Shown: one piece after another, positions 1 to 41,734 of the stretch
How the letters are laid out: each line of letters opens with the position of its first letter
Position numbering within the stretch: the first letter of the stretch is position 1
Virus record (IMG/VR): IMGVR_UViG_3300037486_000088
Coordinates: 1 to 41,734 of that record
Direction: 5' to 3' (one strand)
Origin: a virus
Length of the DNA: 41,734 nucleotides
The notes under the pieces: generated by a model
Told to the model about the DNA's origin: nothing
Seen by the model: the letters and a program-made list of their open reading frames with translations, nothing else
The model's database searches: none
Translations under genes and position numbers: made by a program

Positions 1-127
1 GGCGGAGAGCGATCAGAAGAACCATATCCTGACGCGGGAGCAGTGCCAGGAGCTACATGCCGAACGGTTGGCCTCCGTGTACCGGCAGATTGACGCCCTG
101 TACCAGCGGTACGGCGACCGGCGGCAA
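1..127. repeat. Left copy of 127-bp terminal direct repeat
   Basis: Bases 1-127 are identical to bases 41608-41734. The repeat lies inside one gene that reads unbroken across the join, so the contig is circular or circularly permuted. A length of exactly 127 matches a common assembler k-mer size, which makes an assembly overlap more likely than a true short terminal repeat. Confidence 0.97.
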
Positions 128-148
128 GGGGACCGGAGTACGGACTGA
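2..148 (+). CDS. 3' part of coiled-coil membrane protein gene that starts at 41411
   Basis: This open frame has no start in the window and continues from 41411-41734 across the circle junction. The last residues end at TGA 146-148, which overlaps the ATG of the endolysin (ATGA-type coupling). The visible part is charged and rich in Glu, Gln and Arg, consistent with a coiled-coil tail. See the entry at 41411 for the whole 114-residue protein. Bases 2-127 duplicate the window end, so this is not a second gene. Confidence 0.8.
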   Translation, partial: AESDQKNHILTREQCQELHAERLASVYRQIDALYQRYGDRRQGDRSTD

Positions 149-510
149 TGGGCGACCTGAGCGAACATTTCAGCCGGTCTGAGTTCCGCTGCGCCTGTAA
201 TTGTGGCCTGGATACTATTGACCCCACGCTTGTCCGTCACCTCGAACACGCCCGGATGCTCCTCGCCCGTCCCATTCACATCACCTCGGGGATTCGCTGT
301 CCGGCGCACAACCGCGCCGTCAAGGGCGAACCCAACTCCGCCCACCTGATCGGCCTCGCCTCCGACATCGCGTGTCCGTCCTCGTATGAACGGTACGATT
401 TGCTCATGGCATTGTTGACCGCAGCCTTTGCCCGCGTGGGCATCGGAAAGGACTTCATCCATGTGGACATCGACCGGACCAAGCCGCGAGACATCTGTTG
501 GCTATACTGA
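148..510 (+). CDS. M15-family peptidase endolysin
   Basis: This is a 120-residue cell-wall peptidase that resembles the D-Ala-D-Ala carboxypeptidase / M15 fold used by phage endolysins to cut peptide cross-links in peptidoglycan. The zinc-site motifs are visible: SAHLIGLASD supplies H66 and D73, and IHVDID supplies H105 with D107. The length fits a single catalytic domain with no separate wall-binding domain, as is common for phages of Gram-negative hosts. It has no signal peptide, so it needs the holin encoded two genes downstream. The start overlaps the preceding stop, and lysis genes surround it. Confidence 0.88.
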   Translation: MGDLSEHFSRSEFRCACNCGLDTIDPTLVRHLEHARMLLARPIHITSGIRCPAHNRAVKGEPNSAHLIGLASDIACPSSYERYDLLMALLTAAFARVGIGKDFIHVDIDRTKPRDICWLY

Positions 511-526
511 ACTGAGCCCCCTTCAG

Positions 527-658
527 ATGGTCGCGCTGGAGGCGATGCTCGATCCGTTCTGCCCGCAGACGGGTGGCGGGATGTACCGCCCTGAGGATTG
601 CCTGCCCTGGTGTACCATCTGCCGCGACCTGTTGATTGTGAGAGGAGGCACCGCCTAA
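527..658 (+). CDS. Small cysteine-containing protein in lysis cassette
   Basis: A 43-residue frame between endolysin and holin. Its TAA (656-658) overlaps the holin ATG in a TAATG arrangement typical of translational coupling, which is the main support for it being real. It contains CLPWCTIC, a cysteine cluster that could bind metal. No clear ribosome site precedes ATG 527, and the frame is open further upstream without a good start, so the start is uncertain. Function not recognised. Confidence 0.5.
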   Translation: MVALEAMLDPFCPQTGGGMYRPEDCLPWCTICRDLLIVRGGTA

Positions 659-1029
659 TGGACCCAGTATTGGCTGACCTCATCCGGCAAATCCTCTCCA
701 CCGTACTCCAGGCGGCCGCAGTAGCGGTGCTCGGACTGGCGACCGTCTGGGCCAAGCGGATCAGTGACAAGTACGGGGCCAAGCTGACCGACGATCAGCA
801 AGCGCACATTGCCAAACTCGCTAAGGATGCGGTGTACTACGCCGAAGAGTGGGCCGCCAAGCGAGGCGGGGCGGCGGCTGGCGCAAATGGCGAATGGAAA
901 CTCGGCGTGGCCGCACGGTATATGGCCTATCGTCAACCGAACCTCTCCCCCGTCGTGGCCAAGACCGTGATCCACGCGGCGTTGGGAAGTATTGCGGGTG
1001 TTGGGGCAAGCAAGACGGTCGGAACCTAA
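658..1029 (+). CDS. Holin, LLH-type
   Basis: This is a 123-residue protein with one N-terminal membrane segment (about residues 10-32, rich in Ala, Val and Leu), followed by an amphipathic Ala/Lys/Glu-rich domain containing KLAKDAVYYAEEW and a conserved-looking C-terminal helix pair. This pattern matches the LLH-family phage holins, which time lysis by opening the inner membrane. ATG 658 is chosen over the longer frame from 598 because AGGAGG (643-648) sits 9 bases before it and the ATG overlaps the previous stop. It lies between the endolysin and a lipoprotein, as expected in a lysis cassette. Confidence 0.75.
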   Translation: MDPVLADLIRQILSTVLQAAAVAVLGLATVWAKRISDKYGAKLTDDQQAHIAKLAKDAVYYAEEWAAKRGGAAAGANGEWKLGVAARYMAYRQPNLSPVVAKTVIHAALGSIAGVGASKTVGT

Positions 1030-1043
1030 CCACGGAGGTTGTC

Positions 1044-1295
1044 ATGCGACTCATCCTGTTCGTGGTGCTCGCGGTCCTGATGTCCGGCTGCGCGATCTAT
1101 CAGGCCCAGACGATTGACGAATACGTGGCGCTCACCAAGGCCACGGAGGGCAACGGGTGCATCTACATCCGGGGCAACTCCCGGCCCTATGCCGACGTGT
1201 CTATCCTGAGCATCGTCGCATGGGGCAAGAACGCCCCGAAGTATGACGAGTGCCTGAAGGCGATCCCGCCGGAAGCGCGGACCCTCGCGCCATGA
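1044..1295 (+). CDS. Small lipoprotein, possible outer spanin
   Basis: An 83-residue protein starting MRLILFVVLAVLMSGC: a short hydrophobic signal ending in a lipobox-like LMSGC with the lipidated cysteine at about residue 16. A GGAGG site lies at 1034-1038. Its place after endolysin and holin suggests an outer-membrane spanin component that helps break the outer membrane, but the mature part lacks the proline-rich look of classical Rz1. It could instead be a host-surface lipoprotein. The stop overlaps the start of the next micro-ORF. Confidence 0.65.
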   Translation: MRLILFVVLAVLMSGCAIYQAQTIDEYVALTKATEGNGCIYIRGNSRPYADVSILSIVAWGKNAPKYDECLKAIPPEARTLAP

Positions 1296-1372
1296 TCGTC
1301 CTGGAAGCCTTGTTCGTCGGCCTCGTCTGCGCGTTATTCCTGGTGCTGGCGATTGGGGGACGAAAGAGGTAA
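1292..1372 (+). CDS. 26-residue membrane peptide
   Basis: The ATG at 1292 overlaps the lipoprotein stop (ATGA). The predicted peptide is one hydrophobic helix (LFVGLVCALFLVLAIGG) with a basic end (RKR). It is the last gene before the terminator at 1390. The overlap and the clean transmembrane shape support it. It might act in lysis timing or with the lipoprotein, but no homologue is recognised. Confidence 0.55.
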   Translation: MIVLEALFVGLVCALFLVLAIGGRKR

Positions 1373-1389
1373 CTACATGGAAAGACACG

Positions 1390-1423
1390 GCCCCCGGAGC
1401 AGTAGTCCGGGGGCTTTTGTTTT
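1390..1423 (+). terminator. Rho-independent terminator ending the late/lysis operon
   Basis: A perfect 9-bp stem, GCCCCCGGA (1390-1398) with TCCGGGGGC (1406-1414), a 7-base loop, then TTTTGTTTTCT. It follows the last lysis gene and precedes the early promoter, so it separates late from early transcription. Confidence 0.92.
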
Positions 1424-1436
1424 CTGAAAATAGTTG

Positions 1437-1465
1437 TTGACAGGGTATTGGGGTGAGAGTACCAT
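1437..1465 (+). promoter_or_regulatory. Early sigma-70 promoter
   Basis: A perfect -35 TTGACA (1437-1442), a 17-base spacer and -10 TACCAT (1460-1465). The predicted start near 1472 falls on an operator-like palindrome just before a Cro-like gene. The -35 and spacer begin TTGACAGGGT, as in the promoter at 6835. Confidence 0.75.
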
Positions 1466-1472
1466 CGCCTCA

Positions 1473-1487
1473 ACGTTAACCTAACGT
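1473..1487. promoter_or_regulatory. Operator-like palindrome ACGTTA-ACC-TAACGT
   Basis: Perfect 6-bp arms separated by 3 bases at the predicted transcription start of the early promoter. It is a likely site for the small HTH protein encoded immediately downstream, which would give autoregulation. The assignment to that protein is inferred. Confidence 0.6.
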
Positions 1488-1502
1488 GGAGGCAATAAAG
1501 AA

Positions 1503-1682
1503 ATGACACGCAAGGAAATTCAAGACGCGCTGAGAGAGCGCGGCATCTCTCAAGCGAGTATCGCCAGGGAAGCGAAGATATACCCCGCCACGTTCTCCCA
1601 ATTCCTTCGCCGGAAGTTCAAGTCAGAACGCCTCTCACGGTTGCTCGACAAGAAACTCGGAGTGGAAGGAGCCATCCGATGA
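1503..1682 (+). CDS. Cro-like helix-turn-helix regulator, 59 residues
   Basis: A short protein beginning MTRKEIQDALRERGISQ with a clear HTH pattern: ISQASIAREAKIYPATFSQF reads as helix 2, turn and recognition helix of the XRE/Cro class. It ends with a Leu-rich dimer-like helix. A ribosome site (GGAGG at 1487-1491) lies 11 bases upstream of ATG 1503. The gene directly follows a strong promoter and a palindrome, so it probably controls that promoter. Its stop (1680-1682) overlaps the next ATG. No partner repressor on the other strand is seen here, so this is not a classic CI/Cro pair. Confidence 0.75.
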   Translation: MTRKEIQDALRERGISQASIAREAKIYPATFSQFLRRKFKSERLSRLLDKKLGVEGAIR

Positions 1683-2125
1683 ACGGGTATAAGGCCCTTG
1701 CGGCAGCGGTGATCGTCCGGGCGGCCTTGGATCTTGCGGATGCCATGACTATCCCAAAGCGACGACCACCGGAAACGGATACGTCTTATCAGAAGCGTCT
1801 CGCAAAGTGGAATGCGAGCAAGCGAGCGAAGAAGTCTCCGAGACCTGCGAAAGACAAGGGGGAAACCCAAAGGGACTTTTCGGTAAGGATCGCACAATGG
1901 CGAGACCATTGGCCGACCTGTGAAGCGGCTACCTTCTTGACCAGTGAACATGGCGAACTTGCCAGGAGTAGAAAATTCTGGTGTGAAGGTAGCGGGATTT
2001 CTTCCACCTATGTTCGAGAGTCCACCCAGAGAATCATCACCAAAGCCAAGGCCGGAGCGCATCGGCAGGCTGTTGAGGTTCTACGCGGAGTGAATAGGTT
2101 TCTTGGGTTAGTGGCTCTCCGATGA
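1679..2125 (+). CDS. Early protein of unknown function
   Basis: A 148-residue protein with an Ala-rich start followed by a strongly basic stretch (QKRLAKWNASKRAKKSPRP) and a C-terminal part with STQRIITKAKAG. It overlaps the HTH gene by four bases and has AAGGAG at 1666-1671, so the start is well supported. The basic composition suggests nucleic-acid binding, and the position suggests an early take-over role, but no family is recognised. Confidence 0.65.
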   Translation: MNGYKALAAAVIVRAALDLADAMTIPKRRPPETDTSYQKRLAKWNASKRAKKSPRPAKDKGETQRDFSVRIAQWRDHWPTCEAATFLTSEHGELARSRKFWCEGSGISSTYVRESTQRIITKAKAGAHRQAVEVLRGVNRFLGLVALR

Positions 2126-2280
2126 AACCCCTCCTCGTTCGTACCCTCGCCGGCCTGCTCGACCGCTATTGGCTCTCCGACCTCGCCACCGATCGCGAGG
2201 CGGAACAAGTGGCGCGCGACAATCGTGGCCTCATGTGGTGGTGGGAGGAGCAGGAAGGCAGCAGCCTGTTGTTTTGGTAG
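2122..2280 (+). CDS. Small Trp-rich protein of unknown function
   Basis: A 52-residue frame whose ATG overlaps the preceding stop (ATGA). The C-terminal half contains GLMWWWEEQEG and ends LLFW. The overlap and continuous packing with its neighbours support coding. Function not recognised. Confidence 0.55.
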   Translation: MKPLLVRTLAGLLDRYWLSDLATDREAEQVARDNRGLMWWWEEQEGSSLLFW

Positions 2281-2288
2281 GAGGGAAC

Positions 2289-2372
2289 ATGCTTAGCACT
2301 AGCCAGCACGTCTTACTAATCGTCCTGTCGGTCCTCGTGTGCTTCTTGTTGGGGTACGGCGTCACACGCTAG
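2289..2372 (+). CDS. 27-residue membrane peptide
   Basis: A micro-ORF with one hydrophobic helix (VLLIVLSVLVCFLLGYGV) and a terminal Arg. A strong AGGAGG lies at 2279-2284, close to ATG 2289. It is one of several tiny membrane proteins in the early region. Confidence 0.5.
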   Translation: MLSTSQHVLLIVLSVLVCFLLGYGVTR

Positions 2373-2381
2373 GAGGCTCCC

Positions 2382-2648
2382 ATGCGCATACTCAAGTCGC
2401 GCCCCGATCCTCACCCCCGCGGCGAATATCTCACGGCCATGAACGCGAAGCTGGACGCCTACGTCAAGGCGCATTGCCCGACCACGGACGTCACGGGCTG
2501 GGAGTCGCGGAAAACCCTGACGCGGGAGTCGTTGATCGCGCTGCACGAAGAGGCGGGATGTCGGTGGTTCCACAAGGGCGACACCGTGACGCAGGGCGCA
2601 TGGGTGGTAGCGCCGAGCCTGGTGATGGCGGAGCGGGAGGGGCGATGA
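2382..2648 (+). CDS. Early protein of unknown function
   Basis: An 88-residue protein preceded by TAGGAGG (2371-2377). It has a mixed charged sequence with a C-terminal segment GCRWFHKGDTVTQGAWVV. Its stop overlaps the start of the methyltransferase gene (ATGA), so the two are probably co-translated. No family recognised. Confidence 0.65.
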   Translation: MRILKSRPDPHPRGEYLTAMNAKLDAYVKAHCPTTDVTGWESRKTLTRESLIALHEEAGCRWFHKGDTVTQGAWVVAPSLVMAEREGR

Positions 2649-3310
2649 CCTTGTACTATCAAGATTCAGCAGTGATGATCTACCACGGGAATTGCCGGGA
2701 GTGGATGGACTCCTTGCCTGAATGCTTTCGTGTAAGTTCCGTAGTTACTGATCCACCATTCGGTATTAATTGGTCTCGGGCTACATGGACAGACAAGGAA
2801 GAGGATTATCCGGAATTGATGAAATGGCTAGTCGGCAGTTGTAATCGAGTGTCTGACGGATGGTGCTTCGTCTTTCAGGCTATGCTCAACGTCGGACATT
2901 TCCATGAATGGTTTCCAGAGGGTTTTAGGATATTCGCTGCCTGTAAGAATTTCGCGCAGGTTCGTCCGACTGGAATGTGGCACAGCTGGGACCCGGTAGT
3001 GGTGTGGAACACGTCACCGAACACGTCACCGAACAGTGTCACTGTGAATAGAGACTATCATGTGGGAAACGTGGCGGGAGTCTTTGGGGAAAATAACGGG
3101 CATCCCTGTCCACGGCCAATAGACACCATGAGGCATATCTGTGCGATAGCTTCTCCTGTCGGTGGAACAATCCTCGACCCCTTCATGGGCTCCGGCACCA
3201 CTCTCCGTGCCGCCAAGGACCTCGGACGCAAGGCTATCGGCATCGAGATCGAAGAACGATACTGCGAGATCGCCGCCAAACGCATGAGCCAGGAGGTGTT
3301 GCCGCTATGA
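2645..3310 (+). CDS. DNA methyltransferase (N6-adenine / N4-cytosine class)
   Basis: A 221-residue methyltransferase with catalytic motif IV first (DPPF, residues 36-39) and the SAM-binding motif late (DPFMGSGTT, about residue 178). This is the order of beta-class amino-methyltransferases. It transfers a methyl group from SAM to an adenine or cytosine amino group in DNA. No restriction endonuclease is adjacent, so it is an orphan, probably protecting phage DNA or marking it for regulation. A short tandem repeat encodes NTSPNTSPN at about 3007-3034. The start at 2645 overlaps the previous stop; the longer frame upstream belongs to the preceding gene. Confidence 0.88.
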   Translation: MTLYYQDSAVMIYHGNCREWMDSLPECFRVSSVVTDPPFGINWSRATWTDKEEDYPELMKWLVGSCNRVSDGWCFVFQAMLNVGHFHEWFPEGFRIFAACKNFAQVRPTGMWHSWDPVVVWNTSPNTSPNSVTVNRDYHVGNVAGVFGENNGHPCPRPIDTMRHICAIASPVGGTILDPFMGSGTTLRAAKDLGRKAIGIEIEERYCEIAAKRMSQEVLPL

Positions 3311-3396
3311 CTCCCCTCGATGACCTCCTCTGTCTCCTCGTGCTGTGGCTCGTGATGCTGCTACCGCTGGGGCTATTCTATGGAGGGCGACCATGA
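3307..3396 (+). CDS. 29-residue membrane peptide
   Basis: The ATG overlaps the methyltransferase stop, and the TGA (3394-3396) overlaps the next ATG. The peptide is mostly one hydrophobic helix (LLCLLVLWLVMLLPLGLF). The overlaps on both sides argue that it is translated. Function unknown. Confidence 0.55.
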   Translation: MTPLDDLLCLLVLWLVMLLPLGLFYGGRP

Positions 3397-3524
3397 ACAC
3401 AATGAGCTTCTGGCGATTTGTGTGGGGCTACTTCTTCCCGCGGAGATCCTTCGACCTGACCGGGGACGGCGCATCCAAGGTGTATGCGGCGATGGCGATG
3501 GCGCAGGGGAGGAAGGGGGAATGA
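3393..3524 (+). CDS. Small protein of unknown function
   Basis: A 43-residue protein between two overlapping neighbours: its ATG sits in the preceding stop, and its TGA (3522-3524) overlaps the RuvC-like start. It has an aromatic N-terminus (SFWRFVWGYFF) then a basic, Ala-rich end. No family recognised. Confidence 0.55.
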   Translation: MNTMSFWRFVWGYFFPRRSFDLTGDGASKVYAAMAMAQGRKGE

Positions 3525-3970
3525 TTGTCTTGGCGATTGACCCAGGCCCCAAGGAGTCGGCGTATGTCCTGTACGACGGGAAGGGAATAATTGCTAGTGA
3601 TTACCTGTTAAATGAAGACATGCTTTCCATGTTCTGCTTGACGCCACCAGAACATACCGATTTAGTTGTTGAATGGATCGAAGGATATGGGCTGGCGGTC
3701 GGGAAGGAAACTTTCGAGACATGCTATTGGGTGGGTCGGTTCATTCAGGCGAATGGCAACGGACATCGTATCGGACGCAAAGCGATCAAGTCCCACCTGT
3801 GCAACACGACCCAAGCGAAGGACCGAGACATACGCGCTGCGCTGATAGATCGGTTCGGGGAACCTGGGACGAAGAAGAAGCCGGGGCCGACGTATGGAAT
3901 TACAGGTGATGAATGGTCCGCTTTGGCCTGCGCGGTCACCTTCGCGGACACGATGGTGAAGAATGAATAG
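3521..3970 (+). CDS. RuvC-like Holliday junction resolvase fold protein
   Basis: A 149-residue protein with the RNase-H-like signature of RuvC nucleases: first-strand aspartate in VLAIDPGPKES (D7), an acidic strand VVEWIEGYG (E51/E54) and a C-terminal GDEWSALACAV helix (about residue 130). Such phage enzymes cut branched DNA before packaging or during recombination. The start overlaps the previous stop, and the longer upstream frame belongs to other genes. An HNH gene overlaps its 3' end. Confidence 0.75.
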   Translation: MIVLAIDPGPKESAYVLYDGKGIIASDYLLNEDMLSMFCLTPPEHTDLVVEWIEGYGLAVGKETFETCYWVGRFIQANGNGHRIGRKAIKSHLCNTTQAKDRDIRAALIDRFGEPGTKKKPGPTYGITGDEWSALACAVTFADTMVKNE

Positions 3971-4571
3971 GCATACTGGCAGAGGGACATTTGTAGATAA
4001 GAAGTGTCCCGCATGCGGGAAGGATTTTACCGTTAGGTTTAATCGGCGCGTTCTCAAATATTGTAGCAGGGAGTGCAGCATAAAATCCCGAACAAGGTCG
4101 AACTGGCACAAATACGACGACCGAGAATGTCCACAATGTAAGTCGGTGTTCACGATCATATCTTGGAGGCGCTCACGTTTTTGCTGCCACAAGTGCAGCA
4201 GCGACTATAAGAGAGGAAAACCGAATGGGAGGCAAAGTGCCGACCAGAAAATTCGACAGGACAACTACCGAAGATATGTGATGCAGGACGGACGGAAGGT
4301 GCTCATTCACAGGCATGCCATTGAGGTGTCACTAGGACGTTTGTTGCAACCAACAGAGATCGTCCACCACATTGACCTAGATAAAACAAATATCTCCCTG
4401 GGTAATTTGGCCCTAATTGAAAACGAGCAAGAACACCAAGTGGCGCACAGAAGCATAGATGGCCTGATAAAGCCTCTCTTACTAAATGGGATTATCTTGT
4501 TCGTCGGGAATAGGTACGTCTTAAATAAGTCGGTCGCCGTGACCTGGGCGGATCAACACAAGGAGGCATGA
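3963..4571 (+). CDS. HNH endonuclease with two zinc ribbons
   Basis: A 202-residue protein. Two CPxC...C...C modules (about residues 15-39 and 56-78) precede an HNH core, IVHHIDLDKTN (H135, H136), followed by GNLALIENEQEHQ. This is the layout of free-standing homing-type HNH nucleases. The gene is visibly richer in A and T than its neighbours, and it overlaps the end of the resolvase gene by eight bases, which suggests later insertion. It probably spreads itself by cutting related phage genomes. Confidence 0.85.
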   Translation: MNRHTGRGTFVDKKCPACGKDFTVRFNRRVLKYCSRECSIKSRTRSNWHKYDDRECPQCKSVFTIISWRRSRFCCHKCSSDYKRGKPNGRQSADQKIRQDNYRRYVMQDGRKVLIHRHAIEVSLGRLLQPTEIVHHIDLDKTNISLGNLALIENEQEHQVAHRSIDGLIKPLLLNGIILFVGNRYVLNKSVAVTWADQHKEA

Positions 4572-4572
4572 C

Positions 4573-4758
4573 ATGCCACGTTTGACCCGTACCGAATTCG
4601 TAGACCTGTGCGTGCTCATCCAGGGACTCCAGACCAAGGACTTGCTCTCCATCCAAGAGCGCGTCAGGATTGAGGCGGAAAAGCGATTTGCAAAGGACAT
4701 CGAACAAATACAAAAGGAGTCAATGTTTATCGAAAAGGCCAAGGAGGAAGCCGCGTGA
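4573..4758 (+). CDS. Small charged helical protein
   Basis: A 61-residue protein, mostly predicted helix, with alternating acidic and basic residues in its second half (IQERVRIEAEKRFAKDIEQ). AAGGAGG lies at 4560-4566. Its TGA overlaps the GTG start of the next gene. A coiled-coil dimer is likely; function unknown. Confidence 0.6.
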   Translation: MPRLTRTEFVDLCVLIQGLQTKDLLSIQERVRIEAEKRFAKDIEQIQKESMFIEKAKEEAA

Positions 4759-4973
4759 CCTACGACGAGGTGCTGGCAGGCTTCCTGTCCCTGTCGCTTG
4801 AGGACATGGTGCGGTTCAGGCATGCAATCCCAGACATCATCTTCTACGCAGCCAGGAAGCACAAGCAAGCGTCCTGCACGCACCCAAACGTCCATCGCTA
4901 CGAGGAGCGGCGTGGGGACCGGTCGGTGGACGTCAGGTGTCAGTTATGCGGGGCGATTGTGGAGTGGCGATGA
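4755..4973 (+). CDS. Small zinc-ribbon protein
   Basis: A 72-residue protein read from GTG 4755, which overlaps the previous TGA (GTGA). AAGGAGG at 4740-4746 sits 8 bases upstream. The C-terminus has CTHP...CQLCGAIVEW, a likely single zinc site. No family recognised. Confidence 0.6.
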   Translation: MTYDEVLAGFLSLSLEDMVRFRHAIPDIIFYAARKHKQASCTHPNVHRYEERRGDRSVDVRCQLCGAIVEWR

Positions 4974-5125
4974 GACACCTACGTCCGTTCATCCGCGACA
5001 TCGAACTCATGGGACACCACCGGGATTGTCTTGCTCCACTGAACGGGATCTGCACATGTGCGATACATGACGAAGACGATTGGCAGGACTACTTAGAGTC
5101 GCTGCGGGAGGACCGACATGACTGA
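4970..5125 (+). CDS. Small acidic Cys/His protein
   Basis: A 51-residue frame overlapping its neighbours at both ends (ATGA at 4970; end inside the next gene). It contains GHHRDCLAPLNGICTCAIH, a Cys/His-rich patch that may bind metal, then an acidic tail. Coding is supported mainly by the overlaps. Confidence 0.55.
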   Translation: MRHLRPFIRDIELMGHHRDCLAPLNGICTCAIHDEDDWQDYLESLREDRHD

Positions 5126-6053
5126 GGCGGTTGCGTTACGAGAAGCCGATGCACTTCCAGTGTGGAACCCCAAGCAAGTGATCGCCATGGTAGACCTCGT
5201 GCATTCCATTATGAAGGAAGTCATGCGGCCCGGTGAACACTACGGGGTCATCCCCGGCACCGAGCGCAAGGACAAAGACGGGAAGGACATCAGCAAGCCG
5301 AGTCTCCTCCAGCCTGGGGCGCAGAAGTTGTGCATGACGTTCCGCCTCGTGCCGCGATACGACGTAGAGGAAACCATCCTGCCTGGTGGACACCTGGACG
5401 TGCGGACAAAGACCACTCTGACGCATATCGAGACGGAGCGTGTCGTGGGCTCCGGCGTTGGCTCCTGCTCCACGATGGAGGCGAAGTACCGATGGCGAAA
5501 GTCGGAACGCACCTGTCCGTCCTGTGGAAAGCCTGCCATCATCAAGGGCAAGGCTGAGTATGGTGGCGGGTGGCTCTGCTTCGACAAGAAGGGGGGGTGC
5601 AAGGCAAAGTACAAGGACGACGATCCAGTCATCACCTCGCAGATCGTGGGGCAAGCGGAGAACCCCGACATCGCGGACACCTGGAACACCGTGCGGAAGA
5701 TGAGCAAGAAGCGGTCATTCGTGGACGCCACGATCCAGGCGCTCGCGGTGAGCGATCTGTTCACGCAGGACGTGGAGGACTTCCAGGCGTCACCACCGGT
5801 GGAACCTGCGGAACCCAAGGATGTGACGCCGCCACCCGTGGACAATCAGGCGACCGTGATCGCCTTCGAGGAATGGAACACCGAACTCTCCCAGGCGGCT
5901 GACGAAACGAAACTCAAGGCATTGTGGAAGTCCCTGAGTGTCAAGGGGACGTGGGAACGGTTCTCGGGCGAGCAGCAAGTCAAGTTGACGATGGCCAAGG
6001 ACAAGCGCAAGGGGGCTCTGAGCGAGTCCGGCGCCCAGGCGTCGTTAGTCTAA
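5118..6053 (+). CDS. Putative recombination / ssDNA-annealing type protein with zinc insertion
   Basis: A 311-residue protein. The N-terminal domain contains RPGEHYGVIPGT and LLQPGAQKLCMTF. A four-cysteine zinc ribbon (about residues 133-165, starting CPSCGKP) is inserted in its middle. After it comes NTVRKMSKKRSFVDATIQAL followed by DLFTQDVEDF. That last signature recurs in phage proteins next to recombination genes, often described as ssDNA-binding or Rad52/Erf-like. The C-terminal quarter is Pro/Glu-rich and probably a linker plus protein-contact tail. The family link is from memory of motif shape, so function is tentative. Confidence 0.55.
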   Translation: MTEAVALREADALPVWNPKQVIAMVDLVHSIMKEVMRPGEHYGVIPGTERKDKDGKDISKPSLLQPGAQKLCMTFRLVPRYDVEETILPGGHLDVRTKTTLTHIETERVVGSGVGSCSTMEAKYRWRKSERTCPSCGKPAIIKGKAEYGGGWLCFDKKGGCKAKYKDDDPVITSQIVGQAENPDIADTWNTVRKMSKKRSFVDATIQALAVSDLFTQDVEDFQASPPVEPAEPKDVTPPPVDNQATVIAFEEWNTELSQAADETKLKALWKSLSVKGTWERFSGEQQVKLTMAKDKRKGALSESGAQASLV

Positions 6054-6055
6054 GC

Positions 6056-6187
6056 GTGCCCGTGCGCCTAGCGGCTCTCGCGCAGGCCCGGGCCGAATGC
6101 GCCGCCCTCGTGTGGGAGCATCGTGGCAAGTGCGTGAGCGATGAGTCGGCACGGGCGTTTATGGAGGAGATTCGGAGGACGCCATGA
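6056..6187 (+). CDS. Small Ala/Arg-rich protein
   Basis: A 43-residue frame with GTG start at 6056 (alternative GTG at 6062), two bases after the previous stop. It reads as a helical Ala-, Glu- and Arg-rich peptide. No clear ribosome site is seen and it overlaps the next micro-ORF in another frame, so this call is tentative. Confidence 0.4.
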   Translation: MPVRLAALAQARAECAALVWEHRGKCVSDESARAFMEEIRRTP

Positions 6188-6269
6188 ACCGGATGATCCC
6201 CTCTGGTTTATAGTAATTGCATGGGTATTGGGAGCCATTGCTGGATGGTTTATGAGGGGGACGCCATGA
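6141..6269 (+). CDS. 42-residue membrane protein
   Basis: A basic N-terminus (MSRHGRLWRRFGGRH) is followed by one hydrophobic helix (LWFIVIAWVLGAIAGWF). The stop at 6267-6269 overlaps the next ATG (6266) in an ATGA junction. The positive-inside layout and the coupling support a real inner-membrane peptide, although most of it overlaps the preceding frame. Confidence 0.5.
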   Translation: MSRHGRLWRRFGGRHEPDDPLWFIVIAWVLGAIAGWFMRGTP

Positions 6270-6577
6270 GCAATGTTGGAGATTGGTGCCTAACTGGTGA
6301 AAAGCACTGCGTATGCGTCCCCGGATTGCGAGAAGAGATCGCGCGGCTGACGGCGCAGATAAACGAGCACGAAGAGGCCGAAGCTGCGGTGTGTCCAGAG
6401 GATGTCGGGTGTATCGAATACATCAAGACGCTCACGGCGCGGCTGGCCGAAGTGGAGCGGGAGAATGTGCGACTGGCGCAAGAGCACACCCAATGCCACG
6501 AGCAGAATAGCCGTCTCGTCTCGGAGCATTACATCCTCCGCGCCGACCTCGCGGCGTCGCTGGAGGATCGGCCATGA
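6266..6577 (+). CDS. Coiled-coil protein
   Basis: A 103-residue protein with long heptad-like helices (REEIARLTAQINEHEEAEA and LTARLAEVERENVRLAQE) and an N-terminal Cys-containing head (CLTGEKHCVC). I choose ATG 6266, with GAGGGGG just upstream and overlap of the preceding stop, rather than the longer frame from 6221. It overlaps the next gene by four bases. Likely a dimer; function unknown. Confidence 0.65.
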   Translation: MSNVGDWCLTGEKHCVCVPGLREEIARLTAQINEHEEAEAAVCPEDVGCIEYIKTLTARLAEVERENVRLAQEHTQCHEQNSRLVSEHYILRADLAASLEDRP

Positions 6578-6828
6578 CGACCCACGAAGAATGGTACGCT
6601 GGATCACCTGGAAGTCGCACCGTCTCCAGCAGCGATTATCACGCCAAGTGCACAGGGTGCGTGGAGCGGGAGAAGCGCATCGCGGACCTGGAGGCGCGAT
6701 GGACTGAGCGCGAGGCGTGCTATCGCAAGTGGGGCGTGCTGCCATGTCCCTCGTGCCAGGCGGCGAATGAGCGCATCGCTGACCTGGAGCGCGAGTTAGC
6801 AGCGTTTCAGAATGCGGCGGGGGCGTGA
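6574..6828 (+). CDS. Coiled-coil zinc-ribbon protein
   Basis: An 84-residue protein with two CxxC pairs (CTGC at about residue 26 and CPSC near 58). Each is followed by a heptad-like helix containing ERIADLE/KRIADLE, suggesting an internal duplication. It ends the first early operon, six bases before the next promoter. It resembles its upstream neighbour in style and may pair with it. Confidence 0.65.
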   Translation: MTTHEEWYAGSPGSRTVSSSDYHAKCTGCVEREKRIADLEARWTEREACYRKWGVLPCPSCQAANERIADLERELAAFQNAAGA

Positions 6829-6834
6829 TCGCGC

Positions 6835-6863
6835 TTGACAGGGTGGGGTGACGTGGGTATAGT
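6835..6863 (+). promoter_or_regulatory. Near-consensus sigma-70 promoter for structured RNA and replication genes
   Basis: TTGACA (6835-6840), exactly 17 bases, then TATAGT (6858-6863). The -10 lies inside the first copy of the GGTATAGT motif. The predicted start, about 6870, is the first base of a 15-bp RNA stem. Confidence 0.88.
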
Positions 6864-6869
6864 GGGGAT

Positions 6870-6984
6870 GGCTGGCAGCCATGATAGGTCACGCAAAGTG
6901 AATAATCCGGTCCCGTAGGGACAGCGCCCAGCGGCGGCTTGTCATGGTTGCCAGCCATTACAGGTCATTCCGCTGGGCGTTTTT
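6870..6984 (+). ncRNA. Structured leader or small RNA of about 115 nt
   Basis: From the predicted start, bases 6870-6884 pair with 6942-6956 (15 bp, one G-U). Inside this stem are two small hairpins: TCAC-GCAAA-GTGA (6889-6901) and GTCCC-GTA-GGGAC (6910-6922). The 3' end forms a terminator whose 5' arm (6925-6934) lies inside the closed stem, so the two helices cross: they must either exclude each other or form a pseudoknot. A 22-base direct repeat (18/22) also links 6870-6891 with 6946-6967. It could be a free small RNA or an attenuating leader for the replication gene. No known family recognised. Confidence 0.7.
6925..6984 (+). terminator. Long-loop intrinsic terminator or attenuator
   Basis: A perfect 10-bp stem, CGCCCAGCGG (6925-6934) with CCGCTGGGCG (6970-6979), followed by TTTTT (6980-6984). 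The 35-base loop contains the 3' arm of the leader stem, so formation of one helix should affect the other. The replication gene starts 16 bases downstream. Confidence 0.75.
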
Positions 6985-6999
6985 CATTTGTGAGGCCGT

Positions 7000-7839
7000 A
7001 TGAGCAACAGAGGAACTTACCGAACGATCCACTCGTCGTTGCCAGACGACCCTGACTTCCAACGCCTCTCACCCCAGGCGCAACTGGTATTCTATACAAT
7101 TCGACTTTCGAAAGAACATGGCGCATCGGGTATCTTCAGGTACTACATCGAGGTCATCGCCAGACGTTCAAATCTGTCGCCTGCCAAAGTGTCAGCCTGC
7201 CTGTCAGAGTTGTCAAAATCGAAACCAAGACAGTCGCTTGGGTGGGTCGCGTTCGACGATGTAATTCTCTGGGTGGTGAACGGACTCCGGTACGACCCTC
7301 ACCTCAGCTTGGCTAACGAGAAGCACAAAAAGACCGTTGAAAGAGAGATTTCCGAGTTACCTCGTAGACAATTAATATTAACCTATTGCGATTATTATAA
7401 ATTATCCTACCCATACGATACCCATTCGCTACAAGAATACGAATCCGACTCCGAAGGTAAGGATACCGAAGGTAAGGATACCGATACTAATACATCTCCA
7501 CAGGGAAAAGGTATCCCTGTGGAGCCGGTGGTGTGGGGTGCTCGGTTTTGCCTCATCCAGAAATACAACCGTGAGAGTCCTGAAAACGTCCCGACTGTCG
7601 CCAGCCCATCACGAGAACGCACAAAACGAGAGGCAACCTATCTGCGAATGTTCCCAGAGGAGTGTTGGTGGACGGAGACGTTTCTCCAATATCACCGGAG
7701 TCGGTTTCTAAGCGGGAAGACTATTCCAGGAAACGGACATGGAGCATTCAAGCCGGACTTTGACTGGCTTTTAAGTAGGGGCAAGGACGGTATAGAGAAC
7801 TGTGTAAAGGTGCATGACGGGAGGTATCGTGATGGCTAA
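7000..7839 (+). CDS. Phage replication initiator / replisome organiser
   Basis: A 279-residue protein. The N-terminal half looks like a winged-helix DNA-binding domain (LSPQAQLVFYTIRLSKEHG, then RSNLSPAKVSACLSELSK). An acidic, low-complexity middle follows (SDSEGKDTEGKDTDTNT). The C-terminus has FKPDFDWLLSRGKDGIENCV and ends VHDGRY, the pattern of O-like or DnaD-like initiators that load the host helicase. GAGG at 6992-6995 precedes ATG 7000. As in lambda O, the DNA encoding the linker is AT-rich and carries repeats, so the gene may contain the origin. It lies behind a terminator-bearing leader, so its expression is probably attenuated. Confidence 0.75.
   Translation: MSNRGTYRTIHSSLPDDPDFQRLSPQAQLVFYTIRLSKEHGASGIFRYYIEVIARRSNLSPAKVSACLSELSKSKPRQSLGWVAFDDVILWVVNGLRYDPHLSLANEKHKKTVEREISELPRRQLILTYCDYYKLSYPYDTHSLQEYESDSEGKDTEGKDTDTNTSPQGKGIPVEPVVWGARFCLIQKYNRESPENVPTVASPSRERTKREATYLRMFPEECWWTETFLQYHRSRFLSGKTIPGNGHGAFKPDFDWLLSRGKDGIENCVKVHDGRYRDG
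7367..7524. other. Candidate replication origin inside initiator gene
   Basis: An AT-rich block (7367-7407) is followed by GATACC (7417-7422), then a 15-bp unit repeated exactly twice (7453-7467 and 7468-7482; core GGTAAGGATACC), then GATAC again (7483). Next is a perfect 11-bp inverted repeat, 7496-7506 with 7514-7524, whose loop side contains GGTATCC, the reverse complement of the repeat core. The combination of iterons, AT-rich segment and position inside the initiator gene matches the lambdoid plan. Origin function is inferred. Confidence 0.55.
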
Positions 7840-8389
7840 GAACCGTTTCGGAGATGATGTCGAGGTCAACGAACACTCCGGGTATAGTCAAGACGACGAC
7901 CTGACGTACGTCATCCCGGCGCCGAACCAGCACACGAAAGACCTGACGATTACGGTGCGGTGCTGCCTGTGCCGCAACCCACTCAAGACGGGCAAGGGCG
8001 GATGGTGCGAGAACTGCCAGACCTATCCCATCAACATCACGCCATTCCGATCCTGTAGCCAAGGCCATAAAGTCAATCCAGACGGGTGGTGCTTTGCGTG
8101 CGATGCCTACGTTTCCACGGCCTTGGAGCCGATCAACGCGCAGTGGATTGACACGGGTAAGATCCCCAAGCGACTCGCCAAGGAGCAGGTGCGCGATTTG
8201 GTTGCCGGTATAGTCGCCAAGTTGTCCGGTCCCGGGTGGCCTGACAAGATCGTGCCGCTGCGCCGGGACATGATTCCCAGGTCGTGGAAGCGGGGGCCGC
8301 TCAAGGTGGTGGGCCAGACGCCGTTGTGGTATGACATCGTGTTGCCAGCCGGTATAGTGGAAACGCATGACGAGTCGATCCCGTTCTAG
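7832..8389 (+). CDS. Cysteine-rich zinc-binding protein
   Basis: A 185-residue protein with three to four zinc-type pairs in its first half (CCLC, CENC, CSQGH, CFAC), followed by an ordinary folded C-terminal half. I choose ATG 7832, 7 bases after GGGAGG (7819-7824), over the in-frame ATG 7814; it overlaps the initiator stop. Three GGTATAGT copies lie in it, read in two different frames (GYS and GIV). Its place beside the initiator suggests a replication accessory, such as a DNA-binding or primase-like role, but no family is recognised. Confidence 0.7.
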   Translation: MAKNRFGDDVEVNEHSGYSQDDDLTYVIPAPNQHTKDLTITVRCCLCRNPLKTGKGGWCENCQTYPINITPFRSCSQGHKVNPDGWCFACDAYVSTALEPINAQWIDTGKIPKRLAKEQVRDLVAGIVAKLSGPGWPDKIVPLRRDMIPRSWKRGPLKVVGQTPLWYDIVLPAGIVETHDESIPF

Positions 8390-8561
8390 GCCACCAGACG
8401 CGCTAGGAGGCCCCAAATTGCCACGATCTCCCGGCAAGGCTAGCCAAGTAGCCTCCCGCGTCTGTCCCCACTGTGGCGCCCGGTATAGTCTCGCCTGGAA
8501 ACATCCGTGGTGTTGGTCGTGTCTAAAGGAGTATACCAATGGCAATGACCGTAAGTCTTGA
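8367..8561 (+). CDS. Small zinc-ribbon protein
   Basis: A 64-residue protein with a basic, Pro/Ser-rich N-terminus and a compact zinc ribbon, CPHCGARYSLAWKHPWCWSC. It overlaps both the preceding gene (22 bases) and the following HNH gene (23 bases). A GGTATAGT copy at 8482 encodes part of ARYSLAW between the two cysteine pairs. Confidence 0.6.
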   Translation: MTSRSRSRPPDALGGPKLPRSPGKASQVASRVCPHCGARYSLAWKHPWCWSCLKEYTNGNDRKS

Positions 8562-9015
8562 CGAACAATTCTGGAGCAAGGTTGACCGAAAGGGACCAGA
8601 AGAATGCTGGAACTGGAAAGCCTCTGTCACTAGTGAGGGGTATGGTCAAATTAGCAGGTGGGGCAAAATGAATAAGGCCCACCGTGTTTCGTGGAGCATT
8701 CATTACGGGTATTGGCCCCCAGAAAGATTGGTTGTCTGTCATCATTGCGATAACCGCAAATGTGTTAATCCTAATCACCTGTTTTTAGGGACTCAAAGAG
8801 ACAACTTTTACGACGCGGTATCTAAGGGACTTGTGTTTCTCAAGCTAAACCAAGACGGTGTGAATAAGGCAAGAGAGTTGTTTGCCACCGGTCGGTATAG
8901 TATGCGTGCGATAGCAAGAATGCTTGACGTGAACCACAGCACCATAAGCAGGACACTCTCCGGTGAGTTATACAAAGCTCCGCCCCCACCGCGCACGGCA
9001 GGGGCGGGAGGTTAG
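8539..9015 (+). CDS. HNH homing-type endonuclease with C-terminal helix-turn-helix
   Basis: A 158-residue protein. The HNH_3-like core contains WNWKASVTSEGYGQI, then HRVSW and CHHCDNRKCVNPNHLFLGT (about residues 67-85). The C-terminal part, FATGRYSMRAIARMLDVNHS, reads as a helix-turn-helix typical of DNA-recognition tails on such nucleases. It is probably a mobile gene without a host role. It ends head-on against the leftward operon, sharing bases with that operon's last stop codon. A GGTATAGT copy lies in the HTH coding part. Confidence 0.85.
   Translation: MAMTVSLDEQFWSKVDRKGPEECWNWKASVTSEGYGQISRWGKMNKAHRVSWSIHYGYWPPERLVVCHHCDNRKCVNPNHLFLGTQRDNFYDAVSKGLVFLKLNQDGVNKARELFATGRYSMRAIARMLDVNHSTISRTLSGELYKAPPPPRTAGAGG
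8980..9007. terminator. Possible bidirectional hairpin between converging operons
   Basis: A 7-bp stem, CCGCCCC (8980-8986) with GGGGCGG (9001-9007), lies at the 3' end of the HNH gene just before the converging stop codons. It lacks a T-run on either strand, so it may act only as an RNA 3'-end stabiliser. Confidence 0.35.
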
Positions 9016-9299
9016 CGGCTGGTGGCCTTGGCGATAATCCCCTTGGACTCGTTTTCCATCTGGTATAGTTCTGCCCAATCCTCAGCGCATACCGTCACGC
9101 CATTGTGCTGGATCTCGTTGACGCGGGATACTTTCTCTGTCAGCCTAGTAAGCATCGCTAGCAACTCCGGCGCGGCCTCGAATAGCGTGGTATAGTTCTT
9201 GGCGAGCGGATTGCTCCAGTTAAACGTGGCAATGCGGGTGCGATACTCGTCAGGTCCGTTTATGCCGTGTCCATCGAATGACAATTCCGGTGTGTGCAT
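9012..9299 (-). CDS. Small phage protein of unknown function
   Basis: A 95-residue protein read leftward from ATG at 9299. A purine-rich AGGAGAGG site precedes the start, so the longer frame to 9428 is not needed. The sequence LFEAAPELLAMLTRLTEKV is a helical motif often seen in small accessory phage proteins. Two GGTATAGT copies (9062, 9189) lie antisense within it. It is the last gene of the leftward operon. Confidence 0.65.
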   Translation of the reverse strand: MHTPELSFDGHGINGPDEYRTRIATFNWSNPLAKNYTTLFEAAPELLAMLTRLTEKVSRVNEIQHNGVTVCAEDWAELYQMENESKGIIAKATSR

Positions 9300-9349
9300 C
9301 GTCCTCTCCTTGCCTCGCGCATGGCGGGAGGCTAGCGGCCGGTGTGGGA

Positions 9350-9559
9350 TTATCTGCGGCCGATGGCGTATGGGCTCTCTCCGACTGCCGGCGACTCTCC
9401 GGGGCCGACAACTCCGGCGCACCCGCAAACGCAGTCGGTCAGCCGCCAGCGCCGGGCGGCCAGACGGGCCGCAGATTCGGTGGCATGCCGGGAAATCAGG
9501 CGCCCTCCGTGAAATTGTGTCGCATAGACTCGCCAGGGGTACTTGTCAGTCCGTCTCAT
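9350..9559 (-). CDS. Small basic protein with cysteine cluster
   Basis: A 69-residue protein starting MRRTDKYPWRVYATQF, then HATESAARLAARRWR and a CVCGCAG cluster. AAGGAG lies just upstream of the start on the minus strand. The N-terminal part looks like a real folded domain, while the C-terminus is Gly/Pro-rich. Function not recognised. Confidence 0.55.
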   Translation of the reverse strand: MRRTDKYPWRVYATQFHGGRLISRHATESAARLAARRWRLTDCVCGCAGVVGPGESPAVGESPYAIGRR

Positions 9560-9598
9560 CGCCCGCTCCTTGGCCTCGCGGCAGGTATAGTCTTGCGT

Positions 9599-9766
9599 TT
9601 ACTCCGTCCACTCCATCCACTGTGCTTCCGGGACGCCAGCATCCAGCATCGGCAGGCCACACGTTGCGCACAAGACGTAGACCATCGCGGGGCCGGTATA
9701 GTCGGTCAGGGTCGCAGGACCGAGCAAGGGTCTCTCGCAAGAGCATGGCACAAGGGTGGGTGTCAT
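9599..9766 (-). CDS. Small zinc-ribbon protein
   Basis: A 55-residue protein with CSC (about residues 8-10) and CATC (about 33-36), probably one zinc site. I choose the start at 9766 because it overlaps the stop of the clamp-loader gene in an ATGA junction. A longer in-frame extension to 9883 lies inside that gene and is rejected. A GGTATAGT copy lies within it. Confidence 0.6.
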   Translation of the reverse strand: MTPTLVPCSCERPLLGPATLTDYTGPAMVYVLCATCGLPMLDAGVPEAQWMEWTE

Positions 9767-10512
9767 GGCGTCATTCCTTTCTGCGCTTTGTCGCGCAACT
9801 TCGCGTTGGCTTCCCGCATCTTGGCAATCTCGGCCAGCATCGCGGCGTCCTTTTGCACGTCCGCCGGTATAGTCGCCATGCACCCCGATTCAACTTCCTG
9901 CAGCATGTCCCGCAGGTTGCACTTGCACCGCTTCGCCAGTGACTCGTACGCCGAAACCGTCTGACCGTTCAATCCCGCGGCGGTCGCAATCTCTTGCGCC
10001 CGCACCGCGAAGGCCGACACAACGCCCTTGTCGGTTAATTCAATCTTGATACAGCGGGACAAGAGCGGGCCCGCGTCAATCTGGCCTTCGAACATGGCGA
10101 CCTGACCGCTTTGCGTCGTGGTAAAGATGAACATGGCCGACTGTGGGATTCGTTCGAGAATGCCAAGCAACTGCCGGATGACCGGTTTCCGCAGACCGTG
10201 AGCCTCGTTAATAATCCAGACGCGGGTGCCATACATTGACCGATACGGCAATTCCCTAGTGATAGCGTCTAGGTCGTCTTGTCCTACCTGATCCGCGCTG
10301 TCAAATTCCGATATGGTCAGCTTTGTTCCTCCCGCTTCTTTCGCCAGGATACGGGCAATCGTCGTCTTGCCCGTACCAGATGGGCCAGAGATCCACACAG
10401 ATTGACCGCCCAAAGACTTGCGGGATATGAGCGATTGACAGACGGTAACGGCGGTCGGCTGGCCTACTACGTCTGACAACTTGTCAGGTCGGTATAGTTC
10501 ATACAATCGCAT
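9763..10512 (-). CDS. Clamp-loader-type AAA+ ATPase (DnaX/RFC small subunit-like)
   Basis: A 249-residue ATPase. It begins MRLYELYRPDKLSDVVGQ, the usual opening of DnaX/RFC subunits, then Walker A GPSGTGKT (residues 43-50), Walker B VWIINEAH (about 98-105) and an SRC motif (LLSRC, 152-154) that carries the arginine finger. NEAH replaces the usual DEAH/DExH acid at the first position. Such proteins load the sliding clamp onto primed DNA. No sliding clamp or polymerase is recognised here, so it may work with host parts. AAGGGGG upstream supports the start at 10512. Copies of GGTATAGT lie near both ends. Confidence 0.8.
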   Translation of the reverse strand: MRLYELYRPDKLSDVVGQPTAVTVCQSLISRKSLGGQSVWISGPSGTGKTTIARILAKEAGGTKLTISEFDSADQVGQDDLDAITRELPYRSMYGTRVWIINEAHGLRKPVIRQLLGILERIPQSAMFIFTTTQSGQVAMFEGQIDAGPLLSRCIKIELTDKGVVSAFAVRAQEIATAAGLNGQTVSAYESLAKRCKCNLRDMLQEVESGCMATIPADVQKDAAMLAEIAKMREANAKLRDKAQKGMTP

Positions 10513-10555
10513 GGAATCCCCCTTCCCGCGTGTCGGCGCGGACCGTGAGCCGGGG

Positions 10556-11179
10556 TTAGCTTCGCTTGGTATATCCTGCCGCAATGCGATCGGCTATTTC
10601 GTGGTAATACCATGACTTTCCCTTGTCTCCGCGTTTCTCTGCGTCGTCGGCATACTGACGCACCACCACCACCACCTTTACCGCATCCTCCCACGGCAAG
10701 CGGGCCATGGCGCCGCAGTACGGGCAGGAAATGACGGTCCAGACTTCCCCGTCAACGGGCTTCTGGGCGCGGATGCCGATGATGCGAGCCCCCGTGTCAC
10801 TGGTTTTGTAGTCTTTGATCTTTTCATCCTGTGGGCAGGGGTGAAACACGTTGATATTGTACCCACCACCTTTGGAGTGGCAGGAGTGGGTCATGCTGTA
10901 ATGCTCCAGGTCCGCCAGTTCAGGAAACCGCGTCACGTTAATGACTAAATCCCGCTCGTAATCGCTCACGGCTTGCAGGTCGGCCGTGTCTTCGTCGGGG
11001 AACGGGAACCGGAAACGATATGATCCATTATCCCAGTCCGACGGCGCCGTTTCTCCGCCGTCCCGCTTGATCCGGCCATCTTTGCGCCACTCTTGCAGCC
11101 TTGGAAGGGTGACGTAATACAAAGACTCACAGGTTCCCATCTTGTACGACTTGCCGTCTACAAACGCATACTCTCCCAT
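10556..11179 (-). CDS. Protein of unknown function with zinc pair
   Basis: A 207-residue protein. The middle contains HSCHSKGGGYNINVFHPC and a later CPYCGAMARLPW, which could form one metal site. A run of GTG codons gives five valines near the C-terminus. It lies in the leftward operon directly upstream of the clamp loader, so a replication role is possible. AAAGGC precedes the start. No family recognised. Confidence 0.6.
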   Translation of the reverse strand: MGEYAFVDGKSYKMGTCESLYYVTLPRLQEWRKDGRIKRDGGETAPSDWDNGSYRFRFPFPDEDTADLQAVSDYERDLVINVTRFPELADLEHYSMTHSCHSKGGGYNINVFHPCPQDEKIKDYKTSDTGARIIGIRAQKPVDGEVWTVISCPYCGAMARLPWEDAVKVVVVVRQYADDAEKRGDKGKSWYYHEIADRIAAGYTKRS

Positions 11180-11231
11180 GGCGTGCCTTTCTGCCGGCGT
11201 GCCGGCGGTGGTGTGGTTTGCCCATCTTCAG

Positions 11232-11265
11232 TGGCCGAATGACGGCCAGACGGCCCGAAGGCCGT
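11232..11265 (-). promoter_or_regulatory. Tandem RNA hairpins between leftward genes, one with UUCG loop
   Basis: On the minus-strand transcript, ACGGCC-TTCG-GGCCGT (11265-11250) gives a 6-bp stem with a stable cUUCGg tetraloop. TGGCCG-TCATT-CGGCCA (11248-11232) follows at once. No T-run follows, so RNA processing or stability is more likely than termination. Confidence 0.55.
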
Positions 11266-11271
11266 TTCGGG

Positions 11272-11484
11272 CTAGTTCGTAACGCGGAACGCGATCCGGT
11301 CCCAGTTCTTCTTTGACAGGGGAACGCTAATCATCTCGGCGCACGTCGGAACGCGGTACATGATATGAGCGAAGGTATACCCAAATTCCGTGGTGTGAAC
11401 TTTGTCGATATATCCCTCGTAAATCCCATTGTCGAACCCCTGAAAGATGATCGGTCGGCCAACGTCCTTTTTCATAAGTGTCAT
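11272..11484 (-). CDS. Small early protein
   Basis: A 70-residue protein starting MTLMKKDVGRPIIFQGFDNG, with a beta-rich pattern (YIDKVHTTEFGYTFAHIMYR). GGGAG lies 8 bases upstream in the context CACCGGGAGCA, which also precedes the next leftward gene, so the two share a ribosome-site design. Function unknown. Confidence 0.6.
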   Translation of the reverse strand: MTLMKKDVGRPIIFQGFDNGIYEGYIDKVHTTEFGYTFAHIMYRVPTCAEMISVPLSKKNWDRIAFRVTN

Positions 11485-11510
11485 GGCGCATGCTCCCGGT
11501 GAGAGGGTTA

Positions 11511-11645
11511 CTACTTCTGACAAGCCAAGCAAAGCGTACCAGGGTATGTGTACCAGTCTTTGCCCAGTTCACATTTCGGGCAATGGGCGATCACTCCGAT
11601 AGGAATAGGCTTTCCGTTTGGGTAGCGAGAGTCGAATATCTTCAT
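11511..11645 (-). CDS. Small zinc-ribbon protein
   Basis: A 44-residue protein with CPKCELGKDW and CLACQK, a compact two-pair zinc ribbon. The start at 11645 follows CACCGGGAGCA with 8-base spacing. It is the first gene after the divergent control region. Function unknown. Confidence 0.6.
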   Translation of the reverse strand: MKIFDSRYPNGKPIPIGVIAHCPKCELGKDWYTYPGTLCLACQK

Positions 11646-11707
11646 GGTCTGTGCTCCCGGTGTGGGTTGTCGGATACTCGGAATGGTTGCGGGAATCATG
11701 CCACTCC

Positions 11708-11723
11708 ATGTAACCGTTTACAT
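11708..11723. promoter_or_regulatory. 16-bp imperfect palindrome, operator-like
   Basis: ATGTAACCGTTTACAT matches its own reverse complement at 14 of 16 positions. It lies in the leader of the leftward operon and looks like a dimeric regulator site. The regulator is unknown. Confidence 0.5.
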
Positions 11724-11769
11724 TTGCACAAATACAGGCTTACGTGACATTCTACGGCCATCAGCAGAT

Positions 11770-11778
11770 TGTGGATAA
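11770..11778 (-). promoter_or_regulatory. Perfect DnaA box
   Basis: On the minus strand this reads TTATCCACA, the exact consensus DnaA site. It sits in the divergent control region. A single 9-mer can occur by chance, so a link to replication is only suggested. Confidence 0.5.
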
Positions 11779-11780
11779 CT

Positions 11781-11803
11781 CGAATGAAACGTGTAACCAT
11801 TCG
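11781..11803. promoter_or_regulatory. Inverted repeat CGAATG-N11-CATTCG
   Basis: Perfect 6-bp arms are separated by 11 bases that include GTGTAAC, similar to half of the palindrome at 11708. It is a likely protein-binding site next to the DnaA box. Confidence 0.45.
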
Positions 11804-11822
11804 CCAATAGGGGGATTATTGG

Positions 11823-11850
11823 AATATGGCAAGGTGACAAGGATTGTCAT
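11823..11850 (-). promoter_or_regulatory. Candidate promoter for leftward operon
   Basis: On the minus strand, ATGACA (11850-11845), a 16-base spacer, then CATATT (11828-11823). It matches the consensus at 5 and 4 of 6 positions. The -35 overlaps the TGACA/TGTCA half-sites, which would allow repression. Confidence 0.45.
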
Positions 11851-11859
11851 CGGGTGACA
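11835..11859. promoter_or_regulatory. Three helically phased TGACA half-sites
   Basis: TGACA (11835-11839), its inverse TGTCA (11845-11849) and TGACA (11855-11859) start exactly 10 bases apart, about one helical turn. They overlap the candidate leftward promoter. This spacing suggests cooperative binding on one face of the DNA. Confidence 0.5.
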
Positions 11860-12032
11860 AAAAAAGACCAGAGATTGTGAAGATAGAGCTTGACAAGCGA
11901 AACGCGCGGTTGTACTTGGTAGGCATGCGCATCTACGGTGTAGAGATACATCGGGCAAGCTCAGGGGCCGCAAGGTCTTTGAGCTTGTTTCATTTCAGGC
12001 TGTGCTGTACCCGACGCGGGCGCATCAACTAG
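11844..12032 (+). CDS. Doubtful small ORF in control region
   Basis: A 62-residue frame with only a TTG start. The first half (PEIVKIELDKRNARLYLVGM) has the alternating pattern of a real beta-rich protein, while the second half looks non-coding. It may be a remnant of an older gene, or a real short gene with a weak start. It overlaps the half-sites at its 5' end. Confidence 0.3.
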   Translation: MSSGDKKRPEIVKIELDKRNARLYLVGMRIYGVEIHRASSGAARSLSLFHFRLCCTRRGRIN

Positions 12033-12166
12033 GACAAACCCCATACTGTCAGACCGGGACTATCTCCGGCGTATGGTATGGTGGCAACACTGGGACGCCC
12101 TCAGAGCCTACGCGAACCGGTCGGAGCCCTAATAGGGCGTAGTGTACCTTGGAGCGTAGCGACCCG

Positions 12167-12307
12167 ATGATGGATTACACACAATTGGCGATTGAACATC
12201 TTGAGGACTTGGCGATTGTCTACGGGCCATCGCCAAGCTACATGGACAGGATTGATGCCCTTAAGCAATGCCGAGCGGCAGAAGATATTCCGCCAGCGCA
12301 AGCGTAA
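12167..12307 (+). CDS. Small protein preceding terminase small subunit
   Basis: A 46-residue frame with tandem ATG codons at 12167 and 12170, encoding a helical N-terminus (YTQLAIEHLEDLAIVYG). It overlaps the start of the terminase small subunit by about 50 bases in another frame. The ribosome site (GGAG) is rather far upstream. Likely the first gene of the late operon. Confidence 0.5.
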   Translation: MMDYTQLAIEHLEDLAIVYGPSPSYMDRIDALKQCRAAEDIPPAQA

Positions 12308-12803
12308 CGGCCGTCACGGGCTGGTAACGGATGATAACGGACTGCCGAATAGCAGCCTGACTCGCATCGCTGCCAATCTGGCAGCCGGCATGAATAATAG
12401 TCAGGCATTGATGCAGGCAGGATCATCCAGGAAGGCCATCACACTAATTGATAAGGCGAAGGTTGGATTGGCGCATGTCCTGAAGGAAACAGGGCTTACA
12501 GTCGTCAAGGTGGCGGAGAGCACACGGGAAAGCATTGAGGCAACAAGCCCGATGTTGACGGCTGACGGATGCATAGACCGTCCCGACTGGACGGCAAGGG
12601 CTGCCGGCCGTCGTGATGCCATAGCCCTGCTAGACCGTGCTGGCGAGCTCCCAAGCGCCCAGGCTACGCAAGGCGGGACACAGATCACGGTCAACATCGT
12701 CCGTTTCGATACACCACAACATGTGGTAACAGACGGTCAATTCACAAGCAGCGAGCGAGTCATCAACACGCAAGCTATTGCAAACACTGGCGAGAATGAC
12801 TGA
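12255..12803 (+). CDS. terS: Terminase small subunit (putative)
   Basis: A 182-residue protein. The N-terminus MPLSNAERQKIFRQRKRNG is a basic DNA-binding opening common in phage terminase small subunits. A helical region with ALMQAGSSRKAITLIDKAK follows, and the C-terminal strand GGTQITVNIVRFDTP resembles the beta tail that contacts the large subunit. It recognises phage DNA and starts packaging. The large subunit lies 1.6 kb downstream behind several tiny genes, a wider gap than usual. I prefer ATG 12255 to the upstream frame from 12192. Confidence 0.65.
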   Translation: MPLSNAERQKIFRQRKRNGRHGLVTDDNGLPNSSLTRIAANLAAGMNNSQALMQAGSSRKAITLIDKAKVGLAHVLKETGLTVVKVAESTRESIEATSPMLTADGCIDRPDWTARAAGRRDAIALLDRAGELPSAQATQGGTQITVNIVRFDTPQHVVTDGQFTSSERVINTQAIANTGEND

Positions 12804-12816
12804 GCCTGTTGGGATG

Positions 12817-12830
12817 ATAACGGGAGTTAT
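12817..12830. promoter_or_regulatory. Short inverted repeat ATAAC-GGGA-GTTAT
   Basis: Perfect 5-bp arms lie just after the terminase small subunit gene, in a 77-base gap before the next frame. It could be a regulatory site or part of the packaging signal region. Evidence is only the symmetry. Confidence 0.3.
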
Positions 12831-12880
12831 GTTAAACTCAGGTCATCACACCATGCTTGTGAATTAGGACACTGTAGACC

Positions 12881-13207
12881 ATGCGGAACGTCGAAGAGAA
12901 TAATACTGACAAGGGGGTGGGGGGGCCGGGGGTGCCGGCACCCCAACTTGCTCGTGGTATCCCTCCCACGCCCGGTACACCCTTCCCGCCCTTGCCGTTA
13001 CGCTGTGCCTGTGGAAATCGCACACTCCCCGGATACGTCCATTCGTTCGCGTACTGTTATGTTCCGCTCGACTGCCACCCGTACCATGGGATGTCACTCC
13101 CGCCCATCTACGAGCTGTCACGGGGTGACGTATCCCGTGTGCACGTCGTCCCCTGTACCTGTTGCAGTGTCCCCCACTTTGTGAGTATGCCTGATGCCCA
13201 AGCGTGA
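12881..13207 (+). CDS. Cys-rich protein with Gly/Pro-rich start, tentative
   Basis: A 108-residue frame. The N-terminus is low complexity (GVGGPGVPAP) and coincides with long G-runs in the DNA. The rest contains CACGNRTLPGY, CHPYHG and CTCC, resembling the small zinc proteins downstream. No clear ribosome site precedes ATG 12881, so the true start could be internal. The end overlaps the next small gene by 14 bases. Confidence 0.4.
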   Translation: MRNVEENNTDKGVGGPGVPAPQLARGIPPTPGTPFPPLPLRCACGNRTLPGYVHSFAYCYVPLDCHPYHGMSLPPIYELSRGDVSRVHVVPCTCCSVPHFVSMPDAQA

Positions 13208-13349
13208 AGCCCCCAAACCACCCTCCCGCTTCCACGACGATGTGCCGATCGTCGTCGGACTGCCGCTCCAGATGAAGCGCTGTCCTGGTGGCCATCCCAC
13301 ACTCCCGGGCGCCACCCGCTGTCCCGTGTGTAGCCGGGTGCTGGCGTGA
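13194..13349 (+). CDS. Small zinc-ribbon protein, copy A
   Basis: A 51-residue protein with a basic Pro-rich start (MPKREAPKPPSRF) and a C-terminal ribbon, CPGGHPTLPGATRCPVCSRVL. The last residues and their DNA closely match the protein ending at 13676 (RCMACSRVL). Its TGA overlaps the next GTG start. The two genes look like a local duplication. Confidence 0.6.
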   Translation: MPKREAPKPPSRFHDDVPIVVGLPLQMKRCPGGHPTLPGATRCPVCSRVLA

Positions 13350-13501
13350 GCACGACCGAATGTGCTGCGCTGGATCAGGTGCTCGCGATCGGTGCCTATA
13401 CGCAGAGTACCCCACAGGTCGCATGGGGTGAGCCGTGCTGGACGGCCCTCCCGGAGCCGGAGCATGAAGAAGAAAGCGGACGCAGCCTCCTCTTCTGGTA
13501 G
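13346..13501 (+). CDS. Small acidic protein
   Basis: A 51-residue frame with GTG start in a GTGA overlap with the preceding gene, ending in an acidic segment (EPEHEEESGR) and LLFW. It overlaps the start of the next gene. The arrangement supports coding; function unknown. Confidence 0.5.
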   Translation: MSTTECAALDQVLAIGAYTQSTPQVAWGEPCWTALPEPEHEEESGRSLLFW

Positions 13502-13676
13502 TGGGTTCCAAGACATGCTGGTAGCGTCTGGACCAGTGCAATTAGAAAGCAAGACTATCCCGCAAGCAGTGTTGGATTATCCGGTGACGCACAAGCGCCA
13601 GCCCAAGTGTGCCTGTGGGTGCCCGAATCCTCCCCAGGCGGTGCGGTGCATGGCGTGTAGTCGGGTGCTGAAGTGA
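13464..13676 (+). CDS. Small zinc-ribbon protein, copy B
   Basis: A 70-residue protein beginning MKKKADAASSSGSG and ending with a ribbon, CACGCPNPPQAVRCMACSRV. The C-terminal module parallels the protein at 13194-13349. GGAG sites lie immediately upstream of ATG 13464. Its TGA overlaps the next GTG. Such basic zinc proteins near terminase genes may bind DNA, but this is not established. Confidence 0.6.
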   Translation: MKKKADAASSSGSGFQDMLVASGPVQLESKTIPQAVLDYPVTHKRQPKCACGCPNPPQAVRCMACSRVLK

Positions 13677-13909
13677 AAATAGATATTCTGGCCACACGCG
13701 GGGGCACGAAGATCGTGCCGGACCCCTTACAAACACGGCTCATTGACGTGGTGATGGAGTTTCCGAATGGGCGGCATACACTCCGGGAGGAATTTGCCAA
13801 CCTCTTTACGAGTGAGGCGGACCCGGACGCCCTGGTGGAAATTCGCGTGACCATGCACATCACGGCAAACGGGCGCCAGTGGCGTACCTGGAAGTATGAT
13901 CATGCCTGA
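13673..13909 (+). CDS. Small protein of unknown function
   Basis: A 78-residue protein with GTG start in a GTGA overlap. It reads as a compact alpha/beta domain (KIDILATRGGTKIVPDPLQT, then RVTMHITANGRQWRTW). No family recognised. It overlaps the next gene by 14 bases. Confidence 0.6.
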   Translation: MKIDILATRGGTKIVPDPLQTRLIDVVMEFPNGRHTLREEFANLFTSEADPDALVEIRVTMHITANGRQWRTWKYDHA

Positions 13910-14171
13910 TGCCCTCGCCGTGGTGGCCCGCTTCTCCACCGATCGCGGACCCGCGGTGGTGCGGGGGGTGTACGGGACGGCGGACGTGAGCGTGGCGCTG
14001 AGTGACCTGGCGCACCATCTGGAGGCCCAAGGAATGTTTCCCGTGAAGGTGCTGCGGGTGTACCGGCAGACGGTGCCAGTGGTGAACGAGACGCCCCTGT
14101 GGCCGCTGGCGGGGGCGATGGAGCGGGTGCCGGAGGGGCAATTCGTGGTGCGGCAGGAGATGGGGGAGTGA
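13896..14171 (+). CDS. Small protein of unknown function
   Basis: A 91-residue protein (ATG 13896; a second ATG at 13902 is also possible). It is rich in Val, Ala and Glu with a regular strand-helix pattern. It overlaps both neighbours in the tight pre-terminase cluster. No family recognised. Confidence 0.55.
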   Translation: MIMPDALAVVARFSTDRGPAVVRGVYGTADVSVALSDLAHHLEAQGMFPVKVLRVYRQTVPVVNETPLWPLAGAMERVPEGQFVVRQEMGE

Positions 14172-14395
14172 ACCACATGGTTCCCAAGGGAGAACTGGAT
14201 ATTTTGTGGCGGGCGGAAGCGGTGTGTAACGCCCACGCCTCCGACTCGGACATCCCGCCACTGTGGCAGGGGCACCTGAAGTCGGTATCCACGCGGTTAG
14301 GAAACATCTGTCTGTCTGAAATTATTCGACAGGGAATGGGGACGAACAGTATGGCGTGTAAAGGCAAGAAGGGCAAAGGCGGGAAAGGCAAGTAG
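14168..14395 (+). CDS. Small protein with Lys/Gly-rich tail
   Basis: A 75-residue protein with GTG start in a GTGA overlap (alternative ATG at 14177). The body is unremarkable, but it ends in a strongly basic stretch (CKGKKGKGGKGK) suited to binding nucleic acid. The stop TAG overlaps the large-terminase GTG by one base. It may assist packaging; function not established. Confidence 0.6.
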   Translation: MNHMVPKGELDILWRAEAVCNAHASDSDIPPLWQGHLKSVSTRLGNICLSEIIRQGMGTNSMACKGKKGKGGKGK

Positions 14396-15861
14396 TGGCG
14401 CGGACCATTGCCACCAAGCGCATGGTGCAGCCCACGGGGCCGGTGTCGTTTACCCTGCCCCACGCCTTCACGCCCCGGTCCTACGAGCGGGAGGTGTTCG
14501 CGGCGTATGAGCGGGGGTGCAAGCGCATGGTGATGTGCTGGCATCGGCGCTCGGGCAAGGACCGGACGTGCCTCGCGCTGACGACGGTGGCCATGGCGGA
14601 ACGGCCTGGATTATATCTCCATGTGTATCCCACCATGGAACTCGCCCGCAAGGCCATGTGGATTGCGTCGGGGAAGGAAGGGCGGCCCTTCCTGGACGCA
14701 TTCCCCACGGGATGGCTGGACGGGGAGCCGAACAAGACGGAGATGCTGATTCGCGTCAAGGCGCTGCCGGGACAGCCCGCGGGGAGTATCTGGAAGCTGG
14801 CCGGCGCGGATGACCCGGACAGTCTCCGTGGCCTGAATCCCATCGGCGTGGTGCTGTCGGAGTACAGCGAACACGACAAGCGGGTGTGGGAGGAAGTCAT
14901 CTCCCCCATCATGAACGAGAACGACGGCTGGGTGATCTTCAACTTCACACCCAAGGGCAAGAACCACGCCTGGGACATCTACCAGACGGCCCTGGCGCAT
15001 CCCCAGCGGTGGTTCTGTTCCCTCAAGACGGTGGACCAGACCAGGCGGGACGCCCCGGGGGAGAACGGCAAGCCGGTGGTGCTGCCCGAGGTGATTGCCC
15101 AGGAGCGGGCGGAAGGGCGCCCGGAGGAGATCATCCAGCAGGAGTCCTACTGTTCGTTCGACGGCTTCCTGCGCGGGACGATCTTTGGGGACTGTCTGGT
15201 CCAGGCGCGAAAGGACGGGCGGCTGGACCGCATCCCCCGCGAGGTGAATCAGCCGGTAGGGGCGGTGCTCGACATCGGCCGGTCGGACGGAACGGCCATT
15301 TGGTTCTATCAGACCTTGGCGCGGGAGATTCGCCTGATCGACTACATCGCCTTCCGGGCGAACAAGGCCCTCGGCATGTCGGCCGCGCACTACGCCATCA
15401 AGCGCATCAAGGAGCTTCCCTACATCGTCACGCGCATCACGCTCCCGAACGACGCCAAGATCACGGGCTACTCGGCCACGCAGAGCACCTACGACGTGTT
15501 CTGCGAGCACTTCCCGGACGTGGTGCTCCTCGACAAGATTCCCGTGCAGCAGGGCATTGACATGGTGCGGGAGTGCTTCAGTCGCATGCGGATCGACACC
15601 AATGCGTGCGACCGTCCCCAGGAGGACACGCTCCCCTCGGGACTCCAGAGCCTCGGCAACTACCGCCGGGAGTGGGACGACACGAAGCAGGAGTACCGGG
15701 CGGAGCCGGTGCATGACGAGTTCTCCCACGGGGCGGACGCGCTTCGGTACGGCGCCATGGAAGGCTTCACGCCGTTGGAGTGGCTGGCAGAGGACGCGAC
15801 GGTTGGCGCGGGGCAGGCGGTGACATACTTTAATCCGTTCACCTACGGACGAAGGGGGTAA
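14395..15861 (+). CDS. terL: Terminase large subunit
   Basis: A 488-residue packaging motor with ATPase and nuclease domains. The Walker A-like loop is RRSGKD (residues 51-56), the Walker B-like strand is VVLSEY (152-157; Ser-Glu rather than Asp-Glu), and motif III-like FNFTPKG follows. The RNase-H-like nuclease begins AVLDIGRSDGTAIWF (about 291) and closes with HDEFSHGADALRYG (about 440), the usual C-terminal acidic signature. It cuts and pumps DNA into the prohead through the portal encoded downstream. The GTG start at 14395 shares a base with the preceding TAG. Confidence 0.93.
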   Translation: MARTIATKRMVQPTGPVSFTLPHAFTPRSYEREVFAAYERGCKRMVMCWHRRSGKDRTCLALTTVAMAERPGLYLHVYPTMELARKAMWIASGKEGRPFLDAFPTGWLDGEPNKTEMLIRVKALPGQPAGSIWKLAGADDPDSLRGLNPIGVVLSEYSEHDKRVWEEVISPIMNENDGWVIFNFTPKGKNHAWDIYQTALAHPQRWFCSLKTVDQTRRDAPGENGKPVVLPEVIAQERAEGRPEEIIQQESYCSFDGFLRGTIFGDCLVQARKDGRLDRIPREVNQPVGAVLDIGRSDGTAIWFYQTLAREIRLIDYIAFRANKALGMSAAHYAIKRIKELPYIVTRITLPNDAKITGYSATQSTYDVFCEHFPDVVLLDKIPVQQGIDMVRECFSRMRIDTNACDRPQEDTLPSGLQSLGNYRREWDDTKQEYRAEPVHDEFSHGADALRYGAMEGFTPLEWLAEDATVGAGQAVTYFNPFTYGRRG

Positions 15862-15863
15862 CG

Positions 15864-16220
15864 ATGGGCGGCGGCGGCACTCCAGCACCCCCCAGCACGG
15901 TTCCGGTCCCCAGCGCAGCCGACGAAGAGGCCGCGGAGGAGCGGGCACGGCTCTACAGTCTCCTCCGGTCCCGTCGCGGTGCCCGCGGGTTGTCCTACGG
16001 CCCCCGGCGGCGCACGAGTCTGCTCTCCGCAGCGGCCAAACCGAATGCGGGGTCAACGCTGGCGGATGTCATGGCCCCGTGGATCGGGGAAGGGAACGTG
16101 GCATCCGGCGGGGGGTTTGACGGCGGCTTCGGCGGTGGGTCTGGCACCGGGAGCGGGGGCGGTGGACCGGCTGGAGAAGGCCGCGGTGCCGGGTCGGGCG
16201 CCGGAGGAGATCCGGAATGA
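15864..16220 (+). CDS. Gly-rich protein between terminase and portal
   Basis: A 118-residue protein. The first part is Pro/Ala-rich, the middle is basic (LLRSRRGARGLSYGPRRRTS) and the C-terminal third is almost only Gly, Ser, Phe and Asp. Its position suggests a minor head or connector protein. The tail is probably disordered. The stop overlaps the portal ATG (ATGA). Confidence 0.6.
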   Translation: MGGGGTPAPPSTVPVPSAADEEAAEERARLYSLLRSRRGARGLSYGPRRRTSLLSAAAKPNAGSTLADVMAPWIGEGNVASGGGFDGGFGGGSGTGSGGGGPAGEGRGAGSGAGGDPE

Positions 16221-17896
16221 CCGACGAACTCGGCCACACCATCCTCCAGCGGTTCGACCGGATGAAGGCGCGGAAGGATCTGTACACCTCGCTCCTCCAA
16301 GAGTGTGCGGATTACGTCCTGCCCCTCATCCAGAACATCGCCACGTCGTCCAGCGAGGGGACCAAGCCCGCCGTCACGCTGTACGACTCCACCGCCATCC
16401 ATGCCAACGAGTTGCTGGCGGCCCGACTCCACGGGACCATGATGTCCCCTGCGGTGAAGTGGTTTCAGCCGGCCACGGCAGACGATGACCTGAACGAGGA
16501 CCGTGATGTCAGCGCGTGGTTCGAGCAGGCCGAGCAGGAGATGCGCCTCCAACTCAACCTGTCGAACTTCCACGCCATGTCGCATGAGGTGTGCTTGGAG
16601 GCCCCGGCGCTAGGTACGTCCAGCCTGTACGAAGAGGAGCGGTTGCCACGGACGGCCCCGTTCGATGGGGTGAACTTCCGGGCCTTCTCCGTCGCGGAGA
16701 TCGTCCTGGACGAGGACGCGGACGGCCAGGTGGATACCCTCATGCGCCTGTTCTCGCTCACGGCGCGGTCGGCAGCGGGGAAGTGGCCGAAGGGCAAGAA
16801 GGGGATACCGGGACTCTCGGACGAAGTATACGACTGGGCCAAGGAGAAGCCCGAGACGCCCGTGGAGATCGTCCACGCCATGTACCGTCGCACAGACGGG
16901 AAACTCCCCACGCTCAACCAAGACGGCACCATCAAGCCGGTGTCGGTGAAGCAACTCCCCTACGCCTCCTGCTACGTGGAAAAGAAGACCAAGCGGTTGA
17001 TCGAGGAGTCGGGATTCCACGAACAGCCCTTCGGGTGTATCCGCTGGGCGTTGGCGCCGGGGGAGATTTACGGGCGCGGGCCGGGGGCCACGGCGCTGGC
17101 CGACATCCGCACGCTTAACAAGTCCGTTGAGTTGTTCCTCCAGCAGTGGGCGCTGGCCATCCAGCCGCCCTACTGGGCCCGCCAGCGGTCGGTATTCGGC
17201 AAGCCGCAGATGCTCCCCGGCCAGCAGATGGTGTGCCGCAACCCCGACGACATCAAGGAGTTTATCACCCAGGCGCGGTTTGACGTGACCATGGCGGGGA
17301 TCGAGAACCTGCGGAAATCCGTCCGCGACATGTTCTTCTCGGCGCAGTTGGAGTTGAAGCAGTCGCCCGAGATGACGGCCACGGAAGTCAGCGCCCGCAT
17401 GGCCCTCATGGCGCAGTTCCTCGGCCCCACGGCGGGCCGGTACATGAGCGAGTTCCTAACGCCCATCCTCGTGCGCCACTTTGGCATTCTCATGCGAGCC
17501 AAGCGGTTCCTGCCCATGCCGCCCAAGTTGCTGGACTACTACCGACGCCACGGCGAGTGGAACATCCGCTACCTCACGCCCATGGCGCGGCAGCAGCGCA
17601 ACCCGGAGTTGGCCGCGATCGAGCGGTACGCCAACTTCCTGAATGCGCTCCTGCCCATGTACGAGAACGCCAAGGACGGCTTCGACTTCGAGCGCGTGAC
17701 CAAGACCTATGCCGAGGTGGCCGGGGTGCCACCGAGTGTGCTGCCGACCGTCAAGGAGATCACCGCCAAGCGGGAGGCCAGGATTCAGGCTGCGGAGGAG
17801 ACGGCGAAGGTTTCGCAACTCGGTGCCATCACTGAGGGCGCCAAGAACGTGGCCCCGCTGGTCAAGGCCCTCCAGCCGCAGAACGGAGGGGCGTAG
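16217..17896 (+). CDS. Portal / head-tail connector protein
   Basis: A 559-residue protein of the T7-like head-tail connector family. Supporting segments are the N-terminal RFDRMKARKDLYTSLLQECA, then LYDSTAIHANELLAARLHG, and the later GPGATALADIRTLNKSVE and ATEVSARMALMAQFLGP, which are typical of these connectors. It forms the ring through which DNA enters and leaves. It lies directly after terminase and before the scaffold, as expected. The length fits the family. Confidence 0.9.
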   Translation: MTDELGHTILQRFDRMKARKDLYTSLLQECADYVLPLIQNIATSSSEGTKPAVTLYDSTAIHANELLAARLHGTMMSPAVKWFQPATADDDLNEDRDVSAWFEQAEQEMRLQLNLSNFHAMSHEVCLEAPALGTSSLYEEERLPRTAPFDGVNFRAFSVAEIVLDEDADGQVDTLMRLFSLTARSAAGKWPKGKKGIPGLSDEVYDWAKEKPETPVEIVHAMYRRTDGKLPTLNQDGTIKPVSVKQLPYASCYVEKKTKRLIEESGFHEQPFGCIRWALAPGEIYGRGPGATALADIRTLNKSVELFLQQWALAIQPPYWARQRSVFGKPQMLPGQQMVCRNPDDIKEFITQARFDVTMAGIENLRKSVRDMFFSAQLELKQSPEMTATEVSARMALMAQFLGPTAGRYMSEFLTPILVRHFGILMRAKRFLPMPPKLLDYYRRHGEWNIRYLTPMARQQRNPELAAIERYANFLNALLPMYENAKDGFDFERVTKTYAEVAGVPPSVLPTVKEITAKREARIQAAEETAKVSQLGAITEGAKNVAPLVKALQPQNGGA

Positions 17897-18054
17897 TGGA
17901 CCAGGAGACGGAGCCTATCGTTTTATACGCGGTTGTCTCACATCCGGTTGAGATCCACTGGATCACTCGGAGGGGGTCAGAAGTGGTTATCGAAACAGTC
18001 ACCTATGCGTCGGCTGTTTCGGACAATCATCGTCCCACGGTGCGAATGCCATGA
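17896..18054 (+). CDS. Small protein after portal
   Basis: A 52-residue frame with GTG start sharing a base with the portal stop; its TGA overlaps the next ATG. It has a beta-rich pattern (PIVLYAVVSHPVEIHWITRR). Coding is supported by the tight junctions. Function unknown. Confidence 0.5.
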   Translation: MDQETEPIVLYAVVSHPVEIHWITRRGSEVVIETVTYASAVSDNHRPTVRMP

Positions 18055-18245
18055 CTGAGCAAGAACGCCGCTCCAACTGGACCTCGGCCCATAGCCTATG
18101 CGGCCCCGTGTGGCCCGCGGTGCTGGACGATCTGGTGCAGTTTGCGATGGTGCCCACGGACCCCGCTGTCCGCTGTGGGCGCCTGGACGTGATCGCGTAC
18201 ATCCTGGACAGCGTGATTGCCAACCCGGAGGACTCCAATGGCTGA
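18051..18245 (+). CDS. Small protein before scaffold
   Basis: A 64-residue, mostly helical protein (LDDLVQFAMVPTDPA, then RLDVIAYILDSVIA) overlapping both neighbours. It may be a minor head-assembly factor, but no family is recognised. Confidence 0.55.
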   Translation: MTEQERRSNWTSAHSLCGPVWPAVLDDLVQFAMVPTDPAVRCGRLDVIAYILDSVIANPEDSNG

Positions 18246-19086
18246 TCCGGTCGTCGATACACCGGGCAATCCGCCAGACACCGCTCCCCCCGTCACGGGG
18301 ACTGGCGACTGGTTCGAGAGCCTGCCCCCTGACCTGAAGGTGGAGAAGAGCATCCAGTCGTTCAAGGGCAAGGGCGTGGCCGACGTGGCCAAGTCCTATG
18401 TCGAGGCCCAGAAGATGATTGGCGGGAGCATCCGCCTCCCCAAGCCGGACGCCAAGCCCGAGGAGCGCGAGGCGTTCATGGCCGACCTGTCTACCAAACT
18501 GGGTCGGCCAGCCACGGCAGCGGACTACAAGAACGCGGTCACGCTAGAGGCCCTTCCCGATGGCACTCCGTGGGATGAGGCGGCGTATGACGAGTTCCTG
18601 GGCGAGATGCACAAGGCCCACGCCACGCCCGCGCAGGTGAATGCTGCGGCCAACGCCTACCGGCGCATCCTGGCCCGCGGAATGGCCGCGCAGACGCAGA
18701 TGTACGCCGACACCGAGAAGGCCCTCAAGTTGGAGTGGGGAGGTACCTACGATCGGAAGTTGACGCTGGCATCCCAGGCGGCCCTGGAGATCGGGGGGAA
18801 GGACTACGTGGCGCTCCTGGAGTCCAAGGGCATCGCCAACCACCCCCTGGTACTCAAGGCCCATGCCGCCTATGGAGAAACGCTATCCGAGCAGAAACTC
18901 ATCTCGGGCGATGTCCCTGGCCAGCCCACGTCCAACGAGGCGCAGGGGCAGATTGACGCGATCTACGCGAACCGCGAGCATCCGTACTGGAAGCTGTCCG
19001 TCGAGAAGCAGACGGAAATGATGTACGAGTTGACCAAGCAGGCCACGGGCGCCAAGGGGCGGCAAGTGGTCGCCACGTTCGGCTAA
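18238..19086 (+). CDS. Capsid scaffolding protein
   Basis: A 282-residue protein. The first 40 residues are Pro/Asp-rich and probably disordered; the rest is highly charged and helical (KSYVEAQKMIGGSIRLPKPD, then LGRPATAADYKN). These two segments are a frequent signature of podophage scaffold or capsid-assembly proteins. It sits between portal and major capsid, the canonical place. It guides shell assembly and leaves before packaging. Confidence 0.82.
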   Translation: MADPVVDTPGNPPDTAPPVTGTGDWFESLPPDLKVEKSIQSFKGKGVADVAKSYVEAQKMIGGSIRLPKPDAKPEEREAFMADLSTKLGRPATAADYKNAVTLEALPDGTPWDEAAYDEFLGEMHKAHATPAQVNAAANAYRRILARGMAAQTQMYADTEKALKLEWGGTYDRKLTLASQAALEIGGKDYVALLESKGIANHPLVLKAHAAYGETLSEQKLISGDVPGQPTSNEAQGQIDAIYANREHPYWKLSVEKQTEMMYELTKQATGAKGRQVVATFG

Positions 19087-19095
19087 GGAGGGGAG

Positions 19096-19308
19096 ATGGC
19101 CACCAACGCATTGTTGCGCGATCAGATGGCAGCGAAGCTCATGCGGGACGGGACGGCACTGGCGATTGCTAATCCGCGGGGGAGCGCCGTGGACGCCATC
19201 CTCGTGAAGGAGTTCGATTACAGGACTCCTGCCAACGCCACGGACATCGTGGTCTGGAAAGAGTTCACCGGCAACGGCTGTAACACGAACTACAGTCTGG
19301 GAATCTAA
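19096..19308 (+). CDS. Small head-region protein
   Basis: A 70-residue protein preceded by AGGAGG at 19086-19091. It begins MATNALLRDQMAAKLMRDG. Its place between scaffold and capsid suggests a minor structural or assembly role. No family recognised. Confidence 0.55.
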   Translation: MATNALLRDQMAAKLMRDGTALAIANPRGSAVDAILVKEFDYRTPANATDIVVWKEFTGNGCNTNYSLGI

Positions 19309-19522
19309 GCACCTAATCCCGCCTAGAGTGGGATGGGAAGGCGGGCACGCTGGGTTGGGCCAGCCACAACGCCCGCCTAATAATCTGCCGGACAAGCCGT
19401 TGGCCCCGGCTGGCCGCCTCGAAAGAGGCCGCAGGCGTCACGCACGACGCAGAGGGGTCGGGCGACCGAGAACCCTTCGACCACCGGAAAGGAGTATCGT
19501 CCCATGATCGGAGGGTAAACCC
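19309..19522 (+). promoter_or_regulatory. Structured 214-base leader of the capsid gene
   Basis: This gap holds a two-part hairpin, GGCGGGC (19340-19346) with GCCCGCC (19371-19377), enclosing GCTGG-CCAGC (19349-19353 with 19360-19364). A second hairpin follows, GCCTC-GAAA-GAGGC with a GNRA loop, near 19416-19430. A strong ribosome site and a four-codon frame (MIGG, 19504-19518) lie just before the capsid GTG. No promoter is evident. It may stabilise or control capsid mRNA. Confidence 0.5.
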
Positions 19523-20440
19523 GTGTCAGTTACCATTGACTATGCGTTCATCGTCGCGGTGGACCGGAACGTCCAGCACCTCGCACAGGTGACGGAATCA
19601 GCGTTCCGTGGGTCCGTCCGCACCAAGCCGGTGACGGGGAAGGCGTTCGACGCCAACCGCCTCGGCCGGGTCGAGATGGCCCAGAAGACCAACCGGCACG
19701 CTCCCACCTTCATCGCCAACCCCGAGCACGACAAGCGGCGCGGCCAGATTCTCGACTACGAGGTCGGCGTCCTGCTGGACGAGGAAGATGAGTTGAAGAC
19801 GCTCATCTCCCCGCAGTCCGAGTACGCCATGGCCCTGGCCTACGCCCGCAACCGCCGCTTCGACAACACCGTCCTGACGGCGCTCCATGCCAACGCCATG
19901 ACGGTGGCCCCGAGCGGCGCGACCGAAACCGTGAACGCCAACGGCGGCGTCCTCACCGCGTTCACCGGGTTCGACGGCACCGCGTCCGTCAACCACACCA
20001 TCGCCAACGGGTCCACGGGCCTGACCGTGGCCAAGGTCCGCCAGTGCAAGCGGTTGCTGGACCTCCAGCAGACTCCGCAGTCTGGACGGCACTTCGTCAC
20101 CTCCAGCTACGGCCTGGAGGACTTGCTGGCCGACCCACAGGTCACGTCGTCCGACTTCAACACGCTCCGCGCCCTGGAGGCGGGGACGCTCAACGGCCGC
20201 TGGATGGGCTTCCAGTGGCATTTCAGCGACCTCCTGTCCATCTACACCGGCAACATCCAGTACAACTACGCCTGGCACGAGTCGGCCATCGTGATCGGGG
20301 AGGGCGCAATCCGGGAGTTGTCAATCGACAAGCGGCCCGACCTCTCCAACGCGATCCAGGTGTTGGCCAAGTGCTCGCACGGAGGAGTGCGCGTGGAGGA
20401 ATCCAAGGTCGTGGAAGTGGACATAGACACTTCGGCTTGA
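19523..20440 (+). CDS. Major capsid protein
   Basis: A 305-residue protein of the T7 gp10-like capsid group. Supporting segments are AFRGSVRTKPVTGKAF near the N-terminus, then ILDYEVGVLLDEEDELKTL, QTPQSGRHFVTSSYGLEDLL and IQYNYAWHESAIVIGEG. It forms the icosahedral shell with the HK97-type fold. GTG 19523 is 7 bases after GGAGGG (19510-19515). It follows the scaffold gene and is followed by a homing endonuclease gene and a probable decoration protein. Confidence 0.85.
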   Translation: MSVTIDYAFIVAVDRNVQHLAQVTESAFRGSVRTKPVTGKAFDANRLGRVEMAQKTNRHAPTFIANPEHDKRRGQILDYEVGVLLDEEDELKTLISPQSEYAMALAYARNRRFDNTVLTALHANAMTVAPSGATETVNANGGVLTAFTGFDGTASVNHTIANGSTGLTVAKVRQCKRLLDLQQTPQSGRHFVTSSYGLEDLLADPQVTSSDFNTLRALEAGTLNGRWMGFQWHFSDLLSIYTGNIQYNYAWHESAIVIGEGAIRELSIDKRPDLSNAIQVLAKCSHGGVRVEESKVVEVDIDTSA

Positions 20441-20466
20441 ACGATGTGATTCTAAAGGATTTGCTG

Positions 20467-20946
20467 ATGCGAACAACACTTGAAATAGCATGGGCGGCAG
20501 GGTTCTTAGAGGGTGAGGGAACATTCAACCTCACCCCGACGAAGGCCCTCTTCGTAAATGCAACGCAGGTCCAGAGACAACCTCTGGAGGTTTTGCAGCG
20601 CATTTTCGGAGGAAAGATCTTTGGCCCGTATCATCCTTCCAGCAAAACCGGAAAGGCCAACCCATCGTTTCGGTGGACGGCCACCACCAGTTTGGCTGCG
20701 AGTGTGATGATGACGGTCTACGGAATGATGTCGCCCAAGCGCCAATCTCGCATCCGCGAATGCCTTACCGTATGGAAAACAACCGCACACATGGGTCTTC
20801 GTAATCACCGGAAGACCCATTGTCCGGCTGGGCACCCATACGACGAAGCGAACACGTATCACACCAAGGGTAAGGTTGGAAGAAGCTGCCGAGCGTGTAG
20901 GAACCACTTACGAAATGCGCGGGCAGCCATTCGGTCTTGGACCTAA
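20467..20946 (+). CDS. Free-standing LAGLIDADG homing endonuclease
   Basis: A 159-residue protein with the motif IAWAAGFLEGEGTF (about residues 7-20), the single LAGLIDADG helix of homodimeric homing enzymes. The C-terminus adds a zinc-finger-like CPAGHP...CRACRNH that may help bind DNA. It lies in an otherwise continuous capsid operon, 26 bases after the capsid stop, with more A and T than its neighbours, which suggests insertion. Its likely target is the equivalent junction in related phages. Confidence 0.8.
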   Translation: MRTTLEIAWAAGFLEGEGTFNLTPTKALFVNATQVQRQPLEVLQRIFGGKIFGPYHPSSKTGKANPSFRWTATTSLAASVMMTVYGMMSPKRQSRIRECLTVWKTTAHMGLRNHRKTHCPAGHPYDEANTYHTKGKVGRSCRACRNHLRNARAAIRSWT

Positions 20947-20999
20947 CACCCCCAGCCGGGGCAGGGACCATGATTCCACCCCGAGAGGAGTAGCAACCC

Positions 21000-21464
21000 A
21001 TGGCCACGTTCAACAGCAACCAGTACGAGAACCAGATTTCGGTGTCGCGGGATGGCGAGCCTGGCGAGATGAAGGCAAAGTATTTCGAGGGTGTCACCGC
21101 CACGGCGGCGACTGGCACCATCAACTTCATCAAGCTGCCCCCGGGAAAGATCCGCATTCTGCCGGGGCTCTCCAGCTTCCTGTGCTCCAACATGGCCGCC
21201 ACAGCCAACATCTCCATCGGCTACGCGGCCTACACCGCGGCCAACGGGACGGCCGTGGTGGCAGACGTGGACGCCCTCAAGGCCGAGGGGCTGGTCAACG
21301 CCTGCGTCCTCGCCAACTCCTATAACATCATGGCGAACGTCGCCAACACCGGCTTGCTGCTCGACAGCATGGCCGGGGTGACGATCACCGGCACCGTGGG
21401 GACGGCCAACACCGCCGCCAACGGCACATACTCCGGGTACATCAGCTACGTGTATCTCGGCTAA
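21000..21464 (+). CDS. Probable capsid decoration or minor head protein
   Basis: A 154-residue protein preceded by GAGAGGAG. It is rich in Ala, Thr, Asn and Gly with alternating strands (INFIKLPPGKIRILPG, TANISIGYAAYTA). The sequence and its position after the capsid gene suggest a small beta-barrel that decorates the head. A strong hairpin follows, as is common after abundant structural genes. The exact family is not recognised. Confidence 0.6.
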   Translation: MATFNSNQYENQISVSRDGEPGEMKAKYFEGVTATAATGTINFIKLPPGKIRILPGLSSFLCSNMAATANISIGYAAYTAANGTAVVADVDALKAEGLVNACVLANSYNIMANVANTGLLLDSMAGVTITGTVGTANTAANGTYSGYISYVYLG

Positions 21465-21473
21465 CCACTCACC

Positions 21474-21499
21474 GGGGGGTCGGGGCAACCCGGCCCCCC
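21474..21499 (+). terminator. Strong GNRA-loop hairpin after decoration gene
   Basis: An 11-bp stem (one G-U), GGGGGGTCGGG with CCCGGCCCCCC, closed by a GCAA tetraloop. Only TT follows, so it may be a partial terminator or a 3'-end stabiliser that sets expression levels between head genes and downstream genes. Confidence 0.6.
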
Positions 21500-21510
21500 T
21501 TGGGGGAGGC

Positions 21511-22293
21511 ATGTCGGCACCACCGTATCTCAGAGCATGGCGCACCAAGTGGCTCGGGGCGCCCAACACGGCGGCCAACACCGTGCCGGCGACGGCGGGG
21601 CTGGACGTGTCGAACCTCGCGCCAGTCCTGATTAAGGGCACCATCCGCTCTACCCCCACCGCGATTGACTGTGCGCTGGTGGGGCTCCTGAAGGACTCCA
21701 CCTGGTGGGCAGGCCAGGGGGCCAACATCCAAGCCGCCGTCACCGTGGACACCACAGATGCCCAGTCGGCCGCGGCCAACGACTTCCCGCTGGAGGTGGC
21801 GAACCAGGCCAACTCCGGGTGTATGTTCGGCGGTCCCGTGCCATTCGGCGCCCTCTCCATCGCCACCACGGTCAACAGCGCCGGATCGCCCGTGCGCGTA
21901 CTGGAATATTGGAACGGGGCCTGGACGACCATCGCCGCCGCGGGGCTCATTGTCGCCCCACCGGCCAACTGGCTGACCACCGCTACGGAGGACCTGATTC
22001 TCTTCGTTCCTCCGAACGACTGGGTTGTGGGGGGCACGCCCACGGATACCGCGAACCAAACCACGTTCAATCTCCGCATCCGCTCCACCACGGCCCCCAC
22101 CACCGCTGGGGTCGCGGGCCGCGTGTATCTCGGCGTGGTGTTCGACGGCCGGAAGGCGCTCGCGGCCAACAGCACCTGGGATGTCGCGTGGGACAACGAA
22201 CAAGGCTGGCCCTGCCCCAACGCCGTCGCGGCGGTCTCGGGGGCAGCCAACGTCGCGAACGAAGGCCACGTCGTCAGCATCGTCTACCGCTAG
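21511..22293 (+). CDS. Structural protein, beta-rich
   Basis: A 260-residue protein with low charge and many Ala, Thr, Asn and Val residues, including PNTAANTVPATAG, VRVLEYWNGAWTTIAAAG and RVYLGVVFDGRKAL. It looks like a virion surface protein with jelly-roll or Ig-like strands. It shares its composition with its two neighbours. A GGGGGAGG site precedes the start. Confidence 0.55.
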   Translation: MSAPPYLRAWRTKWLGAPNTAANTVPATAGLDVSNLAPVLIKGTIRSTPTAIDCALVGLLKDSTWWAGQGANIQAAVTVDTTDAQSAAANDFPLEVANQANSGCMFGGPVPFGALSIATTVNSAGSPVRVLEYWNGAWTTIAAAGLIVAPPANWLTTATEDLILFVPPNDWVVGGTPTDTANQTTFNLRIRSTTAPTTAGVAGRVYLGVVFDGRKALAANSTWDVAWDNEQGWPCPNAVAAVSGAANVANEGHVVSIVYR

Positions 22294-22305
22294 AGGAGGA
22301 GGTTC

Positions 22306-22704
22306 ATGGCCATCAACATGTCTGTCGCGCTTCGCACCGCTCGGGCCAACCAAATCGAAGTGGCCGTCGGGGCGAACGCGATCCTGCACATCTTCACCGG
22401 GGCGGTTCCCGCAACCTGCGCCGCCGGCAACAGCAGCTCGAACATCTGTGCGATGCCGCTCGGGGCGAACTGGCTGGCGGACGCCGCGAACGGGGCCGTC
22501 ACGAAAAACGGGACGTGGCAGGGGAACGCCACCGCCAACGGCACGGCGGGAAACTGGCGGATCTTTGCCAGCGATGCCACCACCTGTCACATGCAAGGCA
22601 ACTGCGCGAACGCCAACGGGGACATGACGCTGGACAACGTGTCCATCGCCATCAACCAGACCGTGACCGTCAACGCCTTTACTTTAACCGAAGGCAACAC
22701 CTAA
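22306..22704 (+). CDS. Structural protein, Asn/Ala/Thr-rich
   Basis: A 132-residue protein starting MAINMSVALRTARANQIEVA, which resembles virion proteins that begin with a short anchor and continue as a beta domain. It has paired cysteines (ATCAAGNSSSNIC; TTCHMQGNC). AGGAGGAGG precedes the start. Likely a minor virion protein. Confidence 0.55.
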   Translation: MAINMSVALRTARANQIEVAVGANAILHIFTGAVPATCAAGNSSSNICAMPLGANWLADAANGAVTKNGTWQGNATANGTAGNWRIFASDATTCHMQGNCANANGDMTLDNVSIAINQTVTVNAFTLTEGNT

Positions 22705-22750
22705 ACCATGGTCCCGCCTGGACAGCGGGAACCCACCCACAGGAGGCACT

Positions 22751-23452
22751 ATGACCTGGCATCGGCGTCCGAAGAAAATGCTCGTCACACTCGCCATCGA
22801 CAACTACGCGCCCGCGATCACCAGCATCACGTTTCCGCTGCTGAAGCACTGGGCGCAGAAGCATCGGTACGACTTCCACGTCATCACCGAGCGGAAACTA
22901 TCGCAGACCGCGCCGCCCGTGATGGAGAAGTTTCAATGCTACCACCTGATTCAGAAGCACGAGTGTGAGTACATGATCTTCATTGACGCCGATGCCATGG
23001 TCCACCCGGACATGTATGACCCGTGGGAGCATATCCCAAAGGATCACTGCTTCCACAATGGCCACGATATGTGCAACCTCCGCTGGACCATTGCGGAAGA
23101 CCGATTCTTCAAGCGCGACGGCCGGATGCTCGCCGGGGGCAACTGGCTCACCGGGGCGACCGACTTGACCTACGACATCTGGGCGCCGCACGACGACCTG
23201 ACCATTGAACAAGCGATCAAGAACATCACCCCCATCGTCATTGAAAAGAAAACCGTCATCGAGGCCAGCCACCTCGTGGACGACTACCTGACCAGCCGCA
23301 ACATCGCCAAGTACGGGTTGAAGTTTACCGAGATCCAAGAGGTGAGCAAGCGCCTCGGCGTCAACCCCTATATGTGGCACCAGTACGTGATCGGCGTGGA
23401 AGAAAAGACGGTGATGATGCAGAAAGTCCTCAAAGAGTGGGGCTTGGCATGA
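22751..23452 (+). CDS. GT-A-fold glycosyltransferase
   Basis: A 233-residue protein. The N-terminal strand KMLVTLAIDNYAP leads into a nucleotide-sugar-binding fold with the metal-binding DxD motif in MIFIDADAMVHP (D79/D81). A later LAGGNWLTGAT matches the acceptor-side loop of galactosyltransferase-like enzymes. It should move a sugar from a nucleotide donor to a phage or host acceptor. It overlaps the methyltransferase gene by four bases and is the first of three enzymes. AGGAGG (22740-22745) precedes the start. Confidence 0.78.
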   Translation: MTWHRRPKKMLVTLAIDNYAPAITSITFPLLKHWAQKHRYDFHVITERKLSQTAPPVMEKFQCYHLIQKHECEYMIFIDADAMVHPDMYDPWEHIPKDHCFHNGHDMCNLRWTIAEDRFFKRDGRMLAGGNWLTGATDLTYDIWAPHDDLTIEQAIKNITPIVIEKKTVIEASHLVDDYLTSRNIAKYGLKFTEIQEVSKRLGVNPYMWHQYVIGVEEKTVMMQKVLKEWGLA

Positions 23453-23964
23453 GCGGCCCGCCGGAGGGCCTCATCGGACAGGACGGCTACGACTGGATGG
23501 CTGAGCAGGCGAAGGATATGGCGTCCGTGGTGGAAGTCGGCTGTTGGCAGGGCTATGGCACAGAGGCCCTGCTTAGGGTGTGTCCTGGCCAGGTAACGGC
23601 TGTGGACCACTGGATGGGAAGTCCCGACCCCACGGATGCCACGCACAAGCCGGCCAAGAAGTACGACATCCACGCCCTGTTTGTGGCGCGGGTGGGCCAC
23701 TATCCAAACTTGACCATTCTTCGGATGGACAGCGTGGAGGCGTCCACGCACTTTCCCGACCAGTCGGTGGACATGATTTTCATTGACGCAGGGCATGACG
23801 CCGCGTCCGTGACCGCCGACATTCGCGCCTGGGCTCCCAAATGCCGAAAACTGATCTGCGGGCATGACGGGAGCTATGAGACGGTGCGAAAGGCCGTGGA
23901 AACCTTGGGACGCCCCATCAACCGCCATCCGGGTGATATATGGAGTGTGCGATGCGACGGCTAA
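23449..23964 (+). CDS. SAM-dependent methyltransferase (class I)
   Basis: A 171-residue protein. SAM-binding motif I is VVEVGCWQGYGTEAL (about residues 27-41), and an acidic motif, MIFIDAGHDAASV (about 109), follows. This matches small-molecule or sugar methyltransferases of the Methyltransf_24 type rather than DNA methylases. The start overlaps the glycosyltransferase stop, and its end overlaps the radical-SAM gene, so all three are probably made together. Confidence 0.8.
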   Translation: MSGPPEGLIGQDGYDWMAEQAKDMASVVEVGCWQGYGTEALLRVCPGQVTAVDHWMGSPDPTDATHKPAKKYDIHALFVARVGHYPNLTILRMDSVEASTHFPDQSVDMIFIDAGHDAASVTADIRAWAPKCRKLICGHDGSYETVRKAVETLGRPINRHPGDIWSVRCDG

Positions 23965-24923
23965 TGGATATGGAGTGCCAGATCGAAATTACCAACGCCT
24001 GCGTCCTACAGTGCGCGAATTGTACCCGCTTCTGTGGCCATCACCCCAAGGCGTACTTCCTCACACGGGAGCAAGTCACCGAGGCGTTGAAGTCGCTCAA
24101 GGGGCACCCCAAACTCGTGGGCATCATGGGCGGGGAGCCGCTGCTGCACCCCGAGTTTGAGTGGATCTGCGAGGAGGCGCGGCGCTACTTCCCCCGCGAA
24201 CAACTCGGCCTGTGGACGGGCCTGCCAAAGAATGACAAGTACATCGCCTATCGCAAGGCCATCGTGGAAACGTTCTACAGCATCTTCATCAACGACCACA
24301 GCCGGGGGGACATCTACCACGCTCCGCTGCTGGTATCCGCCAAGTCGGTCGCGCAGAAGGCGTGCCCGGACGATCCTGTGGCGCGGGATCGCCTCATGTG
24401 GAACTGGATCGACCAATGCTGGGTGCAGAACTCGTGGAGCAAGGCGATCAACCCCAAGGGCGCCTTCTTCTGCGAAGTGGCCGCGGCGCAGTCCATCCTC
24501 TACGACGGACCGAGGGGGTGGAAGGTCGAACCCGACTGGTGGAAGCGGTCGCCCATGGACTACCGGTCGCAGATGGAGCAATGGTGTCCGGGGTGCGGCG
24601 CGGCCTGCTCGCTCAAGCGTCGGGTGAGCACGGATGAACGGGACGACATCTCCCCGGACAACCTGGAGCGCCTGAAGGCCGCGGGAAGCCGGAAGGTGAA
24701 GCACGGCCTGTACGAGATCAGCGACTCGGCGCTCGTGCAGGAACCCGAGGAAATGGCGAAGTACAAGGACACCGAATGGCGCAATCAGGTGGCGGGACGC
24801 TACGGGATGTTCCTGACCATCAACGACATGCGCTACTGGGAGCCCCACCTCAAGCCGCGTTGGACGCCCGATGAGGCAGTGAAGCCGAGCCTCTTCGAGC
24901 AAATCTGCGCGGGATGCAAGTAA
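23952..24923 (+). CDS. Radical-SAM enzyme with SPASM-like C-terminal cysteines
   Basis: A 323-residue enzyme. CVLQCANC (C17, C21, C24) is the CxxxCxxC loop that holds a 4Fe-4S cluster for cleaving SAM to a radical, and GIMGGEPLLHPEF is the GGEP SAM-binding motif. Later cysteines (FFCEVAAAQ, WCPGCGAAC, CAGCK) fit an auxiliary cluster domain. It probably modifies a sugar or peptide together with the two enzymes upstream. GGAG lies 6 bases before ATG 23952; ATG 23964, which overlaps the previous TAA, is also possible. Radical-SAM genes are uncommon in phages of this size. Confidence 0.85.
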   Translation: MRRLMDMECQIEITNACVLQCANCTRFCGHHPKAYFLTREQVTEALKSLKGHPKLVGIMGGEPLLHPEFEWICEEARRYFPREQLGLWTGLPKNDKYIAYRKAIVETFYSIFINDHSRGDIYHAPLLVSAKSVAQKACPDDPVARDRLMWNWIDQCWVQNSWSKAINPKGAFFCEVAAAQSILYDGPRGWKVEPDWWKRSPMDYRSQMEQWCPGCGAACSLKRRVSTDERDDISPDNLERLKAAGSRKVKHGLYEISDSALVQEPEEMAKYKDTEWRNQVAGRYGMFLTINDMRYWEPHLKPRWTPDEAVKPSLFEQICAGCK

Positions 24924-24934
24924 AAGGAGTCCCC

Positions 24935-25309
24935 ATGCGTATCCTCTGGCTCACCCTCGCGTTCCTGTTCTGTGCCATCCCGGCCTTCGCCGCCACGGCT
25001 ACCCTGACATGGACCGATCCCGCCACCAACGAAGCGGGGTTCCATGTCCATCGCGCCGCTAAGGCGTGTACGCCCGTCCCGGTTGACGCAGACTTTACGA
25101 AGCTGGGCGAGGTCGGCGCGAACGTCAAGACCTACGTGGATAGTACCGCCGTCGCGGGCAACAAATACTGTTACAAGGTGCGGGCGTGGAATCTCCAGTA
25201 TGCGCTGGACCCGGAATCCGCGCAGTACAGCCCATTCAGCAACCTGGCGGGGAAAGACTTCCCTTTAGCGGGACCGGACGCTGCGCCGACTGGCTTAACA
25301 GTCAACTGA
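24935..25309 (+). CDS. Exported fibronectin type III domain protein
   Basis: A 124-residue protein with a classical signal peptide (MRILWLTLAFLFCAIPAFA, cut after AFA) and then one fibronectin-III-like domain (ATATLTWTDPATNEAGFHVH, later YCYKVRAWN). Virion tail proteins normally have no signal peptide, so this is more likely secreted into the periplasm or beyond. It might alter the host surface or block superinfection. AAAAGGAG precedes the start. Confidence 0.75.
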   Translation: MRILWLTLAFLFCAIPAFAATATLTWTDPATNEAGFHVHRAAKACTPVPVDADFTKLGEVGANVKTYVDSTAVAGNKYCYKVRAWNLQYALDPESAQYSPFSNLAGKDFPLAGPDAAPTGLTVN

Positions 25310-25385
25310 CGGCGGCCAACAAGTTGGTGCAGTATTTCAAGTGCATTGAGCGGTTGATCGACCCTCCACAGTAGCGAGGCGCGGC

Positions 25386-27044
25386 ATGCGACCATTCATC
25401 GAGTGGGACCGAACACGCCCAGGATTCGGCCGAGTCAACTATGCCGCAGCGGATCGCGTCTGCCGTGCTACACGGGGGTCGAAACACGCCCAGCGGGCCG
25501 CGTGGTCGCACGTCGCGCAGTACGTCCGGTTGCTGGAGGACGGCTATCGCATGGGCGGAGGCGTTGGTTGGGTCGCGCCGATTGGCCTCCCCACTCCGCT
25601 ATGGAACGGGACCTGCCCGATTGACATTTCCCGGCCAACGCTTCCCTCCCCGTGGACGAGCAATACGACGGGATGGTATTTCGTACAAAGCGGTGGAACC
25701 AATTCGGGGAATGGCTATCCCGGAAGTCCTCGCGGAACCTTCCCCACTCCATCACCCGGAGAGAAGGTTGTCTTCAACGGAACCTGGACGACCCAACCGA
25801 CGATCAGTTGGACGGGCACGGCCGCCAATCCGATCTGGCTGATGGCATATAACACTAGCACCAAACCGTCTTTTGGCAGCCCCGGAGCATTCGGTGGGGC
25901 TTACACCATCATTGACAACATTGCCTGGGCATTCAATAACAGCCGCGATTCGGTGGATATTGCAGGAAGCAATCTCCTCTTGCGCGTCTGTAGTTACGCA
26001 AACACCTATGACAGCGCGAACGGTGCAGGGTTCTTTCCAGAAGGCACCAACAACATCATCTATGGGTCAACCATCTCCGCCTGTGGGAACTGGGAGTATA
26101 CCGGGGGATCGGACATTGATCGTCATGGGATGAAGATCGGTGGAGTCAACGGATTCTGGGCAGTCGATAATACCATCTATCACTGTCACGGAGACGGGAT
26201 TCAGGTAGGGGACGCGAACAATACAGCCGCGGAAATCAACAAGGTCTATATTGGGCGAAATCTCTTTTACGAAAACTATCAAACCGGGGCATGGACGAAG
26301 AACGCGACGGACGTGATTTTCTCTGAGAATACCTGCCACGACTTCTGGGCGCACGCCGATTCAACTGGCTCGGGTCTGGGTGGGCAATACGATCCAAAGT
26401 ACGTCTGGTACATTGTCAACTCGATCTATAACTGCATGAGTGCCGTGCATATCGGTGGTCCTAACAATGGGACTGGCGGCCCCTGGTATATCATTGGCAA
26501 CTGTGCCTCCAATATCGACGCCGAAAGCACGAACTACGCCTATGATGCCGGGGCGCTGGGTGGACGGAACGCGGGAGCGATGACAATCATCTTCAACACG
26601 GTGTATGACGCCGACTGTTTCATCAGCACCGCCCCTGGACATTCGTCATTCCGGGTCTACAACAACATCTTTTCGACGCTCAAGTCTGGCGGCGTGGCGT
26701 TCGATCTGGCTGGCGTAGCGATTACCCACGATTACAACTGTTTCTCCTCGTCCGCCTACGATCCAGGCAGCGAGGCAAATCGGAGAGTCGGTGATCCGCT
26801 GTTCGTCGCTCCGGCTTCTCGGAACTTCGCGCTTCAAAGCGGTTCACCGGCCAAGGACACTGCGAATCCAGTGGAGGAGGCGGCTTTTGCGGCATTCCAG
26901 ACACGCTATGGTCTGGACATCCGGAAAGACATTCTGGGCGGGACACGTCCCTATAACAGCAGATGGGACATGGGGGCCTATGAATATGGAGCAACATCCG
27001 GCTCCACGCCCCCCACCGGCATTCCCATCCTGAGCGTGAGGTAG
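25386..27044 (+). CDS. Parallel beta-helix protein, depolymerase-like
   Basis: A 552-residue protein. The N-terminal ~75 residues are basic and may anchor or precede the main fold. From about residue 95 (WYFVQSGGTNSGNGYPGSP) it reads as a right-handed beta-helix with repeating Asn-rich turns (NNIIYGSTISACGNW, VDNTIYHCHGDGIQVGDANN). It closes with RWDMGAYEYG, a frequent end signature of pectate-lyase-like domains. It probably binds or cuts a polysaccharide on the host. It is not at the usual tailspike position, which is filled by the gene at 39354. Confidence 0.75.
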   Translation: MRPFIEWDRTRPGFGRVNYAAADRVCRATRGSKHAQRAAWSHVAQYVRLLEDGYRMGGGVGWVAPIGLPTPLWNGTCPIDISRPTLPSPWTSNTTGWYFVQSGGTNSGNGYPGSPRGTFPTPSPGEKVVFNGTWTTQPTISWTGTAANPIWLMAYNTSTKPSFGSPGAFGGAYTIIDNIAWAFNNSRDSVDIAGSNLLLRVCSYANTYDSANGAGFFPEGTNNIIYGSTISACGNWEYTGGSDIDRHGMKIGGVNGFWAVDNTIYHCHGDGIQVGDANNTAAEINKVYIGRNLFYENYQTGAWTKNATDVIFSENTCHDFWAHADSTGSGLGGQYDPKYVWYIVNSIYNCMSAVHIGGPNNGTGGPWYIIGNCASNIDAESTNYAYDAGALGGRNAGAMTIIFNTVYDADCFISTAPGHSSFRVYNNIFSTLKSGGVAFDLAGVAITHDYNCFSSSAYDPGSEANRRVGDPLFVAPASRNFALQSGSPAKDTANPVEEAAFAAFQTRYGLDIRKDILGGTRPYNSRWDMGAYEYGATSGSTPPTGIPILSVR

Positions 27045-27045
27045 T

Positions 27046-27780
27046 ATGGCGACCTACTCGGACGATTTTGAACGCGCAGCCCTCGGGGACGACTGGACCG
27101 TCGTTGACGGCACGCCGCAGATTTTCGGGATTAGTGATTTTGGCGGGGCCTCTGGAGCATCGGAAAGTGATGCGGGATACGTCCCAGAGGTTGACTCCGA
27201 AAATCAATACATGGAATGTGTCCTGTCCGTCCTCCCCGGCAATATCCCAAACTCGGTCATCCTCTATATCCGAGAGGATGGCTCGTACAACGGCTACGGT
27301 TTTCAGGTTGGGTCGGACGGATGGCTGCTATTGCGGCTAGATGCCGGGACTCCCACCACTATTGATAGCGGAGTCGATACGCCGTCTACCGGGCAGACAC
27401 TCCGCATCGAGGCGAATGGGTCTACCATCCGTGGACTCATTAACGGATCGGAGGTTGGGTCCACTAGTGACGGGACGCACACTGATGGACGCATAGGGAT
27501 TCTTGGAGTCATCGGGGATACCGTCCGCGTCGAATCGTGGGGGTTCGGGGACTTGGGAGGCGGGGCCACCACCACCCAGGAAGGCTACCGCTGGCGCCTG
27601 GACGACGGAGACCAGGCGAACGCCACCTGGGCGGCCGTGCAGGATACCGGCATCACCTGTCCCGCGAACAGCGTGCGCCGCCTCCGTGTCCTGGTAGACA
27701 CAACGGGTGATGTCAACTCGGCACAGTTTCAACTGGAGTACAAGGAAGCCAACGACGCCAACTGGACGAAGGTGAGTTAG
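27046..27780 (+). CDS. Lectin-like (concanavalin/LamG-fold) protein
   Basis: A 244-residue protein. The start YSDDFERAALGDDWTVVDG, followed by YNGYGFQVGSDGWLLLRLD and TLRIEANGSTIRGLINGS, is the usual outline of LamG/concanavalin-like carbohydrate-binding domains. The last 60 residues form a separate beta domain (RLRVLVDTTGDVNSAQFQLE). It shares one base of its stop with the next GTG. Probably a virion adhesin subunit. Confidence 0.72.
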   Translation: MATYSDDFERAALGDDWTVVDGTPQIFGISDFGGASGASESDAGYVPEVDSENQYMECVLSVLPGNIPNSVILYIREDGSYNGYGFQVGSDGWLLLRLDAGTPTTIDSGVDTPSTGQTLRIEANGSTIRGLINGSEVGSTSDGTHTDGRIGILGVIGDTVRVESWGFGDLGGGATTTQEGYRWRLDDGDQANATWAAVQDTGITCPANSVRRLRVLVDTTGDVNSAQFQLEYKEANDANWTKVS

Positions 27781-30700
27781 TGGGCTCCAACACCTTCAGC
27801 AGCCCGGCCACCGCCAACTGGACATGCCCTACCGATGTCTTCCAGATCATCGTGGAATGCTGGGGTGGTGGGGGTGGTGGGGGCGGAGCGAACGCTGCGA
27901 ACCTTGGTGGCGGAGGCGGCGGAGGCGGTGCCTACTCCATCCTCGTCAACACGGCGACCGTTCCTGGCAACGTCTACAACTACACCGTTGGCAACTTTGG
28001 CAACATGGGCGTCAACGCCGCCAACGGCACCAACGGCGCCATTACGATCTTTCGGCAGACGGGCACCAACGCCAACCTCTGCGTGGCGGACTTCGGCAAG
28101 CGGGGCCTGCGCGGGTCCAGCAACGGGACGGGCGGGGCGGGCGGGGCGGTTGCCAACTGCCTTGGCACCACGAAATATTCCGGCGGCCCTGGAGCCACCC
28201 GCGCCACAGGGGTCGGCGGCGGCGGTGGCTCGTCTGCTGGTACGGCAGCGAATGGCGGTGCCGGGACCAACGGCACCCCCCCGAACGGCGGGACCGCCCC
28301 TACGGGCGGCGGGAATGGTGGGACTGGCGGGGCGAACGCCTCGAACGGAACGGGGGGGACGGCCCCTGGCGGAGCCGGTGGAGGCTCAGGCGGGCACACC
28401 GTACCTTCCAATGGCGGCGTGGGCACTGCTGGCAAGATCATCCTCACCTGGCAAGACCCCATATACGCCAACGTCGCCAGTACGCTGGACGCCCTCACCA
28501 TTGTCTCCACGGCCAACGTCGCTAACGCGGTTGCGAAGTTCACCCTGTCGGCATCTGCCAACATCACCGCCAATGCCGCGACGAACAGCACGGCCCAACT
28601 GACGGCCCCGGCCAACAAGACCACGGCGAACTTCCAAGCCGGGAAGATCAGCGACGACACCAACCCGCTCCCCGCGATTGACCTAGACGCCAACAAGTAC
28701 ACCGAAGTTGAGTGGTGTGTCGCGGCTGGCGCCACCGTCGCCAACAGCGAGGTCTACACCTTCCGCGTGACCAGCAACGGCACGGCGCTCGATACCTATA
28801 GCGCGAACGCCGCCTGGACGATTGGCACGCTCAACTGTAACGGGTACGTCACCCAGACGCTCGACGCCCTGACGATCAGCGCCACGGCCAACGTCACCGC
28901 GGCCGGGATCGTCGGGACGGTCAGCCAAACCCTCGATGCGGCCTCCCTCTCGTCTACTGCCCAAGTCGCTGTCACCGGGACCACCACGCAGACGCTAGAC
29001 GCACTTGTCCCGACTGCCACCGCGAATGTCGCCATCCGGGCATGGCTCATCGGTGGTGGGGGCATGCTGGACATCGTGATCCCGACTGCCACCGCAAATG
29101 TCGCGATCAAGGCATCGGTCATCGGTGGGCAGGGCCAACTGGATGTCGTGATCCCCACCATCACCGGGACCGTGGCGGTTGTCGCGGGTGTCCAACAGGG
29201 CCTTGCCGATGCCGCCCTGTCCGCCGCCGCCACGGTCTCCCTCACTGGCGTCGTCTCCCAAGCGTTGACGGATGCCACGCTGGTCTGCACCGGGACGGTG
29301 GCCACGACGGGCGAAATCGGCGGGGCCGTCTCCCAGACCCTCGCGGACGTCAGTAGCACCATCACGGGCACGGTATCCGATTCTGGCACGGTCACACAGA
29401 CACTTGGGGCGCTTACGCCGACTATCACCGGGGCGGTGTCGCTCACCGGAACGGTCACGCAGGCGCTCGACGGCGTATCGGCCTCCATCACCGCTACCGT
29501 CATGGGAAGCGTGAGCGGTACGGTTGCCCAGACGCTGGCCCCTCTGTCCCCCACCATCACGGGGACTGTCTCCATCGCCGGGGCTGTCGCGCAGACCCTC
29601 GCCGCCGTCACGCGCTCCATCACGGGCACTGTAGGAGTCACCGGGACCGTCGCCCAGACGCTGGCGGCGGTGTCGCCGAACATCACCGGGTACATCGGCA
29701 CCGGGTCTGCCTTTGTCCTGTCGGCGTCCTCCTACATCACCGCGAACGGGACGGCGAACACCACCGGGCAACTCACCGCGCCGTCCGGCAAGACGGTCAA
29801 CGGATACTTCCAGGCCGGGAAGATCAGTGACGATACTAACCCACTGCCGAGCCTAGACCTGATCATCGACACCTACACTGAGTTGGAGTGGGCACTGCGG
29901 TCCACGTCCAGTGCGGCGAACACGGCCGACTACCAATTCCGCGTGACGGCGAATGGGACGGCGCTGGATACCTACGCTGTCACTCCTGCGTGGAAGTCCC
30001 TCGAAGCCGTTACCGGGACGGTCAACCAGACCCTTGCGGATGTCACGATCACGTCCGATGGCCTGGTCCTCTCGTCTGGCTATGGGGTGGTCAACCAGAC
30101 CCTCCAGGGCGTCACGGCAGAGATCACGGCGATTCACGTCCTGCTGGCGGATGTCAACGTCACCCTGGGAAACGTCAGCGAGACGGTTCTGTTCGTGGAC
30201 GGGTCCGAACTCGGCGGTGGGACGCCCACTGGCTGGAACGTCTATTTCGGGCGTGTCAGCACGATCTACACGCAAGTCGTGTCTGTCGCGTACACCGGGA
30301 TCACGCAGTTAATCTACGTCCGCGACATCGCCCCGGACATCGGGGAATGGTATGTGGCGATCCGGGCGGTCAACGCGGACGGCGAGTCCGACCTGAGCAA
30401 CGAGGTCTTTGTGGTCGTCCCGGTGTTCACCGCGACGGTGGCCAACCCCAGCGGGAACGCCTCGGTAGTGCAGACCCTTGGAGGGGTAAGCCTTGCCTCG
30501 ATTGCCAAAGTGCAAGTCAAGGGGACGGTGGCGAGCACCCTGGGAGCCCTGACGCCCACCGTGACGGCGACGGTTAGCGATCAAGCACTCGTCATCCAGA
30601 CCCTCGCAGCGGCCACCCCAGCCATCACCGCAGCGGTGGCCGTCACCGGGGCTGTGTCGCAGACGCTGGGGGGTGCCTCCCTCGTTGCGACCGCAGGCAT

Positions 30701-30977
30701 AAGCTCCGGGGAGTCGCTTGCCGAGGTCAACCAGACCCTCGCCAATGCCACCCTGGACTGTACGGGGTTTGTCTCCGATCCGGGGTCGCGCCTGGCCTGG
30801 GTAGACGAACTCCTCGCCGACGCGCAGGCTGCCGTTGCAGGAGAGGTGGATGTGGTGGGCGTGATCTCTCAGATCCTTGGGGACTCGTCGCTGTCCGCGA
30901 CCACCTATACGAGGGCACGGGCTAGGCGCAATCAGAACATTCTCGTGGATGGGAGTGAGGTCTTATGCCGTACATAA
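27780..30977 (+). CDS. 1065-residue repeat adhesin / tail fibre
   Basis: In order: a Gly-rich domain (residues about 1-225, with runs of 7-8 Gly); a domain seen twice, about residues 260-345 and 640-740, recognisable by AGKISDDTNPLP and NGTALDTY; between and after these, about 23 copies of a ~21-residue unit of the form QTLxxxTPTITGTVSxTGTV; and a fibronectin-III-like segment (about 810-880, ending NADGESDLSNEVFVVV). The repeats are of even length and hydrophobic pattern and probably build a long fibre or beta-solenoid. The GTG start shares a base with the previous TAG. Confidence 0.72.
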   Translation: MGSNTFSSPATANWTCPTDVFQIIVECWGGGGGGGGANAANLGGGGGGGGAYSILVNTATVPGNVYNYTVGNFGNMGVNAANGTNGAITIFRQTGTNANLCVADFGKRGLRGSSNGTGGAGGAVANCLGTTKYSGGPGATRATGVGGGGGSSAGTAANGGAGTNGTPPNGGTAPTGGGNGGTGGANASNGTGGTAPGGAGGGSGGHTVPSNGGVGTAGKIILTWQDPIYANVASTLDALTIVSTANVANAVAKFTLSASANITANAATNSTAQLTAPANKTTANFQAGKISDDTNPLPAIDLDANKYTEVEWCVAAGATVANSEVYTFRVTSNGTALDTYSANAAWTIGTLNCNGYVTQTLDALTISATANVTAAGIVGTVSQTLDAASLSSTAQVAVTGTTTQTLDALVPTATANVAIRAWLIGGGGMLDIVIPTATANVAIKASVIGGQGQLDVVIPTITGTVAVVAGVQQGLADAALSAAATVSLTGVVSQALTDATLVCTGTVATTGEIGGAVSQTLADVSSTITGTVSDSGTVTQTLGALTPTITGAVSLTGTVTQALDGVSASITATVMGSVSGTVAQTLAPLSPTITGTVSIAGAVAQTLAAVTRSITGTVGVTGTVAQTLAAVSPNITGYIGTGSAFVLSASSYITANGTANTTGQLTAPSGKTVNGYFQAGKISDDTNPLPSLDLIIDTYTELEWALRSTSSAANTADYQFRVTANGTALDTYAVTPAWKSLEAVTGTVNQTLADVTITSDGLVLSSGYGVVNQTLQGVTAEITAIHVLLADVNVTLGNVSETVLFVDGSELGGGTPTGWNVYFGRVSTIYTQVVSVAYTGITQLIYVRDIAPDIGEWYVAIRAVNADGESDLSNEVFVVVPVFTATVANPSGNASVVQTLGGVSLASIAKVQVKGTVASTLGALTPTVTATVSDQALVIQTLAAATPAITAAVAVTGAVSQTLGGASLVATAGISSGESLAEVNQTLANATLDCTGFVSDPGSRLAWVDELLADAQAAVAGEVDVVGVISQILGDSSLSATTYTRARARRNQNILVDGSEVLCRT

Positions 30978-31816
30978 AGGGACAGGCCATCGTCGGATTT
31001 CCCTTTGAGTTGGTGGACATCGGCGGAACGGCGATTACCACGGGCGCCGTGACCGGCTATTACCTGCTGGACGGCGGCGCGCAGACGGCGCTGACCGGGG
31101 CCGCTACGCACGAGGGCAACGGCCAGTGGTCGTGGGACACCATCCCCGCCACGGCCACGGATGGGACCACGCTCGGCCTCCTGTTCCTGCACGCCAGCGG
31201 GCGCGCCAGCTTCACGGTGCAACTCGCTGACACGCCATACGGGGAACTGATCGCCGGGACACCGAGCGAGGTGGCCCTGTGTAACTTGGCCCTGGATGAG
31301 TTGGGTGTGGAGTCGATCGAATCCCTGCTGGACGACAGCGACCGAGCCAGACGCCTCCGACGACTGTATCCCCAGGCGCGGGATGAGATGCTTGACGTGA
31401 TTCGCCCCGGCTGCGCGATCCGGCGCACGCTCCTGGCGCAGACCACCACGCCGACGTTCGGGTATTCCTACGCCCACCAACTCCCTACGGGGTGCCTGAC
31501 CGCCCTGGAGACGGACAACGACGGCTACACCTGGGCGCGGGAGAATGACACGCTTGTCACCGACAGGACTCCCGTGTACCTCAAGTACGTCTACCGCTTG
31601 GAGGACGTGACGAAGTATCCGCCCAAGTTCTCTCGGGCTCTGGTGGCGTACATGGCGGCTCGGTTGGCGTACCCCATCACCAAGAGCGCGGCGCTCCGGG
31701 ACCAGATGCTCAAGGATTTCGAGTACGCCAAGGAGGAGGCGCTGGCGCTGGAGGGGCAAGAGGGGACGGCGGACCTGCTGACCAACACCGTCCTGACGAC
31801 GGACGTGAGGAGCTAA
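30965..31816 (+). CDS. Tail tubular protein A-like with extra N-terminal domain
   Basis: A 283-residue protein. The C-terminal two thirds (from SEVALCNLALDELGVESIES) match T7 gp11-like tubular protein A, including RRLYPQARDEMLDVIRPG. The first ~100 residues are an added beta domain (YYLLDGGAQTALTG, then GNGQWSWDTIPA) not found in the short classical form. It forms the ring joining the portal to the nozzle; the extra domain probably faces outward and may attach fibres. It overlaps the adhesin gene by 13 bases and the next gene by one. Confidence 0.82.
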   Translation: MPYIKGQAIVGFPFELVDIGGTAITTGAVTGYYLLDGGAQTALTGAATHEGNGQWSWDTIPATATDGTTLGLLFLHASGRASFTVQLADTPYGELIAGTPSEVALCNLALDELGVESIESLLDDSDRARRLRRLYPQARDEMLDVIRPGCAIRRTLLAQTTTPTFGYSYAHQLPTGCLTALETDNDGYTWARENDTLVTDRTPVYLKYVYRLEDVTKYPPKFSRALVAYMAARLAYPITKSAALRDQMLKDFEYAKEEALALEGQEGTADLLTNTVLTTDVRS

Positions 31817-34014
31817 TGGGCGCTCGCACGCATCCCATCTTCACGAACTTTACGATGGGCGAACTGTCCCCGCGGCTGTACGGGCGGGTGGACTGGGAGA
31901 AGTATCAGCGCGGGTGCGTGACGCTGGAGAACTTCCTCATCCAGCCCCAGGGGGGTGTCACGCGCCGCCCTGGACTGCGGTTCGTCAGCGAGGTCAAGAC
32001 CAGCGCCACCGCCACGCGCCTCATCCCGTTCCGTATGTCCGAAGATACGTCCTACGTCCTGGAAGTGGGGAACCTCTACATCCGCTTCTACAAGAACGGG
32101 GCGCAACTGACGAACGGAGTGACACCGATCGAGGTCACGAGTCCCTACGTTACCGCGGACCTGTTCGACATCCACTACGCCCAGTTGTCCGACACGCTGG
32201 TCCTCGTGCATCCGTCCTATGCGCCCATGCGGCTGTCCCGATACTCGGATACCGTGTGGCGCTTGGCCACTATGGACTTCGACCCTCCCCCGTCGCGGGA
32301 GTACGGACGGCGTACCACCTCCGTCATCGGCGGGTCGCTGGTCCCCACAGCCGTCTCCGGGACCAACGTGGAGATCAACTGCACGCAGTACATCTTCCTA
32401 GCAGCGGACGTGGGCCGGGAGATCCTTGATACCTCCACGGGGGCACGGGCTGAGATCACGGTGGTGGACAGTCAGACCCGCGTGCATGCCGACATCCTGG
32501 ACGACTTCCTGACCACGGATGCGATTGCGGCCGGGGACTGGAAGATTGACGGCTCCCCACTGGCCACGATCACCCCGAGTGTGGATTCCCCGGCGTTCTC
32601 TTACGTGCAACTCACGCTCGACATTGACGGCTTCCGGTCTGGAGACGAAGGGAAGTATGTCATTCTGTCAGGAGGGGTGGTCGAGATCACCCGCGTGGAC
32701 ACCACGACCTACGCCGTTGGAACCATCCTCGTCGAACTGGACGGCACGACGGCGCAGCCACCCTATGCCTGGAGTCTGGAGGAAGCCTCCTGGTCGGCGT
32801 TGAATGGCTACCCTGGCACCGTGGGCTTCGTGGAGAACCGGCTGGCGTTCGGGGGGAACACGGAGGAACCGGACGCCCTGTGGATGTCTGCCTCCTACGC
32901 TCCGCTCAACTTCGCCCTGGGGTCTACCGATGACTCAGCCATCTCCATCAAGCCGGGGAGCGGGGAGAACAACCGCATCCGGTGGATTTCCGCTCGGCGC
33001 AAGTGCCTGCTGGGGACATCCTCTGACGAGTTCCTGCTCGGGGCACCCAACGACGCAGCCTTGACGCCCTCGAATATCCGACCTGTCCCCTCCACTCCCC
33101 ATGGTAGCTGTACCGTCATGCCCATCAAGAACGAGTATTCGACCATCTTCCTGACCGGGAACCGGCGCCTGCTCCGGGAGATGGCCTACTCCTACGAGGC
33201 GGACGACTACCGCTCCCCAAACCTGCTGGACGTGGCCGAGCACCTGACCAACACCACGACCATCGTGGATATGGCCTTCCAGAGACCCCCAGACAGCATC
33301 CTGTGGGCTGTCCGGTCGGACGGGGTGCTCCTAGGCTGTACCTACCTGCGGGACCAGGACATCGTGGGCTGGCACCGGCACGTCACGGATGGTCTATTTG
33401 AGTCGGTGTGCTGCATCCCCTCCCAGGATGGGACGACCGAACAAGCGTGGTTCGTGGTCAACCGGACGATCGGGGGTGCCACCAAGCGGTACGTGGAATA
33501 CTTTGACGCCCTGGCGCCTGAGCACTGGACGGGGCAGACAGGGCTGGTCACGGACTCGGCCGTCACCTACGACAGCACCGCGACTGCCACATTGACAGGC
33601 ATGGCACACTTGAACGGGGAAACGGTGTCTCTCGTCGGAGACGGGGCGGTGTATCCGAATTCGGCGGTTGCAGCCGGGAGTGCCACCTTGACCGGTTCCA
33701 CGGCAAGCAAGATCGAGGGGGGCCTTCTATTCACGAGTACCCTCAAGTCCGTCCGACCTGAGATCCCCGTGAGTGGGACAAGCCAGGGCCTCCCTCGTGC
33801 CTGGGGGCCGATCAAGGCCAGATTCCTGAATACCATCGGCGGGCGCATCCAAGATGAAATTGTGTCCTCGCCGCTGCCACCCACTCTCTATAGTGGTGAC
33901 AAGACTGTCAACCGCTTCGTCTGGGATGAGGACGGGTGGATCACGGTGGAGCAGAAGCAGCCGCTTCCCATGACCATCCTGGCGATATTTGGAACGCTGG
34001 CCGTAGGAGATTAA
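31816..34014 (+). CDS. Tail tubular protein B-like nozzle protein
   Basis: A 732-residue protein starting with the signature of T7 gp12-like nozzle proteins: FTMGELSPRLYGRVD, then LENFLIQPQGGVTRRPGLRF. Later segments (FVENRLAFGGN, then LLGTSSDEFLL) are also typical. It forms the tail nozzle below tubular protein A. The start shares a base with the previous stop, and its own stop shares one with the next ATG. Confidence 0.9.
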   Translation: MGARTHPIFTNFTMGELSPRLYGRVDWEKYQRGCVTLENFLIQPQGGVTRRPGLRFVSEVKTSATATRLIPFRMSEDTSYVLEVGNLYIRFYKNGAQLTNGVTPIEVTSPYVTADLFDIHYAQLSDTLVLVHPSYAPMRLSRYSDTVWRLATMDFDPPPSREYGRRTTSVIGGSLVPTAVSGTNVEINCTQYIFLAADVGREILDTSTGARAEITVVDSQTRVHADILDDFLTTDAIAAGDWKIDGSPLATITPSVDSPAFSYVQLTLDIDGFRSGDEGKYVILSGGVVEITRVDTTTYAVGTILVELDGTTAQPPYAWSLEEASWSALNGYPGTVGFVENRLAFGGNTEEPDALWMSASYAPLNFALGSTDDSAISIKPGSGENNRIRWISARRKCLLGTSSDEFLLGAPNDAALTPSNIRPVPSTPHGSCTVMPIKNEYSTIFLTGNRRLLREMAYSYEADDYRSPNLLDVAEHLTNTTTIVDMAFQRPPDSILWAVRSDGVLLGCTYLRDQDIVGWHRHVTDGLFESVCCIPSQDGTTEQAWFVVNRTIGGATKRYVEYFDALAPEHWTGQTGLVTDSAVTYDSTATATLTGMAHLNGETVSLVGDGAVYPNSAVAAGSATLTGSTASKIEGGLLFTSTLKSVRPEIPVSGTSQGLPRAWGPIKARFLNTIGGRIQDEIVSSPLPPTLYSGDKTVNRFVWDEDGWITVEQKQPLPMTILAIFGTLAVGD

Positions 34015-34457
34015 TGGAGATCACCCTGTCTCCCTTCAAAGCCGAGGACGCGCTGGAGATCCTGGGGCGCAATGCGGAGCGGTACATCGACCTACTCATT
34101 AAACTGGAGATGGACGGGCCGGGGTGGACCGGACGACTCCCGGACGGGAGCGTCCTGGGCTGTGCAGGAATGCAGTCTGTGGCGCCGTGGATAGCCGACT
34201 TCTGGCTCATCCCGAGCTATCTGGTTCCCGAGTATCCCCTGGCGTTCCACAAGACGGTGTTGGCCAAGTTCAAGGAGTTGCTCGCGTCGTCCACGGCACG
34301 AAGGATTCAGGGGGTGGTGGACCCCAAGTTCCCCGAGCGGGTGCGCTGGATTGAGCGGTTGGGTTTTGTGAAGGAAGGCACCATGCGGGCCTTTGGCCCA
34401 GACGGGCAGGATATGGACTTGTACGCGATGATCCGAGGGGGGAAGAATGGGCATTGA
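34014..34457 (+). CDS. GNAT-like protein at the internal virion protein A position
   Basis: A 147-residue protein. The fold pattern (GRLPDGSVLGCAGMQSV, AFHKTVLAKFKELL, RWIERLGFVKEGTMRAFG) is that of GNAT acetyltransferases, ending with the usual LGFxxEG strand. A GNAT-like protein at this place corresponds to T7 gp13 and its relatives, which are needed for virion assembly and may have no enzyme activity. It shares a base with the nozzle stop and overlaps the next gene. Confidence 0.75.
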   Translation: MEITLSPFKAEDALEILGRNAERYIDLLIKLEMDGPGWTGRLPDGSVLGCAGMQSVAPWIADFWLIPSYLVPEYPLAFHKTVLAKFKELLASSTARRIQGVVDPKFPERVRWIERLGFVKEGTMRAFGPDGQDMDLYAMIRGGKNGH

Positions 34458-34923
34458 AACCGCTGCGATTATCGCGTCAGTGGTCGCCACGGTCGCGTCA
34501 GTTGCGGGGGGCGTGTACGCCTCGCAACAGGCGGCCAAGGCGGAAGAGTACAACGCCCAGGTGGCCGACGTGCAGGGCCAGCAGGCGCAGATGGCGTCGG
34601 CGGCAGAGGCCGAGGATCGCCGGCGCCGTGCCCGCTACCTGCTCGGCACCCGGCTAGCCGAGGCGGGGGCCGGCGGTGTGGCGCTGGAGGGGAGTCCCCT
34701 GCTGACGATGGTGGATGAAGGCGTCCAAGAGGATCTGGAGGCCCGCCGGACGCTCTACAAGGGCTACCTGGAGGCGTCGGGGATGCGGAGTGCGTCGGCG
34801 CTGGCACGGTATCAGGCCGACTCCACGCGGACAGCAGGGTACATCGGGGCGGGCACGTCGCTATTGCGGGGCGCGTCGAGCGTGGCGGGACAGAAGACCT
34901 ACGGCAGTAACTGGAGGGGATAG
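34447..34923 (+). CDS. Internal virion protein B-like (gp14-type)
   Basis: A 158-residue protein. The N-terminus (IETAAIIASVVATVASVAGG) is a hydrophobic, Ala/Val-rich membrane-type helix. A long helical part follows (AAKAEEYNAQVADVQGQQAQ), then a Gly/Ala-rich region. This matches T7 gp14-type ejection proteins, which form a pore in the outer membrane. Gene order (13-14-15-16) supports it. Confidence 0.8.
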   Translation: MGIETAAIIASVVATVASVAGGVYASQQAAKAEEYNAQVADVQGQQAQMASAAEAEDRRRRARYLLGTRLAEAGAGGVALEGSPLLTMVDEGVQEDLEARRTLYKGYLEASGMRSASALARYQADSTRTAGYIGAGTSLLRGASSVAGQKTYGSNWRG

Positions 34924-34924
34924 C

Positions 34925-36520
34925 GTGCCACGAATACCGTTCCAACTGGCAGGTGGTGCCGTCCCGAGCAATATCCCCACGGACAGGGCGTCTCCCGGAC
35001 TCTGGGCGGCACCTGGGGTGGCGATTAACCGCATGGGGCAGGAGATCGAGCAGATCTCGGACAAGCTCCAGGAAGCCGAGCGCCGGGTACAGGCGACACG
35101 AGATCAACTCTATGCCTCACAAGTGCTCTCCGGGCTGGAGTTGCACATGGAGGATGTCCAGAAGACGTTCGGGACGAAGTTCTCCGGGGACGAGGCGCAG
35201 CGACAACTCCGGGAGTCAGCCAAACAGTTCGTGGACCAGGCGCTCGTGGGCACCACGGACGATCGGGTGAAGAACTTCATCCTGACCCATGCCGATGATC
35301 GCATCCTCCGCGGGGGAGCCGAGGCACGGCGCCGGGTCAACCATGACGTGGCGGTGGAAACCGACCGACAGGCGCGGGAGCAGATTACCGCCTTGAATAA
35401 GATGGGCACCGTGGAGTCCACCAAGGAGGCCCTGAACCTGATTTCGGGGCTATCTGCGGGGGGCCTATGGACCGGGGAGACTGCTGAACGCCTCAAGGGA
35501 CAGGCCATCGCGGACAACATCAACAACGCGGCTGCCACCGGACTGACCGCGGACCCCCGTGCCGAACTGATGAAGATGAACCTCAAGCAGGGGGTGTACC
35601 AGTTTGCGGACGATGCGGACCTCGGACGCCTCAAGAATACCGCCGTGAGCGTCATTCACCAGCGCATGGCCGAGGAGGAGAAGGCGCAGAAGCAACGAGA
35701 GAAGGCGGCGGAAGAGGAACGCAAGGCCATGGTGGACGAGTACGACTCCCGCGCAGCGGCAGGCACACTGACCCTGGCAGAGGTGGAGAACGGACGCCGA
35801 CTCCGCATCCTGACCGGAGACGACTACCGGCGCGTGCTCAAGTCCATCCAGGAACCCAAGACTGGTCCGTCCGACCCCGACTTGCTTGCGACGTATCTCC
35901 TGGATGCCGAGAGTGCCACGCCGAAGTACACGGCGGCCGAGATCGACAAGGCGTATTACGCCTTCGCGGCCGGGAACCCCGGCTTGAACCTCAAGGACGC
36001 CGCTGACATCAAGGGCAAGTTGCGGGCACGGGCCAACGACCAGCGCGACAAGGGCGAGACGGACATCGGGCGGCGCCATACACAAGCCGAGCAGCAGTTG
36101 CGTGCGAACCTGGGAATCACCGGACTACTGGAAGCCATCACCCAAGACCAGAAGAAAGCCTACAGTATGGCACTTGGGGAGTTGACGAGCCGGTCCTCCT
36201 ACTTCGGGGGGAAGGAAGATCCCATCGCCATCGTCGAGGAAATCTCCCCGCGGTATCAGTCCGTCATCCGATCGGACTTCGACATGAGTATCGCCAAGAA
36301 GCGCAGGACGCTCTCCAAGGACGATCCCAACGAGAGCGTGGAAGCCAATATGAAGCGACTAGAGAAGGACTACCAGGCCGGGAAGATCACCAAGCAAGTG
36401 TACGAGAACGAGAAGCGGATATGGCTGGACATTGACCGCGACACCCGCGACCTGATGAAGGGGAGCAACGCGACCACCACGGCACCGGGACTCACCGGGA
36501 ACACACGGGGGAAGAAATGA
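34925..36520 (+). CDS. Internal virion protein C-like (gp15-type)
   Basis: A 531-residue protein read from GTG 34925, just after the previous stop; a longer frame from 34715 lies inside the gp14-type gene and is rejected. It starts MPRIPFQLAGG and continues as long charged helices (EIEQISDKLQEAERRVQATR, then MAEEEKAQKQREKAAEEERK), as expected for the tubular ejection protein that spans the periplasm. The length is close to the smaller members of this class. The stop overlaps the next ATG. Confidence 0.78.
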   Translation: MPRIPFQLAGGAVPSNIPTDRASPGLWAAPGVAINRMGQEIEQISDKLQEAERRVQATRDQLYASQVLSGLELHMEDVQKTFGTKFSGDEAQRQLRESAKQFVDQALVGTTDDRVKNFILTHADDRILRGGAEARRRVNHDVAVETDRQAREQITALNKMGTVESTKEALNLISGLSAGGLWTGETAERLKGQAIADNINNAAATGLTADPRAELMKMNLKQGVYQFADDADLGRLKNTAVSVIHQRMAEEEKAQKQREKAAEEERKAMVDEYDSRAAAGTLTLAEVENGRRLRILTGDDYRRVLKSIQEPKTGPSDPDLLATYLLDAESATPKYTAAEIDKAYYAFAAGNPGLNLKDAADIKGKLRARANDQRDKGETDIGRRHTQAEQQLRANLGITGLLEAITQDQKKAYSMALGELTSRSSYFGGKEDPIAIVEEISPRYQSVIRSDFDMSIAKKRRTLSKDDPNESVEANMKRLEKDYQAGKITKQVYENEKRIWLDIDRDTRDLMKGSNATTTAPGLTGNTRGKK

Positions 36521-39357
36521 GCGATCTGGACTCCCGGTATCTGTCCGCGATCCAGCAAGTCAGCCGCATGGAGGATGATACCCGGTGGAAGGAACTCACC
36601 GGGGGTGGTGAGGACGCGCCCAAGAAGGGGGAGGATGATCCCGGCTTCGTGGAGAAGTTCCTGGGGGGAGTGACCAAGGGCATGCGCGGCGTCCCCAACG
36701 TGTTCCGCCCACCCACCGAAGGCGATAAAGACATCATCGGGCGCGTCGGGGAAGCGGTGTCCCTGCCATTCACCATCCCGTGGGAAGGGTTGATGCAGGG
36801 ACTCCAAGACGCGGGGCTTGTCTCGGCGTCTGCCCGCAAGAACCTGACCGACTCCCTCATGGGGGCCACCCCGGCCCTCACGCATCCGTCTGTTACTGGC
36901 GCACGGAACATCAAGGAAGGCGTGAAGCTGGCGACGGAGGGGAAGCCGAAGGGGGAAGTGCGAATACTCCCGGAAGGCGCAGAACCAAAGCCAGTTGAGC
37001 CACCCATGGGTGAGGTCCGCGTCAACGTCGAGCGCATCAACACCACGGACACGGTGAAGACCGTCATCCAGAACCTCAACGCGCTGGACTCCGAGAAGCT
37101 GAAAGCCTCTCGCAAGCCGGTGAAACATGAGCAGACGGTTGCGGGGAGTAAGCAGATCAGCGTCGAGGATGCGCTCTCCCTCCCCGCGGAAACCCTGACG
37201 AACCCGGAGCGTATCACCCGCTTGCGGGACATCCACGCCACGGCAGCTGAGCGGTTGACCGACGCAGCAAACGAGGTGCTGAAAGGGGAGAACGTCAAGC
37301 CGGGGGAGTTGCTGGACACGTTCGCGGTGGCTGGCGAGTTGGACATGCGGCTGGACGTGGCGAAGCGGAACGCAGGCCGCACCCTGGAGTCCATGAACAT
37401 CGAAGCCGAGGGCGCACGGGCGGAGTTACCCCTGGGGGAGATTGCCAACCTCGCGGAGAAGTATCGCGGGACGGACATCATCGACGAAACCATCCTCGCC
37501 CAGCGCCTCACGGCCATTCGCACGAAGGCCGAGCGCATGCAGTACGCGAAGCAGGCGGGGGGGCTGATGAAGAAGGGCTACAACGCCCTGATGGAGTTGT
37601 ACGTCAATACGCTACTCGGCCCGACATCGCACGCGGCAAACGTCATGGGGAATACCATGCTCACCTTGTGGGCCCCCGTGGAGCGAGCCGTCGCGTCGGT
37701 GATGCCTGGAGGGGAAATCAAAATCGGGGAAGCGGCAGGCATGGTGCGGGCGTTGCCAGAATCGTTTGTCGACGGGTTGCGGGAGGTCAAAAAGTGGTGG
37801 CAGTCTGGCGACACGACGAGCAAGGTGGACATCGTAAACGAACCGGCCATTACTGCAAAGAATTTTGGCATTGAAAATAGCATCCTGGCCCGCTCGATTG
37901 ACCTGATTGGTAGCGGCGTCCGGGTTAACACCGGGATGCTGGGCGCAGAGGACGCGCTCTTCAAGGGAATCAATTTTCGCGTGGAGGTCAAGGCCCTGTC
38001 CACGCGGGAGGCCTATGCGGAAGGGCTCAAGGGGAAGGACCTCGCAGATCGGATCAACTACATCGAAACGCATATCGACGAATTTCCAGAGATCGTGGAG
38101 AACGCGAATAAATTCAAACTGCAACAGACGCTTCAGGACGATATGGGGGCATTCGGCCAGTGGCTGGATAAGGGGCGGCAAATGATCGCGCCGCTCAAGA
38201 TCATTCTTCCCTTCCTGAAATCACCAAACCGACTGGTCGCCTGGACACTGGAGCGCGTTCCTGGCGTGAATATCCCCTCGTTGGTCTGGGGGAAACTTGG
38301 TCGGGAAATCGCGGCGGGAGGGGCGAGTCGTCAGTTGGCGTTATCAAAGGTGTCTACTGGGGCGCTCGCCACCTCGGCCATCGCCTACTATGCGCTGAAC
38401 GGGAACATCACCGGGGCAGGACCGAAGGACCGCGAACTCCAGCGCGCGAAACGCGACACGGGATGGCAACCCTACAGCCTCAAGATCGGGGACCAATACT
38501 ACGGCTACAACCGCCTGGACCCGTTCGGCATGATGATCGGGATGGTGGCCGACGCCACGGAGATCCTTGGGCAAGTTCCTGATGCCGGGGCGGACGAACT
38601 CGGGATGACATTGGCGCTGGCCTTCTCCCAGAACTTCATCAGCAAGACCTACATGCAGAACCTATCCGACACGCTAGAGGCCGTCATGGACCCGCAGGCG
38701 AACATGGCGTCCTATCTCAAGGGCTACGGGCGCACGCTGGTCCCCGGTGTGGTGCGTGCCGCCAAGCGCGAAGTGGACCCGGTGATGCGGGAGGCGCAGA
38801 CGTTCCTCGACACCATGCGGGCCAACGTCCCCGGCTACAGCGAAGACCTCCCACCACGGCGTAACCTCAAGGGAGATCCAGTGCTCATCCCGCCAGGATG
38901 GGGGCCGGACTGGATTTCCCCGGTTTCGGTGTCCGATGCGAGTAATCCAGACCCAGTGGCTGTGGAGATTGACAGACTGAAGCTCAATCTCTCCATGCCG
39001 CCCAAGACGCTCTTTGGTCCCAAGCCTCCCGCGGTACGGATGGAGGAAACGAAAGTCAAGGAAGGGGAACCGCTCACTCCGCAGGAGTATGACTATTTCG
39101 TGCGCTTGGCGGGGAACGAACTAAAGATCGACGGCAAGGGCATGTGGGACTCGCTCGGGGCCATGATTCGCACGCCGGAATACAAAGAGGCGACGGATGG
39201 ACCGGAAGGACTCAAGGCGCTGATGATCCGCATGACGGTGATGAAGTACCGGGAGGCGGCCAAGATGAAGTTGCTGGAAGAGTCTCCCGAGTTACAGTCC
39301 GCGCTGATGGAAAAGACCCGCGCCCGTGCCATGGCCCTCACCGGGAGGACGCAATGA
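36517..39357 (+). CDS. Internal virion protein D-like (gp16-type)
   Basis: A 946-residue protein. A charged N-terminus is followed by an amphipathic region, then a segment common in large podophage ejection proteins (YVNTLLGPTSHAANVMGNTM), helical blocks and a C-terminal KTRARAMALTGRT. I see no lysozyme or transglycosylase motif at the N-terminus, unlike T7 gp16. It should form the inner-membrane end of the ejection channel. Order and size support the call more than motifs do. Confidence 0.72.
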   Translation: MSDLDSRYLSAIQQVSRMEDDTRWKELTGGGEDAPKKGEDDPGFVEKFLGGVTKGMRGVPNVFRPPTEGDKDIIGRVGEAVSLPFTIPWEGLMQGLQDAGLVSASARKNLTDSLMGATPALTHPSVTGARNIKEGVKLATEGKPKGEVRILPEGAEPKPVEPPMGEVRVNVERINTTDTVKTVIQNLNALDSEKLKASRKPVKHEQTVAGSKQISVEDALSLPAETLTNPERITRLRDIHATAAERLTDAANEVLKGENVKPGELLDTFAVAGELDMRLDVAKRNAGRTLESMNIEAEGARAELPLGEIANLAEKYRGTDIIDETILAQRLTAIRTKAERMQYAKQAGGLMKKGYNALMELYVNTLLGPTSHAANVMGNTMLTLWAPVERAVASVMPGGEIKIGEAAGMVRALPESFVDGLREVKKWWQSGDTTSKVDIVNEPAITAKNFGIENSILARSIDLIGSGVRVNTGMLGAEDALFKGINFRVEVKALSTREAYAEGLKGKDLADRINYIETHIDEFPEIVENANKFKLQQTLQDDMGAFGQWLDKGRQMIAPLKIILPFLKSPNRLVAWTLERVPGVNIPSLVWGKLGREIAAGGASRQLALSKVSTGALATSAIAYYALNGNITGAGPKDRELQRAKRDTGWQPYSLKIGDQYYGYNRLDPFGMMIGMVADATEILGQVPDAGADELGMTLALAFSQNFISKTYMQNLSDTLEAVMDPQANMASYLKGYGRTLVPGVVRAAKREVDPVMREAQTFLDTMRANVPGYSEDLPPRRNLKGDPVLIPPGWGPDWISPVSVSDASNPDPVAVEIDRLKLNLSMPPKTLFGPKPPAVRMEETKVKEGEPLTPQEYDYFVRLAGNELKIDGKGMWDSLGAMIRTPEYKEATDGPEGLKALMIRMTVMKYREAAKMKLLEESPELQSALMEKTRARAMALTGRTQ

Positions 39358-41390
39358 CCGTCACGTCAGAAGTCTACCGCAAGGAGTACACCGCCACGGG
39401 CGGGACCGAGTTCCCCTTTATCTACATCCTGGACGAGGCGCACGTCGGGGTGTATGCGGATGGCGTCCTCCAGACGCTCAATAGCGATTACACCGTCAGC
39501 GATGTAGGCGACCCGGCCGGCGCCACGGTGACGTTCACGACGGCGCCAACGTCTGGCGTGTCCGTCGTCCTCGTGCGTACCGTCCCCTACACCCAACTGA
39601 CGGACTTCATGGAGAGCGATCGGGGGCTGGCCGACACCAAGGAGGGCGTGGCCGACAAGCTCACCATGATCGCGCAACAGCAGCAGGAGGCGATTGACCG
39701 CACTCTGTCCTTTCCGAATACCAGCACGTACAAGAACGCCATCGTCAACACTCCCGTCATCGGCTCCTATCTGCGCTGGTCGGCGACGAGCCCCCCGACC
39801 GTGGAGGCGACCACCGTGACCCCAACCTCCGGCATTGGGTTGCCCCTCTCGCAAGTGGACGGAGGCTTCGGGCAGGACGTCGCGGCCAAGACGGGGATCA
39901 TCCACCAATATGCGGGCGTCTTTGCCTGGGAGAGCGGCACGGTGCTTGTGGATGCATTTGGGACCGCAGGCGATGGTGTGACCGACGACAGCACAGAGAT
40001 CCAGGCGGCCATTGATAGCGGCTCACCACGGATTCTCTTCAATCCCTCGAAGACCTACTATATCACCACGGCCCTCGCCGTGGCCCTCATCGCCAGCGAC
40101 ACCCGACGCGAAATTGACGGCCAAGGTTGTACCATTAAGTGCGGTGGCGGCATCGCCAATGCTTTCCTCTTGGCCGCGCCTACGGGAACCGACCAATTCA
40201 ACTACACCCAGTGTCACGATTTCAAATTCTCCGGCACCGTCACTGGGGCGTTCGTGAAGATGGAGACGGGCGCGACATACTGGAATGACTTCTGGAATCT
40301 CTCGACAGCCAAGGATAGCGTGGCAACGGCAACGGCCCTGTTGGAGTTCCACAATACCTCAGCAACCTCTTCCCCGGGCGGGTTCACCGTGAGGAACATC
40401 TTGGCCCCCTCCAAAACGGTGGATCATACGATTCTGTTCTCCAAGGACGTGGCCGCCCTGGGGGACTGCGACGACTTCATCCTCAACTTTATCCAGGGCG
40501 GGGGCGTATCCACCATTGAGGTGGAGGATGGGTACAACGTCCTGTACGCCGACATCCGCAACATTCTCACGACCAGCCATGGGGTTCGCACGGTCAATAC
40601 CGGGACGGTGCAGCGCAGTCAGATCAATCGGATGTATCTGGAGCCGGTGCTCTCCGCCGAACCAACCGGAGCCATCACCGCGCACTATGGCGTCACGGGA
40701 AACTTCTACAGTTGCCGCATCGAATCCCTGCATGCGTGGGTGGCAGATCATGCCCTCTATCCCTACGCCTCGACGCCGGTATTCCTAGCATACGGAACGT
40801 TCTACGATTGTCACCTCTCCAATATCTCGCTGTACTCCAGCGCGACCGATGTGTATGGGCCTCCCTACGGAGCCACCGACGCATCGAAGACGGAATACTA
40901 CCCCACGATCTCCATCATAGGGGGAACCCGAAACACCATCGACTTCCCTTCCGAGTACATGGAAAACGGCATGGCCCTCGGCGCGTCAGCGACCATCTGG
41001 CCCGTGACGTTTGTCCAGAAGCATGTCCCTCGCGTAGAAAACGTCAGCAACACCCTGGCGGAATGGCGCTGCGCCAATGGGCACATGACCAACTACGGCC
41101 AGGCAGCGGCAGCGACGATCACACTCCCAGCGGCCAAAGAAGGCATGCGCGTGCGGTTCACGATCACGACCACGGGGTTCGCCTACCACATCAAGGCGGC
41201 TGCGGCGGATTGCATTTACCTGAATGGGACAAAGCTCGACGATGCCGACAAGGTCTCCAATGCCGTTCCGGCGGTCGGCGACAGCATCCTCTTTACGGCG
41301 TTCCGGTCTGGGGCGGTCAGTGACAACGTGTGGGCGTATGATTGGATCGCCCGGAGTGAAGGCGGCACCTGGATTGACGGCGGCGCGTAG
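39354..41390 (+). CDS. Tailspike: T7-type anchor plus beta-helix
   Basis: A 678-residue protein. The N-terminus (VYRKEYTATGGTEFPFIYI, then VVLVRTVPYTQLTDF and LADKLTM-type helix AVADKLTMIAQQQQE) is the T7 gp17-like domain that attaches fibres to the tail. From about residue 195 (VDAFGTAGDGVTDDSTEIQA) it becomes a pectate-lyase-3-type beta-helix, the usual start of capsule depolymerases. The C-terminus is a small beta domain (VRFTITTTGFAYHIKAAAAD). It binds and probably digests a host surface polysaccharide. Confidence 0.88.
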   Translation: MTVTSEVYRKEYTATGGTEFPFIYILDEAHVGVYADGVLQTLNSDYTVSDVGDPAGATVTFTTAPTSGVSVVLVRTVPYTQLTDFMESDRGLADTKEGVADKLTMIAQQQQEAIDRTLSFPNTSTYKNAIVNTPVIGSYLRWSATSPPTVEATTVTPTSGIGLPLSQVDGGFGQDVAAKTGIIHQYAGVFAWESGTVLVDAFGTAGDGVTDDSTEIQAAIDSGSPRILFNPSKTYYITTALAVALIASDTRREIDGQGCTIKCGGGIANAFLLAAPTGTDQFNYTQCHDFKFSGTVTGAFVKMETGATYWNDFWNLSTAKDSVATATALLEFHNTSATSSPGGFTVRNILAPSKTVDHTILFSKDVAALGDCDDFILNFIQGGGVSTIEVEDGYNVLYADIRNILTTSHGVRTVNTGTVQRSQINRMYLEPVLSAEPTGAITAHYGVTGNFYSCRIESLHAWVADHALYPYASTPVFLAYGTFYDCHLSNISLYSSATDVYGPPYGATDASKTEYYPTISIIGGTRNTIDFPSEYMENGMALGASATIWPVTFVQKHVPRVENVSNTLAEWRCANGHMTNYGQAAAATITLPAAKEGMRVRFTITTTGFAYHIKAAAADCIYLNGTKLDDADKVSNAVPAVGDSILFTAFRSGAVSDNVWAYDWIARSEGGTWIDGGA

Positions 41391-41410
41391 CCTCTGTAGA
41401 TAGGAGTGCC

Positions 41411-41734
41411 ATGATGTCTGACCCCGTCTCGCATGCGCCACTCGACATCCAGACGGCCATTCAGGTCCTCCAGTTCACGACATCGGCCGTGGTCATCCCC
41501 GGCACGATTGCCCTGGTGCGCGTGCTGTGGGCGGTCAAGGAAAAGCTCGGGCAGATCAACGGGAGTATCTTGGAGTTAAACCAGTGGAAAGAGGACCACA
41601 TGGAAGCGGCGGAGAGCGATCAGAAGAACCATATCCTGACGCGGGAGCAGTGCCAGGAGCTACATGCCGAACGGTTGGCCTCCGTGTACCGGCAGATTGA
41701 CGCCCTGTACCAGCGGTACGGCGACCGGCGGCAA
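41411..41734 (+). CDS. Membrane-anchored coiled-coil protein (5' part, crosses junction)
   Basis: The gene starts at ATG 41411 (second ATG at 41414) after AGGAG (41402-41406) and continues at window base 128 to TGA 146-148, giving 114 residues in the circle. One hydrophobic segment (SAVVIPGTIALVRVLWAV, about residues 26-43) is followed by a long charged helix (INGSILELNQWKEDHMEAAE and beyond). It directly precedes the endolysin with an ATGA overlap. An inner-membrane spanin or lysis accessory is plausible from this shape; no family is assigned. Confidence 0.75.
   Translation, partial: MMSDPVSHAPLDIQTAIQVLQFTTSAVVIPGTIALVRVLWAVKEKLGQINGSILELNQWKEDHMEAAESDQKNHILTREQCQELHAERLASVYRQIDALYQRYGDRRQ
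41608..41734. repeat. Right copy of 127-bp terminal direct repeat
   Basis: Identical over its full length to bases 1-127; see the left copy. Removing one copy gives a circle of 41,607 bp with an intact gene across the join. Confidence 0.97.

Follow-up and report, generated by a model that had tools for sequence, protein, structure and literature searches.

Site-specific nicks in phage DNA are a decades-old finding for which no function has been agreed upon. The nick motif of phage tf was mapped experimentally as TACT/RTGMC, and LUZ24 belongs to this nick-motif group (PMC3517423). In phage Rembedalsseter, 13 nicks are located at exactly 13 one-strand copies of WACTRTGAC; this motif is conserved in 60 relatives, lies mostly in coding sequences and is concentrated on the right in TerL-oriented genomes (PMC11780129).

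The window (the whole 41,734-nt stretch of viral DNA analyzed here) carries the octamer GGTATAGT, which reads as ACTATACC on the − strand. Its 12 sites could be strand-specific nick sites, densely clustered and of a new sequence. This reading is ranked first, tentatively, its probability being just short of even. The first-pass annotation, which had proposed stoperators, priming or fork sites, or modified promoters, did not include this closest known match, the strand-locked nick motifs of tf, LUZ24 and Rembedalsseter.

The octamer cluster and its gene context

The 41.7 kb record is that of a podovirus, with lysis-type genes at the left end, head and tail genes running rightward from about 14 kb, and early genes between them. 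The structural genes include TerL and a portal of phrog_332, whose best named matches are Pelagibacter phages (30–36% identity). An HNH endonuclease-like ORF at 20044–20946 overlaps, in another frame, the end of the major head protein ORF (19523–20440).

All octamer copies are confined to positions 6856–10498 (3.64 kb). This stretch includes a gene for a putative replication initiation protein (7000–7839, +; phrog_19658, E 2.4e-5) and, just behind it, a Cys-rich Zn-ribbon-like gene (7832–8389, +). These are accompanied by an HNH endonuclease gene with a C-terminal HTH (8539–9015, +; PF13392, PF13936), a gene for a small Cys-containing protein (9599–9766, −) and a clamp-loader-like AAA gene (9763–10512, −; phrog_5846, E 9e-32). 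The Zn-ribbon protein has no match in family searches or among known phages, and its AlphaFold model (pLDDT 42) was set aside.

The first site (6856–6863) is intergenic and contains the −10 element TATAGT of a promoter located 5′ of the initiator gene. Three sites are in the sense orientation inside the Zn-ribbon gene, at 7881–7888 (encoding GYS), 8207–8214 (GIV) and 8351–8358 (GIV). Two more sense sites encode RYS, at 8482–8489 in a small Cys-rich ORF (8418–8561) and at 8894–8901 in the HNH gene. Antisense sites are found at 9062–9069 and 9189–9196 in the gene 9012–9299, at 9695–9702 in the gene 9599–9766, and at 9866–9873 and 10491–10498 in the clamp-loader-like gene. The remaining site (9584–9591) lies between two leftward genes. 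In total, the sense sites number five, as do the antisense sites in leftward genes; the other two are intergenic, and all three phases are used. Neighboring sites are 111–1025 nt apart, and no consistent hairpin structure is observed at the 12 sites.

Counting over both strands of the whole record gave 12 exact copies on the + strand and none on the − strand. Dinucleotide shuffles of the window (n = 100) produced a mean of 0.35 copies and a maximum of 3. Markov models of orders 1–3 predict 0.1–0.3 copies (0.11 for order 2, 0.28 for order 3). Under uniform placement, the clustering of 12 sites in 3.64 kb has an analytic p of about 3e-11, and the strand lock taken alone has p = 5e-4. In a blind k-mer scan of the window, GGTATAGT ranks first among over-represented 8-mers (−log10 p about 20), and the runner-up (10.5) is the same octamer shifted by one base. 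Chance as the source of the copies is rejected by the shuffles, the Markov models and the placement and strand tests.

Codon usage is rejected as well. Synonymous resampling with the phage's own codon usage and the proteins kept (3000 trials) gave a mean of 1.3 and a maximum of 4 copies, compared with 10 observed in genes, and so codon choice does not explain them. At several sites the codons are rare ones: ATA accounts for 7% of Ile, AGT for 9% of Ser and CTA for 6% of Leu. The octamer is therefore selected as DNA, beyond the amino-acid sequence. A literature search for GGTATAGT returned no paper on a phage, as judged by title.

The core has sharp edges, with eight invariant positions over 15 sites (12 in the window and three in the relative described below), a weak preference for C at −2 and −1, and C or T after the core. 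Near copies occur on the + strand at 7789 (GGTATAGA), 7823 (GGTATCGT) and 8639 (GGTATGGT), and also on the − strand at 7415, 7720 and 8530.

The first-pass annotation had listed the same 12 positions, on the + strand only, together with the near copy at 7789, and both observations are confirmed. Its view that codon selection could not account for sites in different reading frames also stands, and in the 8-mer count it called for, the octamer comes first. Its count of six or seven antisense sites has to be reduced to five, the site at 9584 being between leftward genes. Of the flanks it described, GCC before and CGCC after, the preceding weak C at −2 and −1 is retained, and CGCC after the core is not general.

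A distant relative and other phages

A search for paired CGGTATAGT, in which two copies were required, yielded 60 new loci. Among them was contig L111 (12,158 nt, GC 0.64, a fragment), the one real relative found by the motif-only scan. It encodes homologues of the Zn-ribbon protein (51% amino-acid identity), the product of the gene 9599–9766 (45%), TerL (38%) and the portal (33%). Three copies of GGTATAGT are present, all on a common strand, the same as in the window. Two of them are located in the homologue of the Zn-ribbon gene, behind a gene for a replication initiator or primosomal protein. The Zn-ribbon genes share 59% DNA identity, and the octamers of L111 are offset from those at 8207 and 8351 by one and about five codons, respectively; the motif is thus retained although its exact position has changed.

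Three + strand near copies are found in the same 1.1 kb of L111. Since the scan required two copies, two of those in L111 are not independent evidence. Independent evidence is provided by the homology, the placement within the same gene, the third copy, the shared strand and the three near copies. At the level of sequence, this distant relative retains the octamer in the corresponding gene and without a change of strand. The earlier description of the sites as asymmetric, DNA-level features tied to a replication locus is supported; the association with the neighborhood of the initiator holds in L111.

Relatives identified by the clamp loader, terminase, portal, 10556–11179 and Zn-ribbon proteins, which are only distant phages sharing single modules, lack the cluster. 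No comparable non-repetitive strand-locked octamer is present in four portal relatives (L062–L065). One of these, Vibrio phage Rostov 6 (L065), has about 10 scattered copies of palindromic GTGTCGAC/GTCGACAC, possibly an operator or another dyad site.

Two further contigs from the pair scan, L109 (three copies) and L080 (four copies), were rejected as relatives, having no homology to the window; their copies could be due to chance. In L109 (4.8 kb), GGTATAGT occurs at 2360, 2511 and 3639 on one strand, antisense to helicase-like and primase-like frames, which may likewise be chance. A three-copy pattern scan gave 33 matches, and those inspected were mostly in-frame tandem-repeat genes or low-GC repeats. 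The low-GC contig L036 has repeats with the core ATACCCTGGGTATAGTT every about 70–170 nt, unrelated to the window.

Possible promoters and regulatory sites and a candidate origin

A −35-like hexamer at a distance of 16–18 nt accompanies two of the 12 sites: 6856 (TTGACA, 17 nt; 11/12 match, near-consensus) and 8351 (ATGACA, 16 nt; 10/12). The other ten lack a −35 element, and so the sites as a set are not sigma-70 promoters. The first-pass annotation had correctly recognized the promoter at 6856 and had seen no matching TTGACA at the other copies it checked; the site at 8351 adds a second copy with a −35-like hexamer.

The near-consensus promoter at 6856 and the one at 8351 are compatible with modified RNA polymerase promoters linked to the clamp loader, similar to T4 late promoters, in which GGTATAGT would serve as the −10 element. 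We consider this very improbable: apart from the ten sites without a −35, half of the sites are not sense to genes, the cluster is missing in phages with a 62–64% identical clamp loader, and no clamp loader was found in the 12 kb contig of L111, a fragment. The same contig yielded no HNH homologue, and its counterpart of the 6835 promoter has TATGAT and lacks the octamer. Taken together, these features of L111 argue against both clamp-loader-linked promoters and a conserved operator. The TATGAT of L111 also implies that the site at 6856 is possibly only a promoter −10.

The location of one site over a −10 could alternatively be attributed to an asymmetric regulator that covers this promoter and stalls transcription at the other sites. 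A precedent is the L5 repressor with its 20–30 asymmetric sites of 13–14 bp, most of them not at promoters, oriented with transcription and distributed genome-wide (PMC6550527). Compared with L5 by this published description, the window is similar in having an asymmetric repeated site with one copy at an early promoter. However, stoperators follow transcription, whereas the orientation of the window sites is strand-fixed and independent of it (five sense, five antisense), and they are restricted to one 3.6 kb stretch. The scanned proteins, which include many small ORFs without a family, yielded no repressor or integrase. L111 does not retain the promoter-associated site either. The stoperators suggested in the first-pass annotation are not upheld in their L5 form, nor are its clamp-loader-linked promoters; a stoperator-like regulator in general is improbable and ranks third.

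The region between the promoter and the initiator gene has features of its own. Just upstream of the initiator gene, both the window (6835–6984) and L111 (about 9975–10137, −) have a sigma-70-like promoter and, behind it, a structured leader of about 120 nt. In this leader, a long-range helix (in the window between 6868–6884 and 6942–6958) is in competition with a terminator-like stem (CGCCCAGCGG...CCGCTGGGCGTTTTT). The segments that pair have different sequences in the window and in L111, and the pairing is kept nonetheless. Comparison of the leader with Rfam gave no credible match; an attenuator or a small RNA is possible. The near-palindromic 15-mers ATGGCTGGCAGCCAT and ATGGTTGCCAGCCAT at 6868–6882 and 6944–6958, downstream of the 6835 promoter, could also be operators.

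The AT profile reveals an AT-rich stretch at about 7321–7440 inside the putative initiator gene, a candidate origin judging from composition and gene position. Beside it, at 7454–7483, a tandem GAAGGTAAGGATACC (two units) encodes a low-complexity linker and could be an origin feature. The initiator gene of L111 also contains an AT-rich stretch, and in both genomes these stretches are just upstream of the cluster, which begins around the end of the initiator gene.

Such an arrangement would suit polar, origin-linked replication sites, in which GGTATAGT is read by the initiator, the Zn-ribbon protein or the primosome. The + strand could, for example, be the lagging-strand template of a rightward fork starting in the initiator gene, and the sites could be used for helicase or primase loading or for fixing the fork direction. 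The Zn-ribbon gene, as a conserved early neighbor, is consistent with this. On the other hand, scattered exact octamers 80–600 nt apart occur in no known phage origin, the sites have no hairpins, the site at 6856 is on the other side of the inferred origin, and that origin is placed by composition and gene position only. Polar replication sites rank second and are unlikely, though less so than a regulator.

Iterons of the lambda O type, closely spaced repeats in an initiator gene, resemble the window in that repeats lie next to an initiator gene containing an AT-rich stretch. The octamers, in contrast, are scattered and single, downstream of the initiator and 111–1025 nt apart, without the close spacing of iterons. 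A new class of polar replication element may also be envisaged, with scattered strand-locked octamers behind the initiator gene. Either a phage protein (the initiator or one of the Cys-rich early proteins) would read them, or their nicking as a dense array would supply 3′ ends pointing in one direction, for replication or for a rolling-circle switch; we give this perhaps one chance in four.

Possible strand-specific nicking and known nick motifs

The blind k-mer scan that detected GGTATAGT recovers known nick motifs. In tf, the top k-mer is ACTGTGAC/TACTGTGAC (12/0 and 11/0 copies on the two strands), which is the mapped nick motif, and in LUZ24 the scan recovers TACTATGAC (7/0), the predicted one. 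TACTRTGMC itself has strand counts of 14/0 in tf and 9/0 in LUZ24. The window sites are located at 82–91% of the TerL-oriented genome, 3.9–7.5 kb upstream of the large terminase gene and thus on its upstream side, and the strand of ACTATACC is opposite to TerL, as in tf. In k-mer signature, strand and TerL-relative position, the octamer matches the known nick motifs.

Seven of the eight positions of ACTATACC match ACTRTGMC, and 0.55% of random octamers match equally well. This resemblance was noticed post hoc with several consensus families considered and is only suggestive. The tf consensus TACTRTGMC was tested and has no match in the window; for this reason, we do not assign the sites to the tf family. 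That the window sites work like the nick sites of this family is plausible by analogy, with the balance leaning slightly against it.

For strand-specific nicking, we infer the nicking of the sites, the strand and bond, the enzyme and the timing as follows. The octamer would be recognized by a system with which this phage lineage processes its DNA strand-specifically. Such a system would most likely be a site-specific nickase introducing single-strand interruptions, as known from tf, Rembedalsseter, phiKMV and T5. On the model of TACT/RTGMC in tf, the − strand would be cut as ACT/ATACC. Nicks would arise late in infection or in virion DNA, and their sealing would follow at an early stage of the next infection; such timing and early sealing are reportedly found in phage phikF77.

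The HNH protein (8539–9015) is a candidate nickase. The 12 sites have their mean position within its gene, and it is 48% identical to LUZ24 gp40 over 94 amino acids, with LUZ24 gp30 also matching. No match to it was found among tf proteins or solved structures.

If the sites are nicked, a new strand-locked motif packed beside an initiator and persisting though displaced would tie such motifs to replication. The cluster offers a compact test bed, with one 3.6 kb fragment and few candidate proteins. The blind k-mer scan, recovering the tf and LUZ24 motifs, could be used for strand-processing systems in other virus genomes.

The sites of phiKMV-like phages and T5 are one-strand motifs, as in the window, with different sequences. 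GCGCGGTG, which we take to be the T5 nick-site sequence, is not clustered in the window, and the phiKMV motif is absent from it. Nick sites of phiKMV overlap annotated phage promoters, as does the site at 6856, but the phiKMV motif occurs only three times in that phage, compared with 12 copies here. These three copies are not recovered by the k-mer scan, which therefore misses low-copy systems.

What speaks most strongly against nicking is how densely the sites cluster, together with their different sequence and the near copies on both strands. The sites of tf and LUZ24 are spread over much of the genome, whereas those of the window all lie in 3.6 kb; near copies on both strands distinguish the window from tf; and ACTATACC differs from the TACTRTGMC or WACTRTGAC of tf, LUZ24/PaP3 and Rembedalsseter. 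Common to tf, the LUZ24-PaP3 group, Rembedalsseter and the window is a short exact motif in about 7–14 one-strand copies, which lie in genes in both sense and antisense orientation, on the strand opposite to TerL and on the TerL-upstream side; the motifs of tf, LUZ24 and the window are recovered by the same blind scan.
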